Notes under the pieces: generated by a model
Databases searched by the model: none
Seen by the model: the letters and a program-made list of their open reading frames with translations, nothing else
What the model was told of the DNA's origin: nothing
Source: Altererythrobacter sp. KTW20L
Lineage (GTDB): Bacteria; Pseudomonadota; Alphaproteobacteria; Sphingomonadales; Sphingomonadaceae
NCBI RefSeq assembly: GCF_023501975.1
Contig: NZ_JAMFLH010000008.1
Coordinates: forward strand, 1-64,000
Direction of reading: 5' to 3'
DNA length: 64,000 nt
Shown: positions 1 to 64,000 of the stretch, one piece after another
Position numbering within the stretch: the first letter of the stretch is position 1
How the letters are laid out: the number at the start of each line of letters is the position of its first letter
Program-made: the position numbers and the translations under genes

Positions 1-105
1 ACGGTTCTCTTCGGGCGGTCGCCCACGCCCTCGGTTTGCCGCATCGATCGGCAACAAACCCTTCAAAACTCGCCATTCCGCTTCGCTCAGATCACCCCGG
101 CTCAA
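1..105 (-). CDS. IS5-family transposase, N-terminal part (truncated by the window edge)
   Basis: Minus-strand reading gives SRGDLSEAEWRVLKGLLP followed by an RGRGRPPEENR tail. This is the typical beginning of the small N-terminal domain (DUF4096 type) of IS5-family transposases. I place the start at the TTG at 105-103 because GGAGG lies 5 bases upstream (115-111) and homologues normally start just before SRGDL. About 35 residues are visible and the DDE catalytic part is off the window. No stop is seen inside the visible part, so it may be a complete transposase. Its 5' end faces the amyloid-like operon, so it may be a recent neighbour. Confidence 0.75.
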   Translation of the reverse strand, partial: MSRGDLSEAEWRVLKGLLPIDAANRGRGRPPEENR

Positions 106-173
106 GCCCGCCTCCAAAAGGAAGCCTTGATTCAATCGCCGAGTCTCGCGTCAACAAATTTGTCCACGCCGCC
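1..173 (-). mobile_element. End of an IS5-family insertion sequence, cut by the window edge
   Basis: The first 105 bases encode, on the minus strand, the start of an IS5-type transposase. The element seems to end near 172/173, where the minus-strand reading begins GGCGGCGTGGACAAATTTG after a CTAG that could be the target site. The other end lies outside the window, so the exact boundary and the terminal repeat are inferred. Confidence 0.6.
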
Positions 174-190
174 TAGTCAGAAATGACTAG
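173..190. repeat. Inverted repeat at the IS junction
   Basis: CTAGTCA (173-179), a 4-base spacer and TGACTAG (184-190) form a perfect 7-base inverted repeat. It sits exactly where the insertion sequence seems to end, so it may be the target site or its duplication, or an unrelated operator. Confidence 0.5.
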
Positions 191-275
191 TGATAACAAA
201 CTACTGATAGCAGTTATCGACAGAGTTATCTACGGACATTCCACAATAGTTAAAAATTCGTGAACACGCGAATTT
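191..275. promoter_or_regulatory. Candidate control region of the amyloid-like operon
   Basis: The hexamer GATAAC/GTTATC occurs three times in 40 bases (192-197 inverted; 213-218 and 225-230 direct). It is followed by the inverted repeat AAATTCG (254-260) / CGAATTT (269-275). All lie 90-170 bases before the first gene of the operon. No clear -35/-10 pair could be assigned by eye. Confidence 0.35.
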
Positions 276-363
276 CCTGACTGCAGCTGAGATCGAATGC
301 AACTGTAAGCGACTGTCGCGGCCGTTTCGCTTTCGTCATCCCAGCCCGTCAGGGAGATTTGCC

Positions 364-852
364 ATGCAATTGCGGAAATCAGCGTCATTCCAGGCCTATC
401 TGCTGCTTACCTGCCTGGTCCTGGCGGCGATTGTGCCGACAGTCGCACTCGCCAACGGCGATCCTTCGGCCAGCGATGCTCTGCCCGAGGACGGGGTGAT
501 CATCTACTCGCGCGATGTTCGCCACTATATAGGGGATCGCTATTTCCTCAGAGACAGCCAGTCGGCGGTTACTGCCCCGGTCCATCTTATCGTCAACACA
601 ATCGCCCTTGGGCTTGAACCGCTGACAGATTCCGAAAGTTCGGCCATCCTGGCGCCCCTCTCCGCGCAAAGCATGATTGATCCTTCGTTTGCGGTGGCTT
701 CCGAAATGCCTGACGCGAGTGGCGGTTCGGCCAACCTGATTGCGACTACCAGCTCGGTTTCCTCTACGGCCATCTCCACGATAAGCGGCGCGATGCAGTC
801 GCTTTCGGGCGCGCTGGAAAGCCTGTCGGTCCTGTCGGGAGGCGGACAATGA
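364..852 (+). CDS. Secreted protein of unknown function, first gene of the Fap-like operon (FapA position)
   Basis: The 162-residue protein has an N-terminal signal peptide (hydrophobic stretch about 11-28, likely cleavage after ALA at 30). The mature part has no cysteine and ends in a Ser/Gly-rich tail. AGGGAGA at 351-357 supports the ATG at 364. I do not recognise a domain. The gene overlaps the next one by 4 bases, so it is co-transcribed with the repeat proteins. By position it corresponds to fapA of the Pseudomonas fapABCDEF operon, but I see no convincing sequence match to FapA. The role (periplasmic chaperone or regulator of amyloid assembly) is inference from synteny only. Confidence 0.7.
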   Translation: MQLRKSASFQAYLLLTCLVLAAIVPTVALANGDPSASDALPEDGVIIYSRDVRHYIGDRYFLRDSQSAVTAPVHLIVNTIALGLEPLTDSESSAILAPLSAQSMIDPSFAVASEMPDASGGSANLIATTSSVSSTAISTISGAMQSLSGALESLSVLSGGGQ

Positions 853-1454
853 ACCGGCGGATATCCTTCGTTGCAGCAGCGACGGTGCTTGTTGCCGGAG
901 GCGTGATCGCCCAGGCGCAGGACACGTCAGAAGCGGACGACCTTGTGACGGTCGGATCGGGAGACGGATCAGGCAATGTCGGCAGGCTTGCCATCAACCT
1001 CGCAGCAGGGGACCAGAATCAGCAGCTGTCGAGTGCCACCCTGGCGATCGGGGATGTTGCGGCAGTCGGCGAAGGAGCCATCCAGCGCGCTTCGTCGGAT
1101 CGCGGTGACCGTGCGGCCCACATTCACATCGCCGACGATGCCTTTTCCGACAACTCGGGAATTATCAGCCTTAACATTACTGCCGGTCGGCAGAACCAGT
1201 CAGCCAACCTGGCTGCATTCGCAATCGGACAATCGGGCGCTTTGACGGACCAGTTCCTGGAGCAATCGCGCGCGCCCGTCGAACCGCCAGGGGGCATGGA
1301 GACAAATGCCGCTGCACCGAATGACACCGTTGAAATCAGTGACGATGCCTTCGGCCAGAGCAGCGGCCTGTTCCAGGCCAACCTGATCGGTGGCGAGAGG
1401 AATTCCTCTGCCAACACCTTCTCGCTGACGGTTTCAGCGGGTGGACAACCCTGA
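849..1454 (+). CDS. Secreted three-repeat protein, FapB-like candidate (minor amyloid subunit)
   Basis: The 201-residue protein has a signal peptide (about 1-24, AQA before QDT). Three degenerate repeats are visible at residues about 41-69, 103-128 and 172-198, built around N.xAG..NQ..N, for example AINLAAGDQNQQL, SLNITAGRQNQSAN and QANLIGGERNSSAN. The linkers before repeats 2 and 3 both carry I.DDAF followed by SG. There is no cysteine. The Asn/Gln/Ala/Gly-rich repeat with long linkers resembles FapB/FapC of Pseudomonas, and the gene sits second in a fap-like order. It overlaps the upstream gene by 4 bases. The repeats are more degenerate than in the next protein. The amyloid function is inferred. 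Confidence 0.7.
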   Translation: MNRRISFVAAATVLVAGGVIAQAQDTSEADDLVTVGSGDGSGNVGRLAINLAAGDQNQQLSSATLAIGDVAAVGEGAIQRASSDRGDRAAHIHIADDAFSDNSGIISLNITAGRQNQSANLAAFAIGQSGALTDQFLEQSRAPVEPPGGMETNAAAPNDTVEISDDAFGQSSGLFQANLIGGERNSSANTFSLTVSAGGQP

Positions 1455-1475
1455 GTGAAAACAAGGAGAATTGAG

Positions 1476-2501
1476 ATGAAAAAGCTTCTGCTTTCGACCG
1501 CTGCTGCTTCGGCGTTGCTGACCAACCCGGCTTTCGCCCAAGGAAACGGTCCCGTCGATGTCGATGTCGACCTCGAATACAACAACACGATCGATACGAG
1601 CATCGAGACTGATGTCACGTACTGGAAGCAGGTCGGTCTCTTCGGTGGCGCCTTTTTGAGGGGTGTCATTGACGTGGACAGTTCGGCGGTGGCCATCACC
1701 GATGCCAAGCAACTCCAGCAGGGTGTCTCGGTTACCTATCGTGAGGAAAACGAACTGAATGGCGAGAACGGCTATGTCGATGCGGTGTTCGGCCCCGGCT
1801 GGAGTGAGGCAGGCAACGATCCGAACGACGACCTGATCGACGGCACGCTCGAAGGTCAGATTCGTGTCGGCTACTTCGCTCCGATCGTGAACACCGTGGA
1901 CACCTTCGATCTCGATTCTTCGGGCAACACCGGAATCAACCTGGCCGCCGGCTATTTCAATATGCAGATGAATTCGGCAGCGCTGGCGACCTCCAGCAAC
2001 GCCGACGACGAAGCACTGGGTGGCTGGGCTGAAGCATCGACCACTTCGTTCCAGTCGCTTCTGGGTGTGTCGCAACTCGGCGCTCCGGGAGACGTGCTCG
2101 ACCAGGATGAACCAGGCCAGGGTGGTGGATCGAACAACTTCCGCGACCGCAACTCGGTTCTCGGCGGAACGGTCAGCGGATCGGGCAACATTGGTGTCAA
2201 TGCGGCGGCGGGCAGCCTGAACCAGCAGTCCAACCTGATGACGCTGGCCGTGGCCAACGACTCTACGCTGGCCGAGGCCAATGCCGGGCTGATCCAGGCA
2301 TCGACGCTCAGCTTCGTGGAACAGCAGGACAGCCAGAATCTGGTGACCGGGCTTGTGATCGACGGCGCCTCGGGCAACGTCGGCGTCAACTTCGCCGCAG
2401 GTACTGGCAATCAGCAGCTCAACTCCCTGACGATCGCTTCGTCTGCCGGAACCGCTCCCAGCAATGGCGGCGGCAATGGCGGAGGCGGCGACCCGAGCTG
2501 A
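1476..2501 (+). CDS. Secreted three-repeat protein with GVNxAA motifs, FapC-like candidate (major amyloid subunit)
   Basis: The ATG at 1476 is chosen because AAGGAGA lies at 1463-1469 and the protein then begins with a clean signal peptide (MKKLLLSTAAASALLTNPAFA, cleavage after residue 21). A GTG at 1455 would add 7 residues. The protein has 341 residues. Three repeats are at about 148-172, 233-260 and 297-322, each with SGN.GVN.AAG..N.Q.N...LA: GINLAAGYFNMQMN, GVNAAAGSLNQQSN and GVNFAAGTGNQQLN. The GVNxAA motif plus conserved Asn/Gln is the known signature of FapC repeats. Linkers are acidic and Ser-rich and the C-terminus is Gly-rich. There is no cysteine, so the C-terminal CxxC known from Pseudomonas Fap subunits is missing. 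It is the best candidate for the fibre subunit. Confidence 0.75.
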   Translation: MKKLLLSTAAASALLTNPAFAQGNGPVDVDVDLEYNNTIDTSIETDVTYWKQVGLFGGAFLRGVIDVDSSAVAITDAKQLQQGVSVTYREENELNGENGYVDAVFGPGWSEAGNDPNDDLIDGTLEGQIRVGYFAPIVNTVDTFDLDSSGNTGINLAAGYFNMQMNSAALATSSNADDEALGGWAEASTTSFQSLLGVSQLGAPGDVLDQDEPGQGGGSNNFRDRNSVLGGTVSGSGNIGVNAAAGSLNQQSNLMTLAVANDSTLAEANAGLIQASTLSFVEQQDSQNLVTGLVIDGASGNVGVNFAAGTGNQQLNSLTIASSAGTAPSNGGGNGGGGDPS

Positions 2502-2593
2502 TCGGTATCGGTCCGTCAGCTTCCGCCGCCACGACCCGGCGGCCGGAACCCGGCGGCAGATCGGCGTCCCAACCGACGGTCGGCCAACCGGGA

Positions 2594-2621
2594 GGAGGGA
2601 GAGCAAACCAGCTCTCCCTCC
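2594..2621. terminator. Intercistronic hairpin after the FapC-like gene (no T-run)
   Basis: GGAGGGAGAGC (2594-2604), loop AAACCA, GCTCTCCCTCC (2611-2621): a perfect 11-base stem in the 156-base gap between the main subunit gene and the peptidase gene. No run of T follows, so it is more likely an mRNA-stabilising or partial-termination hairpin than a full terminator. Confidence 0.5.
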
Positions 2622-2657
2622 GACCGGCAGGTGCCACCGCAAAATCACGAGAGACGA

Positions 2658-3395
2658 ATGATCACACGGTTCCCCTGTCCAGCGAAAAACGCAATGGCGC
2701 TGAAGGCTGCCATGGTGGCAGCTATGCTGGTGACGGGATGCACCACGAGCCCGGCGGGGCAGCCTGTTCCCTTGTGGCTCGGCGCGGTTTCTACCAACGG
2801 GCCGATCGTGCCGGTAGCGGTGACCAGCTGGAAGGACCGCAAGTTCGAGAATCTGGTGCGACAGCAGACCGATTTCAGCTGCGGTGCCGCGGTCATGGCC
2901 ACCATCTTCAATTTCGCTTTCGGTCGGGACACGACCGAGCAGCAAGTGCTGGTCAACATGCTGCGGATCGCGGATCCCGATATCGTGCGGCAGAGGGGCT
3001 TCTCCCTGCTCGACATGAAGACCTATGCCCAGTCCGTCGGCTACCAGGCAGATGGCTACCGGGTCGATTATGCCACGCTCGAAGCGCTGGAAGTGCCATC
3101 AATCGCGCTGCTCGACATCCGTGGATACAAGCACTTCGTCATCGTCCGGCGCGCCTGGGCCGGTCACATCGCCATCGGTGATCCCGCTTTGGGCAACCGC
3201 ACCATGAGCCGCAGCGAATTCGAAGCGGCCTGGAACCAGATCATCTTCGTCGTAGCAGGCGAGGGCTACGCGCCCGACAACGTTCTGCTGCAACCACCGG
3301 AGCCGCTTTCCGCCGGTCGCCTGCTCGACCTGCACGCATCGATGCCAGGAGCGGAAGTCGTCGAATTCGGCTTCGGGCCCCGCTTCTCGTTTTGA
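2658..3395 (+). CDS. C39-family peptidase lipoprotein, FapD-like
   Basis: The start is the ATG at 2658 (an upstream GTG at 2631 lacks support), giving 245 residues. A lipoprotein signal ends in VTGC with the lipid-anchored Cys at 28. The C39 papain-like fold shows as QTDFSCGAAVMATIF (Cys75), HFVIV (His159) and IGDP (Asp175), which make a complete Cys-His-Asp triad. There is no ABC transporter fused to it, as in the stand-alone peptidase FapD of Pseudomonas, which is needed for amyloid export. The product likely acts in the periplasm, anchored to a membrane, on the subunits or the barrel. It is fourth in the operon, as fapD is. Confidence 0.8.
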   Translation: MITRFPCPAKNAMALKAAMVAAMLVTGCTTSPAGQPVPLWLGAVSTNGPIVPVAVTSWKDRKFENLVRQQTDFSCGAAVMATIFNFAFGRDTTEQQVLVNMLRIADPDIVRQRGFSLLDMKTYAQSVGYQADGYRVDYATLEALEVPSIALLDIRGYKHFVIVRRAWAGHIAIGDPALGNRTMSRSEFEAAWNQIIFVVAGEGYAPDNVLLQPPEPLSAGRLLDLHASMPGAEVVEFGFGPRFSF

Positions 3396-3406
3396 AGGAG
3401 ATTGTC

Positions 3407-4252
3407 ATGAACAATAGTCACCTCTCGACCGCCTCGGCTCGGCGCGGTGCGTTGACCGGCAAGACGATGGCTGTTGTCCTGTTGGCCGGTTCTGCCATCC
3501 CTGCATCCGCGCACATGCCCGACCTTTCTGCCCTTTCGGGCGCGGCCCGGGTAGCCGACGATGAACTGTCCGAAATGCACGGCAAGTTCATCACGCCCAA
3601 GTCGGTCTCCTATTTCGGGATCACCATGCTTTCCAGTTGGCAGGATGCAAGCGGCGTAACCACGTTGGCCAACCTGGTTTTCAGTGTCGATTTCCTGCCC
3701 GGCGGCAACGGCAATCCGGTTCCGCAATTGATGATCGCGTGGTCTCGCGAAGGCGATCCGGCGATGGACGTGACTGACACCCACGAAGGCTATTTCCCCT
3801 ATATTCCGGCGCAGGACGTTCTCGGGGTGGGAGCTCTGGAGACCTTTGCCGGTGCCGCACAGGCGAACGTCATTGCAGGTGCCGACAATCGCACCCTCAA
3901 TGGCATGCAGGTGATGATCGTCCCATCCTCGGTCGTGCCTGCCATGACGCAGCGGGGCATGACCTCCGCTACCGGTCCGGTTGACCTGGTGTTTGCCGAC
4001 GGAGATGAGCTGCACTTCCGGATGGCCGACAACCAGATCGGTATCGTGATGATCGGTAATGGCGGGCTCGACAGCAGCAGCCAGCTTGCGGGCGGAGACA
4101 TCGGCCAGTTGCTGCAGCAGTCGATCCTGAACAGCGACAACAATGCCATCGAGAACCGCGCCTCGGTGATCTTCGGCGTGGATGCGCTGCAGAACGTGCA
4201 GATCGTCCGGGCCCAGGAAGCGCTCAGCGCGATGAAGGGGCACGGCTTCTGA
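3407..4252 (+). CDS. Exported protein, FapE-like candidate
   Basis: The 281-residue protein starts at the ATG at 3407, 6 bases after GAAGGAG (3394-3400). A TTG at 3392 is possible but less likely. A signal peptide ends at ASA near residue 35. The mature start carries DDELSEMHGKFITP followed by a beta-rich region and a Gln/Asn-rich C-terminal third (about 215-260, with QLLQQS and NSDNN). I know no catalytic motif in it. Position five in a fap-like operon and the DDEL.E..G.F segment suggest a FapE counterpart, a minor fibre component in Pseudomonas. The match is weak and rests mostly on gene order. Confidence 0.65.
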   Translation: MNNSHLSTASARRGALTGKTMAVVLLAGSAIPASAHMPDLSALSGAARVADDELSEMHGKFITPKSVSYFGITMLSSWQDASGVTTLANLVFSVDFLPGGNGNPVPQLMIAWSREGDPAMDVTDTHEGYFPYIPAQDVLGVGALETFAGAAQANVIAGADNRTLNGMQVMIVPSSVVPAMTQRGMTSATGPVDLVFADGDELHFRMADNQIGIVMIGNGGLDSSSQLAGGDIGQLLQQSILNSDNNAIENRASVIFGVDALQNVQIVRAQEALSAMKGHGF

Positions 4253-4287
4253 ATTGCGGCAAATTTCCTGGTTGGGAGGAAAGTCGA

Positions 4288-4878
4288 ATGAACAAGTTAT
4301 TGCCCGTTTTCGCCTGCTTTGCCGTGTTCGGCATGTCGCCAGCTATCGCGCAGGAAGAGACGCAGCAGTTTGCAGTTGAAGGGGCTGGCATGCTGACTTG
4401 CGAGCGCTTCATCGCTGCCCGCAGCGATAGCGCCTCGCTCGATTATCAACGGATGATCGGTTTTGTCGAAGGCTATCTCACCGCAGCGAACCTGTATGAG
4501 CCGAACACCTTTGATCTGACGCCGTGGCACAATGCCGTGGCATTCGACATGATCCTTGAACATCATTGCGTGCAGCATCCGGCAGACCGGCTGGTCAGCG
4601 TGACCCAGCGTCTGGTGGTAGGCTTCAGGCCGCTGCGCGTGGCGCAATTTTCGCCATTGCTCGAGGTGGGCGACGGGCAGAACCGCGCCTTTGTGTACGA
4701 GACGATCCTGCGCCGGGCGCAGGCTGCGCTCCAAATCCGCGGGCTCTATTCCGGGCCCGAGGATGGCCAGTTCACCGCAGCGCTCCGCCAGGCATTTGTG
4801 GCCTTCCAGAGCGAAAAGGGCCTGTCCCAGACCGGCGTGCCCGATCCCGCGACTTTGTGGAATCTGCTCAACCCCTGA
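4288..4878 (+). CDS. Periplasmic protein with C-terminal peptidoglycan-binding domain
   Basis: The 196-residue protein has a signal peptide (cleavage near AIA at 21). The N-terminal half carries two cysteines (CERF and HHCVQHP) that could pair, in a small helical domain resembling other small secreted alpha-helical families. The last 50 residues (LQIRGLYSGPEDGQFTAALR, then AFQSEKGL and DPATLWNLL) are a typical PG_binding_1 repeat. GGGAGGAAAG precedes the ATG. It is inserted between the FapE-like and FapF-like genes and has no counterpart in the Pseudomonas operon. It may anchor the secretion machinery to the cell wall; that is inference. Confidence 0.75.
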   Translation: MNKLLPVFACFAVFGMSPAIAQEETQQFAVEGAGMLTCERFIAARSDSASLDYQRMIGFVEGYLTAANLYEPNTFDLTPWHNAVAFDMILEHHCVQHPADRLVSVTQRLVVGFRPLRVAQFSPLLEVGDGQNRAFVYETILRRAQAALQIRGLYSGPEDGQFTAALRQAFVAFQSEKGLSQTGVPDPATLWNLLNP

Positions 4879-4895
4879 CAACAAGGATCATGGCC

Positions 4896-6284
4896 ATGCG
4901 TCACATTTTTCATTCCAATTGCGCCCTTGTTGCCGTTACGGCGACTGCCCTGTTTCTTTCTGGCGAAGCCGTTGCAAAGGATGGCATCCAAGAATTCTCC
5001 GCTGAAGATGAGCAGGTTGAACTCGACCATCTGCGGCAGGAAGTGGGTACCCTACATCAACGCGAGATGGTGTATTTGCTTCGGCTGGAACAGCTCGAAG
5101 AGCGCCTGGCAGCCCTGGAGCAGGGAATCTCTGCGCAGATAGCTCCGATCAATCCCGACGAGGCTGGAGGTTTGCGGGGCGCCTATATCGCTCCGCAGAC
5201 GCTGGCGGTTCCGGACGATCTTTCGCTGGCCCTCTTCCGACGGGAGGATATTGCCCAGGAATTCGGTCGATTGGCCCAAAGTGATCCCCTTGCGACCACG
5301 GATCCAGGCGAGGGCGAGCGCCGGACGCCTGCCCCGACCGAAGCCGTTGTCGCAGTTTCCGAGGAGCAGCAGGGGCGGTTTGGAAGCCGTTTCGGTCTCG
5401 ATCTAGGCCTGGGCTATTCGCACTTCGACAATGCCCGGATTTCGCTCAACGGCTTCCTGGCGCTCGACGCGATCTTCCTGGGAACGATCAGCATCGATCA
5501 GATCAGGTCCGATATCTTCACTTTCGACCCGACCCTGCGCTTTGGCTTCTCCGACCGCCTGTTTATCGACGCGAACCTGCCTCTCCTCTACCGTTCGTCG
5601 AATTTCCTGTCGGGCGGGGCGGGTGGCTCTGCCTCGGCGCTGGTCGAACAGACGGTCCGCGATCAAGGTATAGGGGACCTCAGTTTGGGGGCGAGTTACC
5701 GCCTAGCAGCGGAAACGTCGAGTTGGCCGGATACGGTGATCAATGCTCGCGTGAAATTCCCTACGGGGAGGCATCCCTTCGGCGTGGAATTTGTCGAAGT
5801 GGCCAACAGCGAAGGCAACCTGCAGGTGCCGGAAAGCCTGGCCACAGGCAGCGGGGTCTACGGTGCATCGCTCGGCGTATCCATGCTCAAGACCCTCGAT
5901 CCGATGGTCGTGTTTGGCAACGTCACCTATTTCCACAATTTCGCGGACCACTTTGACGACATCGACGAGAACCAGGGCGATATCCCTGGCCGGGTTGAGA
6001 TCGGCAATGCATGGCAATTCGGCGCCGGGCTGGCCTTTGCGCTCAACGACAGGTCGAGCATCTCGATGTCCTACAGTCAGCGCATCGTCGAGCGCACACG
6101 TCTTACGCCGGACGGACAGGACGAGCGCCCGGTTGTGGGCAGCCAGGCCAATGTCGGTATCGTAAATCTCGGCGCGACCTTCTCGCTGGGTGAACGGCTG
6201 GCGCTGGTGACAAATGTCGGCATCGGCCTGACGGACGATAGCCCTGATATGTCTGTCGGGTTCCGTATCCCGTACCGGTTCTAA
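4896..6284 (+). CDS. Outer-membrane beta-barrel with N-terminal coiled coil, FapF-like exporter candidate
   Basis: The start is taken at the ATG at 4896, 8 bases after AAGGA (4883-4887); an ATG at 4890 is too close. The 462 residues begin with a signal peptide (ending AVA near 27), then a coiled coil at about 40-78 (heptads in LDHLRQEV through LEERLAALEQ). A linker follows, then a beta-barrel from about residue 160 to the end, finishing in IPYRF with a terminal Phe as in outer-membrane proteins. This layout (periplasmic coiled coil plus a barrel with alternating aromatic strands) is that of FapF, the trimeric amyloid secretion channel. It is the last gene of the operon, as fapF is. Confidence 0.75.
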   Translation: MRHIFHSNCALVAVTATALFLSGEAVAKDGIQEFSAEDEQVELDHLRQEVGTLHQREMVYLLRLEQLEERLAALEQGISAQIAPINPDEAGGLRGAYIAPQTLAVPDDLSLALFRREDIAQEFGRLAQSDPLATTDPGEGERRTPAPTEAVVAVSEEQQGRFGSRFGLDLGLGYSHFDNARISLNGFLALDAIFLGTISIDQIRSDIFTFDPTLRFGFSDRLFIDANLPLLYRSSNFLSGGAGGSASALVEQTVRDQGIGDLSLGASYRLAAETSSWPDTVINARVKFPTGRHPFGVEFVEVANSEGNLQVPESLATGSGVYGASLGVSMLKTLDPMVVFGNVTYFHNFADHFDDIDENQGDIPGRVEIGNAWQFGAGLAFALNDRSSISMSYSQRIVERTRLTPDGQDERPVVGSQANVGIVNLGATFSLGERLALVTNVGIGLTDDSPDMSVGFRIPYRF

Positions 6285-6411
6285 TTGAACCTCTCTCCAG
6301 GTGGGCGGTCAGTTCCTAGAACTTGCTGCCATCAGGTTATCTACGGATGGCCCGCCGCTGGGGCGCGGGCCAGTCTTGCCAAAATTGCTTCGGGCAGGAT
6401 GGGGCAGGCGC

Positions 6412-6951
6412 ATGCAATTGGTGATTGATCGGACTATGGCAGAACCCAATCCACCACAACTGCAAACGCGGAATGGTCTGGTCCTGCGACTTCGCGCCGT
6501 GACGATGCCCGATCGGCCATTTGTCGACGAGTTTTACGCCCAGCTCACTATCAGGGATTTCCGCTTCCGCCTTGTCGCCGGATTGAAGGCGGTCAATCCA
6601 CATCAGATTATTGGCAGGATCGAAATGGATCACCGTCACGCGGAACATCTGCTGGCTTTCGATCCGGCCGTTGGCAAACTCGTCGGGAGCGTCATCATCC
6701 TGGCGGACCACGGGCTTGCAAATGCCGAGGCAGCTGTCGTGGTAGTTCCACAATTCAGGGGGGAGGGCATTGGCTGGAGCCTGCTTCGCCATGCCGCAGA
6801 CCTGGCGCGCGAACGCGGGCTGAGCAGCCTGCGTTCGATTGAAACTCTGGAGGATCACGAACCGTTGGAAATTGCTCGCACTTCGGGTTTCCAGGCGATG
6901 CCCTATGACGCCGACCCGACACTCATGATGTTAGAGGCAACGCTCGCCTGA
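6412..6951 (+). CDS. GNAT-family N-acetyltransferase
   Basis: About 179 residues from the ATG at 6412; an ATG at 6436 is an equal alternative and no strong ribosome-binding site decides. The GNAT core is visible: AEAAVVVVPQFRGEGIGWSL is the beta4 strand with the R/Q-x-x-G-x-G/A acetyl-CoA loop, and the C-terminal part (SLRSIETLEDHEPL, then ARTSGFQAMP) is the usual strand 5 region with the late Gly-Phe. Similar domains occur in protein-lysine acetyltransferases linked to acetyl-CoA synthetase control, but the substrate cannot be told. It stands alone between the amyloid-like operon and the hsp20 gene. Confidence 0.75.
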   Translation: MQLVIDRTMAEPNPPQLQTRNGLVLRLRAVTMPDRPFVDEFYAQLTIRDFRFRLVAGLKAVNPHQIIGRIEMDHRHAEHLLAFDPAVGKLVGSVIILADHGLANAEAAVVVVPQFRGEGIGWSLLRHAADLARERGLSSLRSIETLEDHEPLEIARTSGFQAMPYDADPTLMMLEATLA

Positions 6952-6998
6952 ATGGCGGCGACGGCCCTTCGTTTCTGTCCTGGCAAGGATATCAAGGG

Positions 6999-7056
6999 TG
7001 CAGGCGATCCCGGGGGGTCTGGGTGGGGGGACTAAGTCCGTTCGAGATCGCCTGCA
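6999..7056. repeat. 11-base inverted repeat enclosing a G-quadruplex-type sequence
   Basis: TGCAGGCGATC (6999-7009) and GATCGCCTGCA (7046-7056) are perfect inverted copies. The enclosed 36 bases contain GGGGGG, GGG and GGGGGG runs on the plus strand (7012-7030). It lies 48 bases after the acetyltransferase gene and could be a transcription-end or regulatory structure. Confidence 0.5.
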
Positions 7057-7088
7057 GTTCAACAATGGCGGCACGGCGGCATCGAAAT

Positions 7089-7106
7089 AACCCGTAAATC
7101 TCCGGA
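7089..7106 (+). promoter_or_regulatory. Shared island motif, copy 1 (hsp20)
   Basis: AACCCGTAAATCTCCGGA lies 113 bases before the hsp20 start. It differs in one base from the copy at 16087-16104, and related copies precede the BON gene, the FixL-like gene and the lipoprotein gene at similar distances. Confidence 0.6.
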
Positions 7107-7130
7107 TCAATCGCTTCCGTAACTTTCCCA

Positions 7131-7197
7131 ATCCCGGACCTCCGGGATGCGGCCTACTTCGATTGACACGCCGGGCTGCCGCAGGTTTCGGCGTGTC
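7131..7197. promoter_or_regulatory. Two inverted repeats in the hsp20 leader
   Basis: ATCCCGGA-CC-TCCGGGAT (7131-7148) is a perfect 8-base palindrome. GACACGCCG (7165-7173) and CGGCGTGTC (7189-7197) are a perfect 9-base inverted repeat with a 15-base loop, ending 8 bases before the GAGGAG ribosome-binding site (7205-7210). They may be an operator and an mRNA hairpin of the heat-shock gene. The UYGCU signature of ROSE thermometers is not seen. Confidence 0.5.
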
Positions 7198-7219
7198 CAG
7201 ATTTGAGGAGAACATTGCG

Positions 7220-7702
7220 ATGAACGAGCAAGCAACACTGCCGGTACAAAGCGCGCGTGAGCATGGCTTGCCGGCCGTATTCGGACGGCTGCGCGAGGAG
7301 ATCGACCAGCTGTTCGACGATTTCAGCTTTTCCCGCCCCGTCCGGAATATTTTCCAGATGTCTGGCGCCCTGGATTTCAGCCCTGTGGCAGAGATGAAGG
7401 ACCGCAAGGACCACTATGAACTCGCGGTCGAACTTCCGGGGATGGAAGAAAAGGATATCGATATCGAATTCGGCGACGGTGTCCTGGCGATTTCCGGGGA
7501 GAAGCGGGCTGAGAGCGAAGAGAAGTCCGGCGACTACCTCGTCAGCGAGCGCAGCTATGGCGCTTTCCGGCGCAGGTTAACCTTGCCGGCGGATGCCGAT
7601 CCGGATGCAATCGAAGCCAAGTATCGGCACGGGGTGTTGCAGATCAGGGTCAAGAAGGACCAGCAGGCGGTCAACCGGGTGCGCAAGATCGCGGTCGGCT
7701 GA
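7220..7702 (+). CDS. Small heat-shock protein, Hsp20 family
   Basis: The 160-residue protein starts at the ATG at 7220, 9 bases after GAGGAG. The alpha-crystallin domain runs from about 55 to 155, with VAEMKDRKDHYELAVELPGM, then DIDIEFGDGVLAISGEKR, and ends with the conserved AKYRHGVLQIRVKK (the A-x-x-x-x-G-V-L signature). It is an ATP-independent holdase that binds unfolding proteins in the cytoplasm. It heads a plus-strand group with a Pro-rich small protein and a UspA protein. The leader carries the shared island motif and two inverted repeats, which suggests control by the island regulator and possibly by temperature. Confidence 0.95.
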   Translation: MNEQATLPVQSAREHGLPAVFGRLREEIDQLFDDFSFSRPVRNIFQMSGALDFSPVAEMKDRKDHYELAVELPGMEEKDIDIEFGDGVLAISGEKRAESEEKSGDYLVSERSYGAFRRRLTLPADADPDAIEAKYRHGVLQIRVKKDQQAVNRVRKIAVG

Positions 7703-7726
7703 GCCACGATCCGGCGGATTTCCGGC

Positions 7727-7954
7727 ATGGCCAGCGTCCCTCCTTCCGAACCGGACCGGATCGAACCCCAGGAGCCCCCGGGAGTCGATCCGGTGCCGGT
7801 CGAACCGCAGCCGGAATCCCCGCCGGAAGAATTGCCGCCACGGCCCGAAGAGCCTTATCGGGCGCCGGATGAATATCCCCAGCCTGAAGAAAATCTATTG
7901 GCATTCCCGCAGGCGGAATTGTCACGCGACGAACCAAACAGGAGCGCCTTATGA
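7727..7954 (+). CDS. Small proline/glutamate-rich protein
   Basis: The 75-residue protein has about one third Pro and many Glu (PPEELPPRPEEPY and similar). It has no signal peptide, membrane segment or cysteine, and is likely disordered. It lies 24 bases after hsp20 and overlaps the following usp gene by 4 bases, which supports real translation. The composition is unusual and the function unknown. It could be a spurious frame, but the operon spacing argues for a gene. Confidence 0.5.
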   Translation: MASVPPSEPDRIEPQEPPGVDPVPVEPQPESPPEELPPRPEEPYRAPDEYPQPEENLLAFPQAELSRDEPNRSAL

Positions 7955-8745
7955 AGAACATTTTGTTGCTCATCCATGACGACCGAGGCCAAGAGTCCCG
8001 TTTGCAGGTCGCTCTGGACGTGACCCGTGCGCTTGGCGGACATCTCGAGTGCCTCGACGTCTTGACCTTGCCACTGATTGTTTCCGGATATTATTCCGCA
8101 GGATCTGAGGCAGTGATGATCGCGGCAGAGCGTGAACGGGAGTCCGCCATTCGCGCAAGCCTGGAAAACCGTCTCGCGAAAGAGGATGTCACCTGGTCGA
8201 TGGGAGAGACTTACGGCACCTTTGTAGAGGCCCTCACCCGCGCGTCGGACTTTGCAGACTTGATCGTCGTCTCTGCCCGTACTGAGGCACGAGAGGAAGA
8301 CCGGCCGCGCCTTGAAAGCTTGCCTCTCAGAGCCGTTCGACCGATCCTCGCGGTCCCGCCGGGATGCCTCGGACTAGATATCGATGGTTGCGCACTCGTT
8401 GCTTGGGATGGGTCTCGGCCGTGCAGTGAAGCCGTGCGGGCTGCGGTTCCCTTGCTTCAACGCGCCAGGCAGGTGGTTCTGCTGGAAGTCAACCAACCGC
8501 GAGGTGCATTGGCGATGGCCGAAGTTGCTACATACCTTTCGCGCCACGGCATTTCCACGGAACTGGTCGAACGGACCACTACCGGAATGGTTGCCGACAC
8601 CATCCTCGATCAGGCGAGACATTGCAGCGCCGAATTCATCGTGATGGGTGCGTATGGCAAGCCGCGTGCTGCCGAAGCGGTGTTTGGCGGTGTTACCCGC
8701 ACGATGTTGCTCGAAGCGCAAGTGCCCCTGCTGCTGGCGCACTGA
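7951..8745 (+). CDS. Universal stress protein, tandem UspA domains
   Basis: The 264-residue protein has two Usp domains (about 1-135 and 145-264). Domain 1 starts NILLLIHDD; domain 2 ends with EFIVMGAYGKPRAAEAVFGG followed by TRTMLLEAQVPLLLAH, the G-x2-G-x9-G-[ST] type ATP-binding tail in slightly altered form (GAYGKPRAAEAVFGGVT). It is probably a cytoplasmic nucleotide-binding stress protein. It is the third gene of the hsp20 group, translationally coupled to the Pro-rich protein through an ATGA overlap, and is followed by a clear terminator shared with the convergent BON gene. Confidence 0.9.
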   Translation: MKNILLLIHDDRGQESRLQVALDVTRALGGHLECLDVLTLPLIVSGYYSAGSEAVMIAAERERESAIRASLENRLAKEDVTWSMGETYGTFVEALTRASDFADLIVVSARTEAREEDRPRLESLPLRAVRPILAVPPGCLGLDIDGCALVAWDGSRPCSEAVRAAVPLLQRARQVVLLEVNQPRGALAMAEVATYLSRHGISTELVERTTTGMVADTILDQARHCSAEFIVMGAYGKPRAAEAVFGGVTRTMLLEAQVPLLLAH

Positions 8746-8772
8746 CACTTTTGGAAGCCAACCGGATGAAAA

Positions 8773-8808
8773 GGGGCCCGCCGGAAAGACCAGTCCGGCG
8801 GGGCTTTT
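8773..8808. terminator. Bidirectional terminator between usp and the BON gene
   Basis: CCCGCCGGA (8777-8785) pairs with TCCGGCGGG (8794-8802), followed by GCTTTT, and is preceded by AAAAGG for the opposite strand. The two flanking genes converge here. Confidence 0.85.
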
Positions 8809-8823
8809 GTGTCTTCCTGCCAG

Positions 8824-9474
8824 TCAGCTGACGAGGATGCGGTCTTCCACTTGGGTCACGCCAGGCGCAGACCAGGCAGCATCTTCGGCCAGCTTACGCT
8901 CGTGCCAGGCCTTTACCTTGCCACCCAGCGTCACCTTATTGCCGCTGGTGGTGATGGTCACAGTGGCCGCGTCGAGCCCGGCTTGCCGTTCGAACGCATC
9001 CTTGATGCGCTTGCGAATGTCGATGGCACTGGCCCGGTTCCGGATGGTCAAGTTGTTCGACACGCCGACCACGCCCGAAACCTTGCCGGCAGCCTTGGTT
9101 GCCTCATCGCTCTGGAAATTCCACTCGACGTCGCCGGTAAGGCTGACCCAGCCCTTTTCCACCTTCACCACGATGTGCTCTTCGGGAATGAGGATATTGT
9201 ATTTGAACAGGTCGAGGATGCGCTTGGCGATTTCGTGGTCGGCAGTCTTCGCGTCGGACGCGTAGCGGACGTTGAGTTCTTCGGCGATCGCCTTGACACC
9301 CGCTACCCGCTTCGCCGCACGTTCGGCGGCAATTTTCTCGGCGTAGCTTTTCACATAGCCGTTGAGCGCCACCACGCCATCGACCACCGATACGCCGATG
9401 TCAGCGTGGTCGACGCTGGGATCCCATTCGAGTTCATCGAGCACATCGCGCTGCAGTTCACTGTCGGTTTTCAT
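8824..9474 (-). CDS. Triple BON-domain protein
   Basis: The start is the ATG at 9474 (a longer open frame to 9936 is a shadow of the regulator gene); GGAGA lies 6 bases upstream. The 216 residues hold three BON domains (about 3-70, 78-146 and 150-216), each with a V.G.V.L.G.V type core: VSVVDGVVALNGYVKS, KVEKGWVSLTGDVEW and TITTSGNKVTLGGKVKAW. No signal peptide is seen, so this version may be cytoplasmic, unlike OsmY. BON proteins bind lipids or surfaces and are often stress-induced. A degenerate copy of the shared island motif lies 110 bases upstream. Confidence 0.9.
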   Translation of the reverse strand: MKTDSELQRDVLDELEWDPSVDHADIGVSVVDGVVALNGYVKSYAEKIAAERAAKRVAGVKAIAEELNVRYASDAKTADHEIAKRILDLFKYNILIPEEHIVVKVEKGWVSLTGDVEWNFQSDEATKAAGKVSGVVGVSNNLTIRNRASAIDIRKRIKDAFERQAGLDAATVTITTSGNKVTLGGKVKAWHERKLAEDAAWSAPGVTQVEDRILVS

Positions 9475-9584
9475 TGCCTGTCTCCGATGCAAGAGTAAAC
9501 GGCAGGCATCTCGTCCGAATGCGGTCGAATCCACCTGCGCAAGTCTTTTTGCGCGCCGCCGTGCCTGGGCGGGATGCGGTATTG

Positions 9585-9600
9585 TCCGGAGTTGTAGGGG
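9585..9600 (-). promoter_or_regulatory. Shared island motif, copy 3 (BON gene)
   Basis: Read on the minus strand, CCCCTACAACTCCGGA lies 110 bases before the BON-gene start and is followed by ATACCGC, a tail also present after the copy at 16087-16104 (TACCGC). Confidence 0.5.
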
Positions 9601-9601
9601 A

Positions 9602-10270
9602 CTATGTCCTGATCTGGGGGCGCAGGAGGGTATGCTCTTCCAGCCATCGCTGTTCTGAACCAAGTCCGGCCGCAAAAGCAATCCGCAATGCGTCGGCAAA
9701 ATTACTGACCTGGAGTTTTTCCATCGCGTTGGCGCGATAGACTTCCACAGTCCGAGCGCTGATGCCAAGGTCATAGGCAATCGTTTTGTTTGGATAGCCG
9801 CAAGCCAGCCCGTCCAGCACCTCGCGCTCGCGTTCTGTGAGGTGGGCGATTTGCCCCTTCGCCCATTGCTCGCGACTGCGCCGTCCCTCACAGTCGGCAA
9901 GACTGTCGAAAGCGGCTTGTACCGCATCGAGGACATTTTGGCGGTCGGCCGGCTTTTCCAGAAAGTCGATCGCGCCCCCCTGAATCGCTTTCACCGCCAT
10001 GGAAATATCGCCGTGACCCGAAAGCACGATGACCGGGAAGTTGTATCCCAGCCGATGCATTTCGCGCTGGAGTTCAAGCCCGTCCATTCCTGGCATGCGA
10101 ACGTCGATCAGGGCGCAGGAAGGTTCTAACCTGTCCGCCCCTTTGAGGAATGCGGTCGCATCTTCCCAGCGGCTGACCTTGTAGCCCGCAGTTGACAGCA
10201 TAAAGTCGAGCGATCGCCGGATCGCCTCTTCGTCGTCGACCACATGCACAAGCTTGGGCTCAGTCTCCAT
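9602..10270 (-). CDS. FixJ-type response regulator (receiver plus LuxR HTH)
   Basis: The start is the ATG at 10270 inside the end of the kinase gene (11-base overlap), with GAGGAG 9 bases upstream; 222 residues. The receiver (about 6-120) has the acidic pair D12/D13, phosphoacceptor D56 in LIDVRMPGMDG, S84 in VLSGHGD and K106 in LEKPAD. The C-terminal LuxR helix-turn-helix (about 143-200) has LTEREREVLDGLACGYPNK and ISARTVEVYRANAMEKL. Output and order are those of FixJ, phosphorylated by the kinase encoded just upstream and co-translated with it. It probably activates the island promoters carrying the shared motif; that link is inference. Confidence 0.9.
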   Translation of the reverse strand: METEPKLVHVVDDEEAIRRSLDFMLSTAGYKVSRWEDATAFLKGADRLEPSCALIDVRMPGMDGLELQREMHRLGYNFPVIVLSGHGDISMAVKAIQGGAIDFLEKPADRQNVLDAVQAAFDSLADCEGRRSREQWAKGQIAHLTEREREVLDGLACGYPNKTIAYDLGISARTVEVYRANAMEKLQVSNFADALRIAFAAGLGSEQRWLEEHTLLRPQIRT

Positions 10271-12161
10271 CGTCGAACTCCTCGCCAGGTTCGGGCAGGA
10301 TGAAATGGAAGGTGGCACCCCCGGCAGAGCCATTTTCGTGCCAAAGCTTGCCGCCATGTGCCTCGACAATGTTGCGGCATATAGCGAGACCCAGGCCCAT
10401 TCCATCGGACTTGGTCGTCGAGAACGGATCGAACAGGCGGGCAATCCTGGTTTCAGGGACTCCTGGTCCGTTGTCGATGATTGAAAAGCGCACCGACTTC
10501 TCTTGCTGAATAACCGCTACTTCGACCGCGCCGCCGCTACCAATCGCATCAATCGCGTTGCGCACGAGGTTCACGATGACTTGCTGGATCTGGATCCTGT
10601 CGACCAGGATGTTCTCCAACGCCTCGGCTTGACTCACAAAGCACATGACGTTGCGGTATTTGGCTCCGGTTGCCGCCAGTGCGACGGCTTCGCGCGCCAG
10701 GTCCCCGGGGTGCTCGAAAGTCCTGTCCAGTTCTCCGCGGGACACAAAGATGCGCAGTCGCTTGACGATTGCACCGGCCCTCAGCGCTTCCCGCCCAGCT
10801 TCCTCCAGCGCCAGGCTGGCACGTTCAAGCGCTTCCCTGCTGCCCTCTTTGATCAACTCGGCAGAAGTCTGGACGATATTGCCCACCGCCATCAGGGGCT
10901 GGTTCAGTTCATGAGCAATCGCAGTGGCCAGTGTTCCCATTTCGTTGATGCGGGCGAAATGTGCCAACTCCCGCTGGAGATCCTCTAAGTGCGCCTCTGC
11001 CTTTTCCGTTTCGGACAGGTCGTGAAGGAATCCGGTGAACATACGTCGGCCGCCGCCATAGGCCTCGCCTATGCGCAAAGTGTGAGGAAAAACTGTCCCG
11101 TCCTTACGTAATCCCAAGACGCGCCGGTTGCCGCCCATTATCCTGGCCACGCCCGACTGCAGATACCTGGCAAGATAGGCATTGTGCTGCTCGCGATCGG
11201 GGGAGGGCATCAGCATAGACACGTTGCGGCCAATAACCTCGTTGCGGGAATAGCCGAACATTGCCTCGGCAGTGCTGCTAAACGACAGGATAATGCCGCA
11301 TTCGTCGATGACGATCATGGCATCCGGAACGGTTTCCAGGATGGACCGCAGCAGGACTGTGCTGGCTTCGAGCGAGCGGGTCTGGGTATCTTCTTTTGTC
11401 ATATCGCGGACGATCTTACCGAAGCCGCCAGGAAGCTGGCCATCGCGGACAAGACGGGTGATTGTTACGTCGGCGAAAAAGCGGCTTCCATCCTTGCGTG
11501 CTTTCCAGCTCCGGCCTCGATAGAAACCGTTCCTGCGGGCGATTTCCAGCTGCATCGCGGGTAAACCGTGCACACGTTCGGCGTTGTCGATCATGAAGTC
11601 GAACGGCTGGCCAAGCACTTCGGCGTCGCTCCAGCCGAAAAGCCGCTCCGCTCCGCTATTCCAGATCGTCACCTTGCCATCGTCATCCAGCATGCACAGT
11701 GCGAAATTCTCGGCAATGTCGATGAAGAGGGATAACTCCTCCTCAATTATGAGAGAGGTCATCCTGCGTTCGAGATCGGAGGTGAGAACCTCGGTTACGA
11801 ATAGCAGACCTTGCACTTCGCCCGCCTTGTCGTGCCAGGGGACCATGCTCCAGCGCACCCAGTCGACCGAGCCGTCGATGCGTTCGAGCCTGTCGAGGTC
11901 CTTGGAAAGGGATTCCCCCTCCAAAGCCCGGCGGTGAAGTGCCTTTGCCTCTTCGTCCAGTTCGGGAAATATGTCGTAGTGCGAACGGCCAACGAGATTG
12001 TCTTCGCCGAGCCTGTAGTCCGACATCCACCGGCGGCTACAGGCTATGTAGTGCATTTCGCGATCGAACAGAGCGATTGCTGCCGGAACCTGGTCGAGCA
12101 GGGACCAGAGCAGTTCGTTGTCCGGTAAACCGGCCAACAAGGTCTGTCCGCGATTGGTCAT
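10260..12161 (-). CDS. FixL-like PAS sensor histidine kinase, candidate haem-PAS
   Basis: The 633-residue protein has no membrane segment. There are three PAS domains (about 18-125, 140-260 and 272-385). The third reads LETVPDAMIVIDECGIIL, then GRNVSMLMPSPDREQHNAYL: His326 sits where FixL has its haem-ligand His, and a downstream basic segment (GGNRRVLGLRKDGT) matches the haem-pocket region. The kinase core has the H-box AIAHELNQPL (His417), N-box NLVRNAIDAI, G1 DNGPGVP and G2 DGMGLGLAI. It likely senses O2 or redox state and phosphorylates the FixJ-like partner. Haem binding is predicted only. A shared-motif copy 117 bases upstream suggests autoregulation. Confidence 0.88.
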   Translation of the reverse strand: MTNRGQTLLAGLPDNELLWSLLDQVPAAIALFDREMHYIACSRRWMSDYRLGEDNLVGRSHYDIFPELDEEAKALHRRALEGESLSKDLDRLERIDGSVDWVRWSMVPWHDKAGEVQGLLFVTEVLTSDLERRMTSLIIEEELSLFIDIAENFALCMLDDDGKVTIWNSGAERLFGWSDAEVLGQPFDFMIDNAERVHGLPAMQLEIARRNGFYRGRSWKARKDGSRFFADVTITRLVRDGQLPGGFGKIVRDMTKEDTQTRSLEASTVLLRSILETVPDAMIVIDECGIILSFSSTAEAMFGYSRNEVIGRNVSMLMPSPDREQHNAYLARYLQSGVARIMGGNRRVLGLRKDGTVFPHTLRIGEAYGGGRRMFTGFLHDLSETEKAEAHLEDLQRELAHFARINEMGTLATAIAHELNQPLMAVGNIVQTSAELIKEGSREALERASLALEEAGREALRAGAIVKRLRIFVSRGELDRTFEHPGDLAREAVALAATGAKYRNVMCFVSQAEALENILVDRIQIQQVIVNLVRNAIDAIGSGGAVEVAVIQQEKSVRFSIIDNGPGVPETRIARLFDPFSTTKSDGMGLGLAICRNIVEAHGGKLWHENGSAGGATFHFILPEPGEEFDDGD

Positions 12162-12224
12162 GGCAACGCTTGGATGTCCCCCTCCGCAGCAGTTAAATCA
12201 CGGGATTAAAAGAGATCTGGTATT

Positions 12225-12239
12225 CGTAGATTCACGGAG
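12225..12239 (+). promoter_or_regulatory. Shared island motif, copy 5 (lipoprotein gene)
   Basis: CGTAGATTCACGGAG matches CGTAGATCTCCGGAG of the 16087 copy at 12 of 15 positions and ends 116 bases before the lipoprotein start at 12356. Confidence 0.4.
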
Positions 12240-12272
12240 ACATTGCAAAAGGTCGCGCCCGCCATGCCTTTG

Positions 12273-12290
12273 ACCTGGGAGATTTACCGA
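12273..12290 (-). promoter_or_regulatory. Shared island motif, copy 4 (FixL-like gene)
   Basis: The minus-strand core GTAAATCTCC (12287-12278), followed by TCAA a few bases on, matches the hsp20 copy. It lies 116 bases before the FixL-like start, in the divergent intergenic region. Confidence 0.5.
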
Positions 12291-12355
12291 TATCCCCCCG
12301 CAATCCTCGATTGCACTAGATCGATTAAGTTCGGTAATGCATTGGGCTGGGTCAA

Positions 12356-12937
12356 ATGTCACACATTCAATCAAAATTCCTTGCCGCCGTCCTCGTGTTG
12401 GCAGTCGTCGGCTGCGCGCATCCCACGCCCTATCAGCCGCTGGGATCCAGATCGGAGGGCAGCGGTGGTTATTCCGATGAGCGGGTGGCGCAGGGACACT
12501 ACCGCGTGGCATTCCGGGGAAATTCGCTAACCTCACGCGAAACGGTCGAAGCTTACCTGCTCTACCGGGCGGCCGAACTGATGGTCAGCGAAGGTTATGA
12601 CTGGTTCGTCGTAATCGATCGCGAGGTTGAACACACGGTCACGCGGGAAGTACGACGCGATCCGCTTTACCGCCCGTGGTTCGGACCTGCATACAGCACG
12701 TGGCAGCCTTACTGGCGGTATTACCTGCGAGGGCAAGGATGGGTCGTATGGGACCCCTACCACGCCGATCCGTTCTGGGCGGACCGCGTCGACGAACGTC
12801 GGGTCGAGCAATTTGAGTCCAGCGCGGAGATCAGGGCAGGCCGCGGAGTGGCGCCAGCCGGCAACGGTCAGGTCTTCGTCGCTCGTGACGTTCTGGAGGA
12901 AATCGGACCACGAGTCGTCCGGCCCTCGCATGGCTGA
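12356..12937 (+). CDS. CC0125/CC1285-type lipoprotein
   Basis: The 193-residue protein has a lipoprotein signal ending VVGC (Cys20). The conserved block YRVAFRGNSLTSRETVEAYL, then RAAELMVSEGYDWFVV, is characteristic of this alphaproteobacterial lipoprotein family of unknown function. The C-terminal half is rich in Trp, Tyr and Pro (FGPAYSTWQPYWRYYLRG). It is divergent from the FixL-like kinase, and the shared intergenic region holds one island-motif copy in each direction, so it is probably co-regulated with the two-component system. Its location (inner or outer membrane) cannot be fixed from the sequence. Confidence 0.85.
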   Translation: MSHIQSKFLAAVLVLAVVGCAHPTPYQPLGSRSEGSGGYSDERVAQGHYRVAFRGNSLTSRETVEAYLLYRAAELMVSEGYDWFVVIDREVEHTVTREVRRDPLYRPWFGPAYSTWQPYWRYYLRGQGWVVWDPYHADPFWADRVDERRVEQFESSAEIRAGRGVAPAGNGQVFVARDVLEEIGPRVVRPSHG

Positions 12938-12982
12938 AGAATTGGCATGAGGTCGCCAAACCGGCGTGTAAAACGCGGATTC

Positions 12983-13654
12983 TCAGTCGTTGGCTGCTTC
13001 GCGCTTTTCCGCCGCCGCAAGCAGGTCGATGACTTCCCGGTCGTTCACCTGGCGGAAATCACGGTAATGATGCCCCACGGTGTAGAATGGCTGGGGTATG
13101 GCCAACACGACTAAGTCGTCACACAGGGGGCGAAGTTTTTCGAGAGTGTCAGGAGGCGCGACAGGGACGGCGAGGATGAGCCGCCCGGGGTCGTGCCGCC
13201 GTATTGCGCGCAAAGCGGCCGTTACCGTGGACCCGGTTGCAACCCCGTCGTCGACCAAAATGACCGTCCGTTCGCCAAGCTGCGGAATCCTCTTTTCGCC
13301 GATATAGGCATGTCGGCGGCGCTCCAGTTCGATCAGCTGCCGGCCGGCCTCTTCTTTGACGTAATCCGGAGCGGGGGCGACAATCCGCATGGCGTCTTCG
13401 TTGAACACAACCTGCGGATCGTCTCCGTCGATCACGGCGCCGATGGCGAATTTCGGATGGCCGGGCGCGCCCAGCTTGCGCACCATTACCAATCCCAGTT
13501 CGGCATCAAGTGCCCGGGCGATCTCGTAGCCGACCGGGACGCCGCCACGGGGTAGGGCAAGCACTATCGGGTCGCTGTCTCGCAGATGGCCAAGGCGCGT
13601 GGCCAGCTGGCATCCGGCGCTTCTGCGATCGGCAAGGGGTGACAAGGTATTCAT
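12983..13654 (-). CDS. Phosphoribosyltransferase-family protein
   Basis: The 223-residue protein starts at the ATG at 13654 (AGGAA upstream). It has a type I PRTase fold with the PRPP loop VILVDDGVATGST at about 130-142 and the early strand DPIVLALPRGGVPVGYEIA. The hood and C-terminus match the stand-alone PRTases that occur beside dienelactone hydrolase and erythromycin-esterase genes in proteobacterial stress islands. The substrate base is unknown. Its normal neighbours are still recognisable immediately upstream, but broken. Confidence 0.88.
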   Translation of the reverse strand: MNTLSPLADRRSAGCQLATRLGHLRDSDPIVLALPRGGVPVGYEIARALDAELGLVMVRKLGAPGHPKFAIGAVIDGDDPQVVFNEDAMRIVAPAPDYVKEEAGRQLIELERRRHAYIGEKRIPQLGERTVILVDDGVATGSTVTAALRAIRRHDPGRLILAVPVAPPDTLEKLRPLCDDLVVLAIPQPFYTVGHHYRDFRQVNDREVIDLLAAAEKREAAND

Positions 13655-13655
13655 A

Positions 13656-13859
13656 CGACCGTTTCCTGTTTCGCGGGCAGATGGGCTCCGAACCATCTTG
13701 TGGCATGCCAGATGACCTGCATCATCGCGCCAGGCGCCTCAAACAGATGTCGGCACCCGGAACGATGACGATTTCGTGCGGACCGTGCAGCTGGCTTGCG
13801 AACGCTCGATTGAATTCGATCACACGCAGATCGTTTGCTCCTTCGATCAACTGGGTGGG
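13656..13859 (-). pseudogene. Dienelactone hydrolase-type alpha/beta hydrolase, C-terminal remnant with frameshift
   Basis: On the minus strand one frame reads PTQLIEGANDLRVIEFNRAF, then ASQLHGPHEIVIVPGA. A different frame continues HLFEAPGAMMQVIWHATRWF. Together they are the last 65 residues of a hydrolase of the kind often encoded beside or fused to PRTases, with the catalytic Asp (ND) and His (HLFE) regions. One base appears to be missing near 13747-13749 (TGTCGGC where TGTCCGGC would keep the frame). The N-terminal part is absent. Confidence 0.65.
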
Positions 13860-13980
13860 AGACGCGATTGTCTTCCGCCAGCCCTTCGTTGTGATGACGG
13901 AGCCAGTCGACGAATTCTAGTACTTCGCTGTTCCACCACATCCCGGTCGAAGCATGCCCAAGCTCTGCAGTGCGCGACAT
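13860..13980 (-). pseudogene. Erythromycin esterase-like protein, short remnant
   Basis: From an ATG at 13980 (AAGGAG 9 bases upstream) the minus strand reads GMWWNSEVLEFVDWLRHHNE, a segment typical of erythromycin esterase-family proteins (WMWRN..V..FV.WLR..N). After EDNRV it runs directly into the hydrolase remnant. A deletion has therefore probably joined two neighbouring genes. The resulting open frame of 109 codons (13980-13651) uses the wrong frame for most of its length. Confidence 0.6.
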
Positions 13981-14254
13981 TGGGCGAACTCCTTGTCCCT
14001 CAGACTACGTCCGGGGTGGAGCAACGCATTCGGTAATCTTACGGATGAAGGTCCGATACTCGCCAACGGGCGCCGGTCTGCAACCATCCGGGATGTGCGG
14101 GTTAAGGAAGCCCTGCGCAGCCTTCATGGACGCATGGTGAAGCGCATTGCATCAGGAATGCAAAACGCAAAATCCCCCCCCACGATAAATGACGAGCTCG
14201 CGGAAGTTCGCGCCATATAAAGCTCTAAGAAAAATCAACATATGGACATTAATT
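13981..14254. other. Intergenic stretch with a dyad; no gene recognised
   Basis: No convincing gene. A dyad TTGCAT-CAGGA-ATGCAA is at 14147-14163. A plus-strand frame (13954-14220) exists but matches nothing I know. The stretch changes abruptly at about 14221 into A+T-rich DNA. Confidence 0.4.
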
Positions 14255-14401
14255 CTATCTTTCCTGAAACAGAGATACAATGCTTTTGTGCAAAATATCG
14301 GCAGCATCTAAAGATATTTTTCCATCGTCAACAAATAAATTCAACAAATTATCAAGCTTATCTAAAAATAATTCCATATCTATTTCATGTATCTTCGTCA
14401 T
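14255..14401 (-). CDS. Small A+T-rich orphan protein
   Basis: The 48-residue protein starts at the ATG at 14401 (AGAAG upstream); a longer frame to 14485 is less likely. It is acidic and amphipathic (ELFLDKLDNLLNLFVDDGK), with no cysteine and no signal. Its coding DNA is about 30 % G+C by direct count of 14221-14280 (18 of 60), far below the neighbours, which points to transfer from elsewhere. I recognise no family. It may also be non-coding. Confidence 0.4.
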   Translation of the reverse strand: MTKIHEIDMELFLDKLDNLLNLFVDDGKISLDAADILHKSIVSLFQER

Positions 14402-14569
14402 GCTGATTCTTCTTTTGAAAACAAAATCGAGGTGCGCTCCATCTTTGATCAAGCAGTGATCTTCTCTGCTCCTAATTTTTCCCAAGGGCGACGGACTCTA
14501 TCGTCATGCTAGATGATCGGAGGATAATGTCTGTTCGCGGGCGCACAGTGTTCTAGGCAAGGGAACAAG

Positions 14570-15391
14570 GTGCGTGCTATCAGGCTGTCTAGACCGCGCC
14601 ATGAAGTGAACAGCGTATTGCCAGATCACGAGCCTGGATTACCGACCTGCGGCAACGCACTTCTCGACATAGTTGGTAGGAATCACCCATTCTCGCGCGA
14701 TTTCGAAAAAAACAAAGTAAGAATGCGCAAGCATGAGCAGATCATTTTTGGTCCTGGCCGGGACAAAAACGTTTATTTCCCGATCGATTGCCTGTTTTCA
14801 CTGAGGTGTACGATCAAGAGCGGGTATACGGCGGAGTTCAGCCAAATCGGCAAGGAAGGTATTGTCGGGATCAATTCGCTATTCGGCGATTGTTCGGCCG
14901 CAAGTGAGGCGATCGCTTTGACGTCCGGGAATGCCTACCGGATTGGTTCTTCGTTTGTCGAAGCGGCGTTCGAGGGTTCGACAGACTTTCGGCGCGCCAT
15001 ACTTACCTATATGGAAGGACAGATGCGCGAATCTGCGCAACGCATCATCTGCAACAAGCAACACTCGATTACCGAGCAGGTCTGCCGAACCTTGCTAATG
15101 GCATCAGATCGTTTGGGCAATCAGACACTGGATCTAACGCACGACCAGCTTGCGATTGCGATCGGTTGCCGAAGGGAGGCCGTGAGCATTTCTGCGGGCA
15201 AGCTGCAAAGTGACGGTGTGATCCGGTACGGGTATGGCAAGATCACGATTACCGATCGGGCCGCGCTCGAATATCGCAGTTGCGAGTGTTATCCGGTTAT
15301 CCGCGAAGTATTCGCAAAATTCTTGGCGGCCGAGGAATCTGACAGGTTTCCTGAGATGAATGCGGGATTTGGATATGGCCGAAAAGCTTGA
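14570..15391 (+). CDS. Crp/Fnr-family transcriptional regulator
   Basis: 273 residues if the GTG at 14570 is used; a later ATG at 14723 would remove part of the sensor domain, so the early start is preferred. There is an N-terminal cyclic-nucleotide-binding-like beta-roll (about 40-150, with KNVYFPIDCLFSL). The C-terminal winged HTH (about 190-245) has LDLTHDQLAIAIGCRREAVS. The four-cysteine FeS cluster of Fnr is not evident. The RGEAAAR-type cAMP loop is absent, so the ligand is unknown. This subclass (YFP...S.., late Cys) is common in alphaproteobacteria. It overlaps the next gene. Confidence 0.85.
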   Translation: MRAIRLSRPRHEVNSVLPDHEPGLPTCGNALLDIVGRNHPFSRDFEKNKVRMRKHEQIIFGPGRDKNVYFPIDCLFSLRCTIKSGYTAEFSQIGKEGIVGINSLFGDCSAASEAIALTSGNAYRIGSSFVEAAFEGSTDFRRAILTYMEGQMRESAQRIICNKQHSITEQVCRTLLMASDRLGNQTLDLTHDQLAIAIGCRREAVSISAGKLQSDGVIRYGYGKITITDRAALEYRSCECYPVIREVFAKFLAAEESDRFPEMNAGFGYGRKA

Positions 15392-15932
15392 CGAGATACT
15401 GAAGCAAATGGCTGGGATGGCGGTCGACATCGATCTGCTGAAGAAGAGCCATGTCGATCTCAATGCCACCTACATTAACACCCTCAAAGCTCTCACCGAG
15501 ATGACCGCCCATTCCTCCGACGCGGCTCAGAAGGCGGCCAGGTCGGCGGAAAACGCGGCGATGGCGGCAAAAGGATGCGCCGATGCTGCACGAGAAGCGG
15601 CTAGCATCCCTTTAACAAGATCAGCGGAAGCCGCGGCAGAAGCTGCAAATGCCTCGGCCCGTGCGGCCATCGAAGCAGCCGCCGCCGCCGCTGCCGCCGC
15701 CGCCGCTGCCGCGCTGGCCGTGGCCACCCATGCCGAAGATGCTTCAATGCAAGCGGCAAGCGTGGCGTCCAATGCAACCCGTTTAGCTACGCAGGCGGCT
15801 GCAGAAGCCGTCGCGATGTCCAACCTTGCTGCAAAGTTTGCCCACAATGCGCGCCAGGATGATTCCAAATTATCAAAGAAGGACTTGCCGGCGCGGAAAC
15901 CGGAAAAACCTGCGGGACCCTCTGGCCCGTGA
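15360..15932 (+). CDS. Alanine-rich coiled-coil protein
   Basis: About 190 residues from the ATG at 15360 (or 185 from 15375), overlapping the end of the regulator gene by 32 bases. After a short N-terminal helix (LDEILKQMAGMAVDIDLLKK) comes a long Ala-rich helix (about 55-165), including a run of alanines at about 103-117 encoded by a GCC/GCT repeat. The tail is basic and Pro-rich. There is no signal peptide. It resembles phasin-like or histone-like Ala-rich helices only in composition, and I assign no function. The overlap suggests co-expression with the Crp/Fnr regulator. Confidence 0.6.
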   Translation: MRDLDMAEKLDEILKQMAGMAVDIDLLKKSHVDLNATYINTLKALTEMTAHSSDAAQKAARSAENAAMAAKGCADAAREAASIPLTRSAEAAAEAANASARAAIEAAAAAAAAAAAAALAVATHAEDASMQAASVASNATRLATQAAAEAVAMSNLAAKFAHNARQDDSKLSKKDLPARKPEKPAGPSGP

Positions 15933-15955
15933 TCCTTCAGGGATCATGTTTTGGG
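15929..15955 (+). terminator. Weak terminator-like hairpin
   Basis: TGATCC-TTCA-GGGATCA followed by TGTTTTG, just after the stop of the Ala-rich protein. The stem is short (6 bases). Confidence 0.4.
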
Positions 15956-16086
15956 GGTCACCGCAGGCCTCTGCCAATCTGTCATCGCGCAATCTCGGGC
16001 CGAGACCATGCCTTGTGAACAGGTCTAAAACGACAATGCCGCTCCTGACTGGCAACAAAAAATTACGCTCCGCAGCCCAACCAGAA

Positions 16087-16104
16087 AACCCGTAGATCTC
16101 CGGA
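16087..16104 (+). promoter_or_regulatory. Shared island motif, copy 2 (receiver gene)
   Basis: AACCCGTAGATCTCCGGA is identical to the hsp20 copy except for one base. It lies 135 bases before the receiver gene at 16240 and is followed by GCTGTACCGC. The rest of the 307-base gap (15933-16239) holds only a weak hairpin and a palindrome. Confidence 0.6.
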
Positions 16105-16174
16105 GCTGTACCGCGCCGGGTAATCGTCGGTCGACGGTTTCCTGGATGTAGCCAACATTTCTCATCAGGACATT

Positions 16175-16190
16175 TGCGGAGCGCTCCGCA
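16175..16190. promoter_or_regulatory. 16-base perfect palindrome before the receiver gene
   Basis: TGCGGAGCGCTCCGCA is fully self-complementary and lies 49 bases before the receiver start, a position that fits an operator or the base of a leader hairpin. Confidence 0.45.
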
Positions 16191-16239
16191 TGCTGGTGCG
16201 CGTCATTCTGTGCATGCAAATGACACGGGGTAATGATTC

Positions 16240-16617
16240 ATGCCGCATGCGCTCATCATCGACGACAACATTGCCATCAGCCGAGCGATCCGGAGTTATC
16301 TGGAGCCGCTGGGATTTGAGACCTGTGATCAAACCCGAAACAAGCAGCAGGCGCTTGATGCTGCCGCACGGCGCAAGCCTGACATAATTGTCATCGGCGA
16401 TGACATTGAAACCGGCTCGGCAATCGATGCCGCACGCCGCATATCCTGTGGCGAGGCTATTCCGGTCCTTATGGTCAGCGGCGATCCGACCCGAGCATCG
16501 AAGGTCCTCCAGCAAGCCAGCAGTTATGATGGTCCGTTTCATCTCAATCAGATCGAGGAGGCGGTCGAAGTGGCCCTGTCGCACCGCTCAATCCTCCATC
16601 GACCACCTGTCGCCTGA
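16240..16617 (+). CDS. Stand-alone receiver-like protein, atypical active site
   Basis: The 125-residue protein has a single CheY-like fold: LIIDDN keeps the acidic pair, and the strand KPDIIVIGDDIETGSA has Asp-Asp one step later than the usual LLD..MPG. VLMVSGD keeps the Ser/Thr. The conserved Lys of the KPF segment is replaced (YDGPFHLNQI). Phosphorylation may therefore be altered or absent. There is no output domain. The shared motif copy and a palindrome upstream suggest that it belongs to the island regulon. It may act as a phosphate sink or protein-interaction module. Confidence 0.75.
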   Translation: MPHALIIDDNIAISRAIRSYLEPLGFETCDQTRNKQQALDAAARRKPDIIVIGDDIETGSAIDAARRISCGEAIPVLMVSGDPTRASKVLQQASSYDGPFHLNQIEEAVEVALSHRSILHRPPVA

Positions 16618-16767
16618 GATAAATCTTTGCGCCGCGCCTTTCAGGATGTGCGGTTGCACGATGGATAGGACAAATCAGCCTCCACCAAGTCTGGACAGGT
16701 TTGCAGTGGCCCACCGCGAATTCCGGTGCAGGTCGCCAGACGACAAATCCTCGCGGATCTCCGAAAT

Positions 16768-17205
16768 TCAGAGCATCATCAGGCGCTGCGCAATTTGCGG
16801 TACAGGCAGGTGGGTGAAGTCCTTGTCTACCTCGGCTATCACCTTGGCTCGGACCCGGTCCGAATATTCGCTGCGCAGGATACCCAGTGCCCGGGGCGCA
16901 GCGGCGATGATGATGTCACCCGCTTCGGCTTGGGTGAGGCTATCGAGGGCTTTGGCGACCGAGGCAACGAACCGTATCTCTTCGCTGACATGGGGATCGC
17001 CTTCATCATAACTGCTGCGTGCAGGCGAGCCGCTCGAGAACGTGGTTCCAGGTGCGTCCGAAGACAGTTCCCGGCTAGGCAGGCTTTCGTTTTGCCTGTG
17101 TTCGATGACCTGGAGGTCGGGGAGGACCGCGTCGGCAACGTTTCGCAGCAGAAGCATGCGTGCTCCATCCACGACCAGAATGATTGTATCATGGGGCAAT
17201 TTCAT
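16768..17205 (-). CDS. Host attachment family protein
   Basis: The 145-residue protein shows the features of the host-attachment family (PF10116, named after an Agrobacterium attachment locus): the start LPHDTIILVVDGARMLLLRN, the central FVASVAKALD, then GDIIIAAAPRALGILR, and the late HLPVPQIAQRL. The true role is unclear. Members frequently lie in stress clusters with Usp, CBS and Hsp20 genes, as here, so attachment to hosts should not be assumed. No signal peptide is visible. Confidence 0.85.
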   Translation of the reverse strand: MKLPHDTIILVVDGARMLLLRNVADAVLPDLQVIEHRQNESLPSRELSSDAPGTTFSSGSPARSSYDEGDPHVSEEIRFVASVAKALDSLTQAEAGDIIIAAAPRALGILRSEYSDRVRAKVIAEVDKDFTHLPVPQIAQRLMML

Positions 17206-17281
17206 GCTCGATCCCCTTTGGTGCTAATGAAAAGAGGGGCAATCGTTTGGTCGACATCGCATTGTAGCGCACACATGACCC

Positions 17282-17701
17282 TCAGGAATGATGCGCCGAA
17301 ACCGCACGCAGGGTTTCTGCTGCGAGGGACGCAGGAGCCTTTGCGGCCACATCGCCGAGTGACAGCATCCCGACCATCCGCCGGTGTTCGTCCATGACAG
17401 GCAAGCGGCGGATTTGCTTGCGTTCCATCAGGCGCACGGCGTCATCCAGTTCTTCGTTCGTGGTACAGTAGGTGACAGGCTGGCTCATCACGTCGCGCGC
17501 AGTCAGGTGCAGCGGGTCGCTAAGGCAGCCGAAGCCGCGCACCACAATGTCGCGATCGGTGACCATGCCGATAATCCTGTCGTCTTCGCCTACAGGCAAG
17601 GCGCCGATATTTTCCCTGTCCATCCTCGCAGCGACATCGAAAAGCGGTGCGTCGGGATCAATCCAGATTGCTCCAACGTGCATGACTTCGCTAACTTTCA
17701 C
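17282..17701 (-). CDS. Tandem CBS-domain protein
   Basis: I choose the GTG at 17701 because AGGAGA lies 6-7 bases upstream and the protein then starts VKVSEVMHVGA like its homologues; an open frame reaches 17791. 139 residues. Two CBS motifs: DVAARMDRENIGALPV with GMVTDRDIVVRG, and AVRLMERKQIRRLPVMDEH with GMLSLGDVA. It probably binds adenine nucleotides in the cytoplasm and signals energy state. The gene stands alone on the minus strand, after ndvB. Confidence 0.9.
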   Translation of the reverse strand: MKVSEVMHVGAIWIDPDAPLFDVAARMDRENIGALPVGEDDRIIGMVTDRDIVVRGFGCLSDPLHLTARDVMSQPVTYCTTNEELDDAVRLMERKQIRRLPVMDEHRRMVGMLSLGDVAAKAPASLAAETLRAVSAHHS

Positions 17702-17783
17702 GACTGGTCTCCTGCTGATCAAGAATATGGGCGTTCCTGTCATTACAGTATGAAGCGACGCATGAGACTGATCGCTCCGTAAT

Positions 17784-20700
17784 TCACACATCGGAAGCCT
17801 CTATCTCGATCTCAGGCGTGGTGACTGCTCCGCCACGTGGCTGGCCTGCGATTGTCAATTCGACTCTCGTTACCTTACCGGCTCCCGGAAAGGTAATGGA
17901 AGATGCTATGGATGGTTTGCCGTCGACCAGACATTGGGCCGCGTTGCCGCGGTTGACCTCGATCTCGATTGCCCCGTCACGTCTCAGCGTGGCCGAGAAG
18001 CCCGGCCAATCTGGTGGCAGGCATGGGGCAATGGCGACCCTGTCTCCCTCGAGCCGGATGCCCAGTATATGTTCAGTTGCCAGCCGCCAGGTCCAGCCGG
18101 CCGCTCCGGTATACCAGCTCCAGCCGCCACGTCCGAGATGATCCCCTGCCGCAATGTCGGCCGCCAGCGCATATGGCTCGGTGCGATAGGTTTCTACGTC
18201 CTTCTGCGTCGCGGCATGGCGTACCGGATTTAGCCGGTCGAACACCGCCTTGGCGCGGGCACCATCGCCCTGCATGGCACAGGCAATGCCAAGCCAGGCC
18301 GATCCATGGCTGTATTGCCCGCCATTCTCACGAATGCCGGGCGGATATGCCTTGATGTAGCCCGGATCGCGCGCAGTCTCGTCGAACGGCGGGTCCAGTA
18401 GACGAGCGATCTTATCGTCCGGCAATACAAGGTGCTTGAAGGCGTTGTCGATGGCCTGTGCCGAACGCGCCTTGTCGGCTCCCGCGATCACGGCCCAGGA
18501 TTGTACGAGGGCGTCGATGCGGCATTCGTCATTGCTGCTCGATCCCCAGGGTCGGCCTTGATCGTCGAACGCCCGGACATACCATTCACCGTCCCAGCCG
18601 TGCCGTTCGACAGAGGCAAGCAGCTGTTCGCGACGTGGTAACCAGCGTAGCGCAAAGTCATGCTGTCCGGTCGCTTCGCACATGTCGGCAAAGTCGCGGA
18701 TAGTAACGGCCAGGAACCAGGCGAGCCACACGCTTTCCCCGAGGCCGCCAGAGCCGACGCGGTTCATCCCGTCGTTCCAGTCGCCATCGCCGATCAAGGG
18801 AAGTCCCCGCTGACCAAGACGGAACGATCGGTCGAATGCGCGCAGGCAATGTTCGAACAGGCTGGCATCCGTTCCGCGCGGGAACTCGCTGAAGCGGTCA
18901 TGCTCGCTTGCTGCGAGCTCCGGTGCGTGGAGAAACGGCACTCGTTCATCCAGGACTCCGGTATCCCCCGTCGCCGCGACATAGCGGGCTACTGCAAAGG
19001 GGAGCCAGGCAAGATCGTCGGAGCAACGTGTTCGGACGCCCTTGCTCGACGGTGGATGCCACCAGTGGAGGACGTCGCCCTCCTCGAACTGGTGCGCCGC
19101 CGCCCGCAGGATGTGTTCCCGCGCCAGATCGGGGCTGGACAGCAGTAGCGCGAGGACATCCTGCAATTGGTCGCGAAAGCCGTAGGCACCCGAAGCCTGA
19201 TAGTAGCCGGCGCGTGCGAACAGCCGTGATGACATCGTCTGGTAGACAAGCCAGCGGTTGACCATCACGTCGAACGCGGGATCAGGGGTCTTTACTTCGA
19301 TTGCGCCGCACCGCCGCTTCCATTCCATGGCAAGCTTGTGTCGTTCGGTCTCCGTTGTGCCGGGGGCGCGCCAATGCCTCAAAATCGTCGGGAGTCCCTC
19401 TTCGCTTTCGACCTCACCGATTAGGAAGGCGATCTCGCTTGTTTCTTCCGGCGCTATATCGAGATGAACTTGCAAGGCGGCTGTCGCGTCGGCTCCATGG
19501 TTCTCCATGCGCTCGCCAAGTCCCCAGGCATCGAGACCGGGAGGTCTGAGCCAGTCAGGTGCGTGGCCGAGGAAGTCGGCGCGTGAGCTCGTGAAGCTGT
19601 GCACAGCCCCTGTGCTGGCCAGGAAGGCAAGCTTGTGGCGGTATTCCCGCTGCCATGGATTCCGCCCAAGTATTGCAGCCAGGTCCGGCCGGTAGAAGCT
19701 TGAACGAAAAGGTGCTGGTTCTCCGGGAGTCGTGCCCAGCAGCCAATCGGCGTAGAAGGTCGCGGTTAGGCGCCGGGTGCTTTGCGAGCGGTTGCGCAAG
19801 CGCAGGGTAACCACCTTGATCGGGTCGCCGTTGGCCACGAAGCATTGCATTTGCTGCTCGAGCCCCTTCGACTGGCACGACCATTCGGTCTCGCCGAAGC
19901 CGTGTACGACTCGCCGCGCAGTGTCGTCGCCAGCGGGCAGGGAGGTTACCGACCAGACCTCTCCCGTTTCCTCGTCCCGCAGGTAAAGGGCTTCGGCAGG
20001 CGGATCGGAAACTGCGTCGTTGTGCCACGGGGTGAGACGGTTCTCCCCGCTGTTTTCGGCAAATGAGAAGCCGAGCCCTGCTTCGGTTACGATGCTGCCG
20101 AATGTATGGTTTGCCAACACATTCGCCCATGGGGCAGGTGTGCATGCCTTTGCGGGAATATCGATGCAATATCGGCCATCCGGAGTGAACCCGCCGAGGC
20201 CATTGTGCAGGGTCAAGTGTTCCGCTGGACTATCCGCCTGACTCGCCTCTGGAGATGTGCTCAGAGGAGCAGTCGCAACGAAGAGGGGTACCGGCATCCG
20301 TTCCGTTTCGGCTTCGCGCAACTGCTCTTCGATCGATCCGCGGCCATCCACGATCATGGCCGTGGCCGCGCAACGCAGCGCACGAATGGCTCGTGCGTCG
20401 TTTTGCTCGCGTCCTACCAGCATTATTCCGCCGCGCTCGCCGAGATGCTCGTCGGCGTTGCTGTCCCTCAGGAGATCGAGAACCCGTTCGCGCAAGGGTT
20501 CGACATAACCGGGCAGTCCCGGATGGAGGAGCACCAGGTCGATTTGAGAGCCGCGCCAGCGCCACGATCGGTGCGCGGCGAGTACGAAGCGGAGTTCTGC
20601 CGAGTCAAACTGCTCATCCAGCTCGACGAGCAGGATGGGCAGGTCTCCAGATATGCCAAGCGCCCACAGGTCTTCCCGGACCACTTTGTCACCTGGCGGC

Positions 20701-23700
20701 GCGGAAAGAGGCGTGGCCGGTCCCGAAGGACGGATGAGAGCCGACAGCAGCAGTTCGGCCTCGCGCAGCCGGGCCGCCGGAAGATCGATTGCGCGAAGGT
20801 TGTTCCTGGCCGCTTCGGCTGCATCCTGCTCTGCCCAATCCAGTGCCGCAAGCGAGGTATACCTGCCGGCTAGCTCCAAGGCTTCGCTTTCTCGGGGAGC
20901 AACGACCGTCACGATGGCGAATTCTGCTTCACCATGCGGAGGCAGTGCGAGCTCCCCCCCGAAAGCCGACACGGGATCGAGCGGATACTGCTCCGGCTGC
21001 TTGCACGTCTGGTCAAAATGCGGAAATCGCGTGCGGGTGCCCAAGCGTCCGCGCGATCGCACGCGGGATACTTCCACATCTTTCAGGCGAGCCAGTCCGG
21101 TTGTGCCAACAAAGCGCTGGGCCATGGCAAGCCCCGGCGTATCCGGATTCCGGCCCCGCCGGGTGAACGCCAGCACATCGATTTCGGGATAGCTTCGGCT
21201 GGCGACAAACAGTCGTGCGAAGGCTGGATGGCGCGACCACTCGCCTGCTTCGGCCAGCGCACAGTCGGCATGGCTGGCGAACTCCACAAGCGTGTGATCG
21301 GGGGAATCATTGACCAGTCTGATCCGCCTGACCTCCACATCCTGGGCGGCAGATATGAAGACTTCGAGAGAGGTCGATACGGTACCTGCACGACAGCGGA
21401 ATTCGAGCTTGTGCGGATGGACGACCAAGTGCCGGTCGTCGGCCCCGTCGATCGGCGCGGATGTCGGAGACCAAGTGCAGCCGCTCGCGCGGTCTCGCAG
21501 GTAGATGAACTGGCCCTTGTCCCGGTTGATACCGGTGGGACAGGTAAGGGCATTGCCATTCCATAACAGGTCGCCGCATCCGTCTGACCCGATGCGGAGC
21601 GACATCCGCCCATTGCCCAGCAGGAATGTCATCGGACGCAGTCCCGGACTTGCTTCCCACGATTGAGGCCGGGGGAGTGCAGGCGCTTCGGCACTATCGG
21701 TGCGGATGTGGTCCACGCGCTTGAGTTCGGGCGGCAATTCCCAAGGAATGCGCTCGTTGAGCAGGAGATCGACAGATTCCATGCGTTCGTCGGCGTGGAA
21801 CCAGCGAACCAGGACATCCTCGCACAGTACATTTGCGATAGCGGCAATACTCATTCCGTGATGGTGCGCCATATAGGATCGCACGAGCGCGGGATTGCCA
21901 TCATCCGTTGCTCTCTCGGGTGTGAAGTCCAGAGCCTCATGGAATCCCAACCGGCCCATGGCACCGCGCGCGGCCAATCGCCGCATGTTTGCCACTGCCT
22001 CGCGAGGTGCTGCTGCCAAAGCAAGCGCGGTGGCATAGGGTGTGATCACCAGATCGTCCGCCAGCCCCCGGCGCAAGCCCAGTTCGGGAACTCCGAAAGC
22101 CCGGTAACGCCAAATGCCGTCAGTGCCGTGTGAGGCAAAGCCGGATTCGGAGATGCCCCAGGGCACTCCCTGTCGGTCCGCATAGCTCTTTTGCAGCGCG
22201 ACGGCGGCGGTCTCAGTCTCACCCAGGAGGGTGGAGGGGTCGCTGCGCAGGAACAGCGACGGCATCAGGTATTCAAACATCGAGCCGTTCCACGACACGA
22301 GTGCCAACTGCCGCTTGCGCTTCACGATCGGGCGGCCAAGCTGGAACCAGTGATCGGGCGCGACGTCGCGCTTGGCTATGGCAAAGTAGCTCGCCAGTCG
22401 GGCCTCGCTCGCCAGGAGGTCATAGTAGTGCTGATCGATGCGCTGCGAGGAGACATCATAGCCGATGTGGAATAGCTTGCGGTGGCTGTCATAGAGCCCC
22501 CGAAAATCCATTCCTTCAGCCATTCTCCGTGCACGTCCGGCAATCCGGATCAGTTCCTTGATCGATCCGGGCTGCCCGGCAGCGGTTCTTTCCTGCAGTT
22601 CGTTACTGCACTCCTGCAGATGATGTTCGCTTCGCTCGAGCCAGTCGCGCAGGTCTTCCAGACTGGCCAGATCGACGGCTTCCCGCATTTCGAGCGCATC
22701 AGCTAGTTCCCCCCGAAGCAGCGTAAGCTGGTCTGTGGCGTCGCGGATCATAACCTGCCAGGCGCTTCGATCATCGGGATTGGTTGCAACGCGACCCTGG
22801 AGTTGCTTGATCCGCTCGCGAAGGTCAGCTCCCAGATCGCTTTGCTCCAGGGCTTCGCCAAGAAGATGAAGGCAATCCTTGAGCCCCTCCCACCGTTCGC
22901 TGCGAAAGTGCGCAGTTGCGATGATGTCTCGGCATCCGTTGGCAAGGACAATCAGGCTCACTGCCAGATTACCGCTGTCGACTGTGGACACGTAGCGCGG
23001 CTCGAGCGGAGCAAGGGTGCGCGTGTCATACCAGTTGAGGATATGGCCGTTCCACCGCTCCAGTTTGTCGAGAGTGTCGAGCATCGCCTGCATCCGCACG
23101 ACGAATTCGGGTGTGCCGAGATGGCCAAGACGCCAGGCAGATAGTGCCGACAGCGCCAGCATTCCGATATTGGTGGGCGAAGTTCGATGGGCCGTGGCGC
23201 GGATTGGTGCTTCCTGATGGTTGTCTGGCGGAAGCCAATGGTCCTCGGGGCCGGCAAAGCACTCGAAATAGAGCCAGCTGCGCCGTGCGAGAACGCGCAG
23301 GTATTGACGGTCATCTGCAGAGAGCGGCTCGAGCTTCGGATTGCGCGGCTGAGCTGTCCATGCGGCGAACCCCGGCGCGGCAAACCACATGGCCAGCAAC
23401 GCAGCTGCGGCGGCAAGTGCGTGATGATCAAGTACGAGAAACGGCACCATCGTCAGCGCCAGGATCGGCGATGTCCAGGTCGCACCCCATTGAGAGCCCA
23501 AAACTGAATTGCGCGCCAACAGGCCGCTGACATGGGCCGCACTGGTCCACTCCAGCAACATGGTCCCACGGCGCAGCCTGAAAAGTGTGATCCCGATCGC
23601 ATGGATCGCGATCGCCATATCTGACAGAAGGAATACCACCTGCAGAAGCCAACGCTGAAGATGTTCTCCGGCTTGGCGCATCGTCCCGGCGATAACGCCT

Positions 23701-25994
23701 CTGCGGCGACCGCGAGCTAGGCCAGTGACAAGGTCGGTGAACAGCCATGCGCTGGGAACCAGGAGAGCAAGCGCTGTCCAGAACAGCGGCGAGCCGGGCA
23801 GGATAAACCATCCGCCTAGCAGAAGCAGGACCACGCTGGCCGGTACCAGGCTCCGTCGCATGTTGTCCCAGATGCGCAACCGGTCGAATAGTGTGAGTCG
23901 GTTAGGAAGGCGCGTTCCTCCAGGACCTGGCACGCGACCCAGCAACCAGGGCAGAAGCTGCCAGTCTCCCCTTATCCAGCGGTGCCAGCGGCGCACGTAA
24001 GCGGCATAGTTGTCCGGATAGCTTTCATAGACAATGATGTCGCTCGCCAGACCGGCCCGGCCATGCAGGCCTTCCCACAGATCGTGACTCAGGAGCTGGT
24101 TCTCCGGAATTCGTCCCTCAAGCGACCGGGCGAAAGCTGCTACGTCGTAAATTCCCTTGCCGACATAGTTTCCTGTGCCGGTCAGGTCCTGAAAGACATC
24201 GCTTACCGCACGCGAATAGATGTCGATCGCCGTATCGCCGCCAAACAAGCGGGCGAACAGCGTGTCGCGTCCGTGGGGCGCTATCTCAACTCGCGGCTGC
24301 AACACGGTGTAGCCGGAAACTACCCGTCCGCTCTCATTGAAGACGGGCCGGTTGAGAGGATGGGCCAAGGTGCTAGCCAGCCGCGCGACGCTGCCCGGAG
24401 GCAAGCGCGTATCGGCATCGGCTGTCACGACGAACCTTGCGCCAACCAGCTTGTCCACTTCGCCGACAAAGACGGGGAAGCTGTCGCGGTTGCCGGTTAG
24501 CAGGAAAGTGTTGAATTCATCGATCTTGCCGCGCTTGCGCTCCCAGGCCATCCAGCATCCCTGAGTCGGGTTGTGGCGCCTGGTCCGATGTAGCAGGCAG
24601 AAGCCCCCTCCGAGCTTGCGATTGAGGCGCTGTATGCCTCGTCGCAGCGTTCGCTCAATCTCCTGGTCAGCCGGGGCTAGTTCATCCTGGGCATCTGCAG
24701 GATCGCTCAACAGGACATAGCCCCTAGCGCCGGGATTGGCGAGGCGATGTGCTTCGAGGCGAGACAGGACGTCCCGCGCTTCGGCGACGTTTCCGATGAT
24801 GACTGGTACAGCGACAATTGTCGGCCACTCCGGATCTATTGCTTCTGAAAAATCGAGCTTGGGCAATTGCCGTGGACCGACGGTCAAAGTCACCAGCCAG
24901 TTCACGATGGTAATGGCGAGCACCGTGACCGGAAGGGCGGAAAGCGCCAGTCCAAAAATCCATCCAGTCAGGTCCGCGCGCTGGTATGAAAGATAGGCAG
25001 CCGGCAGCAACAGCCCCACGATGCCGCACAGGAATAGGGCAGCGGCATAGGTGCTACCAGGTCGCTGCAGCAGCCGGCGGCCTGCGCGCCGGGTCCATGG
25101 TTGGACAATACCCATAGACCTCTCAAGGTCGACAATCCCGCTTCCGATCAGCCAGTGACCGACATGATTGCGGGGCTGCGCGGTGTGCTGCGCACTGAGG
25201 GAAATTGCTTGTTCCGCAACAGCGAGTTCGTCCTTGCTTCCCAGCTCGGCCAATCGCTCGACTGACTGGCGGCAGGCGTCTCGCGTGTCGAAGTCCATCT
25301 GTGGATAGGTATCTGCCGGGTCACGAGCCAGGATTTTGTCAACGTGACTGGTGGCATCGAAAATCTCCTTCCATCTGAGGCTGGAGACTACGGCAAGGTT
25401 CGCGATGGCTCGAGCGACGCAATCGGCACCGCCGCCCGATTGCATGTTCAGCGCGCAACTCCGGCTTATGGCAAAGGGGGCGCGAACCGTGCGGAATGCC
25501 TCGGCAACTCCCGCTACAAGGCGTTCGATGCAGGCGATTCTGAGCATCGCGGGAAGGGCCCACAACTCCGCGATGTCGAGCGCGTGGTGCGATTGATAGC
25601 CTTCCAGATATGCCAGGACATTCTCGCGCGAGAGCTGGAAGTGGCTGGCGGCAAGAAGGTCATGCGCCAGCAGCAAGATCCGCGGCTCACCTGCGGCCGG
25701 ACCAACACTCAGTGGGCGAAGCCGCAAATAGAAGCCGCTCGGCATGTCCTCGCGCAGCAACATCATGGCGCGCTGAACCTGATAGCCGTTGTCGAGCAAC
25801 CATTCCGCAGCAGAGGACGAAGCCGGTTCCGATTTCGCCGCCGCCGCCATCGCCTGAGCCAGCCACGGGGCTATTCGGTCAATCGCCCGCCACGCAGGCA
25901 CCGGCTGGGGACGCTCCCTCCGCCCCCCGAAACTGAGCGACTTTCCGGTTTCCCAACCGTGGACCGCAACAGGGTCGTAAAATGGTTCGGGCAT
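17784..25994 (-). CDS. ndvB: Cyclic beta-1,2-glucan synthase (NdvB/ChvB-like)
   Basis: The 2736-residue protein is close to the usual size of this family. Order: N-terminal domain (1-310), two membrane segments (about 310-375), a GT84 glycosyltransferase with the DXD region VTADADTRLPPGS near 523, further membrane segments (about 715-890), a glucoamylase-like domain (about 920-1370, with STVDSGNLAVSL), two GH94 sugar-binding domains, and the GH94 catalytic domain with GDWNDGMNRVG near 2400. It polymerises and cyclises beta-1,2-glucan from UDP-glucose and trims it by phosphorolysis at the inner membrane. The ATG at 25994 overlaps the usp stop as TGATG, so translation is coupled. No NdvA exporter is in the window. 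Confidence 0.93.
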   Translation of the reverse strand: MPEPFYDPVAVHGWETGKSLSFGGRRERPQPVPAWRAIDRIAPWLAQAMAAAAKSEPASSSAAEWLLDNGYQVQRAMMLLREDMPSGFYLRLRPLSVGPAAGEPRILLLAHDLLAASHFQLSRENVLAYLEGYQSHHALDIAELWALPAMLRIACIERLVAGVAEAFRTVRAPFAISRSCALNMQSGGGADCVARAIANLAVVSSLRWKEIFDATSHVDKILARDPADTYPQMDFDTRDACRQSVERLAELGSKDELAVAEQAISLSAQHTAQPRNHVGHWLIGSGIVDLERSMGIVQPWTRRAGRRLLQRPGSTYAAALFLCGIVGLLLPAAYLSYQRADLTGWIFGLALSALPVTVLAITIVNWLVTLTVGPRQLPKLDFSEAIDPEWPTIVAVPVIIGNVAEARDVLSRLEAHRLANPGARGYVLLSDPADAQDELAPADQEIERTLRRGIQRLNRKLGGGFCLLHRTRRHNPTQGCWMAWERKRGKIDEFNTFLLTGNRDSFPVFVGEVDKLVGARFVVTADADTRLPPGSVARLASTLAHPLNRPVFNESGRVVSGYTVLQPRVEIAPHGRDTLFARLFGGDTAIDIYSRAVSDVFQDLTGTGNYVGKGIYDVAAFARSLEGRIPENQLLSHDLWEGLHGRAGLASDIIVYESYPDNYAAYVRRWHRWIRGDWQLLPWLLGRVPGPGGTRLPNRLTLFDRLRIWDNMRRSLVPASVVLLLLGGWFILPGSPLFWTALALLVPSAWLFTDLVTGLARGRRRGVIAGTMRQAGEHLQRWLLQVVFLLSDMAIAIHAIGITLFRLRRGTMLLEWTSAAHVSGLLARNSVLGSQWGATWTSPILALTMVPFLVLDHHALAAAAALLAMWFAAPGFAAWTAQPRNPKLEPLSADDRQYLRVLARRSWLYFECFAGPEDHWLPPDNHQEAPIRATAHRTSPTNIGMLALSALSAWRLGHLGTPEFVVRMQAMLDTLDKLERWNGHILNWYDTRTLAPLEPRYVSTVDSGNLAVSLIVLANGCRDIIATAHFRSERWEGLKDCLHLLGEALEQSDLGADLRERIKQLQGRVATNPDDRSAWQVMIRDATDQLTLLRGELADALEMREAVDLASLEDLRDWLERSEHHLQECSNELQERTAAGQPGSIKELIRIAGRARRMAEGMDFRGLYDSHRKLFHIGYDVSSQRIDQHYYDLLASEARLASYFAIAKRDVAPDHWFQLGRPIVKRKRQLALVSWNGSMFEYLMPSLFLRSDPSTLLGETETAAVALQKSYADRQGVPWGISESGFASHGTDGIWRYRAFGVPELGLRRGLADDLVITPYATALALAAAPREAVANMRRLAARGAMGRLGFHEALDFTPERATDDGNPALVRSYMAHHHGMSIAAIANVLCEDVLVRWFHADERMESVDLLLNERIPWELPPELKRVDHIRTDSAEAPALPRPQSWEASPGLRPMTFLLGNGRMSLRIGSDGCGDLLWNGNALTCPTGINRDKGQFIYLRDRASGCTWSPTSAPIDGADDRHLVVHPHKLEFRCRAGTVSTSLEVFISAAQDVEVRRIRLVNDSPDHTLVEFASHADCALAEAGEWSRHPAFARLFVASRSYPEIDVLAFTRRGRNPDTPGLAMAQRFVGTTGLARLKDVEVSRVRSRGRLGTRTRFPHFDQTCKQPEQYPLDPVSAFGGELALPPHGEAEFAIVTVVAPRESEALELAGRYTSLAALDWAEQDAAEAARNNLRAIDLPAARLREAELLLSALIRPSGPATPLSAPPGDKVVREDLWALGISGDLPILLVELDEQFDSAELRFVLAAHRSWRWRGSQIDLVLLHPGLPGYVEPLRERVLDLLRDSNADEHLGERGGIMLVGREQNDARAIRALRCAATAMIVDGRGSIEEQLREAETERMPVPLFVATAPLSTSPEASQADSPAEHLTLHNGLGGFTPDGRYCIDIPAKACTPAPWANVLANHTFGSIVTEAGLGFSFAENSGENRLTPWHNDAVSDPPAEALYLRDEETGEVWSVTSLPAGDDTARRVVHGFGETEWSCQSKGLEQQMQCFVANGDPIKVVTLRLRNRSQSTRRLTATFYADWLLGTTPGEPAPFRSSFYRPDLAAILGRNPWQREYRHKLAFLASTGAVHSFTSSRADFLGHAPDWLRPPGLDAWGLGERMENHGADATAALQVHLDIAPEETSEIAFLIGEVESEEGLPTILRHWRAPGTTETERHKLAMEWKRRCGAIEVKTPDPAFDVMVNRWLVYQTMSSRLFARAGYYQASGAYGFRDQLQDVLALLLSSPDLAREHILRAAAHQFEEGDVLHWWHPPSSKGVRTRCSDDLAWLPFAVARYVAATGDTGVLDERVPFLHAPELAASEHDRFSEFPRGTDASLFEHCLRAFDRSFRLGQRGLPLIGDGDWNDGMNRVGSGGLGESVWLAWFLAVTIRDFADMCEATGQHDFALRWLPRREQLLASVERHGWDGEWYVRAFDDQGRPWGSSSNDECRIDALVQSWAVIAGADKARSAQAIDNAFKHLVLPDDKIARLLDPPFDETARDPGYIKAYPPGIRENGGQYSHGSAWLGIACAMQGDGARAKAVFDRLNPVRHAATQKDVETYRTEPYALAADIAAGDHLGRGGWSWYTGAAGWTWRLATEHILGIRLEGDRVAIAPCLPPDWPGFSATLRRDGAIEIEVNRGNAAQCLVDGKPSIASSITFPGAGKVTRVELTIAGQPRGGAVTTPEIEIEASDV

Positions 25995-27001
25995 CAAGCG
26001 GTCGCGGGCGAGCTGTTAAGTGGCCCGCGGGCATTATCCAGCAAGCGATAGTGCGCAATCGAGGGCTCGACTGCAGGCCTCACCGCGTCCTTACCGGAAC
26101 CCACCAAGATCGTGGGAGCAGACAACCGGTCGAGCAGATAGCTCGCCGTGCTGCCCAGCGGAAGTTGCGCGCAGGAATTGAAACCTTGGCCGCGGGTCGA
26201 CATGATAACCATGTCCGGCGTTTCTTGCGCGATGAATTCTTCCAAGCGGGTGCGCGGGTCTCCTTTCAGACATTGACTGCGAGCGGCTAGTCCGAGATTC
26301 TGCAGTCGGCGAAGGGTCGCCTCGAGAAAGGTGCAGGCGGCCTTTTCGTTGTGCTCCTCGACCTGCTTCTGAAGTGCGAGATCGCTACTGCCCGGCAGGC
26401 CGAACTTCTCGACGCCTCTCGAAGACATGACATGCACGAGAAGCAACTCCGCTGGCACGGTGCGCGCGATGTCAATCGCTTGGGCCAAGGCTGCTTCAGC
26501 GAAGTCGGAACCATCGACTGGTATAGCGATGCGGAGGCGAGGGGTGCCTAGTGTACGGTAACCACGCGGCACCACCAGGATGTGTTGCGCGCCGAGTTCC
26601 AGCAGACTGCGGGTGAGGACACCGCTGTCTTGTTGCCGGGAGGCTCCGACCACGATCATCGGGGCGGGCCTGGCAAGGTTGCGCTCGAAGAGGGCAGCTT
26701 GCCAGCTGCCCCCCTCGATTTGTATTTCCGGCTGCATCGCGGGGTTGGGCAGGCACGCCTGCAGGCTCTCGAGATTTTCCCTCATTGCATTCCGCTTGAA
26801 GTGCCACTCGAGCGGATCCGGCGGCGTAGCTCTGGACCGGTCGAATTCGATGGCGTGATAGAATACCAGCGGTCGCCCGAACCACTGGGCATATCCCGCT
26901 GCGGCCTCGGCAACTTCCCGCGAGCGGGCCGTGCCATCGAGGCATGCAATGACAGCAGGGGTCGTAGCCGAATCACGGAAGGAGAACGCCGAAACAGTCA
27001 T
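25994..27001 (-). CDS. Universal stress protein, tandem UspA domains
   Basis: The start is the ATG at 27001 (AGAGGTG upstream); 335 residues. Domain 1 (about 15-150) is degenerate. Domain 2 (about 160-300) has the conserved LRIAIPVDGSDFAEAAL start and the ATP-type tail MVIMSTRGQGFNSCAQLPLG followed by STASYLLDRLSAPTILV, close to the G-x2-G-x9-G-[ST] motif. The gene leads the usp-ndvB operon with a TGATG junction. Coupling a stress protein to glucan synthesis suggests that the glucan is made under island stress conditions. It is divergent from the kinase-fusion gene. Confidence 0.9.
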   Translation of the reverse strand: MTVSAFSFRDSATTPAVIACLDGTARSREVAEAAAGYAQWFGRPLVFYHAIEFDRSRATPPDPLEWHFKRNAMRENLESLQACLPNPAMQPEIQIEGGSWQAALFERNLARPAPMIVVGASRQQDSGVLTRSLLELGAQHILVVPRGYRTLGTPRLRIAIPVDGSDFAEAALAQAIDIARTVPAELLLVHVMSSRGVEKFGLPGSSDLALQKQVEEHNEKAACTFLEATLRRLQNLGLAARSQCLKGDPRTRLEEFIAQETPDMVIMSTRGQGFNSCAQLPLGSTASYLLDRLSAPTILVGSGKDAVRPAVEPSIAHYRLLDNARGPLNSSPATA

Positions 27002-27236
27002 TGGTTTTTCACCTCTCTGTTTGCAGAAGCACCCCTCGCGCTGCTGCGCGTCAGGCTGACAGGCCCGGACGGAACATGCTTCGGACATCGTGCTCGATGT
27101 GCAAGAGTTCAGCCCAGGCCGCTCGTCCTCGGTATCCGCAATGTTCCCAATGGGAGAGGTGAGGGCGGATGGTTATCGAATGCGCGCAGGCGTCGGTCTG
27201 TCAGTGTCGCGAGACGGAAAGGTAGCCGGGGGAGAA

Positions 27237-28796
27237 ATGCCAGGACCGGGCGACCAGCACGAAGTGATCGAATTCCTGTCCGATCCGGCATCCTATGGAT
27301 GTGACGAACCAATCGAGCGGATCGACACCCATGCAGCGATTATATTCCTCGCTGGAGATCGAGCCTACAAACTCAAGCGTGCGATCCGTTTGCCCTATTT
27401 GGACTTTTCGACGGTCGCAAAGCGCAGGAAGGTTTGCGAAAGCGAACTGACGCTCAACAGGCGCACCGCGCCTGATCTCTATCTCGAGGTGCGCTCGATC
27501 GGTCGGGTGAGCGAGGGAAGATACGCGTTTGGCAAGGGAAGGCCGGTCGACTGGCTTGTGGTGATGAAGCGTTTCCCGCCAGAATGCTTGCTGGAAACGA
27601 TGGTGCGGTCAGGTCCTCTGGATAGCGCCCTCACCCGGCAACTGGCTCGCGCCATCGCGGACTTTCATGGCTCAGCCGAAGTTGCGCGAGGAGATGGCAC
27701 CCGCAAGATTCAAGACGTGATCGAGGGCAACCGCGTCAGCATGGCTGCGCTGCCCGAAGGCCTGCTGTCAAAGGAGAAGTGCAACCGGCTTTTTTATGAC
27801 AGTCTCGCCATGGCGGAGCCGCTGGCAGGGCTGCTCAATGAACGGTCGGCCCGCGGGTTCATGCGGCATTGCCATGGCGATCTGCACCTCGGCAACATCT
27901 GTGTGTGGCAAGGGCGGGCAACCCTGTTCGACTGCCTGGAGTTCGATGCTCATCTGGCTACGATCGATTTGCTCTATGACCTGGCGTTCCTGCTGATGGA
28001 TATGTGGCATCGGGGCCATCACAGCGAAGCTTCGCTGCTCTTCAACCGCTACTGCGATCTCCGCGGCGAGAACGACGGGCTCGCCGTTTTGCCGTTGTTT
28101 CTCTCGATGCGTGCAGCAGTGCGCGCGCATGTCGAGGGCACTGCCGCGACCCGACTGGAACCTGCCACCGCGCGTGATGCGAAAATTCAAGTTGCCCGCG
28201 GCTATCTCGATGCGGCGTTGGCCCTGCTGGAAAGGCCGACGGCGCGCCTGATCGCAATTGGCGGCCTTAGCGGAAGCGGCAAATCGACCCTCGCGGCCTC
28301 ACTCGCTCCGCTGACTGGTACTCCACCGGGGGCTCGCTGGCTCCGGACAGATGTGCTACGCAAGAAGCTTGCCGGTGTCGAACCCGAAGCCCATCTGCCG
28401 GAAAGTGCCTATACTTCCGCAACGCACGAAGCCGTCTATCGGGCGCTGCTGGACGAGGTGAGAACCACGCTCGCGGCTGGCTGGCCGGTAATTGTCGACG
28501 CAGTGTTCGACTTTCCTGACACGAGGAAGCGGATCAGATCGCTTGCGGATGACCTTGGCATACCTTTCAAAGGCTTGTGGCTCGAGGCCAGCCGTCATAT
28601 TCTCCACGAGAGAGTCCGTCGCCGAAAGGGAGATGCCTCCGACGCCGGCCCTGCCGTTGTCGACAAGCAATTGCAGCGCGACATCGGATCGCTTGCTGGG
28701 TGGGCGAGAGTGGATGCCGACTGCGATGCTGGTCAGACCTTGTTGCACGCGTGCGCAGCCTTGGGATTTTCTAAGTCCGCGCCAGAGTCACGCTGA
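27237..28796 (+). CDS. Aminoglycoside phosphotransferase-like / P-loop kinase fusion protein
   Basis: 519 residues from the ATG at 27237 (GGGGGAG just upstream; the open frame reaches 27090, so the start is uncertain). N-terminal part: APH/choline-kinase fold with the catalytic HGDLHLGN at about 213-220 and the metal-binding DCLEFDA. C-terminal part: a P-loop NTPase with GGLSGSGKST at about 342-351, resembling gluconate-kinase or zeta-toxin-type kinases. This two-domain family is typically found in hypoxia/stress clusters beside Usp genes. Its substrate is unknown, and antibiotic resistance should not be inferred. The 3' end overlaps the end of the convergent BLUF gene by 9 bases. Confidence 0.85.
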   Translation: MPGPGDQHEVIEFLSDPASYGCDEPIERIDTHAAIIFLAGDRAYKLKRAIRLPYLDFSTVAKRRKVCESELTLNRRTAPDLYLEVRSIGRVSEGRYAFGKGRPVDWLVVMKRFPPECLLETMVRSGPLDSALTRQLARAIADFHGSAEVARGDGTRKIQDVIEGNRVSMAALPEGLLSKEKCNRLFYDSLAMAEPLAGLLNERSARGFMRHCHGDLHLGNICVWQGRATLFDCLEFDAHLATIDLLYDLAFLLMDMWHRGHHSEASLLFNRYCDLRGENDGLAVLPLFLSMRAAVRAHVEGTAATRLEPATARDAKIQVARGYLDAALALLERPTARLIAIGGLSGSGKSTLAASLAPLTGTPPGARWLRTDVLRKKLAGVEPEAHLPESAYTSATHEAVYRALLDEVRTTLAAGWPVIVDAVFDFPDTRKRIRSLADDLGIPFKGLWLEASRHILHERVRRRKGDASDAGPAVVDKQLQRDIGSLAGWARVDADCDAGQTLLHACAALGFSKSAPESR

Positions 28797-29213
28797 AGGC
28801 TCGCAACGGGAGCGTCTGATATCGTCCAGCAGTCGGTCAAAGCGTCGCAGTGCTGCTCCGCCCCGCTTGGTGTGCAGCTCTGCCAGCAAGGGGGATAGTG
28901 AGGCGTCTGCGAAAGTCTCGTGCTCGAACCGCGCCATCCGCCACAGGGGAAATCGCCGCCTATTCGCAATGTCGCGACGCACCACGACGATCTCATGGTG
29001 CCGTGGATCAGCCAAAATGCTCTTCATTACATCGTCGACGGCATCCTCAGGGCCTTCCAGCACCTGGGCAAAATACATCGCTGTGACAATAAGCAAGCCG
29101 GTTATGCCGAGTTGAGAATTGCGGGCAATCGACACTGCGCGAATATCATCCAGCACCCTTGTCCGGCGCAAAGACGGGATTGACGGTCGACTTACGTAGG
29201 AAATAGTCAGCAT
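28788..29213 (-). CDS. BLUF-domain blue-light photoreceptor
   Basis: 141 residues from the ATG at 29213 (a TTG at 29231 would add six). The BLUF fold covers 1-95. All photochemical residues are present: Tyr6 (ISYVSR), Asn32 (RNSQLGITG), Gln50 (FAQVLEG) and Trp91 (FPLWRM). The rest is a short helical cap of about 45 residues. This is a short BLUF protein without an enzymatic output, so it probably signals by protein contact after FAD excitation. It is convergent with the kinase-fusion gene, with a 9-base overlap. Its place beside a FixL-like sensor suggests joint light and oxygen input. Confidence 0.9.
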   Translation of the reverse strand: MLTISYVSRPSIPSLRRTRVLDDIRAVSIARNSQLGITGLLIVTAMYFAQVLEGPEDAVDDVMKSILADPRHHEIVVVRRDIANRRRFPLWRMARFEHETFADASLSPLLAELHTKRGGAALRRFDRLLDDIRRSRCEPSA

Positions 29214-29370
29214 TTCAGCAACATACCTCAAGTGTGCTGCTCAACATTGGCGAAGGCATCTTGCGATGCCGTTAACCTTGTGCGCATGAAAGAGATGTGG
29301 AGATCGGTTCGCCCGGAGGAGAGCCGTGTTTGTGCAACACCAGTTAGCCAGCCAATCGATTTGCTTGGCG

Positions 29371-29919
29371 TCAATAGCCGAAGATACTGATCCCGCGTGA
29401 CTGGCGCTCGGTCGAACCGCGCAAGATGCCGTCGCTCGGAATCTCGGGTTTGAACTGCTGATGGCAGGCCAGGCAGTTCTGAATCAACCGGTCGCCGACT
29501 GACCTCCAGGCTTCCACCTCAGTTGATTTGGCCTCCGCCAACCGAACGGCATCCTCCCCGATGCCTGTCAATTCTTGTGAAAGTCGGATCCACTCTGATT
29601 CTTCCACCCATTGTTGGTCGAACGTGCCGGTGCCGGGAATCTGGATCACGGCACCGCCGAGCACTATTTCGTAAGCTGAATTGCTGACGAGATGCCAATC
29701 GTTGGCATTGCGCGGCAGGTCACCATTGCCAAGCGCGAAGATGTAATCTGCCGAATGGTCGATCATGCCGACCATTGCCGCATTGAGACTCACTGGCAGT
29801 GTCAGATCGCCGGCATTTGCTGTTGTCGTTTCCGTCGTGGGAGCATCTGCAGGTTGCTGGCAGCCTTGCAAGGCGATCAGGACTGCAATGGTGTAAAAGG
29901 CGATGCGAGTTCTCTTCAT
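29371..29919 (-). CDS. Lipoprotein with C-terminal CxxCH, c-type cytochrome candidate
   Basis: The 182-residue protein has a lipoprotein signal ending LQGC (Cys20), followed by a Thr/Ala-rich linker. Near the C-terminus, QNCLACHQQFKPEIP gives the haem c attachment motif CxxCH. The motif's late position after a helical body is like class II cytochromes (cytochrome c'). A distant methionine or open site could complete the haem. It is probably periplasmic and lipid-anchored, matured by the Ccm system encoded at 48-53 kb. It stands alone at the island's right end. It could sense or buffer small gases; that is speculation. Confidence 0.75.
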   Translation of the reverse strand: MKRTRIAFYTIAVLIALQGCQQPADAPTTETTTANAGDLTLPVSLNAAMVGMIDHSADYIFALGNGDLPRNANDWHLVSNSAYEIVLGGAVIQIPGTGTFDQQWVEESEWIRLSQELTGIGEDAVRLAEAKSTEVEAWRSVGDRLIQNCLACHQQFKPEIPSDGILRGSTERQSRGISIFGY

Positions 29920-30424
29920 AAAAGCTCCCTCACAGGATCAGGCTGATCGCCCAACGCGCAGCCTAGCCGGAAGCAGAAGAGCGCTGGTTTCCCGACTTGG
30001 CGAAGAGCCTTAAACGGCCCAGTGTGGAGCGCGGCATTCGTAATACTCCTAGGGGTGATCTATTCTCAAACCTGTCCGGCGACAGAACGTTTGGCACAAC
30101 GCAACGCTCAGCCCGGGTGGCGAGTCCTATGATCGCGATTACTGGACAAATTTATTGTCTGGCGAACGAAACGCTAGAGTTACATCTCCATATATCCACG
30201 AAAAAATAAGTTCTTTCGCATCAGCCCCCAAGCGAAGCTCGATTCGCGCTCATACGGGATCCCCGAGAGCGAAGAATTCCGCCACTAATGGCGCACTTCG
30301 TATTTCATTCTCCCCAAATCGCGTCAACTGAGAAAACCTCGCAACTCATGCGGCATCGCCTGCCAGTCGGCTAATTATGCTCCAGCAAGGGGCCGCCAGT
30401 CCCGTAGTGAGAACCCCTATTTCC
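29920..30424. other. Non-coding stretch, start of a decayed mobile region
   Basis: No supported gene. A plus-strand frame at 29997-30209 has no recognisable content. CGTAATACTCCTAG at 30039-30052 vaguely resembles the shared island motif but precedes no gene. Confidence 0.4.
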
Positions 30425-30576
30425 TATGCAGACCGCATAATCCGTTTGAAGACCGTGCTCGACCATCGCAGGTCAAGATCAGCACTCATGGGGCAGGCTG
30501 GTCTGAGGCAGCAATCAATCGCTGGGTCGCCGATCTGGCGCACTATCGCGGAGAGGATGCCGCGGAGCCGGTGTGA
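30425..30576 (+). pseudogene. AlpA-family phage regulator, remnant with internal deletion and frameshift
   Basis: One frame begins YADRIIRLKTVLD, the usual AlpA start. A second frame continues QVKISTHGAGWSEAAINRWV, the usual AlpA end, and stops at 30576. The helix-turn-helix centre (about 15-20 codons) is missing between them. AlpA proteins regulate excision of cryptic prophages and islands, so this marks a former integrative element. Confidence 0.7.
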
Positions 30577-30615
30577 GTGCGCTGGAACTTGTCGAACTGC
30601 TTTGCGTCTGGATAA

Positions 30616-30750
30616 ATGACGCCGCCCCGTATGATCGGTATCGGACGCACGAAGCTCTATGGGTTGATCTCCACCGACGAAATTGAGGCAGAGAAGATCG
30701 GCAGGGCGACGCGCATCATCATTGCCTTACGTAAGCCGATTAGTCGGTAA
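30616..30750 (+). pseudogene. Excisionase-type helix-turn-helix protein, truncated
   Basis: 44 codons read MIGIGRTKLYGLISTDEIEA, then EKIGRATRIIIALRKPISR. This is the second half of the excisionase-family (HTH_17) DNA-binding domain (xGIGRTKLYELI..GEIe..KIGRRT.I). The first helix before MIGIGRT is lacking, so I call it a remnant. A short intact variant is possible. It lies 40 bases after the AlpA remnant. Confidence 0.6.
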
Positions 30751-31364
30751 AGCACACCGAACTGACCTGGCACTATCCTAACTTGTGGCTAGCCAGAAAC
30801 AAAAGCGGCCCGGTCACTGCCAGGAGCTGCCGAACGGTGGCAGTGCCACTACGACAACAGTCCGCCTGGCAGCGGGAGGCCCTGAATGACCTTACGGTTT
30901 GCGGCACGGCGAAGGGGCTTTCGCCAATGCCTAATTGCGGAATTAGCGGCAAAGATGACGAGACAGCGGGCATCACAGGGGTTAGGAAATCGCGAATGAG
31001 TGCACGTTCAAAACGCGATTTCGTTCATTTTTTCGTGGGATATGATTAATCGAACAGCTGTTATATTAACAAAAATGTGGGGGTGAATGTGGGGGTAAGG
31101 AATCAGTCGCTTCAAAAAATCAAGAGAGTACAATTCAGTATTTGAAAAGTTCGATACAAGCCCTGCCACCACCGGTGCCCTTCCTTCGACTGAGAGAATG
31201 AACAGGTGGAACATCGCCGCCGACGCGGCGTTGAGCGCTGACTGGGACAGGTCGCGCGCGGAGGATTGCGCAACCGACCGCCCGCCCATGCGTCAGAATC
31301 CGATCGGGGCAGTAGTCCACCGATTGTCCGTGCTACCCTTGTGCCGCTTGGCGCTAAGTCCTAG
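30751..31364. other. Non-coding stretch before psd
   Basis: No supported gene. It holds an 8-base inverted repeat CACTGCCA (30815-30822) / TGGCAGTG (30838-30845) and the tandem repeat at 31074-31096. It probably contains the promoter of psd and the edge of the decayed element. Confidence 0.4.
31074..31096. repeat. Tandem direct repeat AATGTGGGGGT x2
   Basis: AATGTGGGGGT occurs at 31074-31084 and again at 31086-31096. It lies between the mobile-element remnants and the core genome, and may be part of an old integrase gene or attachment site. Confidence 0.5.
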
Positions 31365-32123
31365 ATGGAAGTGATGGCCGGAGAGTTGAAAGATAATCGC
31401 GGTCGCGGCGATGCGCAGTGGCGCTGGCCCGCGATCCACCCCGAGGGACGCAAGTTCGGACTGATTGGCGTGACGCTGTCATTGCTGGTCCTGCTCTGGC
31501 TTGACTGGGAACTGCTGGGTTGGCCGATGCTGGCACTGTCAGCCTTCGTCTTTGCCTTTTTCCGCGATCCGGAACGGGTGGTGCCGCAGGGGCACAATCT
31601 GATCGTTTCGCCCGCCGACGGGCTGGTGTCGCTGATCGTGATGACTCCTCCGCCGCCCGAACTGCAGCTCGACGACGAGACCGGTCGAGGCCTCGGGACC
31701 GAGCCGGTCATGCGTGTTTCGATCTTCATGTCGGTGTTCGATGTCCATATTAACCGCGCACCTGTGCCCGGCACGGTGAAGCGGATCGTCTATATCCCCG
31801 GACGTTTCATGAATGCCGACCTCGACAAGGCGAGCGAGGATAACGAGCGCCAGCACATCCTGATCGAAAAGGCCGATGGCCAGTCGATCGGCTTCACTCA
31901 GATCGCCGGTCTTGTGGCGCGGCGTATCGTGCCGTTCGTCAAGCCGGGTGACTTGGTGGCAGGCGGCCAGCGAATCGGTCTGATCCGTTTCGGCAGCCGG
32001 GTAGATGTTTACCTGCCGGCCGGTACCGACGCGAAGGTGCTGCTGGGTCAGAAGGTGATCGCGGGCGAGACCGTGCTGGCCGAAGTCGGGCGCCAGGCGC
32101 TGATCGAGGGCGTGAGCCTGTGA
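31365..32123 (+). CDS. psd: Phosphatidylserine decarboxylase
   Basis: The 252-residue protein (start at 31365, or 31374 three codons later) is the short type II-like form common in alphaproteobacteria. It has two N-terminal hydrophobic segments (about 30-65) and [10 protein letters not shown]. The self-cleavage site [11 protein letters not shown] (Gly-Ser) yields the pyruvoyl group from Ser. The enzyme makes phosphatidylethanolamine from phosphatidylserine at the inner membrane. It overlaps pssA, which makes its substrate, by 4 bases. Confidence 0.95.
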
Positions 32124-33013
32124 CGATTCCGGTCCCGCCCTCCACGCCGGACGAGCCGATGGATCGGCCCGGCGGTGATGGCGAGGCATGGCTTGGTCCG
32201 CGGGCGAGCGAGGATGATCCGCCCGAACCAGCCTTGCGCAAGGGGCGGGGGCTGTCGCTCCGCGCGGTCATTCCCAATGCAATCACTGCCGCGGCCCTGT
32301 GTTCGGGCCTGACCGGCATTCGGTTTGCCATCGAGGGGCTGTGGGGACAGGCGTTGTTTGCCATCGTGCTGGCGGGCGTGCTCGATGCGTTGGATGGCCG
32401 CATGGCGCGGCTGCTGAAGGCGCAATCACGGTTCGGGGCGGAACTCGACAGCCTGGCCGATTCGCTGAGCTTCGGCATGGCCCCGGCACTGGTGCTGTTC
32501 CTGTGGTCGTTGCAGGATCTGCCGCGCCTCGGGTGGTTTGCCGCTCTCGGCTTTGCCATCTGCTGCGCGCTGCGACTTGCACGCTTCAATGCCCAGATCG
32601 ATACCGAGGAGCAGCCGCACAAGTCTGCCGGCTTCCTCACCGGCGTTCCGGCCCCGGTGGGTGCAGGCCTCGCCTTCCTGCCGATGTTCCTGTGGCTGGC
32701 GAGCGGCGAAGGTGCATTCCGCGAGCCCTGGCTGGTCGGCATCTGGATGGTGCTGATCGCTTTCCTGATGATTTCCAACATTGCCACCCTTAGCTGGGCT
32801 TCGATCCGGCCCGGCAAGGAAATCCGCCTCGGGGCCATCGCCCTGGTGGGGCTGCTGTTTGCCGCGCTCCTGACAGAACCGTGGTGGACGTTGGCCCTGA
32901 TCTGCGTGATCTACCTGGCGCTGATGCCGCTGGGGATAGCGCGCTATGCCCGGGTCAAGCGGCAGCGCAGTGCGGCGCGAAAATCTGCGGGCGGACCGGG
33001 CGTAACGGGCTGA
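32120..33013 (+). CDS. pssA: CDP-diacylglycerol-serine O-phosphatidyltransferase
   Basis: 297 residues from the GTG at 32120, overlapping the psd stop. The CDP-alcohol phosphotransferase motif is complete: [20 protein letters not shown] plus LAD (D-G-x2-A-R-x8-G-x3-D-x3-D) at about 93-116. Six to eight membrane segments are visible. It transfers phosphatidyl from CDP-diacylglycerol to serine, the step before Psd. The first 45 residues are a polar, Pro-rich extension. An ATG at 32159 is an alternative start. Confidence 0.95.
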
Positions 33014-33209
33014 CTCTGTTGCCCGTCGGGTGGCGCACCTGCATCGTGCGGACTGGCGGAGCGGGCAGACGCCCAGCTTCCAACTCGCCAAGTTCGCGCA
33101 GGATCGACCGTGCCCCGGCGATCCCGCGGCGGACAGAAGCAATGGTGCTGAGCAAGGCAGCGGCGGCCAGGAGGCCGAGGAACAGCGAAATGGCAACAGT
33201 GGCAATCAT
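32955..33209 (-). CDS. Small single-span membrane protein of unknown function
   Basis: The 84-residue protein starts at the ATG at 33209, with AAGGA 9 bases upstream on the minus strand. One N-terminal hydrophobic segment (about 2-24, ATVAISLFLGLLAAAALLST) is followed by a basic amphipathic helix (VRRGIAGARSILRELGEL) and a basic tail. Its 3' end overlaps the end of pssA on the other strand. Two GTTC-N7-GTTC sequences lie 76-111 bases upstream, so it may belong to the SOS response. I recognise no family. Confidence 0.55.
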   Translation of the reverse strand: MIATVAISLFLGLLAAAALLSTIASVRRGIAGARSILRELGELEAGRLPAPPVRTMQVRHPTGNRVSPLRPVRPQIFAPHCAAA

Positions 33210-33284
33210 GGTCTAAATCCTTGCCTCGTGCGCCGGACCTGCCGACGAGTGATCCAATGCGGGAAATCGGAACGCTGTTCCGCA

Positions 33285-33320
33285 GTTCCCTGTCTGTTCC
33301 ATCTTGTTCCTTATCTGTTC
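33285..33320 (-). promoter_or_regulatory. Two LexA-like direct repeats (GTTC-N7-GTTC)
   Basis: GTTC-CCTGTCT-GTTC at 33285-33299 and GTTC-CTTATCT-GTTC at 33306-33320 both match the alphaproteobacterial LexA box. A further GTTC is at 33277-33280. They lie between rpsB and the divergent small membrane-protein gene, nearer the latter. The rest of 33210-33548 is the rpsB leader; AAAGGA before the ATG is the only other site I can name. Confidence 0.55.
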
Positions 33321-33548
33321 CTGCATGTCAACCCCGTTCGCTTCGTCTTGAGCGAAGGATCGAATTCAACTGGCATTCTGCCGCGCTTGGGGCTAAGGCC
33401 CGCCCGTTGTCCAGGGTTCCGGCTATTCCAGTTGGGCCTGCGGGCGGCAAATTCGCATGGAAGGCACACATCGCCGGTGCCGTTCGCCAGCTTCTCGCTG
33501 CGTCCGGTTCCCCGCTTTCCAGAGGCATAACCGGAAAGGAATTTTGTT

Positions 33549-34388
33549 ATGGCGGCTCCTACCGTCACGATGCAGCAATTGATCGAGGCTGGCGCCCACT
33601 TTGGCCACCAGACCCACCGCTGGAACCCGCGCATGAAGCCGTACATCTTCGGCGCGCGCAACGGAGTCCACATCATCGACCTGTCGCAGACCGTTCCCCT
33701 GTTCGCCCGCTCGCTCGACTTTGTCGCGCAGACCGTGCGTGCGGGTGGCAAGGTGCTGTTCGTCGGCACCAAGCGCCAGGCGCAGGAGCCGATCGCCCAG
33801 GCCGCGCGCGCTTGTGGCCAGCACTTCGTCAACCACCGCTGGCTTGGCGGCATGCTCACCAACTGGAAGACCATTTCGGGCTCCATCCGTCGTCTCAAGG
33901 CGCTGGAAGAGCAGCTTTCGAGCGGCGTTTCGGGCCTGACCAAGAAGGAAATCCTCCAGCTCACCCGTGAAAAGGACAAGCTGGAACTGTCGCTCGGCGG
34001 CATCCGCGATATGGGCGGCATCCCGGACGTGATGTTCGTGATCGACGCCAACAAGGAAGAGCTGGCGATCAAGGAAGCCAACGTCCTCGGCATTCCCGTG
34101 GTGGCGATCCTCGACACCAACGTGAACCCGCAGGGCATCGCCTTCCCGGTTCCGGGTAACGACGACGCCAGCCGCGCCGTGCGCCTCTACTGCGATGCCA
34201 TTGCCCAGGCGGCGACCAAGGGTCGCACCGATGGCGTGGTCGATTCGGGCGCCGATGTCGGTTCGATGACCGCTCCGCCGGCCGAAGCTGCCGTGGTTGA
34301 GGAAGCTCCGGCTCCCGAAGCCGCTGCCGAAGCTCCGGCCGCCGCAGAAGCGCCTGTTGCCGAGGAAGCTGCCGCCGAACAGGCGTAA
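33549..34388 (+). CDS. rpsB: 30S ribosomal protein S2
   Basis: The 279-residue protein has [20 protein letters not shown] near the start, [10 protein letters not shown], and [14 protein letters not shown], all S2 hallmarks. The C-terminal 45 residues are an Ala/Glu/Pro-rich tail ([15 protein letters not shown] and similar), as in other sphingomonads. The protein sits on the back of the 30S subunit and is needed for S1 binding. It is first in the rpsB-tsf pair, with AAAGGA before the ATG. Confidence 0.98.
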
Positions 34389-34470
34389 GCACTCCGTCAC
34401 ATTTGCATTCTAGCGCGCCGGGCCTCTCAAAAGGTCCGGCGTCGCCAATTCATTCAAGAGGAACAGACCG

Positions 34471-35397
34471 ATGGCTGCTTTTACTGCCGCTGACGTGAAG
34501 AAGCTGCGCGACATGACCGGCGCGGGCATGATGGACGCCAAGAAGGCGCTCGACGAAACCAATGGCGACATCGAGGCCGCGGTTGACGCGCTGCGCGCCA
34601 AGGGCCTGGCCGCCGTGCAGAAGAAGTCCAGCCGCACCGCTGCCGAAGGACTGGTCGGCGTGGCCGTTGAAGGCACCCGCGGCGTGGCCGTGGAAGTGAA
34701 CTCGGAAACCGATTTCGTCGCCAAGAACGAGCAGTTCCAGGACTTCGTGCGCAAGACGACCGAAGCTGCGCTCGCCCTGTCGGCTGACGATGTCGAGGCG
34801 CTGAAGGCCGCCCCGTATCCGGATGGCGGCACCGTGTCGGACAAGCTGACCAACAACGTGGCGACCATTGGCGAGAACCAGCAGGTCCGCCGGATGAAGA
34901 CCGTGTCGGTCCAGAAGGGCGCTGTCGTGCCCTATATGCACACCGCCGCTGCTCCGAACCTCGGCAAGATCGGCGTGCTGGTCGCGCTGGAATCGGAAGC
35001 TTCGGCTGACGTTCTGGCGGATCTGGGCAAGAAGATCGCCATGCACATCGCCGCCGCCTTCCCGCTGGCGCTTGATGCCGATGGCCTCGATGCCGAAGTG
35101 ATCGCGCGCGAACGCAAGATCGCCGCCGAAAAGGCCGCCGAAACCGGCAAGCCCGCCGACGTGCAGGCCAAGATGGTCGATGGCGCCGTGGCCAAATACG
35201 CCAAGGAAAATGCCCTGCTCAGCCAGGTCTTCGTGATGGACAACAAGACGCCCATCTCGGAAGTCGTGGCCCAGGCCGGCAAGGCCGCAGGCTCGGCCAT
35301 CGTGCTGAAGGACTATGTCCGCTTCCAGCTCGGCGAAGGCATCGAGAAGGAAGTGACCGACTTCGCCGCCGAAGTGGCCGCCGCCGTAAAGGGCTGA
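34471..35397 (+). CDS. tsf: Elongation factor Ts
   Basis: The 308-residue protein has an N-terminal UBA-like domain ([20 protein letters not shown]), the core signature [16 protein letters not shown], and the dimerisation/coiled-coil part. It is the nucleotide exchange factor of EF-Tu. It follows rpsB after 82 bases, as usual, and a strong terminator comes 30 bases after the stop. Confidence 0.98.
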
Positions 35398-35426
35398 GCG
35401 ACACCTCCAGCGAAGCGTATTGCAGG

Positions 35427-35460
35427 CGGCCAAAGTGACACTGTCACTTTGGCCGTTTTG
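35427..35460 (+). terminator. Terminator of rpsB-tsf
   Basis: CGGCCAAAGTGACA (35427-35440) and TGTCACTTTGGCCG (35442-35455) are perfect inverted copies around a single base, followed by TTTTG. Confidence 0.9.
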
Positions 35461-35655
35461 CTATGTGGCTGGCGCGTAAGGGAAATTTGCGCAAAACAAG
35501 GGTGACACTTCGCCGGAAATCCGGGGAGAGTTCGCGTCCGTCGCGGGCGCGTGGGGATCGACGGTGTGAAAGAGCCGCAGTGAGGCTAGGCGGGGCGGGG
35601 GGCTGTAGGAAAATGTAATCGCCACGCCCACCTGCTCACAACCCAGTCAACGCCC

Positions 35656-35683
35656 TTGGCAGGCCTAGCGCGCTCTTTATAAG
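35656..35683 (+). promoter_or_regulatory. Predicted sigma-70 promoter of pyrH
   Basis: TTGGCA (35656-35661), 16 bases, TATAAG (35678-35683), 53 bases before the pyrH ATG. The remainder of the 339-base gap 35398-35736 holds the tsf terminator and no gene. Confidence 0.55.
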
Positions 35684-35736
35684 GGCCGCACCCGGAAATC
35701 CGTGAACTAACCTCGCAACAAAGGCCCGACCCTCCC

Positions 35737-36450
35737 ATGCTGCTGCCGAACACCAAACGCATCCTGCTCAAGCTTTCGGGCGAGGTGTTGATGGGCGACC
35801 AGCAGTTCGGCATCGATCCGGCCTTCGTGGCGGAGCTGGCGAAGGAGGTGAAGGCGGCCAAGGAAACGGGCTTGCAGATCTGCCTCGTCATCGGTGGCGG
35901 CAACATCTTTCGCGGCATGGCGGGCGCGGCGCAGGGGATGGACCGGGCCCAGGCCGATTACATGGGCATGTTGGCCACCATCATGAACGCGCTGGCGATG
36001 CAGAACGCGCTCGAACAGCTTGGCGTCGATACCCGGGTGCAGAGCGCGATCCAGATGGATGCCGTGTGCGAGCCGGTGATCCGCCGCCGCGCCGAACGCC
36101 ACCTCGAAAAGGGCCGCGTGGTGATCTTTGCCGCCGGCGTCGGCAGCCCCTATTTTACCACCGATTCCGGCGCGGCGCTGCGCGCTGCCGAAATGAAGTG
36201 CGATGCCCTATTCAAGGGCACCAGCGTCGATGGCGTCTATGACAGCGATCCCAAGAAGAACGCCAGTGCAACCCGTTTCGAAACCGTCAGTTACGATAAG
36301 GTACTGGCAGATAATCTGAAGGTGATGGATGCCTCTGCCGTGGCCCTGTGCCGCGACAACCAGATCCCCATCGTGGTCTTCTCGATCCGCGAAAAGGGCA
36401 ATCTGGCGCGCGTGCTGGCGGGCGATGGCGTGCAGACCCTGGTAAAGTAA
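35737..36450 (+). CDS. pyrH: Uridylate kinase (UMP kinase)
   Basis: The 237-residue protein is of the amino-acid-kinase fold with [22 protein letters not shown] and [20 protein letters not shown]. It phosphorylates UMP to UDP in the cytoplasm and is usually controlled by GTP and UTP. It begins the pyrH-frr part of the core block and lies 11 bases before frr. Confidence 0.98.
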
Positions 36451-36461
36451 GGACTGAGAAT

Positions 36462-37019
36462 ATGGCAAAGTATGACAAGGCCGATGTGGAGCGCCGCATG
36501 GCGGGCGCCGTGGAAAGCCTGAAGGGCGATCTTTCGGGCCTGCGCACGGGCCGCGCCAATGTGGCGCTGCTCGATCCGGTGGTGGTCGAGGTCTATGGCA
36601 GCATGATGCCGCTGAACCAGGTGGCCACGGTTTCCGCCCCCGAACCGCGCATGTTGAGCGTGCAGGTGTGGGACCGGTCGAACGTGATCCCGGTGGAGAA
36701 GGGCATTTCCCACGCCAACCTCGGCCTCAACCCGATCATCGACGGCCAGACGCTGCGCCTGCCGCTGCCTGATCTGACGCAGGATCGCCGCAAGGAACTG
36801 GCCAAGCTGGCCGGCAAATATGCCGAGAACGCCAAGATCGCCATCCGCAACGTCCGCCGCGATGCGATGGAAGCGCTGAAGGAAGACGAGAAGAAGAAGG
36901 AAATCTCCGAGGACGAGCGCAAGCGGCTGGAGGAAGAAGTCCAGAAGCTGACCGACAAGCACGTCGCCGATACCGACGCCACCGCCGCGGCGAAGGAAAA
37001 GGAAATCCTCACCCAGTGA
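36462..37019 (+). CDS. frr: Ribosome recycling factor
   Basis: 185 residues from the ATG at 36462, the standard length. LSGLRTGRANVALLDPV at the N-terminus and the long three-helix bundle with RDAMEALKEDEKKKEISEDE are typical. It splits post-termination ribosomes with EF-G. It is tightly spaced after pyrH. Confidence 0.98.
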   Translation: MAKYDKADVERRMAGAVESLKGDLSGLRTGRANVALLDPVVVEVYGSMMPLNQVATVSAPEPRMLSVQVWDRSNVIPVEKGISHANLGLNPIIDGQTLRLPLPDLTQDRRKELAKLAGKYAENAKIAIRNVRRDAMEALKEDEKKKEISEDERKRLEEEVQKLTDKHVADTDATAAAKEKEILTQ

Positions 37020-37027
37020 TGTCGCTG

Positions 37028-37141
37028 GAAACCTTCCTCCCCTCCTTTTCAAAGGTGGGGATCGAGGGGTGGTTGCGACGCGCCAGCGTCGTTCGGCCCC
37101 GCCACCACCCCCAACCCCCTCCTCTGAAGAGGAGGGGGCTT
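37028..37141. repeat. Palindromic intergenic repeat, copy A (before uppS)
   Basis: A CCTCCCCTCC...GGTGGGG...CCACCACCCCC type element ends in the perfect hairpin CCCCCTCCTCT-GA-AGAGGAGGGGG (37115-37138). Similar C/G-rich palindromes recur at 37829-37955 and 45194-45215. They are probably a dispersed REP-like family. The right arm carries the uppS ribosome-binding site. Confidence 0.7.
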
Positions 37142-37143
37142 AA

Positions 37144-37827
37144 GTGAACACGCCTACGACCCCACGCCACGTCGCCATCATCATGGATGGCAACGGGCGC
37201 TGGGCCGCAAAACGCCGCCTGCCGCGCGCGATGGGCCACCGCGAGGGCGGGGAGGCCGTGCGCCGCGCGGTGAAGGCCTGCGAGGTGCTGGGGATCGAAT
37301 GCCTCACGCTTTACGCCTTCTCTTCGGAGAACTGGAAGCGCGGCGAGGAGGAAGTGGGCGACCTGATGAAGCTGATGCGCCGCTTCATCGAGGCGAACCT
37401 CGATGACATGGTGGCACAGGGCGTGAAGCTGAAGCTGATCGGCGACCACACCGCGTTCGAGCCAGATATCGTTGCAAAGCTGGACCACGCGCTGGAGCGG
37501 ACCAGGGGCGGCACACGCACGCTGGCCGTGGCGCTGAACTATGGCAGCCAGCAGGAGATCGCGCGCGCGGCGGCGAAGGCGGCTGCGGCTGCTGGCGAGG
37601 TGACGGTGGAAAGCATCGAGGCAAACCTCGACACTGCCGACCTGCCGCCATTGGACCTGCTGATCCGCACCAGCGGCGAGGTGCGCCTGAGCAATTTCCT
37701 GCTGTGGCAGGCCGCCTATGCCGAGATGGTATTCATGGACGTGCTGTGGCCGGACTTCGAGGAGAAGCACCTGCGCGAGGCGCTGGACGAATTCGCCAGG
37801 CGGGAGCGACGCTATGGCGGCCGGTAA
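37144..37827 (+). CDS. uppS: Isoprenyl transferase (undecaprenyl diphosphate synthase)
   Basis: 227 residues from the GTG at 37144. HVAIIMDGNGRWAAKRRLPR contains the catalytic Asp and diphosphate-binding residues. LTLYAFSSENWKR and LLIRTSGEVRLSNFLLWQ are the other signatures (the usual G-E-x-R motif is present). It makes the C55 lipid carrier for cell-wall and polysaccharide synthesis. The only good ribosome-binding site, GGAGGGGG at 37131-37138, lies inside the hairpin of repeat A. Confidence 0.97.
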   Translation: MNTPTTPRHVAIIMDGNGRWAAKRRLPRAMGHREGGEAVRRAVKACEVLGIECLTLYAFSSENWKRGEEEVGDLMKLMRRFIEANLDDMVAQGVKLKLIGDHTAFEPDIVAKLDHALERTRGGTRTLAVALNYGSQQEIARAAAKAAAAAGEVTVESIEANLDTADLPPLDLLIRTSGEVRLSNFLLWQAAYAEMVFMDVLWPDFEEKHLREALDEFARRERRYGGR

Positions 37828-37828
37828 C

Positions 37829-37955
37829 ATCCTCCCCATTCATGGGGAGGGGGACCACGATGTGGTGGAGGGGGCTCGCCGGTTACTCAGCGCCTGCTCG
37901 CCAACCCCTTCCACCCCCCTGCGGGCGGTCCCCCTCCCCGTGCGGGGGAGGATTT
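37829..37955. repeat. Palindromic intergenic repeat, copy B (between uppS and cdsA)
   Basis: Outer arms ATCCTCCCC (near 37829) and GGGGAGGAT (near 37945-37953) face each other, with inner elements CCTCCCCATTCATGGGGAGG, then GACCACGATGTGGT and CCTCCCCGTGCGGGGGAGG. It fills the whole gap between the two genes, and its right arm provides the cdsA ribosome-binding site. Confidence 0.75.
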
Positions 37956-37959
37956 TTGC

Positions 37960-38733
37960 ATGACCGACGAAAGCGTTCCTGTTCCGCTGACGGTGAAGAC
38001 CTCGGACCTGAAGGTGCGGACGTTGTCGGCCGTGGTGATGCTGCTTGTGGCGGGCGGGGCGCTGTGGCTTGGGGGTATTTTCCTGCAAGCCTTTATTGCC
38101 TTGGTCGCCATTGCGACCCTTGGCGAGTTTGTCAGGCTGGTTTGGAAAGCATCGGCCAAGACGCTCAACCGTGCGCTCAGTGTACTGGCAGGGCTTCTTT
38201 ACATCTCCGTCGCGGCAGTCGCACTCGCAAGTGGCGGACCTTCGATGGTCGTCATTCTCGTAGGAAGCGTCATCGCGGTCGATACATTCGCCTATTTTTC
38301 CGGGCGGACTTTTGGCGGCCCCAAAATTGCTCCTCGTATAAGTCCGTCCAAGACCTGGGCGGGATTGATCGGCGGAGCTTTCGGCGCCTCCCTGTTTTTC
38401 GTTGCGATGTTCCAGGGGGTGCCCGCCTATCAGTGCTGGCGCTATCTTCAGCTTCCGGAAGATCAGACGCAGTTCGCGTTCGACGGCCCGTGTTCATACA
38501 TGCCTTGGGCGTTCAATCTGACTAACGTAGTACAAGTCCTGTTGGTCGGCCTTGTGGTTGCGGTAGTCGCTCAATGCGGAGATTTTTTCGAAAGCTGGCT
38601 CAAACGCAAAGCGGGTGTGAAAGACAGCTCCAACCTCATTCCCGGACATGGCGGCGTATTCGACAGGACTGACGGAGTGCTGGCTGTCAGTTTTGTCGTG
38701 GGGATCGTGATGCTGACAGATCGTTTGATATGA
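37960..38733 (+). CDS. cdsA: Phosphatidate cytidylyltransferase (CDP-diacylglycerol synthase)
   Basis: The 257-residue protein has several membrane segments. The CDS signature is at the C-terminal end: KRKAGVKDSSNLIPGHGGVF followed by DRTDG. It makes CDP-diacylglycerol, the substrate of PssA encoded 6 kb upstream. From about 38060 on, base use differs from the neighbours: 38281-38340 has 30 G+C of 60, while 37201-37260 in uppS has 48 of 60. The gene overlaps dxr by 4 bases. Confidence 0.96.
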   Translation: MTDESVPVPLTVKTSDLKVRTLSAVVMLLVAGGALWLGGIFLQAFIALVAIATLGEFVRLVWKASAKTLNRALSVLAGLLYISVAAVALASGGPSMVVILVGSVIAVDTFAYFSGRTFGGPKIAPRISPSKTWAGLIGGAFGASLFFVAMFQGVPAYQCWRYLQLPEDQTQFAFDGPCSYMPWAFNLTNVVQVLLVGLVVAVVAQCGDFFESWLKRKAGVKDSSNLIPGHGGVFDRTDGVLAVSFVVGIVMLTDRLI

Positions 38734-39884
38734 CCCGCACCCTCACCATCCTCGGCGCAACCGGCTCCATCGGGGCCTCCACGCTTGACCTGATCCGGCA
38801 GAGCCGCGACCAGTGGCGGGTCAAGGCGCTGACCGCCAATTGCCAGTCCGCCGAACTGGCGCGGTTGGCGATTGAATTCGGGGCTGAGCTGGCGGTGGTG
38901 GGCGATGAAAGCTGCCTACCCGAACTGCGCGAGGCGCTCTCCGGCACCGGCATTGCAGCTGCAGGCGGGGCGCAGGCGCTGTGCGATGCGGCGGCGACGG
39001 GCGCGGATGTGACCGTGGCGGCCATTGTCGGCTGCGCGGGGCTGGCTCCCGTCATGGCGGCGGTGGAGCAGGGCGGCACCCTGGCGCTCGCCAACAAGGA
39101 AGCGCTGGTTTCGGCGGGCGATATCCTGATGGATGCGGTGCAGCGCCACGGGGCGACGCTGCTGCCCACGGACTCCGAGCACAATGCGATCTTCCAGTGC
39201 CTCCAGGGCAATGCCATCGAGGACGTGCGCTGGATCACGCTGACGGCCAGCGGCGGGCCGTTCCGCGAATGGAGCCACGAGCAACTCAGCAAGGCGACCC
39301 GCGAACAGGCGCTCAAGCATCCCAACTGGGACATGGGCGCCAAGATCACGGTCGACAGCGCGACCATGTTCAACAAGGGGCTGGAGCTGATCGAAGCCTG
39401 GCACCTGTTCCCCGTCGGTCTCGATAGGTTGCGCATCGTGGTCCATCCGCAAAGCGTGATCCATTCGATGGTCGAATACCGCGATGGCTCTACCCTGGCG
39501 CAGCTTGGCCCGAGCGACATGCGCGTGCCCATCGCCTCCTGCCTCGCCTGGCCGCAGCGGATGGACACGGCGTGCAAGCCGCTCGACCTCGCCACCATCG
39601 GCACGCTCAGCTTCTTCGCGCCCGATGAGGAGCGTTTTCCCGCCACAAAACTGGCGCGCGAGGCGGCAGAGGCGGGCGGGGCGGCACCTGCCGTACTCAA
39701 TGCCGCGAACGAAGTGGCCGTCGCCGCTTTCCTCGCCGGTCAGATCACGTTCACGCAAATTTCGGCAATTGTCGCCAGAACCCTCGATTGTGCGCTGCCG
39801 CCTGCACCCACCAGCCTTGCAGAAGTGCTTGCGGTGGACGGCGAAGCGCGCCAGCGTGCCAGAATGATGTTGGAGCCTGCCTGA
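38730..39884 (+). CDS. dxr: 1-deoxy-D-xylulose-5-phosphate reductoisomerase
   Basis: The 384-residue protein has an NADPH-binding start LTILGATGSIGASTLDL, then ALANKEALVSAG, the metal-site region LPTDSEHNAIFQCL, and ITLTASGGPFREW. It is the second step of the MEP pathway, supplying isoprenoid precursors to UppS encoded upstream. It overlaps cdsA by 4 bases (ATGA). Confidence 0.98.
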   Translation: MTRTLTILGATGSIGASTLDLIRQSRDQWRVKALTANCQSAELARLAIEFGAELAVVGDESCLPELREALSGTGIAAAGGAQALCDAAATGADVTVAAIVGCAGLAPVMAAVEQGGTLALANKEALVSAGDILMDAVQRHGATLLPTDSEHNAIFQCLQGNAIEDVRWITLTASGGPFREWSHEQLSKATREQALKHPNWDMGAKITVDSATMFNKGLELIEAWHLFPVGLDRLRIVVHPQSVIHSMVEYRDGSTLAQLGPSDMRVPIASCLAWPQRMDTACKPLDLATIGTLSFFAPDEERFPATKLAREAAEAGGAAPAVLNAANEVAVAAFLAGQITFTQISAIVARTLDCALPPAPTSLAEVLAVDGEARQRARMMLEPA

Positions 39885-39885
39885 C

Positions 39886-41016
39886 TTGCCCGAAACTCTG
39901 CAATCCGTTCCGCTGTGGATGATGGCGCTCGGCTTCCTGCTGATGCTGGGGCCGCTCATTACCCTGCATGAGCTGGGCCATTACCTTGTGGGGCGCTGGT
40001 TCGGGGTGAAGGCCAATGTCTTCTCGGTCGGCTTCGGCAAGGAAATTGCGGGCTATACCGACAAGCGCGGCACCCGCTGGCGGCTGTCAGCCCTGCCCAT
40101 GGGCGGCTATGTCCAGTTTGCCGGCGACATGAGCCCGGCCAGCCAGCCGAGCGAGGAATATCTAGCCCTGCCGCAGGAAGAACGCGACAAGTGCTTCCAG
40201 GCCAAGCCGCTGTGGCAGAAGGCCCTGATCGTGGCCGCCGGTCCGGTCGCCAACGTGCTGATCGCCATCGGCATATTCGCCGCCTTCGCCATGATCTATG
40301 GCAAGCCGACCACGCCGCCGGTGATCGAGGGGTTCTCCGAAGATTCCGCCGCCATGGCCGCGGGGCTGGAGGAAGGCGACCGCATCGTGGCGATCGACAA
40401 TGTGCAGATCACCGATTTCAACGATGTGCGGCAGTTTGTGGTGATCTATCCCGGCCGCACGGTGACAATCACCTATGAGCGCGACGGGCGGACGGACAGC
40501 GTGCCTGTCACCGTTGCTTCTGTCGATATGGTGGACCGCTTCGGCAACGAATCCCGCATCGGCGTTCTCGGCATTCTTACGACCACCACTGCCCGGGTTT
40601 TCGAGCCGACCGGTCCGATCGACGCCCTGGCCTTCGGCACCAGTTCGAGCTGGAGCGCGGCGAAGATGATGGTCGTCGGCATTGGCCAGATCATCACCGG
40701 CCAGCGCTCGGTGAAGGAGTTGGGTGGACCGATTTCGATGGCCAAGTTCAGCGGCGAACAGCTGAGCCTGGGGTGGCCGGAATTCATCAGTTTCGTGGCC
40801 TTCGTGTCGCTTAATTTGGCATTCATCAACCTGCTGCCAATCCCCGTCCTCGACGGTGGGCATCTGGCTTTCTACGCGGCCGAAGCGATCCGCCGGAAAC
40901 CGGCCAGCCCGCGCAGTCAGGAATGGGCGTTCCGCACCGGGATGGCGCTTGTGCTATGCCTGATGCTGTTCGTGACGATTATCGACATTGCCAAGTTGCC
41001 CATATTCGGCAGCTAG
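39886..41016 (+). CDS. rseP: RIP metalloprotease RseP (site-2 protease)
   Basis: 376 residues from the TTG at 39886, 1 base after the dxr stop. TLHELGHYLVGRWFGV carries the zinc ligands HExxH. One PDZ domain lies at about 128-195 (FSEDSAAMAAGLEEGDRIVA), and the third ligand is in PVLDGGHLAFYA. It is an inner-membrane protease for regulated intramembrane proteolysis of anti-sigma factors and signal peptides, adjacent to bamA as in most proteobacteria. Confidence 0.97.
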   Translation: MPETLQSVPLWMMALGFLLMLGPLITLHELGHYLVGRWFGVKANVFSVGFGKEIAGYTDKRGTRWRLSALPMGGYVQFAGDMSPASQPSEEYLALPQEERDKCFQAKPLWQKALIVAAGPVANVLIAIGIFAAFAMIYGKPTTPPVIEGFSEDSAAMAAGLEEGDRIVAIDNVQITDFNDVRQFVVIYPGRTVTITYERDGRTDSVPVTVASVDMVDRFGNESRIGVLGILTTTTARVFEPTGPIDALAFGTSSSWSAAKMMVVGIGQIITGQRSVKELGGPISMAKFSGEQLSLGWPEFISFVAFVSLNLAFINLLPIPVLDGGHLAFYAAEAIRRKPASPRSQEWAFRTGMALVLCLMLFVTIIDIAKLPIFGS

Positions 41017-41034
41017 GCGGCATAGGGGACCCAA

Positions 41035-41070
41035 GGCGGGAACAGCGGGGCGGGAACAGCGAGGCGGGGA
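41035..41070. repeat. 14-base tandem repeat before bamA
   Basis: GGCGGGAACAGCG at 41035-41047 and 41049-41061, then a partial GGCGGGGA at 41063-41070. It lies 165 bases before bamA. GGAAC inside each unit resembles a -35 of extracytoplasmic sigma factors, but no matching -10 is seen. Confidence 0.5.
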
Positions 41071-41234
41071 AAATGATGGCTTCACCGGCGCCAAATGCGG
41101 CCTGATCGCTTGATCGAACAGGCCGCATCGGGCAAGGGGCGCCTTTCACCTTGCGGATGGTCACAATTACCGACTCCCCTTGCGGAGTCTCTTCGCTGCA
41201 AGGACGCAAGCGCAATGTCGTTGGGAATGGACGG

Positions 41235-43937
41235 ATGATGAGCTTTATGGCGCAACACGCGCACGGCAAGACAGCTTCGAAATTCGCCGTGGCCCTGTTG
41301 GGCTGCACCGTGCTTGCCGGACTGCCTGTTGCTGCGTTGGCACAGGAACCGGCCGTGCAGCAGACTCCGGCACCGGCCGCGCCCGCCGAGCAGGGCGAGG
41401 TGATCCGCTCGATCACCGTGGTCGGATCGCAGCGGCTGGAGCCCGAAACGATCCGCAGCTATATCCAGTTGCGCGAAGGCCAAGTCTATACCGCTGCCCG
41501 CGCCGACCAGGCGCTGATCGACCTTGCGGCGACCGAGCTGTTTGCCGATTACCGCATTACCCACAGCAGCGGCAACGTAACCATCACGGTCGAGGAAAAC
41601 CCGATCATCAACCGCGTCCTGCTGGAAGGCAACCGGCGCATCAAGGACGACAAGCTGCGCGAGGAAATCAACCTCTCGCCGCGCCAGATCTTCACCCGCA
41701 GCCGCGTGCGGGCAGACGTCGCCCGCATTATCGAGCTGTACAAGCGCCAGGGCCGCTATGCCGCCACGGTCGAACCGCAGATGGTCATGCTCGACCAGAA
41801 CCGCGTGGACGTGATTTTCGAGATTACCGAAGGTCCCAAGTCCAAGGTCCGCCAGATCAACATCATCGGCAACGAGGCGTTCTCGGACGGCCGGCTGAGG
41901 GGCGAGATGGTCACCAAGGAATCGGGCCTGCTGAAGATCTTCAGCTCCAACACCAGCTACGATCCCGACCGTCTGCAGTATGACCAGCAGCTGCTGCGCC
42001 AGTTCTACCTGACCGAAGGCTATGCCGATTTCCGCGTCGTGTCCGCCGTGGCCGAACTCACGCCCGACAAGCGCGATTTCATCATCACCTATGTGCTGGA
42101 AGAAGGCGAACGCTACCGCTTCGGCAATGTCGAGGTGGTCAGCCAGCTGCGCGATTTCGACAGTGACCGCCTGACCCAGTCGATCCGCATCCAGGAAGGG
42201 GACTGGTACAACGCGGAGCTGGTCGATAACACGATCGAGCAGTTGACCGACACGGCCGGCACCTTCGGATATGCCTTCGCCCAGGTGCGCCCGCAGTTCG
42301 TGCCGAACCGCGAAAATCGCACGATGGACGTGCGTTTTACCCTGAGCGATGCGCCGCGCGTCTATGTCGAGTCCATCGAGATCAACGGCAATACGATCAC
42401 CCAGGACAAGGTGGTGCGCCGTGAATTCCGCCTGGTGGAAGGCGATGCCTTCAGCTCGCTCCAGGTGGCCCGGACTACGGCCCGGATCAACTCGCTGGGT
42501 TACTTCCAGGAAAACTTCGAGGTCGAGCAGGTCGAGGGCAGCGCGCCCGATCGTATCGTGCTCCAGGCCAACCTGCAGGAGCGCCCGACCGGCGAACTGA
42601 CCCTGTCGGCCGGCTTCTCCAGCCTTGAAAGCTTCATTTTCCAGGGATCGATCCGGCAGAACAACTTCCGCGGGCGCGGCCAGTCGGTCGGCCTGTCGCT
42701 GAACTACTCACGCTATTCGCGCTCGGGTTCGATCAGCTTTACCGAACCCTACCTGTTCGATCGCAACATCTCGGCCGGCGTGGATATCTACCGGCAGGAT
42801 TACAACAACGGCTTCTTCAACAGGCAGAGTGCGACCTACGAACAGTCCACCACGGGTATTGCCTTCCGTGCCGGTGTGCCGCTGACGGAATATCTGTCGC
42901 TGATCGGGCGCTATACGCTCAACATCGAAGACGTGACGATCGACGAGAACCAGTTCTTCGCCGATTTCGACGGTGACGGGGTGCGTCAGTGCGAACCGCT
43001 GCTGGCCGGACGCTACCTGTGCGATGCCATCGGCAACCGGGTGAATTCGATCCTTGGCCTGTCGCTGGTCCACGATACGCTCAACAACCGCCGCCGCCCG
43101 ACGAGCGGTTCGGTGCTTAGCGCCAGCGTCGATTTTGCCGGGCTGGGCGGCAGCACGCGCTATCTGCGGGCCCGGCTCAACGGTTCGAAGTTCTTCGATC
43201 TGGGGAGCAATTTCATTTTCTCGCTCCGGGCCGAGGGCGGCGCGATCAGTGGCATTGGCGACGAAGTGCGCCTGACCGACCGCTTCCAGCTGGGTGAGCC
43301 CGATATCCGCGGGTTCGACATCCGCGGCATCGGGCCGCGGGTTATTCGGCGCCTTTACGAAAGGGATGCCGATGGTGTTCAAGTCCTGCTTCCGATCGAC
43401 GACGAGCGTAATCCCAATGACGCACTGGGCGGCCGCTTCTACTACTTCGGCCGGGCAGAGCTGGAAATCCCGCTCGGTTCGGGTGCGCGCGAGATGGGCC
43501 TTCGTCCTTCGCTCTTCGCCGATATCGGTTCGGTCTGGGGCGTCCGCCGTCCGCAATTGATCAACAGCCCGCTGCCCGATGGCCTGTTCGTGCCGCAGCT
43601 GAACGGCGAAGGGCAGCAGTTGTATAGCCAGCTGAACGACTCAACGTTAACGGGCACTCCTCCGACCTGTACCGGCACGGTTGTCCAGGTAACCAATCCG
43701 GTCAATCCCAATCCCGGATGTCTGGAAAGCGCGACCAACAACCCGCTAGGACTGCGGCTTCAGCCGTTCGTCGAGGAATTTTACGGCAACACCCCCAAGC
43801 CGCGTTTGACGGTGGGTGTTGGCGTCAACTGGAACTCGCCGTTCGGCCCGTTCCGCATCGATCTCGCCTATGACGTGCTCAGCCAGCCGGGCGATGAAAC
43901 AAAGACCTTGTCCTTCAACGTAGGAACCTCTTTCTGA
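41235..43937 (+). CDS. bamA: Outer-membrane protein assembly factor BamA
   Basis: 900 residues from the ATG at 41235 (an open frame reaches 41151, but the signal peptide starts here). A signal peptide ends ALAQE near 36, then five POTRA domains (about 45-400; ITVVGSQRLEPETIR is POTRA1). The beta-barrel from about 450 has the VRGF-type lid motif IRGFDIRGIGPRVI. It inserts beta-barrel proteins, possibly including the FapF-like channel. Its stop overlaps the next start by one base. Confidence 0.98.
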   Translation: MMSFMAQHAHGKTASKFAVALLGCTVLAGLPVAALAQEPAVQQTPAPAAPAEQGEVIRSITVVGSQRLEPETIRSYIQLREGQVYTAARADQALIDLAATELFADYRITHSSGNVTITVEENPIINRVLLEGNRRIKDDKLREEINLSPRQIFTRSRVRADVARIIELYKRQGRYAATVEPQMVMLDQNRVDVIFEITEGPKSKVRQINIIGNEAFSDGRLRGEMVTKESGLLKIFSSNTSYDPDRLQYDQQLLRQFYLTEGYADFRVVSAVAELTPDKRDFIITYVLEEGERYRFGNVEVVSQLRDFDSDRLTQSIRIQEGDWYNAELVDNTIEQLTDTAGTFGYAFAQVRPQFVPNRENRTMDVRFTLSDAPRVYVESIEINGNTITQDKVVRREFRLVEGDAFSSLQVARTTARINSLGYFQENFEVEQVEGSAPDRIVLQANLQERPTGELTLSAGFSSLESFIFQGSIRQNNFRGRGQSVGLSLNYSRYSRSGSISFTEPYLFDRNISAGVDIYRQDYNNGFFNRQSATYEQSTTGIAFRAGVPLTEYLSLIGRYTLNIEDVTIDENQFFADFDGDGVRQCEPLLAGRYLCDAIGNRVNSILGLSLVHDTLNNRRRPTSGSVLSASVDFAGLGGSTRYLRARLNGSKFFDLGSNFIFSLRAEGGAISGIGDEVRLTDRFQLGEPDIRGFDIRGIGPRVIRRLYERDADGVQVLLPIDDERNPNDALGGRFYYFGRAELEIPLGSGAREMGLRPSLFADIGSVWGVRRPQLINSPLPDGLFVPQLNGEGQQLYSQLNDSTLTGTPPTCTGTVVQVTNPVNPNPGCLESATNNPLGLRLQPFVEEFYGNTPKPRLTVGVGVNWNSPFGPFRIDLAYDVLSQPGDETKTLSFNVGTSF

Positions 43938-44617
43938 TGATCAAATACTTCATCAAGCCGGCCCTTGCGGCCGCTATCATCCCCGCGCTCGCCATTGCCG
44001 TTCCGGCAGCGGCGCAGGTCAACGGCATGGCCGTGACCGAGCCTGCCGTGGCCGTGGCCAGCAGCCAGGCCCTGCAGACCGGCTTCCAGCAGATCGCCAC
44101 CACCTATGCTGCACAGATCACCCAGCGCGACCAGCTGAGCGCCCAGCGCAACCAGCTGCTGCAGACGCTGGACACCAACAATGATGGCCAGGTTGACGAA
44201 GCCGAGCAGGCCGTCCTGACCCCTGACAATCCCACCGTGGTGCAGATCAACACGCTGGACGACCAGATCAACGCTGCCCAGGCGCCGATTCAACTGGCCC
44301 AGGCCTATGTCGTCAGCCAGGTTGGCCAGCAGTATGGCGCGGCCGTGCAGCAGGTCATTACCGATCGTTCGATCCAGGTGATGCTGTCGCCCGAAGCCGT
44401 CGTCTTTGCCACTGACGGCATGGATGTGACGCAGTTCGTGGTCACCGCGCTCAATGCCCGCGTGCCTTCGGTCACGGTTACTCCGCCGGCCGGCTGGCAG
44501 CCCAACCAGGCGATCGTGAACCTCTACCAGCAGGTCCAGCAGGTCTTCGCCATTGCCCGCCAGCAGCAGGCTGCCGGTGCAAACGGCGCGGCGGCTCCGG
44601 CGACCGAGGGGCGGTAA
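43937..44617 (+). CDS. OmpH/Skp-family periplasmic chaperone with an EF-hand-like loop
   Basis: The 226-residue protein has a signal peptide (ending AAAQV near 27). The helical tentacle regions (about 45-110 and 140-226) are Gln-rich, with many AQ/QQ pairs. Between them, [12 protein letters not shown] (about 76-87) is a complete 12-residue EF-hand loop (D, N, D, G, V and E in the right places). Skp normally has no such loop. It is longer than typical Skp (about 160). Position between bamA and fabZ supports the assignment. Confidence 0.85.
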
Positions 44618-45081
44618 TGGGAGCTGAGGCCGACAAGCCTTACGATATCGCGCGTATCCTGAAGGCCCTGCCGCATCGCTATCCGATGCTGCTGGTAGAC
44701 CGGGTGGCCGAACTGAAAGTGGGCGAGGAGATCACCGCGATCAAGGCGGTGACCTTCAACGAACAGTTCTTCCAGGGCCACTTTCCCGGCCGCCCGATCA
44801 TGCCCGGCGTCCTCCAGATCGAGGCGCTGGCACAGGCTGCCGGCATCCTCGCGGTGGAGACGCTGGAACTGGCGGGTTCGGGCAAGCTGGTCTATTTCAT
44901 GGCCATCGACAACGCCAAGTTCCGCAGCCCGGTGGAACCCGGCGTGCTGCTGGAACTGAAAGCCGGCTTCCTCCAGCAGCGCAGCCGCGTCTGCAAGTTC
45001 TGGGGCAAGGCCAGTGTGGATGGCAAGGTGACCTGCGAAGTCGAATTCACCGCCATGATCGCGGACGCGCCTGCGTCCTGA
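44617..45081 (+). CDS. fabZ: 3-hydroxyacyl-ACP dehydratase FabZ
   Basis: The 154-residue hot-dog-fold protein has [14 protein letters not shown] (catalytic His) and [20 protein letters not shown] (catalytic Glu). It dehydrates 3-hydroxyacyl-ACP in fatty acid synthesis. It shares one base with the preceding stop (TAATG). An inverted repeat follows at 45085-45106. Confidence 0.98.
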
Positions 45082-45084
45082 TTG

Positions 45085-45106
45085 CGAAGCCGCATCCGCG
45101 GCTTCG
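45085..45106 (+). terminator. Hairpin after fabZ
   Basis: CGAAGCCGC (45085-45093), ATCC, GCGGCTTCG (45098-45106): a perfect 9-base stem right after the fabZ stop, without a T-run. Confidence 0.55.
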
Positions 45107-45193
45107 TCCTCGGTGCTGATCCTCCGCTACGCTGCGGGCACCTGCGGGCGGGCGGTCGCCCTTTGGGACCCCGCGGGTCCGGGACGGGCTTCT

Positions 45194-45215
45194 CCCCTCC
45201 CGCTTGCGGGAGGGG
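45194..45215. repeat. Palindromic intergenic repeat, copy C
   Basis: CCCCTCCCGC-TT-GCGGGAGGGG is a perfect palindrome of the same C/G-rich type as those around uppS. Confidence 0.65.
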
Positions 45216-45336
45216 CCGGGGGTGGGCCTGTTTCAGTCTTGTCATTGTCGTCTCGTGACGCTAAGCGCCGCGCTTTCCGAATTCACACCCATCTGCAGGC
45301 CGGTCGGTACCGGCCACATGCAAAAGGAATACTGCC

Positions 45337-45564
45337 ATGAAGGCCGATACGCATCCCGATTACCACATGATCACGGTCAAGATGACCGATGGCACCGTGT
45401 TCCAGACCCGCACCACCTGGGGCAAGGAAGGTGACACGATGAACCTGGAAATCGATCCGACCAGCCACCCGGCCTGGACCGGCGGCCCGCAGCGCCTGCA
45501 GGATGGCGGTCGCGTGGCCCAATTCAACAAGCGTTTCGGCGGGCTCAGCCTCAAGAAGTCGTAA
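45337..45564 (+). CDS. rpmE: 50S ribosomal protein L31, cysteine-free form
   Basis: The 75-residue protein has [19 protein letters not shown], then [20 protein letters not shown] and FNKRFGGLS. It contains no cysteine, so it is the zinc-free variant usual in alphaproteobacteria. Monocistronic, followed by a terminator. Confidence 0.97.
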
Positions 45565-45586
45565 GACTTCGCGCCAACGGCAACAG

Positions 45587-45616
45587 ACAAGGGCGGTCCT
45601 GCGGGGCCGCCCTTTT
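45587..45616. terminator. Terminator of rpmE and the convergent GFA gene
   Basis: AAGGGCGG (45589-45596) pairs with CCGCCCTT, followed by TTCG. It lies between convergent genes. Confidence 0.75.
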
Positions 45617-45627
45617 CGTTTGAGGCC

Positions 45628-46068
45628 TTACCAGCCGTCCCTGGCCCACTTGCCATCGGGCGAGGGCGCGAATTTCAGAGTGCCTGCCAGGCTCCGGACG
45701 CCATCGTTGTCGAGGCTGTGGTGTTGCCCGTCATTGACCGGCATTTCGGCAAAGTCCTCATACACCGCTACGCCATCAATGGTCGCCGCACTAATTGCAT
45801 AAAGATGCGGGTCTGATCGCGCCTGGTGGAAGCAGTGGATGCCGCAGTTGGAACAGAACCAATGCTGCGCCACCCCGGTGTTGAAGCGATAGGCCTTCAG
45901 CACGTCCTCGCCCGCAGTGATCGTCAGGGCGGCCAGCGGCACATAGACCATCGCCGCGCCCTTCTTCGCGCAGATCGAGCAGTTGCACCGCGAGGGCTTC
46001 AGCTCATCCGGCAGGTCGACCGCGAACCGCACCTGGCCACAGTGGCAGCCACCTTCACCCACGGTCAT
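45628..46068 (-). CDS. GFA-family protein (CENP-V/GFA zinc fold)
   Basis: 146 residues from the ATG at 46068, which overlaps the upstream oxygenase stop (ATGA). Zinc ligands are GGCHCGQVRF, SRCNCSICAKKG and FCSNCGIHCF, the complete CxC...CxxC...CxxC pattern of glutathione-dependent formaldehyde-activating-like proteins. A formaldehyde role is not proven for most family members. It is translationally coupled to the 2OG-Fe(II) oxygenase. Confidence 0.9.
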   Translation of the reverse strand: MTVGEGGCHCGQVRFAVDLPDELKPSRCNCSICAKKGAAMVYVPLAALTITAGEDVLKAYRFNTGVAQHWFCSNCGIHCFHQARSDPHLYAISAATIDGVAVYEDFAEMPVNDGQHHSLDNDGVRSLAGTLKFAPSPDGKWARDGW

Positions 46069-46697
46069 CCCCATTCCCTCTCGCGATACCACTTGGTCAG
46101 CACATATTTCATGCCCGACCGCACCTTCATCCCGTGGTGGAGGGTGTTCGGGTTGCACCGGCCATCGGGGCGGCGGTTGTTCCAGCACACCAGCTTGCCC
46201 ACTTCCGGCTGGAACGTCTTGCCCAGCACCTTGAACCGCGTGCCGCCACCTGCGGCCACTTCGTTGAGATAGACCATGAAGGTCCAGGTGCGATTGCCCG
46301 ATACGGAACAGAAGCGCGGGTAATCGACGCCATCGGGTTCGAAATAGTCGGTGTGCGCCTTGAATTCCTGCCCCACGGCATAGCGCTGGCCCTGTAGTGG
46401 CTCGCCATGCGCGGGGTCGATGTGGTTCAGTGCGAACAGCTTCGCCTCCAGTTCCTGCACTGCGGGTTCTGTCGGATCGAGATCGCAGGTCTCGCTGGTG
46501 CGGAAGGCATAGTCGCCGTTCATGTTGGCCAGTTTGGACGGGCGGCGATCCTTTTCCACCAATGTCACCAGTTCGGCGGCGAGGGCGGGGGAGAGGAAGC
46601 GGGGGAAATCGAACAGTTCCAGCCGCTCGCTCGGCACGCGGCGCAGGCCGGGGGTGGCCAGGAGGATGTCGGCGGAGGTTTCACCCGGATTCGGCAT
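46065..46697 (-). CDS. 2OG-Fe(II) oxygenase, prolyl 4-hydroxylase-type
   Basis: About 210 residues from the ATG at 46697; the open frame reaches 46769 and no ribosome-binding site decides. The jelly-roll has HTDYFEPDG (iron ligands His and Asp), later NTLHHGMKV (third His) and KYVLTKWYRER (basic 2-oxoglutarate contact). RTSETCDLD is typical of bacterial P4H-like enzymes. The substrate is unknown, and the oxygenase may hydroxylate peptidyl proline. It is in operon with the GFA protein. Confidence 0.85.
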   Translation of the reverse strand: MPNPGETSADILLATPGLRRVPSERLELFDFPRFLSPALAAELVTLVEKDRRPSKLANMNGDYAFRTSETCDLDPTEPAVQELEAKLFALNHIDPAHGEPLQGQRYAVGQEFKAHTDYFEPDGVDYPRFCSVSGNRTWTFMVYLNEVAAGGGTRFKVLGKTFQPEVGKLVCWNNRRPDGRCNPNTLHHGMKVRSGMKYVLTKWYREREWG

Positions 46698-46888
46698 AGG
46701 TGTGTGATAGCCCCGCACGCTCTGCCGACAAGCGCGAAAGATTGTTGCGCGGGCGCCGATGCCACGCACTTTTCACTTTGCAAGCCGCCTGCCTTGTGCA
46801 ACAGGCAGCCGCCCGTGCGGCAAGGGGGTTGACCCCCGGCCCGAGCGGCCTATCAGCCGCGCATCTTGGCATGCGTGCCTGGGACATG

Positions 46889-46965
46889 GCGATCGTAGCT
46901 CAGTTGGTTAGAGCGCCGGTTTGTGGTACCGGAGGTCGCGGGTTCAAACCCCGTCGATCGCCCCA
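46889..46965 (+). tRNA. tRNA-His (anticodon GTG)
   Basis: A complete cloverleaf. Acceptor GCGATCG (46889-46895) pairs with CGATCGC (46955-46961), the D-arm carries AGCTCAGTTGGTTAGAGC, the anticodon stem-loop is CCGGTTTGTGGTACCGG with GTG, and the T-arm contains GGTTCAAACC. CCA is encoded (46963-46965). A G precedes the acceptor (46888) and the discriminator base is C (46962), so the classical G(-1):C73 identity pair of tRNA-His is encoded. Confidence 0.97.
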
Positions 46966-47030
46966 TTTCCCAGCATTTCCTGCCCGAACCGAAACCACGA
47001 ACGGGCCACACCCTCAAACGAACTGGCACG

Positions 47031-48095
47031 ATGACCGCATTCTGGACCAGCGCCGATTGGGACGAGCACGAGCGTGTCGAGCTGGTGCACGATCGCGCCA
47101 GCGGCCTGACCGCGATCATCGCCCTCCATTCCACCCACCTTGGCCCCGGCGCGGGCGGCACGCGGTTCTGGCACTATGCCGACCCGGCCGCCGCGATGAA
47201 GGATGCCCTGCGCCTGTCGCGCGGGATGAGTTACAAGAACGCCATGGCCGGCCTGCCGATGGGCGGGGGCAAGGCGGTGGTCCTGCTCGACCAGGATCGC
47301 ACCCGCACGCCCGCCATGCTGGCCGCTTTCGGCGATGCGATCGAGGCATTCGGCGGGCGCTATGTGACGGCAGAGGATGTTGGCGCGAGCGAGGCCGATA
47401 TGGTCGCCATCGCCGCGCGCACGGCGCACGTTTGCGGCTTGCCCGCCAGCGAAGGCTCGGCAGGCGGTGATCCCGGGCCGTTTACCGCGCGCGGCATCTA
47501 CCTCGGCATCAAGGCTGCCGTGGCGCACCGGCTGGGCCGCGACAGCGTGGAAGGCGTCCATGTGGCCGTGCAGGGCTGCGGCAGCGTGGGCGGCGGCGTG
47601 GCGCGCCTGCTTGCGGCAGAGGGCGCGCGGCTGACGTTGGCCGATATCGATGCCGCCCGGGCAGAGGCACTGGCGGCAGAACTGGGCGCAACGGCGGTCG
47701 ACGCCTCGGCGATCATGGAAGTTCCCTGCGACGTGTTTAGTCCCAATGCGCTCGGCGCGATCCTCGATGCGCAGAGCGTGGCGCGGCTAGCCTGCAGCAT
47801 CGTGGCGGGCGGGGCGAACAACCAGATCGCTACGTCGGCCGATGGTGTTGCGCTGGCCAAGCGCGGGATCCTCTATGCGCCGGACTATGTCATCAACGCC
47901 GGCGGGATCATCAATGTCAGCCTGGAATATCTCGCGCGGCAAAAGGGCGTGCCGGGTGACCTGGCCGAAGTCGAACGGATGATCGGCGGCATCCCTGACC
48001 GGCTGCTGGCCGTGTGGCGCGAATGCGAGGCGACCCGCCTCGGCGCGGACCGGGTGGCAGACCGCATGGCGCAGGTGCTGATCGGGCGCGGCTGA
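47031..48095 (+). CDS. Leu/Phe/Val dehydrogenase (Glu/Leu/Phe/Val family)
   Basis: 354 residues from the ATG at 47031. KNAMAGLPMGGGKAVVLLD contains the catalytic Lys of this family, and VHVAVQGCGSVGGGVARLL is the dinucleotide-binding loop. The length fits leucine dehydrogenases (about 350-365) rather than glutamate dehydrogenases (over 410). It deaminates branched-chain or aromatic amino acids to keto acids with NAD. The exact specificity cannot be read. It follows the tRNA gene directly. Confidence 0.92.
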   Translation: MTAFWTSADWDEHERVELVHDRASGLTAIIALHSTHLGPGAGGTRFWHYADPAAAMKDALRLSRGMSYKNAMAGLPMGGGKAVVLLDQDRTRTPAMLAAFGDAIEAFGGRYVTAEDVGASEADMVAIAARTAHVCGLPASEGSAGGDPGPFTARGIYLGIKAAVAHRLGRDSVEGVHVAVQGCGSVGGGVARLLAAEGARLTLADIDAARAEALAAELGATAVDASAIMEVPCDVFSPNALGAILDAQSVARLACSIVAGGANNQIATSADGVALAKRGILYAPDYVINAGGIINVSLEYLARQKGVPGDLAEVERMIGGIPDRLLAVWRECEATRLGADRVADRMAQVLIGRG

Positions 48096-48190
48096 TACAT
48101 TTGGGAATGCCGATTTTCTCCGACTTTGCTTGAGGTTCGGGTGCAGGAATGCCAAAGGGACAAACGCAATTTGCCCCCCAGAATGGTATC

Positions 48191-48922
48191 ATGCACGGTT
48201 TCGCCAATCCCGCCCGCTTCCTCAGGATTGCCACATGGCTGACCCCGCTGCTGCTGGTGTCGGGGCTGGTGCTGGGCATGGGCGCGCTCGGCTGGGCCTG
48301 GTTTAACTATCCGCCAGACCGGCTGATGGGGGATTCGGTAAAGATCCTGCCGCTTCACGTGGCCACCGCATGGCTCGGCATGGGGGGCTGGATGTCCATC
48401 GCCATTGCCAGCCTGGTCGAACTGGTATGGCGCCATCCCTTGGCCGCCATCGCCGCGCGGGCCTCTGCCGTGCCCGGTGCAGTGTTCACCTTCGTGTGCC
48501 TTGCCACCGGCTCGATCTGGGGCCGTCCGACATGGGGTACATGGTGGGTATGGGACGGGCGGCTGACCTCCATGCTGGTGCTGCTGTTCCTTTATTTCGG
48601 CTATATCGCCCTCTCCGGAGCCTTGGCGCGGGAAGGCGCGAGCACCCGCATCGCCGCGATCTTCGGACTGGTCGGTGCAATCAACATCCCGATCATCAAC
48701 CGCAGCGTGGTGTGGTGGAATTCGCTGCACCAGCCACCTTCCATCACCATGGGCAATTCGGCGATCGACCCGGCCTTCCTCTATCCGCTGCTGATCTGCA
48801 CGCTCGGCTTCTCCCTGCTGTTCGGCGGGGTGGTGTTGGCGCGGATGCGCACCATATTGGCAGAAGTGCAGGCCGAAGCGCGATTGCGCCGCAAGGCAAT
48901 GCAGGCGGCAGAGGGGTTCTAG
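48191..48922 (+). CDS. ccmC: Haem exporter protein CcmC
   Basis: 243 residues from the ATG at 48191, where homologues start (MHGFANPARFL); an ATG at 48149 would add 14 residues. Six membrane segments. The WWD-type haem-handling motif is IWGRPTWGTWWVWDGRLTSM, and conserved histidines are in LPLHVATA and NSLHQPPS. It passes haem to CcmE at the periplasmic side. First gene of the ccm block. Confidence 0.96.
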   Translation: MHGFANPARFLRIATWLTPLLLVSGLVLGMGALGWAWFNYPPDRLMGDSVKILPLHVATAWLGMGGWMSIAIASLVELVWRHPLAAIAARASAVPGAVFTFVCLATGSIWGRPTWGTWWVWDGRLTSMLVLLFLYFGYIALSGALAREGASTRIAAIFGLVGAINIPIINRSVVWWNSLHQPPSITMGNSAIDPAFLYPLLICTLGFSLLFGGVVLARMRTILAEVQAEARLRRKAMQAAEGF

Positions 48923-48926
48923 GCCG

Positions 48927-49067
48927 ATGCGCGAGACGTTCGACATGATGCTGTTCGTCAACGCGGCCTATGCCGTGGGCATTGCCAGCACCCTGGCGAT
49001 GGTGGCGTGGAGCTGGATCGCCATGCGCCGCGCCGAGCGGCGCCGAGAGGAGACACGCAGCCAATGA
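48927..49067 (+). CDS. ccmD: Haem exporter protein CcmD
   Basis: The 46-residue protein (MRETFDMMLFVNAAYAVGIA, then membrane segment and RRAERRREETRSQ) has one transmembrane helix with a basic cytoplasmic tail. It lies between ccmC and ccmE, is 4 bases after ccmC, and overlaps ccmE by 4 bases (ATGA). CcmD stabilises the CcmABC-CcmE complex. Confidence 0.9.
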   Translation: MRETFDMMLFVNAAYAVGIASTLAMVAWSWIAMRRAERRREETRSQ

Positions 49068-49525
49068 CCACAGGTATCAAGCCCAAGCACCAGCGGCTGG
49101 TGCTGCTGGTGATCGCGCTGGTCGCGCTGCTGGGCGCTGGCCTTCTGGCGGCATGGGCGCTGCGCAACCAGGCGAACTATTTCTATCTGCCGCAGGAAAT
49201 CGTGGCCGATGCGCCCGCGCCGGACGAAGCCGTGCGCCTGGGTGGCATGGTGGAGACAGGATCGATCCGCACCGATGCCGATGGCATCACCGTGCACTTC
49301 ATCGTCGGTGACGGAGCTGCGCGCGTCCCGGTGAGGTTTACCGGCATCGTCCCTGCGCTGTTCGTGGAAGATTCGGGCGTGGTGGCGGAAGGCAGCATGG
49401 GCACAGACGGCACCTTCATCGCCTCCAACCTCCTCGCCAAGCATGACGAGAACTACATGCCAAGCGAGCTCGAAGGCATGAGCCGCGAGGAAGTGCGCGA
49501 GCAGGTAGAGGCGACGGTGCTATGA
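49064..49525 (+). CDS. ccmE: Cytochrome c maturation protein CcmE (haem chaperone)
   Basis: 153 residues with one N-terminal membrane anchor, an OB-fold, and the haem-binding His in LAKHDENYMPSE. KPKHQRL at the start is typical. It overlaps both ccmD and ccmF by 4 bases. It binds haem covalently and hands it to CcmF/H. Confidence 0.97.
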   Translation: MTTGIKPKHQRLVLLVIALVALLGAGLLAAWALRNQANYFYLPQEIVADAPAPDEAVRLGGMVETGSIRTDADGITVHFIVGDGAARVPVRFTGIVPALFVEDSGVVAEGSMGTDGTFIASNLLAKHDENYMPSELEGMSREEVREQVEATVL

Positions 49526-51486
49526 TCGCCGAACTTGGTCTGGTCGCCCTGTGGCTCTGTGCGGCCCTGGCTGGACTGCAGCTTGTCGCCGGTATTGCCG
49601 GGCTGCAGGGGAGTGCCGGGCTGGCCGGGCTCGCCATGCTGGCAAGACCCGCAGCGCTGGTGCAGGCGCTGCTCTGCGCCCTGTCGTTCGGCGTCCTGCT
49701 CTACCTGTTTGCCGTGACAGACCTGTCGGTGAACCTGGTCGCGATGAATTCCCATTCCGACAAGCCGATGATCTTCAAGCTTTCCGGCTCGTTCGGCAAT
49801 CACGAAGGCTCGATGTTGCTGTGGGTCACTGTGATGGCGCTGGCAGGCGGGTTGATCGCGGCGCTGGAGCGGCGTCTGCCCGAACGGACCATGATGGCGA
49901 CGCTGGGCGCGCAGGCCTTTGTGGCGCTGGGCTTCTATGCCTTCCTGCTGCTGAGCTCCAACCCGTTCGAGCGGCTTTCGCCCGCACCGGCACAGGGCAA
50001 TGGCCTCAACCCACTGTTGCAGGACATCGGCCTGGCCTTCCATCCGCCGACCCTCTATTTCGGCTATGTCGGACTGTCGGTTGCGTTCAGCATTGTGGTC
50101 GGTGCCTTGCTCACACGGCAGGTTACGCCGGAATTCGCCCGCGTGATGCGGCCGTGGATACTGGGAGCCTGGGTGCTGCTCACGATCGGTATCGTCGCGG
50201 GCTCCTACTGGGCCTATTACGAACTGGGCTGGGGCGGCTGGTGGTTCTGGGATCCGGTGGAGAACGCCGCGCTGATGCCGTGGCTGGCGGCGACAGCGCT
50301 GCTCCATTCGGCCAGCGTGCTGGCTTCGCGCGATGCGCTGCGGGCCTGGACCGTGCTGCTGGGCGTGATCGCCTTTTCGATGTCGATGCTGGGTACTTTC
50401 CTCGTGCGCTCGGGCATCCTGACCAGCGTCCATGCCTTTGCTGTCGATCCCGAACGCGGCAGCTTCATCCTGGCGCTGTTGACGATCTATATCGGCGGTG
50501 CGCTGGTGCTGTTCGCCCTCCGCGCCGGCACCGTGGCCGAAGGCGAACGCTTCACCGTGATGAGCCGCGAAGGCGCACTGGTGGTGAACAACGTCGCCTT
50601 GTCGGCCATTCTCGGCATTGTCCTGCTCGGCACGCTCTATCCGCTGCTGACCGAGGCGTTCGATGTGCGGGTTTCGGTGGGGCCGCCCTATTTCAATCCG
50701 GTGAGCGCGATTTTCGTGCTGCCGATGCTGGTGGTGCTGGCCGTAGGGCCATTGCTCCACTGGCGGCGCGACAGCTTTGCCCGCATCCGGCCGATGTTCC
50801 TTGCGCTGGTCGGGCTTGGCGCGGTCGTGCTGCTCGGCGTGTGGCTGTGGTCGGGCATTGCCATCCTGCCGCTGCTGGGCATCACCCTGGCTGCAATGGT
50901 GGCCGTTGGCAGCCTCCTGCCGCTGCGAGGCCGCAACCTGCGCCGAATGCCGCTGGCGGTCTGGGGCATGGTGATCGCACACTTCGGCGTGGCCGTGGCC
51001 TTGTTCGGCATGGCGGCCGATACGGCTTACCAGCAGGAACGGCTGGTGGCGGCCAATGTGGGTGACATTATCGAGGTCGGTCCGTGGACCGGAACCCTGG
51101 CGGGCGTGGTCCCGGTGTCGGGCCCCAACTGGCAGTCGATCGAAGCCTCGCTGGCCGTCAGCTACAAGGGCGGGGAACCGATCATGACCCATCCGCAGGC
51201 GCGCGCCTTCTGGTCGCCGCCGACCGAGACGAGCGAAGTGGCGCTGGTTACCCGCTGGAACGGCCAGCTCTACGCCGCGCTGGGCAACCAGGCCGAGGAC
51301 GGGCGCTGGCAGGTGCGGCTGTGGTGGAAGCCGTTCGTGACCTGGATCTGGTACGGCGGCTTGCTGATCGCGCTTGGCGGCGCAATTGCCCTCATGGGCC
51401 GGCTGTCGGTGGATCTGCGACGGCGCTGGGCGCAGCGCAAGATCGCCGATCGCAAGGTCGATCAGGCCGAAAGAGCAGCAGGATGA
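49522..51486 (+). CDS. ccmF: Cytochrome c haem lyase subunit CcmF
   Basis: 654 residues with about 14 membrane segments. The haem-handling WWD motif is YYELGWGGWWFWDPVENAAL. Conserved His pairs are visible in GNHEGSM, ALLHSAS and LTSVHAF. It ligates haem to apocytochromes together with CcmH/I. It overlaps the thioredoxin gene by 4 bases. Confidence 0.98.
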   Translation: MIAELGLVALWLCAALAGLQLVAGIAGLQGSAGLAGLAMLARPAALVQALLCALSFGVLLYLFAVTDLSVNLVAMNSHSDKPMIFKLSGSFGNHEGSMLLWVTVMALAGGLIAALERRLPERTMMATLGAQAFVALGFYAFLLLSSNPFERLSPAPAQGNGLNPLLQDIGLAFHPPTLYFGYVGLSVAFSIVVGALLTRQVTPEFARVMRPWILGAWVLLTIGIVAGSYWAYYELGWGGWWFWDPVENAALMPWLAATALLHSASVLASRDALRAWTVLLGVIAFSMSMLGTFLVRSGILTSVHAFAVDPERGSFILALLTIYIGGALVLFALRAGTVAEGERFTVMSREGALVVNNVALSAILGIVLLGTLYPLLTEAFDVRVSVGPPYFNPVSAIFVLPMLVVLAVGPLLHWRRDSFARIRPMFLALVGLGAVVLLGVWLWSGIAILPLLGITLAAMVAVGSLLPLRGRNLRRMPLAVWGMVIAHFGVAVALFGMAADTAYQQERLVAANVGDIIEVGPWTGTLAGVVPVSGPNWQSIEASLAVSYKGGEPIMTHPQARAFWSPPTETSEVALVTRWNGQLYAALGNQAEDGRWQVRLWWKPFVTWIWYGGLLIALGGAIALMGRLSVDLRRRWAQRKIADRKVDQAERAAG

Positions 51487-52019
51487 AGCGGCTGCGCATC
51501 TTCCTGTGGGTGCTGGTGGCGGTCGTCGGCGGCCTGTTCGTCCTGTTCGGTTACCAGCTTACCCAGCCGAAGGACGAATTCATCCAGAGCGCAATGGTCG
51601 GCGAACCACTGCCGGATTTTGACTTGCGCCCGGCAATCGACACCATGCCCGGCCTGTCCAAGGCCGATCTTGCCGACGGCAAGCCGAGGCTGGTCAACAT
51701 CTTTGCCAGCTGGTGCCTGCCGTGCCGGGCCGAGGCACCGCAGCTTGAAACCCTGCGCGCCGCCGGGGCCGACATCGTTGGGATCGCCATCCGAGACCGG
51801 CCTGAAGACGTGGCCATGTTCCTCCAGCTCTATGGCAACCCGTTCACCGCCATCGGCGCGGACGACATCAGCCAGGTCCAGCTCGAACTGGGGTCCTCTG
51901 GTGTGCCCGAGACTTTCGTGATCGATGGCAACGGCGTGATCACCTACCAGCATATCGGCGATATCCGGCCCGAGCATGTGCAGACCATTCTGTACCAACT
52001 GCGTGAGGCGGGGGCATGA
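51483..52019 (+). CDS. ccmG: Thiol:disulfide interchange protein CcmG/DsbE
   Basis: 178 residues from the ATG at 51483. N-terminal membrane anchor, then a thioredoxin fold with the active site FASWCLPCRAEAP and the cis-Pro segment SSGVPETFVIDGNG. It keeps the apocytochrome CxxCH thiols reduced. It overlaps its neighbours on both sides. Confidence 0.96.
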   Translation: MKRLRIFLWVLVAVVGGLFVLFGYQLTQPKDEFIQSAMVGEPLPDFDLRPAIDTMPGLSKADLADGKPRLVNIFASWCLPCRAEAPQLETLRAAGADIVGIAIRDRPEDVAMFLQLYGNPFTAIGADDISQVQLELGSSGVPETFVIDGNGVITYQHIGDIRPEHVQTILYQLREAGA

Positions 52020-52438
52020 GGCGGCTCTTGCTTGTAACGGCCCTTGTGCTGTCATCTCCGATGCCGCTCGCCGCGCAGGACAGCCTGCCGCCGGCGCCCT
52101 ATGCCTACCAGCAACTGGATGATCCGGAACTGGAGGCCAAGGCCACCGACCTGATGCACACGCTGCGCTGCCTCAAGTGCCAGAGCCAGTCGATCGCCGA
52201 CAGCGATGCGCCGATGGCGGGCGACATGCGCCACCAGGTCCGCACGCGTATCGCTGCGGGGGAAAGCCCGGCCGAAGTGCGCCAGTGGCTGGTTGATCGC
52301 TATGGCGAATATGTCAGCTATCAGCCGCGCGTCACCGCCAGCACGTGGCCACTGTTCGTCGCCCCGCTGCTGGTGTTACTGCTGGCCGCGTTCATCCTGC
52401 GCGGTCGGCTCGTCAAGCGTAAGGAACCGGGCAAATGA
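52016..52438 (+). CDS. ccmH: Cytochrome c maturation protein CcmH (CcmL-type domain)
   Basis: The 140-residue protein has a signal peptide and the redox motif LRCLKCQSQSIADSDAP (CxxC). The three-helix domain contains ADMRHQVR-like residues and YGEYVSYQP. A C-terminal membrane segment follows. It is part of the haem lyase complex. Confidence 0.96.
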   Translation: MRRLLLVTALVLSSPMPLAAQDSLPPAPYAYQQLDDPELEAKATDLMHTLRCLKCQSQSIADSDAPMAGDMRHQVRTRIAAGESPAEVRQWLVDRYGEYVSYQPRVTASTWPLFVAPLLVLLLAAFILRGRLVKRKEPGK

Positions 52439-53130
52439 GCTGGATCATGGCAATCGGCCTCGCCCTTGCAGCCTTTGTCGTGGCGGTGGCCGCGTTCCGC
52501 CTGCCGCGCATGACGTGGGCCAGCCTTGCGGCGGCGCTGGTGTTCGGCCTGGCGGGCTATACGCTGCAGGCCAGCCCCGATCTGCGCGGCGCGCCTGCTT
52601 CGCTGGCCCGCACTGCCTATTCCGACGAATGGCAGCTGACCGATGCCCGCCGCCTGCTGGTGGGCGATGAATACCGTTCGCGCAGCAACTGGCTGGTCAC
52701 CGCCGATGCCTTTGCAAGCCGCGGACAGTTTACCGATGCGGCCGATTTTCTGCGCATCGCGGTGGAGCAGAACCCGGCCGATTTCGAAGCCTGGCTGGCG
52801 CTCGGCAATGTCCTCACCGAACAGGCCGATGGCGTGCTGACCCAGGCTTCGGTCTATGCCTATCGCGAGGCGAGCACGATTGCGCCGGACAACCCCGCAC
52901 CCGGCTATTTCCTTGGCCTTGCGTTGATCCGGCAGGGCCGGATGATGGATGCCCGCGGGGTGTGGCGCAGCGCGCTCGACCAGATGGGCGAGGATGGCAC
53001 CGAAGCCCAAGCCTTCATGGCCGAACGGACCGAGCGGCTTGAGACCATGCTGGCGCAGGCAGGGGCGATTCCGGCAGGTGAAACTGCCGTCGGGCAGGGC
53101 GTCGAACCTGCGGAAGTAGGTGCCGAGTAG
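52435..53130 (+). CDS. CcmI-like TPR protein of cytochrome c maturation
   Basis: 231 residues. Two N-terminal membrane segments (about 3-20 and 30-46), then TPR-like helices (DAADFLRIAVEQNPADFEAW, LALGNVLTEQ, and YAYREASTIAPDNP). Position at the end of the ccm block, with a 4-base overlap to ccmH, supports an apocytochrome-binding CcmI/CycH-type role. Confidence 0.85.
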   Translation: MSWIMAIGLALAAFVVAVAAFRLPRMTWASLAAALVFGLAGYTLQASPDLRGAPASLARTAYSDEWQLTDARRLLVGDEYRSRSNWLVTADAFASRGQFTDAADFLRIAVEQNPADFEAWLALGNVLTEQADGVLTQASVYAYREASTIAPDNPAPGYFLGLALIRQGRMMDARGVWRSALDQMGEDGTEAQAFMAERTERLETMLAQAGAIPAGETAVGQGVEPAEVGAE

Positions 53131-53234
53131 CGCTGCGTTGCAGCATGTTGCCTAAGGCGGCAGGCGCTGCTAGAGGCCGCGCTTTCCCGCGCCAATGACG
53201 GGTCTGATGGCGGGAACAAGGGGCGTAAATCCCG

Positions 53235-55133
53235 ATGAGTACACCGACAAGCGGCAGCAAGTCCCATACCGCCCAGGCCAAGCTGGCGGCAGGCGCCATC
53301 GGCGTGGTCTTCGGTGATATCGGCACCAGCCCGCTCTATGCCTTCCGCGAGACATTTCGCGGCGCGCACCACTTGCCGATCGACGATCTCCACATCCTCG
53401 GCGTGGTCAGCCTGATCTTCTGGTCAATGACGCTGGTGGTTTCGATCCAGTATGTCTCGATCCTGATGCAGGCAGACAACAAGGGGCAGGGCGGCAGCCT
53501 GGCGCTGGTGGCACTGCTGTCGCGCCACATCGGCAGTTCACCGCACGGATGGCTCGTGGTGCTGCTCGGCGTTTTTGCCACGGCGCTGTTCTATGGCGAC
53601 AGCATGATCACGCCCGCCATCTCGGTGCTATCGGCGGTGGAAGGCCTGACCGTGGTGGACGAGGGGCTATCGCCCTATGTCATCCCCATTGCGCTAGGCC
53701 TGCTGGTGGGCCTGTTCGTGATCCAGAAGCGCGGCACGGCCAAGGTCGGCGCGCTGTTTGCGCCGGTGATGATGGTCTACTTCTGCGTCATCGCCACCCT
53801 GGGCCTGATCCATATCTTCGATGCGCCGGAGATCTTCCGCGCGCTCAACCCGTGGTACGCGATCAACTTCTTCATCACCGACAAGTGGCTCGCCTTCCTC
53901 GCGCTCGGCTCGGTGGTGCTGGCGGTAACCGGTTCCGAGGCGCTCTATTCCGACATGGGCCACTTTGGCCGCGGGCCGATGCGCTTTTCGTGGTTCGGCT
54001 TTGTCATGCCCTGCCTGCTGCTCAACTATTTCGGCCAGGGCGCGATGATCCTGGGCATGGAAAGCGTTGCGGCGGAAGAGGCGATCCGCAACCCGTTCTT
54101 CTTCCTCGCACCGGAATACCTGCGTCTGCCACTGGTGTTCCTGGCAACGGCGGCCACCTTCATCGCCAGCCAGGCGGTAATTTCGGGCGCTTTTTCCATC
54201 ACCCACCAGGCGATCCAGCTCGGCTTTATCCCGCGCCTGTCGATCCGCCACACCAGCGATGCGCACTCGGGCCAGATCTACATCCCGTTCATCAACTGGG
54301 CGCTGCTGGTGGCAGTGATCGTGCTGGTGCTGACCTTCCAGAACTCGTCCAACCTGGCTGCCGCCTATGGCATCGCGGTGACCGGTGCGGTGACGCTCGA
54401 TACCCTGCTGATGGCGGTATTGCTGCTGGGCGTGTGGAAGTGGAAGGCCTGGATCGCCATTCCGGTGGTGCTGCTGTTCCTGATCGTGGACGGCGCCTAT
54501 TTCGCCGCCAACCTCACCAAGGTGCCGCAAGGCGGCTGGTTCCCGCTGCTGATCGGCGCCATCGCCTTCACCTTGCTGACCACCTGGGCCAAGGGCCGCA
54601 AGCTGATGCGCGAGCGGATGACCGAGATCGGCCTGCCGCTCGATATCTTCGCCAAGTCCGCCCACAGCTCGGCCAAGCGGGTAGCGGGCACGGCGATCTT
54701 CATGAATTCCGGCTCCACCGGCACGCCTTCTGCGCTGTTGCACAATATCAAGCACAACAAGGTGCTGCATGAACGGGTGGTGGTCCTGACGGTCCAGATC
54801 GCCGAGGTGCCCTTTGTCGAGGAAGCCCAGCGAATCGAAACGGCGGACCTGGGCGAAGGCTTCTACCGCGTGATCCTGCACTATGGCTTCATGGAAGAGA
54901 CCGACGTGCCCAAGGCCCTCAAGCAGGTGGAAATCTGCGGCGGCAAGTTCGACATCATGCACACCAGCTTCTTCCTTAGCCGCCAGACGCTGCTGACGGC
55001 GGACAAGCCGGGCATGGCGATCTGGCGCGAGAAGCTGTTCAGCTGGATGATGCGCAACGCGGCCACCCCGATGGAATTCTTCCGCCTGCCCACCAACCGC
55101 GTGGTCGAACTGGGCAGCCAGGTGGAGATTTGA
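53235..55133 (+). CDS. kup: Potassium uptake protein Kup
   Basis: The 632-residue protein begins with the family start [17 protein letters not shown]. About 12 membrane segments with [18 protein letters not shown] are visible, and a C-terminal cytoplasmic domain extends from about 460. It is a proton-coupled K+ importer of the inner membrane. It stands alone, with a strong terminator after the stop. Confidence 0.97.
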
Positions 55134-55142
55134 GGCGGCCAT

Positions 55143-55186
55143 GAAAAAGGGGGCGCCCCGGATCAACCGGAGCGCCCCCTTTTTCT
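55143..55186. terminator. Bidirectional terminator after kup
   Basis: GAAAAAGGGGGCGC (55143-55156) and GCGCCCCCTTTTTC (55172-55185) form a perfect 14-base stem, extended by an inner CCGG/CCGG pair. A-run and T-run flank it, serving both convergent genes. Confidence 0.92.
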
Positions 55187-55199
55187 GGCGTCCAGCAAG

Positions 55200-55784
55200 T
55201 CAGCCCAGGTTGGCGCTGACCATCGCGTAGAGCATCGGCAGACTCAGCAGCACATTGGTGCGGCTGGCGATCAGGGCGCGGGTGGCGGCCTTAGCCTTAT
55301 GCTCAGGCGAGGCTTCGACGAGGCCAAGGACCTTCTTCTGCGCGGGCCAGATCACGAACCATACGTTGAAGGCCATGATCAGCGCCAGCCACATGCCGAT
55401 GCCGATCAGCAGCACGCCGCCGGTCCCCGACAGGCTGAGTGCGGCGCCGAGATACATGCCATGGCCGGCGACAATGATGCCGGTCACCACGGTCAGCAGT
55501 GCGGCGTAGCGGAAGAAAAACAGCACCTTGGGGGCAATGTGCCCGGTGATGGCGCCTTTCTGGTCTGCCGGGATGGCAGGCATGGTCGGCACCTGCACGA
55601 AGTTCAGGTAATAGAGCAGGCCGATCCACAGGATGCCGAAGAACACGTGCAGCCAGCGGAACACGTCATCGGTGATGGCTTTCGCGCCTTCGCCGGTCCA
55701 GCCGGTGAAAGATGCGATCAGCACGATCGCTGCCACCAGCCCCACGGCCAGAACGGCGTGCAGGTTGCCAAAGAATTTCGTCAT
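55200..55784 (-). CDS. PuuD-like urate hydroxylase-family membrane protein
   Basis: 194 residues with five or six membrane segments. RWLHVFFGILWIGLLYYLNF (His in a membrane segment) and the similar HIAPKVLFFFRYAALLTVVT are features of the PuuD membrane domain. Full-length PuuD has an added cytochrome c domain, which is lacking here, so urate oxidation is uncertain. A haem-containing or structural role is possible. Convergent with kup. Confidence 0.8.
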   Translation of the reverse strand: MTKFFGNLHAVLAVGLVAAIVLIASFTGWTGEGAKAITDDVFRWLHVFFGILWIGLLYYLNFVQVPTMPAIPADQKGAITGHIAPKVLFFFRYAALLTVVTGIIVAGHGMYLGAALSLSGTGGVLLIGIGMWLALIMAFNVWFVIWPAQKKVLGLVEASPEHKAKAATRALIASRTNVLLSLPMLYAMVSANLG

Positions 55785-55868
55785 GGTTGATCCCCCCTGA
55801 TTGTTGTTCTGTCAGGGGGCACTTGTAAGGCCAAGCAAGCCGTGGCGGCAAGTGGCCTGTTCGTGTGC

Positions 55869-56525
55869 CTATTCGTGAGGGGGATTCTGCACCACCTTGT
55901 CCTCCTCGCCCAGCTTGAGGCCGTGCTTCAGAAGCATGGGAATCTGGGTGAAGGTGAACAGGAAAGACAGCGGCATGAACAGCCACAGCTTTGCTGCCAG
56001 CCAGGCTTCAAAGCTCATCGCATAGATCAGCACCACGTTGAGCACGGCCAGCGCCAGGAAGAACACGCCCCAGTTGAACGACAGCTTCAGCCAGCCGGTC
56101 TCGCTCAGACCCTCGAAGGCGGCTTCAAGCAGGTATTTGAGCAGCGGCTTGCGTTTCATCCAGCCGCCCAGCAGCAGCACGCCGAAGCCGACATAGATGA
56201 TTGTAGGCTTCCACTGGATGAAGCGCTGGTCCTGGAAGTAGATCGTCAGCGCGCCGAAGCCCACGATCAGCACGGTGGACAGCCACAACATGGGTGAAAC
56301 CTTGCCCAGCCGCAGTTTGGATACCGCCAGCGCGATCAGCGCCGCCACGATGAAAGCGCCGGTCCCGCGGATTACGGCGAAAATCTCGCCCGCCGCGTCG
56401 TCGCCATCGGGCGAGTAGTATTTGTACACCAGGAAGAACACCAGCAGCGGGCCATAATCGACCGCCACGTTGATCCAGCCCGATGCGGGCTTGGCGGGCG
56501 TGGCAGCTTGGGGGGTCTCACTCAT
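55869..56525 (-). CDS. yciB: Septation protein A / inner-membrane protein YciB
   Basis: The 218-residue protein has five to six membrane segments. The family signatures are VDYGPLLVFFLVYKYY, RFIQWKPTIIY and FNWGVFFLALAVLNVVL. It acts in cell-envelope synthesis and division. It is last in the dapF-mtaB-ftsY-yciB operon and shares one base with the ftsY stop (TGATG). Confidence 0.95.
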   Translation of the reverse strand: MSETPQAATPAKPASGWINVAVDYGPLLVFFLVYKYYSPDGDDAAGEIFAVIRGTGAFIVAALIALAVSKLRLGKVSPMLWLSTVLIVGFGALTIYFQDQRFIQWKPTIIYVGFGVLLLGGWMKRKPLLKYLLEAAFEGLSETGWLKLSFNWGVFFLALAVLNVVLIYAMSFEAWLAAKLWLFMPLSFLFTFTQIPMLLKHGLKLGEEDKVVQNPPHE

Positions 56526-57448
56526 CAGGCAACTCCGGCAATTACGCGCGCCACCAGGTCGGGATCGAACGGGCGCAGGTCGTCGATCTTCTCGCCTACG
56601 CCGATGGCATGGATCGGCAGGCCATATTGTTCTGCCGCCGCAACCAGCACGCCGCCGCGCGCCGTGCCGTCCAGCTTGGTCATGATGAGGCCGGTCACGC
56701 CCGCCACTTCCTTGAACACATCGATTTGCGACAGGGCATTCTGCCCGTTGGTGGCATCCAGCACCAGCACCACGTCATGCGGCGCCTCGGGATTGAGGCG
56801 GCCAAGGACGCGGCGGATCTTGGCCAGCTCGTCCATCAGCTCGCGCTTGTTCTGCAACCGGCCGGCGGTATCGACCACCAGCGCATCGATGCCGGTGTCG
56901 GTGGCAAGCTTTACAGCATCGAACACGACGCTGGCCGGATCGCCGCCTTCGGGCCCGGTCACGATGGGCACGCCGATGCGATCCGCCCAGACTTTCAACT
57001 GGCCGATGGCGGCGGCGCGGAAAGTGTCGCCGGCGGCCAGCATCACGCCATAATCGTCTTCCTGGAACAGGTGGGCCAGCTTGGCGATGGTGGTGGTCTT
57101 GCCGCTGCCATTGACGCCGATTACCAGGATCACCTGCGGTCGTGGGAAAGCGGTGATCTGCAAGGGCCTGGCGACGGGGCGCAGGATTTCGGCAATCTCG
57201 TCGGCTACGGCTTCCTTCAGCTCGCGCTCGGTAATGGCCAGGCCAAAGCGCTTTTCCGCCAGCTTGGTGCGGATGCGGCGCGCGGCGGCGGGGCCGAGGT
57301 CGGACACGATCAGCGCGTCTTCCACCTCATCCAGCGTGGTATCATCCAGCTTGGCCGTGCCGACGACAGCCGTCAGGTTCTCGCCCAGCCGCTCGGATGT
57401 CTTGCGGAAACCGCCAAACAGGCGCTCGGTCCAGCTCTTGTCGCTCAT
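56525..57448 (-). CDS. ftsY: Signal recognition particle receptor FtsY
   Basis: 307 residues, the short form without a long acidic A-domain. N-domain (about 1-95), then the G-domain with P-loop VIGVNGSGKTTTIAKLAHLF, DTFRAAAIGQL, DTAGRLQNK and TKLDGTARGG. It docks SRP-ribosome complexes at the inner membrane. It overlaps mtaB by 4 bases. Confidence 0.98.
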   Translation of the reverse strand: MSDKSWTERLFGGFRKTSERLGENLTAVVGTAKLDDTTLDEVEDALIVSDLGPAAARRIRTKLAEKRFGLAITERELKEAVADEIAEILRPVARPLQITAFPRPQVILVIGVNGSGKTTTIAKLAHLFQEDDYGVMLAAGDTFRAAAIGQLKVWADRIGVPIVTGPEGGDPASVVFDAVKLATDTGIDALVVDTAGRLQNKRELMDELAKIRRVLGRLNPEAPHDVVLVLDATNGQNALSQIDVFKEVAGVTGLIMTKLDGTARGGVLVAAAEQYGLPIHAIGVGEKIDDLRPFDPDLVARVIAGVA

Positions 57449-58617
57449 TGCAGCAGTCCCTGGCTGGCGGTGGTTGGCGTGACAGTCACGATGTCTCCTC
57501 TGCGGCTGCCGGCGGGCAGGGCGATACGGGCGAACTGCGGGGCATAGCCGTGGCCGTCGCCTTCGGTAAGCACTTCCAGCGGTTTGCCGACGAGTGATTG
57601 CAGCCAGTTGTCGCGGATGGCGACGGCATCGGCGCGCAGATCGGCGGCGCGGGCCTTGATGGTGGCCTTGTCCACCTGCGGCATCCGCGCGGCGGGCGTG
57701 CCGGGGCGGGGCGAATAGGGGAACACGTGGAGATGCACGATCTCCAGCTCCGCGATGATCGACCGGTTGGCCGCGTGATGTTCGGCGCTCTCGGTTGGGA
57801 ACCCGGCGATCAGGTCGGCTCCCACCGCCACATCCGGGCGCAAGGCCTTGAGGCGCTGGACCAGCTCCACCGCCTGGCTGCGCGAATGGCGTCGCTTCAT
57901 GCGCTTGAGGACCAGGTCGTGCCCGTGCTGCATGGAAAGGTGCAGGTGCGGCATCACGCGCGGTTCGTGGGCGAGGAGGTCGAACAGCAGCGGGTCGATC
58001 TCCACGCCATCGACCGATGATAGCCGCAGTCGGAGCAATCGCGGAAAGGCATCGAGAACGGTGTGCACAAGCTGGCCGAGGCGCGGGGCATCAGGCAGGT
58101 CGTGGCCCCACGATGTCACATCCACCCCGGTCAGCACCACTTCTGCCGCGCCGTGTTCGAGGTGACGTTCCACTTCGCGCAGCACCTGCGCCACGCTGAG
58201 CGAACGGCTTGGCCCGCGCCCTTGCGGAATGACGCAGAAGGTGCAGGCATGGTCGCACCCGTTCTGCACGGCGATAAAGGCGCGGGTGTGGGTGACTGAG
58301 GGGGCAGCGGGCCTTTCCGCCACGTTCCACGCCCGGGCATCCAGCTTGGTGGCATTGGCCACCAGCCCGTCCACTTCGGGCATTTGCGACAGGCTTGCGC
58401 GCTCCACCTCGGCAGCGCAGCCGGTGACCAGCAGGCGCGCATCGGGCCGCTCGCGGCGGGCGCGGCGGATCGCTTGGCGGGTCTGGCGGACGGCTTCGGC
58501 GGTGACAGCGCAGCTGTTGACCACCACCACATCCTCGCCCGCCAGCATGGAGCGAATATGCACGCTTTCGGCCAGGTTCAGGCGGCAGCCGAGGGAAATC
58601 ACCTGCACGTCGTTCAT
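57445..58617 (-). CDS. mtaB: tRNA (N6-threonylcarbamoyladenosine(37)-C2)-methylthiotransferase MtaB
   Basis: 390 residues of the MiaB/MtaB radical-SAM family. The N-terminal UPF0004 domain has cysteines in SLGCRLN, NSCAVTAEA and VTGCAAEV. The radical-SAM cluster motif CDHACTFCVIPQGRG (CxxxCxxC) is near 145. The C-terminal TRAM-like part is shortened. It adds a methylthio group to t6A37 in tRNA. Coupled to dapF and ftsY by 4-base overlaps. Confidence 0.95.
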   Translation of the reverse strand: MNDVQVISLGCRLNLAESVHIRSMLAGEDVVVVNSCAVTAEAVRQTRQAIRRARRERPDARLLVTGCAAEVERASLSQMPEVDGLVANATKLDARAWNVAERPAAPSVTHTRAFIAVQNGCDHACTFCVIPQGRGPSRSLSVAQVLREVERHLEHGAAEVVLTGVDVTSWGHDLPDAPRLGQLVHTVLDAFPRLLRLRLSSVDGVEIDPLLFDLLAHEPRVMPHLHLSMQHGHDLVLKRMKRRHSRSQAVELVQRLKALRPDVAVGADLIAGFPTESAEHHAANRSIIAELEIVHLHVFPYSPRPGTPAARMPQVDKATIKARAADLRADAVAIRDNWLQSLVGKPLEVLTEGDGHGYAPQFARIALPAGSRRGDIVTVTPTTASQGLLQ

Positions 58618-59438
58618 GAAAAGGCGGACCAGTCGAATGTGCCGCGAAAGCTTTCGGTGGCCGGGCCGGTCATGGTCACGCGGCCATCCTCGGCCCAGTC
58701 TATGGCGAGGTCGCCGCCCGCCAGTCGCACGGTGACCGCCCGATCAACCAGCCCGCGGCGCATGGCGGCAACAGCCGTGGCGCAGGCGCCTGTCCCGCAG
58801 GCCCGCGTCTCGCCCACGCCGCGTTCCCACACCCGCAGGCGGATGGTGCTGCGATCGACCACGGTTGCCACATTGACGTTGATGCGGGCCGGAAACAGCT
58901 GATCATGCTCGATTTCCGGTCCCAGCTTGGCGAGCGGAACCGCAGCGCAATCGGCCACGAAGAACACGACGTGGGGATTCCCCACATTGACCGCAGCGGG
59001 ATGTTCTAGCCCGTCCCAGCCGACCGGCAGGGCGAGGGTATCCATCGCATAGGCGAGCGGAATTGCGTCCCATTCAAAGCGCGGCACGCCCATGTCCACT
59101 GCAATGCCGTTTTCATCGGCGCGGGTCTGGAGTAGGCCGCCCGCCGTGGCGATCCGCGCCGCCCCGCCAGCCAGCAGGCCGACGGCACGCGTGGCATTGC
59201 CACAGGCTTCGACCTCGCCGCCATCCTGGTTGTAGATGCGCATGGTGAAATCGGCATCGGGACGTTCGGGGGGGGGCGGCTCCAGCACGATGAGCTGGTC
59301 GCAACCGATGCCCGTGTTGCGGTCGGCCAGGGCGGCCGCCACGCGCGGCGTGATCGCGCCGGGCAGCGGCCGCAGCCGCGCGTCGAGCACGACGAAATCG
59401 TTGCCCAGGCCATGCATCTTGATGAAATCGACGCGCAT
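58614..59438 (-). CDS. dapF: Diaminopimelate epimerase
   Basis: 274 residues from the ATG at 59438; an upstream extension to 59474 is unlikely. The two catalytic cysteines are in EACGNATRA and RACGTGACAT. The start FIKMHGLGNDFVVLD is canonical. It converts LL- to meso-diaminopimelate for lysine and peptidoglycan. It is the promoter-proximal gene of the minus-strand operon. Confidence 0.97.
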   Translation of the reverse strand: MRVDFIKMHGLGNDFVVLDARLRPLPGAITPRVAAALADRNTGIGCDQLIVLEPPPPERPDADFTMRIYNQDGGEVEACGNATRAVGLLAGGAARIATAGGLLQTRADENGIAVDMGVPRFEWDAIPLAYAMDTLALPVGWDGLEHPAAVNVGNPHVVFFVADCAAVPLAKLGPEIEHDQLFPARINVNVATVVDRSTIRLRVWERGVGETRACGTGACATAVAAMRRGLVDRAVTVRLAGGDLAIDWAEDGRVTMTGPATESFRGTFDWSAFS

Positions 59439-59510
59439 GGCGAGCCAGTTAGGGCGCGGCGCGCACTTGCGCAATGGGCGCGCAGGTGTCGGGCAGGCGA
59501 GGTTGAGGCG

Positions 59511-61202
59511 TCAGCCCGCCTTGATGCGGTCCTCAGGGATGACCTCGGGCACGCCTTCGAGCACTGGCGCGGGCCGGGCATGGCGGCTCGGAAGCAGGTC
59601 GAGCGCCGCGAGGCGGTGGCGGGTCGCATCGGCATCTTCAGGCATGCCGTAGAAATAGCCCTGGCCCTTCATACCGCCCATCGTGCGCAGGGTGCTCAGC
59701 ACTTCGGAAGTCTCGATGCCCTCGGCCGTGACCGGCAATGCCAGCCCGCGGCCCAGCGAGATAATTGCTTCCACGAGGTCGGAATTGGCCCCTTCGCGGG
59801 TCATTTCGGCCACGAAGCTGCGGTCGATCTTGAGCCGGTCGAACGGCAGCGAGCGTAGCTGGCTGAGGCTGGAATAACCGGTGCCGAAATCGTCGAGGCA
59901 GACCTTGATGCCCTGGTTCTTCAGGCTGGAAACGATCGTGCGGACCGCGCCGATATTCTCGTGCAGGCAGCTTTCGGTGATCTCGATTTCCAGCCGACTA
60001 GGCGGAAAGCCGCTTTCGACCAGGATGTGCAGGAGCTTCTGGGCGAACCACGCATCGCGCAACTGCAGCGGCGAGATATTGACCGAAAGCGTGAGGTCCG
60101 GATCCCAGTCGCGTGCATCGACCAGCGCCTGGCGGATCAGGCATTCCGACAGGTCGGCTATCAGGTCGATCTCTTCGGCAATGGGGATGAACACTTCGGG
60201 GCTGACAAGGCCGTAACGCGGGGATTTCCACCGCGCGAGCATTTCGAAGCCGGTCAATTGGCCCGTAGCAAGGTCGATTTGCTGTTCGTAAAACGGCACG
60301 AACTCGCCTGCCGGAATTCCGCGCCGGATAGCGGATTCAAGATCGTTGCGCAGGCGCAGTTCATCTTCCAGCATGGGCTCGAACCAGAAGTAGCCGTTCC
60401 GGCCATTCTTCTTGGCGTGGTACATGGCGATGTCGGCCCGGTGGATCAGGATCGCGGCGTCGATATCCGGGGCGGTCAGCGGATCCTGTTCAGTGCTGAC
60501 AAGACCGGCGGAAATCGTTGGCTGGACCATGACTCGGCCATCGTCGATCGGCGCGCCGACCTGTTCGATCATGCGTGCCGCGAACTGTTCGATGCCCTCG
60601 CGCCCGTTGGACTCGTGCCCGAAGGCGCAGACGAATTCATCGCCGCCCATGCGCGCCAGCACGCTCCCGGCGGGCATCTGTTCGCGCAAGCGCTGTGCCA
60701 CAGCGGTCAACACACGGTCGCCGGTCTGGTGACCATTGAGGTCGTTGATCTGCTTGAAGTTGTCGAGGTCGATCATGAACACTGCCACGGACCGGCCGGC
60801 GGCACGCGCCTGGTCCAGGAGGCCGTTGATGGCCGGCGTCCCGCTGCGGCGGTTGAGGCATTGGGTGAGTGGATCGGTTTCGGCCAGCAGGCGGGCCTTT
60901 TCCTCTGCGCGGCGGCGTTCGGCCACTTCCTTGTGCAGCTCCTTGTAGCGTCGCCAGCCGAAGATCAGCAGGGCGATGTTGAGCAGGACTGCGTTGGTCA
61001 GCAGCATGTCCGGGCCGGTTCCATTGCCCATCCACGCGCGCAGGATCTGGGGCATCACGGTGCCGCCGGTTGCCACGAAAAGGATGATCGCGGCGACCGC
61101 AATTCCCAGGGCCACCACGTCGCGCTCTGCCTTTGCGAGCGGCGGTTTGGTTTCCCCGGCTTTATCTTCCACAGCTTTCGCCAACACGGCTTGCCCCTTC
61201 AA
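59511..61202 (-). CDS. Membrane-bound GGDEF-EAL cyclic-di-GMP protein
   Basis: 563 residues. Two membrane segments (about 27-52 and 63-82), a short linker helix, GGDEF domain (about 105-275) with RMGGDEFVCAF and the substrate D in MIDLDNFKQIND, then an EAL domain (about 290-545). The EAL signature is GFEMLARW, a variant with Met, but the catalytic Glu is kept; NISPLQLRD, EITES, LDDFGTGYSS and the K in RLKIDRSF are intact. It can probably make and degrade c-di-GMP. No sensor domain is visible between membrane and GGDEF. Known Fap systems respond to c-di-GMP, which makes it a possible distant partner. Confidence 0.93.
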   Translation of the reverse strand: MKGQAVLAKAVEDKAGETKPPLAKAERDVVALGIAVAAIILFVATGGTVMPQILRAWMGNGTGPDMLLTNAVLLNIALLIFGWRRYKELHKEVAERRRAEEKARLLAETDPLTQCLNRRSGTPAINGLLDQARAAGRSVAVFMIDLDNFKQINDLNGHQTGDRVLTAVAQRLREQMPAGSVLARMGGDEFVCAFGHESNGREGIEQFAARMIEQVGAPIDDGRVMVQPTISAGLVSTEQDPLTAPDIDAAILIHRADIAMYHAKKNGRNGYFWFEPMLEDELRLRNDLESAIRRGIPAGEFVPFYEQQIDLATGQLTGFEMLARWKSPRYGLVSPEVFIPIAEEIDLIADLSECLIRQALVDARDWDPDLTLSVNISPLQLRDAWFAQKLLHILVESGFPPSRLEIEITESCLHENIGAVRTIVSSLKNQGIKVCLDDFGTGYSSLSQLRSLPFDRLKIDRSFVAEMTREGANSDLVEAIISLGRGLALPVTAEGIETSEVLSTLRTMGGMKGQGYFYGMPEDADATRHRLAALDLLPSRHARPAPVLEGVPEVIPEDRIKAG

Positions 61203-61296
61203 GTGACAGGGCCTTATGCAAAAGCATGATCAATATTCGGTTAATTAATGGCTCGAGCCCACTTGGCGGGCGTTTAGGGCAGCGGGAATTTGCAGC

Positions 61297-61707
61297 ATGA
61301 CACGCTTCTGGCTGATGAAGACCGAGCCGGAGAAATACGGCTGGGCCGATCTTGTGCGCGATGGCGAAACCGTGTGGGACGGGGTGCGCAACCACCGCGC
61401 CAGCAACAATATGCGGGCCATGCAGGTGGGCGACCTGGCTTTCCTCTACCATTCGGTCAGCGACAAGCAGATCGTCGGCATCATGGAGGTAAGCGCCACG
61501 GGCCTCACCGATCCGACCGATGCCGAGGGCAAGTGGGCAACTGTCAGGGTCAAACCCGTCAGGCCGCTTGAACGCCCGATCACGCTGGCCGAGGTCAAGG
61601 CGGACGCGACGCTCGACGGGATTGAGCTGGTGCGCTTGTCGCGCCTATCGGTGGCGGAAATCACTCCGGCTGAATGGGAACACATCCTGGCGCTGGCGGC
61701 AGGCTAA
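61297..61707 (+). CDS. EVE-domain protein
   Basis: 136 residues, a complete EVE domain: RFWLMKTEPEKYGWADL, WDGVRNHRASNNMRAMQVGD, FLYHSVSDKQIVGIMEV, and FEF-like end residues. It is related to PUA/YTH folds that read modified bases. The usual chromosomal stand-alone form in sphingomonads, function unproven. Confidence 0.93.
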   Translation: MTRFWLMKTEPEKYGWADLVRDGETVWDGVRNHRASNNMRAMQVGDLAFLYHSVSDKQIVGIMEVSATGLTDPTDAEGKWATVRVKPVRPLERPITLAEVKADATLDGIELVRLSRLSVAEITPAEWEHILALAAG

Positions 61708-61796
61708 GGGCGCCTTTTTTACGGAACCCGGTCGCTGGCAAGGCATTGATATGGAAAGGGGCGGAAAGCACTTCCCCTCAACCAAGGAGATCCCCC

Positions 61797-61967
61797 ATGG
61801 GCGAGTTCGTAGACAAGGTAAAAGGCAACACCAACGAAGCCATCGGCAAGGCCAAGCAGAAGTCCGACAACCCCGAGACGCGCGCCGACGGTGCTGCGCA
61901 GGAAGCCAAGGGCAAGGGCCAACAGCTCAAGGGTGAAGTCAAAGGCGCACTGGGCGACAATATCTGA
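61797..61967 (+). CDS. CsbD-family stress protein
   Basis: 56 residues from the ATG at 61797 (AAGGAGA at 61783-61789). GEFVDKVKGNTNEAIGKAKQ and AQEAKGKGQQLKGEVKGA are the repeats of CsbD/YjbJ. It is hydrophilic and stress-induced in relatives. GGAAC at 61723-61727 could be part of an EcfG-type promoter, but the -10 half does not fit well. Confidence 0.92.
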   Translation: MGEFVDKVKGNTNEAIGKAKQKSDNPETRADGAAQEAKGKGQQLKGEVKGALGDNI

Positions 61968-61990
61968 CCCCGTGCCGATCGATATTTTTG

Positions 61991-62022
61991 GAAGGGCCGC
62001 CATTGTGCGGCCCTTCTTCGTT
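61991..62022. terminator. Bidirectional terminator after csbD
   Basis: GAAGGGCCGC (61991-62000), CATTGT, GCGGCCCTTC (62007-62016), followed by TTCGTTTTG; TTTTT lies upstream for the opposite strand. Confidence 0.85.
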
Positions 62023-62030
62023 TTGTGCGA

Positions 62031-63683
62031 TCAGCGATCCCGCAATCCGCTCACTGTAGCTCCGCCAGCGCTCAGTTGCTCGATATCGGTAATGCAATGG
62101 AGCACACGAACACCCTTGCGGCCAAGCGCATCGGCAAGGCCTGAAGCAAACTCTGCCGTCGTCGCCACCCGCAGGCCCCAGCCGCCGAACGCGGTCGCCA
62201 TGGCGGCGAAATCAGGGTTGGCGAGATCGGTGGCCGAGACACGTCCGGGGAACTCGCGCTCCTGGTGCATGCGGATCGTGCCGTAGGCCGAATTGTCGAA
62301 CACGATCACCAGCATGTCCGCGCCATATTGCACGGCGGTTGCCAGCTCCTGCGCGTTCATCAGGAAGTCGCCATCACCCGCTGCAGCGATGACGCAGCGA
62401 TCCGGGTACCGTAGCGCGGCAGCTACGGCGGCCGGGATGCCATAGCCCATTGCGCCGCAAGTGGGGGCAAGCTGTCCGGGAAAGCCGTGGTAATGCCAGA
62501 ACCGGTGCCACCATCCGGCAAAATTGCCCGCTCCGTTGCAGATGATCGCGTCGGCCGGAACCTGTTCGCGCACTGTGGCCATGGCGCGGCCAAGGTCGAG
62601 GGCAAAGTCTGCTTCACCAGGTGTTGACCAGGCGAGCCATTCGGCATGGGCCTCGGCCCCGGCGTCGAACGGGATAACCGCGCCATCGTCCCACAGGGCG
62701 GCGCTCTCGGCGAATTCGTCGGGGTCGGCGCAGATGGCGAGGTCGGCGCGATAGACGCGGTTGAGTTCTGCCGGATCGGGGTGGACGTGGATCACCTGCT
62801 GGCCGGGATGATCGGGCGTTATCAGCGTATAGCCGTCGGTCGTCGCCTCGCCCAGCCGTGCGCCGACGACCAGCAGCAGGTCCGCCGCCTTCACCCGCTC
62901 GACCAGCTTCGGCCCAGGTCCGTACCCCAGGTTCCCGGCATAGACCGGGGAATCGGGCGCAATCGCGTCCTGTCGCCGGAAGGCGGTGGCAACGGGCAGG
63001 CCGATCCGTTCGGCAAAGGCGGTGAAGTGCAGATGCGCCTTCTCGTGCCAGCCAGCCCCGCCGATAATGGCCAGCGGTGCGGCGGCATCGCCAATAAGCG
63101 CCATCATGGCGGCGAGCGCATCTGGGCAGGGCGGCTGCGCGGGTTTGTGGACGAAGGGGCGCACCGTGGCCTCGACGCCTTCTTCGTGCAGCATGTCCTC
63201 GGGCAGGGCGAGGACCACGGGGCCAGGACGGCCGGAAATTGCCGTGGCATAGGCGCGGGCGATATACTCGGGGATGCGGTCCGCCCGGTCGATCCGTGCC
63301 GCCCATTTGCAGATGGGGCCGAAGAAGGCGGGGAAATCCACTTCCTGGAAGCCTTCACGATCGCGCATCTCGCGGCCCACATCGCCCACGAACAGGATCA
63401 TCGGCTGCGAATCCTGCATCGCCACGTGCACGCCGATGCTGGCGTTGGTGGCGCCGGGGCCGCGGGTGACGAAGGCCACGCCGGGCCGCCCGGTCATAGT
63501 GCCATCGGCACAGGCCATGAAGGTGACACCGCCTTCCTGCCGGCAGGTGACGGTCTGGATCCCGCTCCGGTCCCTCAAGGCATCGAGCACCGGCAGGAAG
63601 CTTTCCCCCGGAACGGTGAAGACACGGTCACAGCCCTGCGCGGCAAGGCAATCGACCAGCAGTTCGGCAGCATGGTTACTCAT
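62031..63683 (-). CDS. Thiamine pyrophosphate-dependent enzyme, acetolactate-synthase-like
   Basis: 550 residues. N-terminal ThDP domain with GCDRVFTVPGESFLPVLDAL (the Glu appears in CRQEGGVTFMA), a central FAD/nucleotide-like domain, and the C-terminal ThDP site AAGDGDFLMNAQELATAVQY with the late N (VFDNSAYG). It resembles the stand-alone large-subunit-like family rather than IlvB, so the substrate is unknown. It is alone on the minus strand. Confidence 0.9.
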   Translation of the reverse strand: MSNHAAELLVDCLAAQGCDRVFTVPGESFLPVLDALRDRSGIQTVTCRQEGGVTFMACADGTMTGRPGVAFVTRGPGATNASIGVHVAMQDSQPMILFVGDVGREMRDREGFQEVDFPAFFGPICKWAARIDRADRIPEYIARAYATAISGRPGPVVLALPEDMLHEEGVEATVRPFVHKPAQPPCPDALAAMMALIGDAAAPLAIIGGAGWHEKAHLHFTAFAERIGLPVATAFRRQDAIAPDSPVYAGNLGYGPGPKLVERVKAADLLLVVGARLGEATTDGYTLITPDHPGQQVIHVHPDPAELNRVYRADLAICADPDEFAESAALWDDGAVIPFDAGAEAHAEWLAWSTPGEADFALDLGRAMATVREQVPADAIICNGAGNFAGWWHRFWHYHGFPGQLAPTCGAMGYGIPAAVAAALRYPDRCVIAAAGDGDFLMNAQELATAVQYGADMLVIVFDNSAYGTIRMHQEREFPGRVSATDLANPDFAAMATAFGGWGLRVATTAEFASGLADALGRKGVRVLHCITDIEQLSAGGATVSGLRDR

Positions 63684-63746
63684 GAAATCAGCCTCTAGTC
63701 CTGTGCGGCCCCGGCGGCAATCTCCGCGAAAAGTCGGAACCTGTCC

Positions 63747-63762
63747 TTAATGTGGACATTAA
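63747..63762. promoter_or_regulatory. Perfect inverted repeat TTAATGT-GG-ACATTAA
   Basis: Arms 63747-63753 and 63756-63762. It lies in the divergent gap between the ThDP enzyme gene and the partial gene at the right edge, a likely operator position (64 bases from one start, 47 from the other). Confidence 0.5.
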
Positions 63763-63809
63763 CCCGCATACCCCTCGCAAATGGTTACCATCGGGTTAAC
63801 ATCGCCATC

Positions 63810-64000
63810 ATGAGACGCGCACTTGTCCTGACCGACGAATCGGCCCGCCACCCGTTCCGGGCCATGTTGCCGATGGGCTGGAATGCCTTTGACGAGGTGG
63901 AGAACCGCCGGTCATGGCGCGTGCTGTTCGGGCTCGATGCAGGCGACCTTCGGCAGTTCGCCGCCAACTATGTCGCGTGTTTCCTGGCCGTTACCGTCTT
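63810..64000 (+). CDS. Hypothetical protein, N-terminal part (cut by the window edge)
   Basis: The open frame from the ATG at 63810 reads MRRALVLTDESARHPFRAML, then GWNAFDEVENRRSWRVLFGL and a hydrophobic stretch at the edge (YVACFLAVTV). No family is recognised. A membrane segment may start near residue 50. Confidence 0.6.
   Translation, partial: MRRALVLTDESARHPFRAMLPMGWNAFDEVENRRSWRVLFGLDAGDLRQFAANYVACFLAVTV

Follow-up and report, generated by a model that had tools for sequence, protein, structure and literature searches.

A predicted sphingomonad-branch Fap amyloid operon with a seventh gene between fapE and fapF

Functional amyloids of the Fap type were found only in Beta-, Gamma- and Deltaproteobacteria according to the available text of a 2013 survey (PMC3792158), in line with what the first-pass annotation of the present locus stated about such surveys. 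A 2018 review in J Mol Biol also lists Erythrobacter, Porphyrobacter and Novosphingobium; the accessible part of it names these genera only and mentions neither a seventh gene nor a lipidated FapD, although the operon in this same bacterial group is very probably of the same type as the one described here (PMC6173800). Two GTDB-wide screens from 2025 have reported 1172 (PMC12392863) and 1602 (PMC12822426) fap clusters, and the Fap operon is presented in the available portions of these recent surveys as six genes in very constant order. Since the models of the 2025 screening comprise, as far as its available text tells, known Fap proteins only, an added gene would escape it.

The window analyzed here, a stretch of 64,000 nucleotides from Altererythrobacter sp. 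KTW20L, carries at positions 364-6284 seven contiguous, co-directional open reading frames on the forward strand, which are separated by short gaps or overlap, and all seven products start with signal-peptide-like or lipoprotein-like N termini as judged by eye. The order is fapA-B-C-D-E-G-F, with G denoting the seventh gene. The first-pass annotation had described seven tightly spaced genes for exported proteins, called the operon fap-like and assumed the same order of parts as in fapABCDEF. The first statement agrees with the reading frames and the second is borne out by the NCBIfam matches of FapB to FapF, structure matches of FapF and FapC, a FapA model and the FapF tree, while for the third the A-F order is indeed kept but an extra gene for a peptidoglycan-binding protein stands between E and F. 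From its sequence the region is almost certainly a Fap functional-amyloid operon. It shares with the operons of Pseudomonas and other Beta- and Gammaproteobacteria all six homologues in order, the three-repeat FapC, the C39 peptidase FapD and the coiled-coil FapF barrel, whereas the operons sampled outside the Alphaproteobacteria lack G and have, at the median, a shorter region before the FapF barrel. Taken as a whole, a complete operon of a sphingomonad Fap branch with G as its seventh component is a very probable reading.

The profile search against the Fap families assigned five genes through NCBIfam models, namely fapB (849-1454, 201 aa, minor or nucleator amyloid subunit; NF058557, E=6.1e-20), fapC (1476-2501 with an alternative GTG start at 1455, 341 aa, major amyloid subunit; NF058558, E=2.5e-22), fapD (2658-3395, alternative GTG start at 2631, stand-alone C39 cysteine peptidase predicted to be exported; NF058616, E=2.6e-67, and PF03412, E=2.8e-20), fapE (3407-4252, alternative TTG start at 3392, exported fibre-associated protein; NF058559, E=1.4e-17) and fapF (4896-6284, 462 aa, coiled-coil outer-membrane beta-barrel exporter; NF058560, E=9.5e-111). 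All five matches stay below the curated equivalog cut-offs (71.6 of 190 bits for FapB, 80 of 195 for FapC, 226.4 of 330 for FapD, 63.7 of 250 for FapE and 370.5 of 700 for FapF). However, FapF also scores below 700 bits in 11 of 18 fap loci outside the Alphaproteobacteria, and the seven passing loci all belong to one family (f44), hence this cut-off marks one narrow subgroup and not Fap.

The first gene (364-852, 162 aa), labelled unknown in the first-pass annotation, has neither a Pfam nor an NCBIfam match. Its model built from sphingomonad sequences matches the gene preceding fapB in 12 of the 18 non-alpha fap loci, ten times at E values of 8.5e-11 to 5.5e-6 and twice at 0.002-0.004, and together with its position before fapB this identifies it by sequence as FapA, a putative exported subunit chaperone. 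That it might be a novel gene is ruled out by these matches. FapA is absent from some known Fap members.

The minimal Fap repeat, given as GX4NX3GX6N in the available text of PMC3792158, is found three times in FapC (residues 150, 237 and 300) and twice in FapB (residues 104 and 173); by eye, FapB has a third, degenerate copy at residue 45, with the last Asn changed to Ser. These counts were reached in none of 2000 shuffles of either protein, so that the repeats of the two repeat proteins noticed at first exceed chance. FapC matches the solved FapC fibrils 9nqd (E=1.3e-11) and 9u4u (E=1.7e-11), and its AlphaFold model is predicted to be beta-rich, with 9u4u as the sole PDB match at E <= 0.001 (E=3e-6, at a modest TM score of 0.48 of the target and 0.22 of the query). 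A C-terminal CXXC does not occur in this FapC and is present in four of the 16 non-alpha loci with FapC listed; its loss was dropped as a mark of the clade, because most non-alpha loci do not have it either.

The gene between fapE and fapF

Gene G (4288-4878) encodes an exported protein with a helical N-terminal domain and a C-terminal domain that is predicted to bind peptidoglycan (PF01471, PG_binding_1, residues 142-190, E=1.6e-11, 44.6 bits at a gathering score of 23). The first-pass annotation had spotted the peptidoglycan-binding gene but did not recognize it as the feature that departs from the known operon. In the N-terminal domain the cysteines C38 and C94 are invariant in 27 rows. The AlphaFold model of G has a mean pLDDT of 86.5, and Foldseek returned no PDB fold match at E <= 0.001. 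The N-terminal domain resembles HdeA, HdeB and YmgD at TM scores of 0.60-0.65 of the target with E > 1. It would have in common with HdeA and HdeB (TM 0.60-0.62) a small helical periplasmic fold, and HdeA also possesses a cysteine pair, but for HdeA the Foldseek E value is 1.5 (TM 0.60 of the target), the Pfam HdeA match of the whole protein (E=0.036) is below the cut-off, and G adds the peptidoglycan-binding domain. Because the N-terminal domain searched alone gave no Pfam match and the fold search nothing at E <= 0.001, the term holdase for G goes back to a weak resemblance.

The distribution of G was followed in 26 sphingomonad-clade loci, i.e. 11 named loci, 14 loci of a second set and the window; four of originally 15 named loci (L072, L074, L076, L084) were dropped as the same records as loci of the second set, three (L079, L080, L083) are near copies within the 25 relatives, and L054 is cut at a contig end and so lacks fapA and some of the beginning of the operon. 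The comparison set comprised 18 non-alpha fap loci with their genomes, 397 genomes of the family and 385 of the class. The sphingomonad models for A to G were built from the same loci, so presence there is partly circular, whereas the non-alpha results are not. In 26 of 26 sphingomonad-clade loci G is flanked by fapE and fapF, as it is in L104, an alphaproteobacterial fap locus of another family, while it is absent at 18 of 18 non-alpha fap loci. The G profile also found no match elsewhere in these 18 genomes, in a search that had no positive control of its own but used the profile that matched 22 of the 397 family genomes. The constant presence of G between fapE and fapF is new with respect to the literature searched; neither a seventh fap gene nor a hairpin between fapC and fapD occurs among the matches listed, which is a weak negative.

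One alternative, though an unlikely one, is that G represents a bystander, or a wall protein of general function that became trapped among the fap genes, and has no part in fibre export. It draws on G-domain homologues in genomes without strong FapF, 7 of the 397 family and 17 of the 385 class genomes. These counts may miss weak homologues, as scoring was limited to 11 and 12 first-look candidates per genome, respectively. Many of these alphaproteobacterial homologues have no obvious surface-protein neighbour, and their existence means that G is not exclusive to Fap. The constant position argues against a bystander, as does the agreement of two genome sets: strong FapF (at least 321 bits) occurs in 15 of the 397 family genomes, and strong G (at least 145 bits) in exactly these 15. 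The dN/dS of G is about 0.15. Moreover, two homologues (L120, L145) are situated in loci with a second type of FapD/FapF pair, beside giant QQNNG-repeat proteins that are 838 and 3063 residues long, and three others (L121, L123, L146) adjoin large exported proteins of 805-1727 aa, of which the one at L121 is not a repeat protein and those at L123 and L146 are without exact repeats. At L125 the reading frame next to the G homologue is not trustworthy. Collectively, these observations suggest that G probably acts in Fap biogenesis. Found in every alphaproteobacterial Fap locus sampled and at none of the 18 others, it provides a handle on questions of this process such as what keeps the subunits in solution at the exporter, how FapF, a trimer with a coiled coil, is positioned within the periplasm and at which site FapD works.

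Predicted lipidation of FapD and the proposed route of subunit export

Lipoproteins of bacteria are recognized by the lipobox rule. In the FapD encoded here a lipobox-like VTGC lies 47 residues before the catalytic cysteine, and a cysteine is found at -46 or -47 in 26 of 26 sphingomonad FapD sequences; a strict lipobox pattern of our own definition fits 22 of them, the other four having the cysteine too. By its sequence FapD is a putative lipoprotein. Outside the Alphaproteobacteria, in contrast to the sphingomonads, a cysteine at the lipobox position is clearly absent in 16 of 18 FapD sequences, with L103 and L099 being ambiguous.

By analogy to Pseudomonas, FapA would keep FapB and FapC unfolded in the periplasm, proteolysis by FapD would license export, FapF would export both subunits, FapB would nucleate FapC and FapE would tie the fibre to the cell. 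In the sphingomonad operon G might be bound to the wall via its C-terminal domain, while its helical domain, in which the two invariant cysteines probably form a disulfide, would work beside FapF as a holdase for subunits, as a docking post for them or as an anchor that fastens the coiled coil of FapF to the wall. A lipidated FapD would likewise be held at a membrane. With a wall-bound G and a membrane-held FapD, subunit processing and export could take place at one tethered site. Most likely, G and a lipidated FapD would tether subunit handling to the envelope next to FapF, whereas the particular tether or holdase role of G is put forward tentatively, as a possibility that falls somewhat short of being probable. 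It is rather doubtful whether a wider proposal holds in full, i.e. an envelope-tethered amyloid secretion machine in which G is a dedicated wall-anchored holdase or docking factor together with lipid-anchored FapD, and in which Alphaproteobacteria have, in addition, co-opted the G module on more than one occasion for exporting other giant surface fibres, including the second-type FapD/FapF systems of L120 and L145.

Operon integrity and the fapC-fapD hairpin

It appears improbable that the operon, though there, is silent or in decay, e.g. because of an insertion sequence just upstream. At the contig edge, upstream of fapA and outside the Fap system, lies the N-terminal portion of a truncated IS4/IS5-type transposase (1-105, reverse strand; PF13340, E=0.007, 17 bits, under the cut-off); base 1 of the window is the first base of the contig, hence the view upstream ends there. 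A FapF match was obtained in only two of 12 sampled genomes of the same genus, the window's own included, and a promoter scan ahead of fapA, which covered the sigma-70 type only, gave no sigma-70-like site. Against decay, however, none of the seven genes contains an internal stop, the catalytic motifs of FapD are intact (DFSCGAA, YKHFV and GDPALG for Cys, His and Asp), and dN is smaller than dS in 21 of 21 comparisons (seven genes with three relatives each, FapD taken from base 2661) at dS values of 0.9-1.9, which are near saturation. Judged from these substitutions, all seven genes are under purifying selection.

The region 2499-2670, which spans the gap between fapC and fapD, is predicted to fold strongly (z=-4.19), and its best hairpin, a stem-loop at 2588-2627 on the forward strand, reaches -34.7 kcal/mol, with none of 60 shuffles being equally stable. 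A hairpin of -18 kcal/mol or lower is located 3' of fapC in 27 of 27 alphaproteobacterial loci, and many fap loci of Beta- and Gammaproteobacteria have a hairpin at this site as well. It may set the subunit stoichiometry, possibly as a partial terminator or mRNA stabilizer, in which case fapB and fapC would be expressed in excess over the exporter; this is a simple and testable account of subunit excess.

Relation to Fil-like systems and porins

In the FapF tree (53 rows, quick method) the 26 sphingomonad-clade rows, among them L071, form one clade (SH-aLRT 100) that is nested in the Fap clade (SH-aLRT 100). The sphingomonad Fap is thereby supported as a branch of its own at the sequence level. 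The first-pass annotation had proposed an alphaproteobacterial branch, possibly undescribed; the branch stands, but the available text of PMC6173800 already names three genera of the same bacterial group. The cluster as a whole is conserved in the 26 loci, apart from the contig end in L054.

It is highly improbable that the locus belongs to a second, more divergent family of FapD/FapF-like systems, such as Fil-like or 'DNS-repeat' sphingomonad systems, rather than to true Fap. Such systems are common here, as 39 of the 397 family genomes show a FapF-like match at 73-160 bits; the Fil pilus system and other FapD/FapF pairs share the C39 peptidase and the FapF-like barrel, and the FilB and FilC models also match D and F of the window. 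Yet D scores 112 bits with FilB vs 226 with FapD and F 60 bits with FilC vs 370 with FapF, the FapF scores in the window (367-371 bits) are far from the 73-160 of the second type, and the eight second-type rows of the tree form a separate clade (SH-aLRT 100). Furthermore, the FapB and FapC queries gave no match in 25 second-type loci of the family and in L105-L120. This alternative was therefore rejected on model scores and the FapF tree.

An ordinary COG4313/MetA-type hydrophobic-compound porin beside unrelated exported repeat adhesins, with no amyloid system, can practically be dismissed. PF13557 (phenol MetA) does match barrel residues 408-462 (E=2.2e-8), and according to the accessible text of PMC6173800 and PMC5557850 the COG4313 channels are structural relatives of FapF. 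Against this reading stand the matches of the barrel to the FapF model (E=9.5e-111) and, over 321 residues, to the crystal structures (E=4e-86), the neighbouring genes, each of which hits the model of its own Fap protein (FapB, C, D or E) in the gene order of Fap operons, and the FapF tree. The comparison of the barrel with solved FapF aligned residues 142/143-462 with 5o65, 5o67 and 5o68 at E values of 4e-86 to 7e-85 (5o65, E=4.3e-86).

Two features of FapF set the operon of the sphingomonads apart. The region before the barrel has a median length of 164.5 residues in sphingomonads vs 135.5 in non-alpha loci, a difference whose p value is not independent evidence because the rows are related by descent; the longer N-terminal region might conceivably serve as a G-binding site. 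Finally, the second PTG motif reads ATG or is missing in 26 of 26 sphingomonad-clade loci, a point that counts against the Fap reading.

Layout of the operon and identity of its products

Seven adjoining ORFs occupy positions 364-6284 on one strand of the window, as the first-pass annotation had observed in describing seven genes for exported proteins; they show a single 4-base overlap and gaps of 11-156 bases. Its assignment to the Fap system is also borne out by the profile search it had proposed, with FapB (6.1e-20), FapC (2.5e-22), FapD (2.6e-67), FapE (1.4e-17) and FapF (9.5e-111) matched in NCBIfam and FapA matched through a profile built from the sphingomonad copies. Pfam placed Peptidase_C39 in the fapD product (2658-3395, + strand; 2.8e-20) and PG_binding_1 in the product of the sixth gene in order (1.6e-11), which is the additional seventh gene, G. 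None of the five NCBIfam matches reached the curated equivalog cut-offs. These cut-offs appear to be tuned to one subgroup, because the only seven loci that passed the FapF value in a 398-genome phylum sample all belong to bacterial family f44, and 11 of the 18 non-alphaproteobacterial fap loci examined also fell below it.

Residues 142-462 of FapF (4896-6284, +) align with FapF crystal structures (E 4e-86), and FapC (1476-2501, +) aligns with the two solved FapC fibrils (1.3e-11 and 1.7e-11). The AlphaFold model of FapC has a mean pLDDT of 65.7, rising to 85-89 in the repeat-holding blocks. In a Foldseek search of the PDB, fibril 9u4u was its sole match at E 0.001 or better (3e-6; TM 0.48 of target and 0.22 of query, rmsd 9.8) and the other FapC fibril, 9nqd, ranked third (E 0.064); this fold match is not independent of homology, because Foldseek also takes in the amino-acid sequence. 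FapC contains three copies of the minimal Fap repeat as published, GX4NX3GX6N (PMC3792158), and FapB two, numbers equalled by none of 2000 shuffles of either protein; a third FapB copy carries Ser for one Asn. FapD keeps all of DFSCGAA, YKHFV and GDPALG.

The first gene has no Pfam or NCBIfam match. It is identified as FapA, because the sphingomonad-copy profile picks the gene preceding fapB in 12/18 non-alphaproteobacterial fap loci (ten at E 8.5e-11 to 5.5e-6, two at 0.002-0.004); FapA is an intrinsically disordered chaperone according to a 2025 review (PMC12822426). In comparisons with three relatives, dN was below dS for all seven genes (ratios about 0.13-0.45, FapA highest), with dS of 0.9-1.9 being near saturation. 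The contig edge next upstream of fapA (window 1-105, - strand) carries the beginning of an IS4/5-type transposase (sub-threshold match). Base 1 of the window is the first base of contig C34 in an assembly of 3.09 Mb and 35 contigs, and the transposase repeat may account for the break in the assembly.

Distribution, phylogeny and earlier reports

The host's family was sampled with 397 genomes, and 62 of them gave some FapF match (two genomes with two rows each): 15 rows are strong (321-405 bits), 39 score 73-160 bits, and 10 are weak and partial. The operon is patchy within the host genus sample, since only 2/12 genomes, the window's own counted, carry a FapF match. A 53-row FapF tree, obtained with a quick method without bootstrap and with several long branches flagged, unites the 26 sphingomonad-clade rows in one clade (SH-aLRT 100) nested in Fap (SH-aLRT 100) and keeps eight rows from more divergent, second-type FapD/FapF-like systems separate from it. 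The locus of another alphaproteobacterial family, L104, was not resolved as sister of the 26 rows; hence, a single clade for all alphaproteobacterial Fap is not claimed.

A 2013 survey confines Fap to three classes (PMC3792158). A 2018 review extended Fap to 25 further genera and mentions Erythrobacter, Porphyrobacter and Novosphingobium by name (PMC6173800), so that the suggestion of a possibly undescribed alphaproteobacterial Fap does not hold as worded. A synteny of six genes, or of five without fapA, is given as near universal in two 2025 papers (PMC12392863, PMC12822426), and among the matches listed from the open-licence literature neither a seventh fap gene nor a lipidated FapD is described. 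What stays of interest is a variant of the known Fap operon with a constant seventh gene and a probably lipidated FapD.

The seventh gene

G (4288-4878, +) separates fapE from fapF in the window, in 25/25 related loci and in L104, and is thus constant across the alphaproteobacterial Fap loci sampled. It was not found in any of the 18 non-alphaproteobacterial loci. In 15 of these, fapE and fapF are 8-68 bases apart; the exceptions are L094, where a gene for a GGDEF protein separates them, L098 (2736-12266), with two tandem B-C-D-E sets and one FapF within the fetched stretch, the nearer fapE being 55 bases from fapF, and L103, where fapE was not detected. The inserted gene in L094 (4145-11838) encodes a PAS-GGDEF protein (diguanylate cyclase), and by eye a sigma-54-type activator gene lies upstream of that fap operon. 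A profile of the G N domain found nothing in the 18 whole non-alphaproteobacterial genomes, a set without a known positive. Among the 397 family genomes, the same profile matched strongly in 15, which are precisely those that have a strong FapF, and more weakly in 7 further ones; in a class sample of 385 genomes the four best matches were the four genomes with strong FapF, and weaker homologues occurred in 17 others. Judged from these weaker homologues without strong FapF, the family of G is alphaproteobacterial and broader than Fap.

The 27 aligned G copies share, among others, F28, G34, C38, G62, Y63, N68, D76, P79 and C94, and most close with TGVPDPATLWxLLNP. AlphaFold gave a confident model (mean pLDDT 86.5), in which a helical part with two invariant cysteines, presumably forming a disulfide, is followed by a hairpin and the predicted wall-binding domain. 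Against the PDB nothing matched at E 0.001 or better, and the best fold matches, SltB3 (0.004), SltB2 (0.011) and SleB (0.08), are enzymes acting on peptidoglycan that contain domains of this kind. The N domain superimposes on YmgD, HdeA and HdeB with TM 0.60-0.65 of target, yet at E > 1; Pfam HdeA scored a sub-threshold 0.036 on the whole protein and did not match the N domain alone. We favour the reading that G is a periplasmic chaperone-like domain borne on a wall anchor.

Outside Fap, G-like genes lie within or beside second-type loci with giant exported proteins of QQNNG repeats in L120 and L145. The alphaproteobacterial L120 (2668-10409) encodes an 838-aa exported protein built from QQNNGxxNxIG-type repeats together with a C39 peptidase, a short protein that also has repeats, a wall-binding protein resembling G, a FapE-like end and a FapF-like barrel in opposed orientation; by eye, a sigma-54-type activator gene lies nearby. 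In L145 (984-15712), a 3063-aa exported protein with 28 VQQNNG copies has a G-like gene on one side and FapD/FapE/FapF-like genes of the second type on the other. Large exported proteins also adjoin G-like genes in L121 (805 aa, not a repeat protein), L123 (1384 aa, rich in Ala, Ser, Thr, Gly and Asn) and L146 (1727 aa, less so), the latter two lacking exact repeats. The link of G with surface fibres is suggestive and not general, because no large surface-protein partner was seen in L122, L124, L126-L128, L137-L144 and L147. In L125, a G-like gene precedes TolQ/ExbB- and TolB-type genes, the only ones of the set confirmed by Pfam; the whole stretch (3780-9800), with ExbD- and TonB-like genes, resembles an extra Tol-type set.

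FapD, FapF and the fapC hairpin, and the second-type systems

All 26 sphingomonad-clade FapD proteins carry a Cys 46 or 47 residues N-terminal of the catalytic Cys, and 22 fit a strict lipobox pattern. Pseudomonas FapD is described with a Sec signal and periplasmic residence (PMC5557850). Among the 18 non-alphaproteobacterial loci a comparable Cys occurs only in L103 and perhaps L099, and L104 is without it. In FapF of the 26 loci, the first PTG motif is retained and the second is ATG or missing; the region preceding the barrel is longer than elsewhere (median 164.5 vs 135.5), although the rows compared are related and therefore do not count as independent.

A hairpin of -34.7 kcal/mol (2588-2627) lies in the 156-base fapC-fapD gap, the region of which folds with z -4.19. 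Hairpins of -18 kcal/mol or stronger directly follow fapC in 27/27 alphaproteobacterial loci; the other four junctions carry one in 11-18 of 27, so that such hairpins have a high background in DNA this rich in GC. At most 1/60 dinucleotide shuffles matched the fapC hairpin in 19/27 alphaproteobacterial and 10/18 other loci, and it is less clear in the remaining eight of each (L056 7/60, L089 34/60 shuffles). Many of the fap operons examined, alphaproteobacterial and others, have a similar hairpin behind fapC. By analogy with systems in which stem-loops set operon stoichiometry (e.g. PMC8219983, PMC9045158), it may do so here.

The second-type FapD/FapF-like system was seen in 25 sphingomonad loci (L031-L048, L050, L065-L070), all with a FapD-like gene inside the fetched stretch, and its FapF-like rows (73-160 bits) occur in 39 of the 397 family genomes. 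In the examples read, a LuxR- or Crp-type regulator is accompanied by genes for a C39 peptidase, a FapE-like protein and a FapF-like barrel. The substrates scanned gave no useful family match; these examples include long exported proteins of low complexity (DNS/TDNS- or N/S-rich), frequently with an AFQNFAGLQALNxNTG-type end module, and short partners ending in AFQNLNGL..NANTGNNVAIN or related. It may represent an unnamed fibre system.
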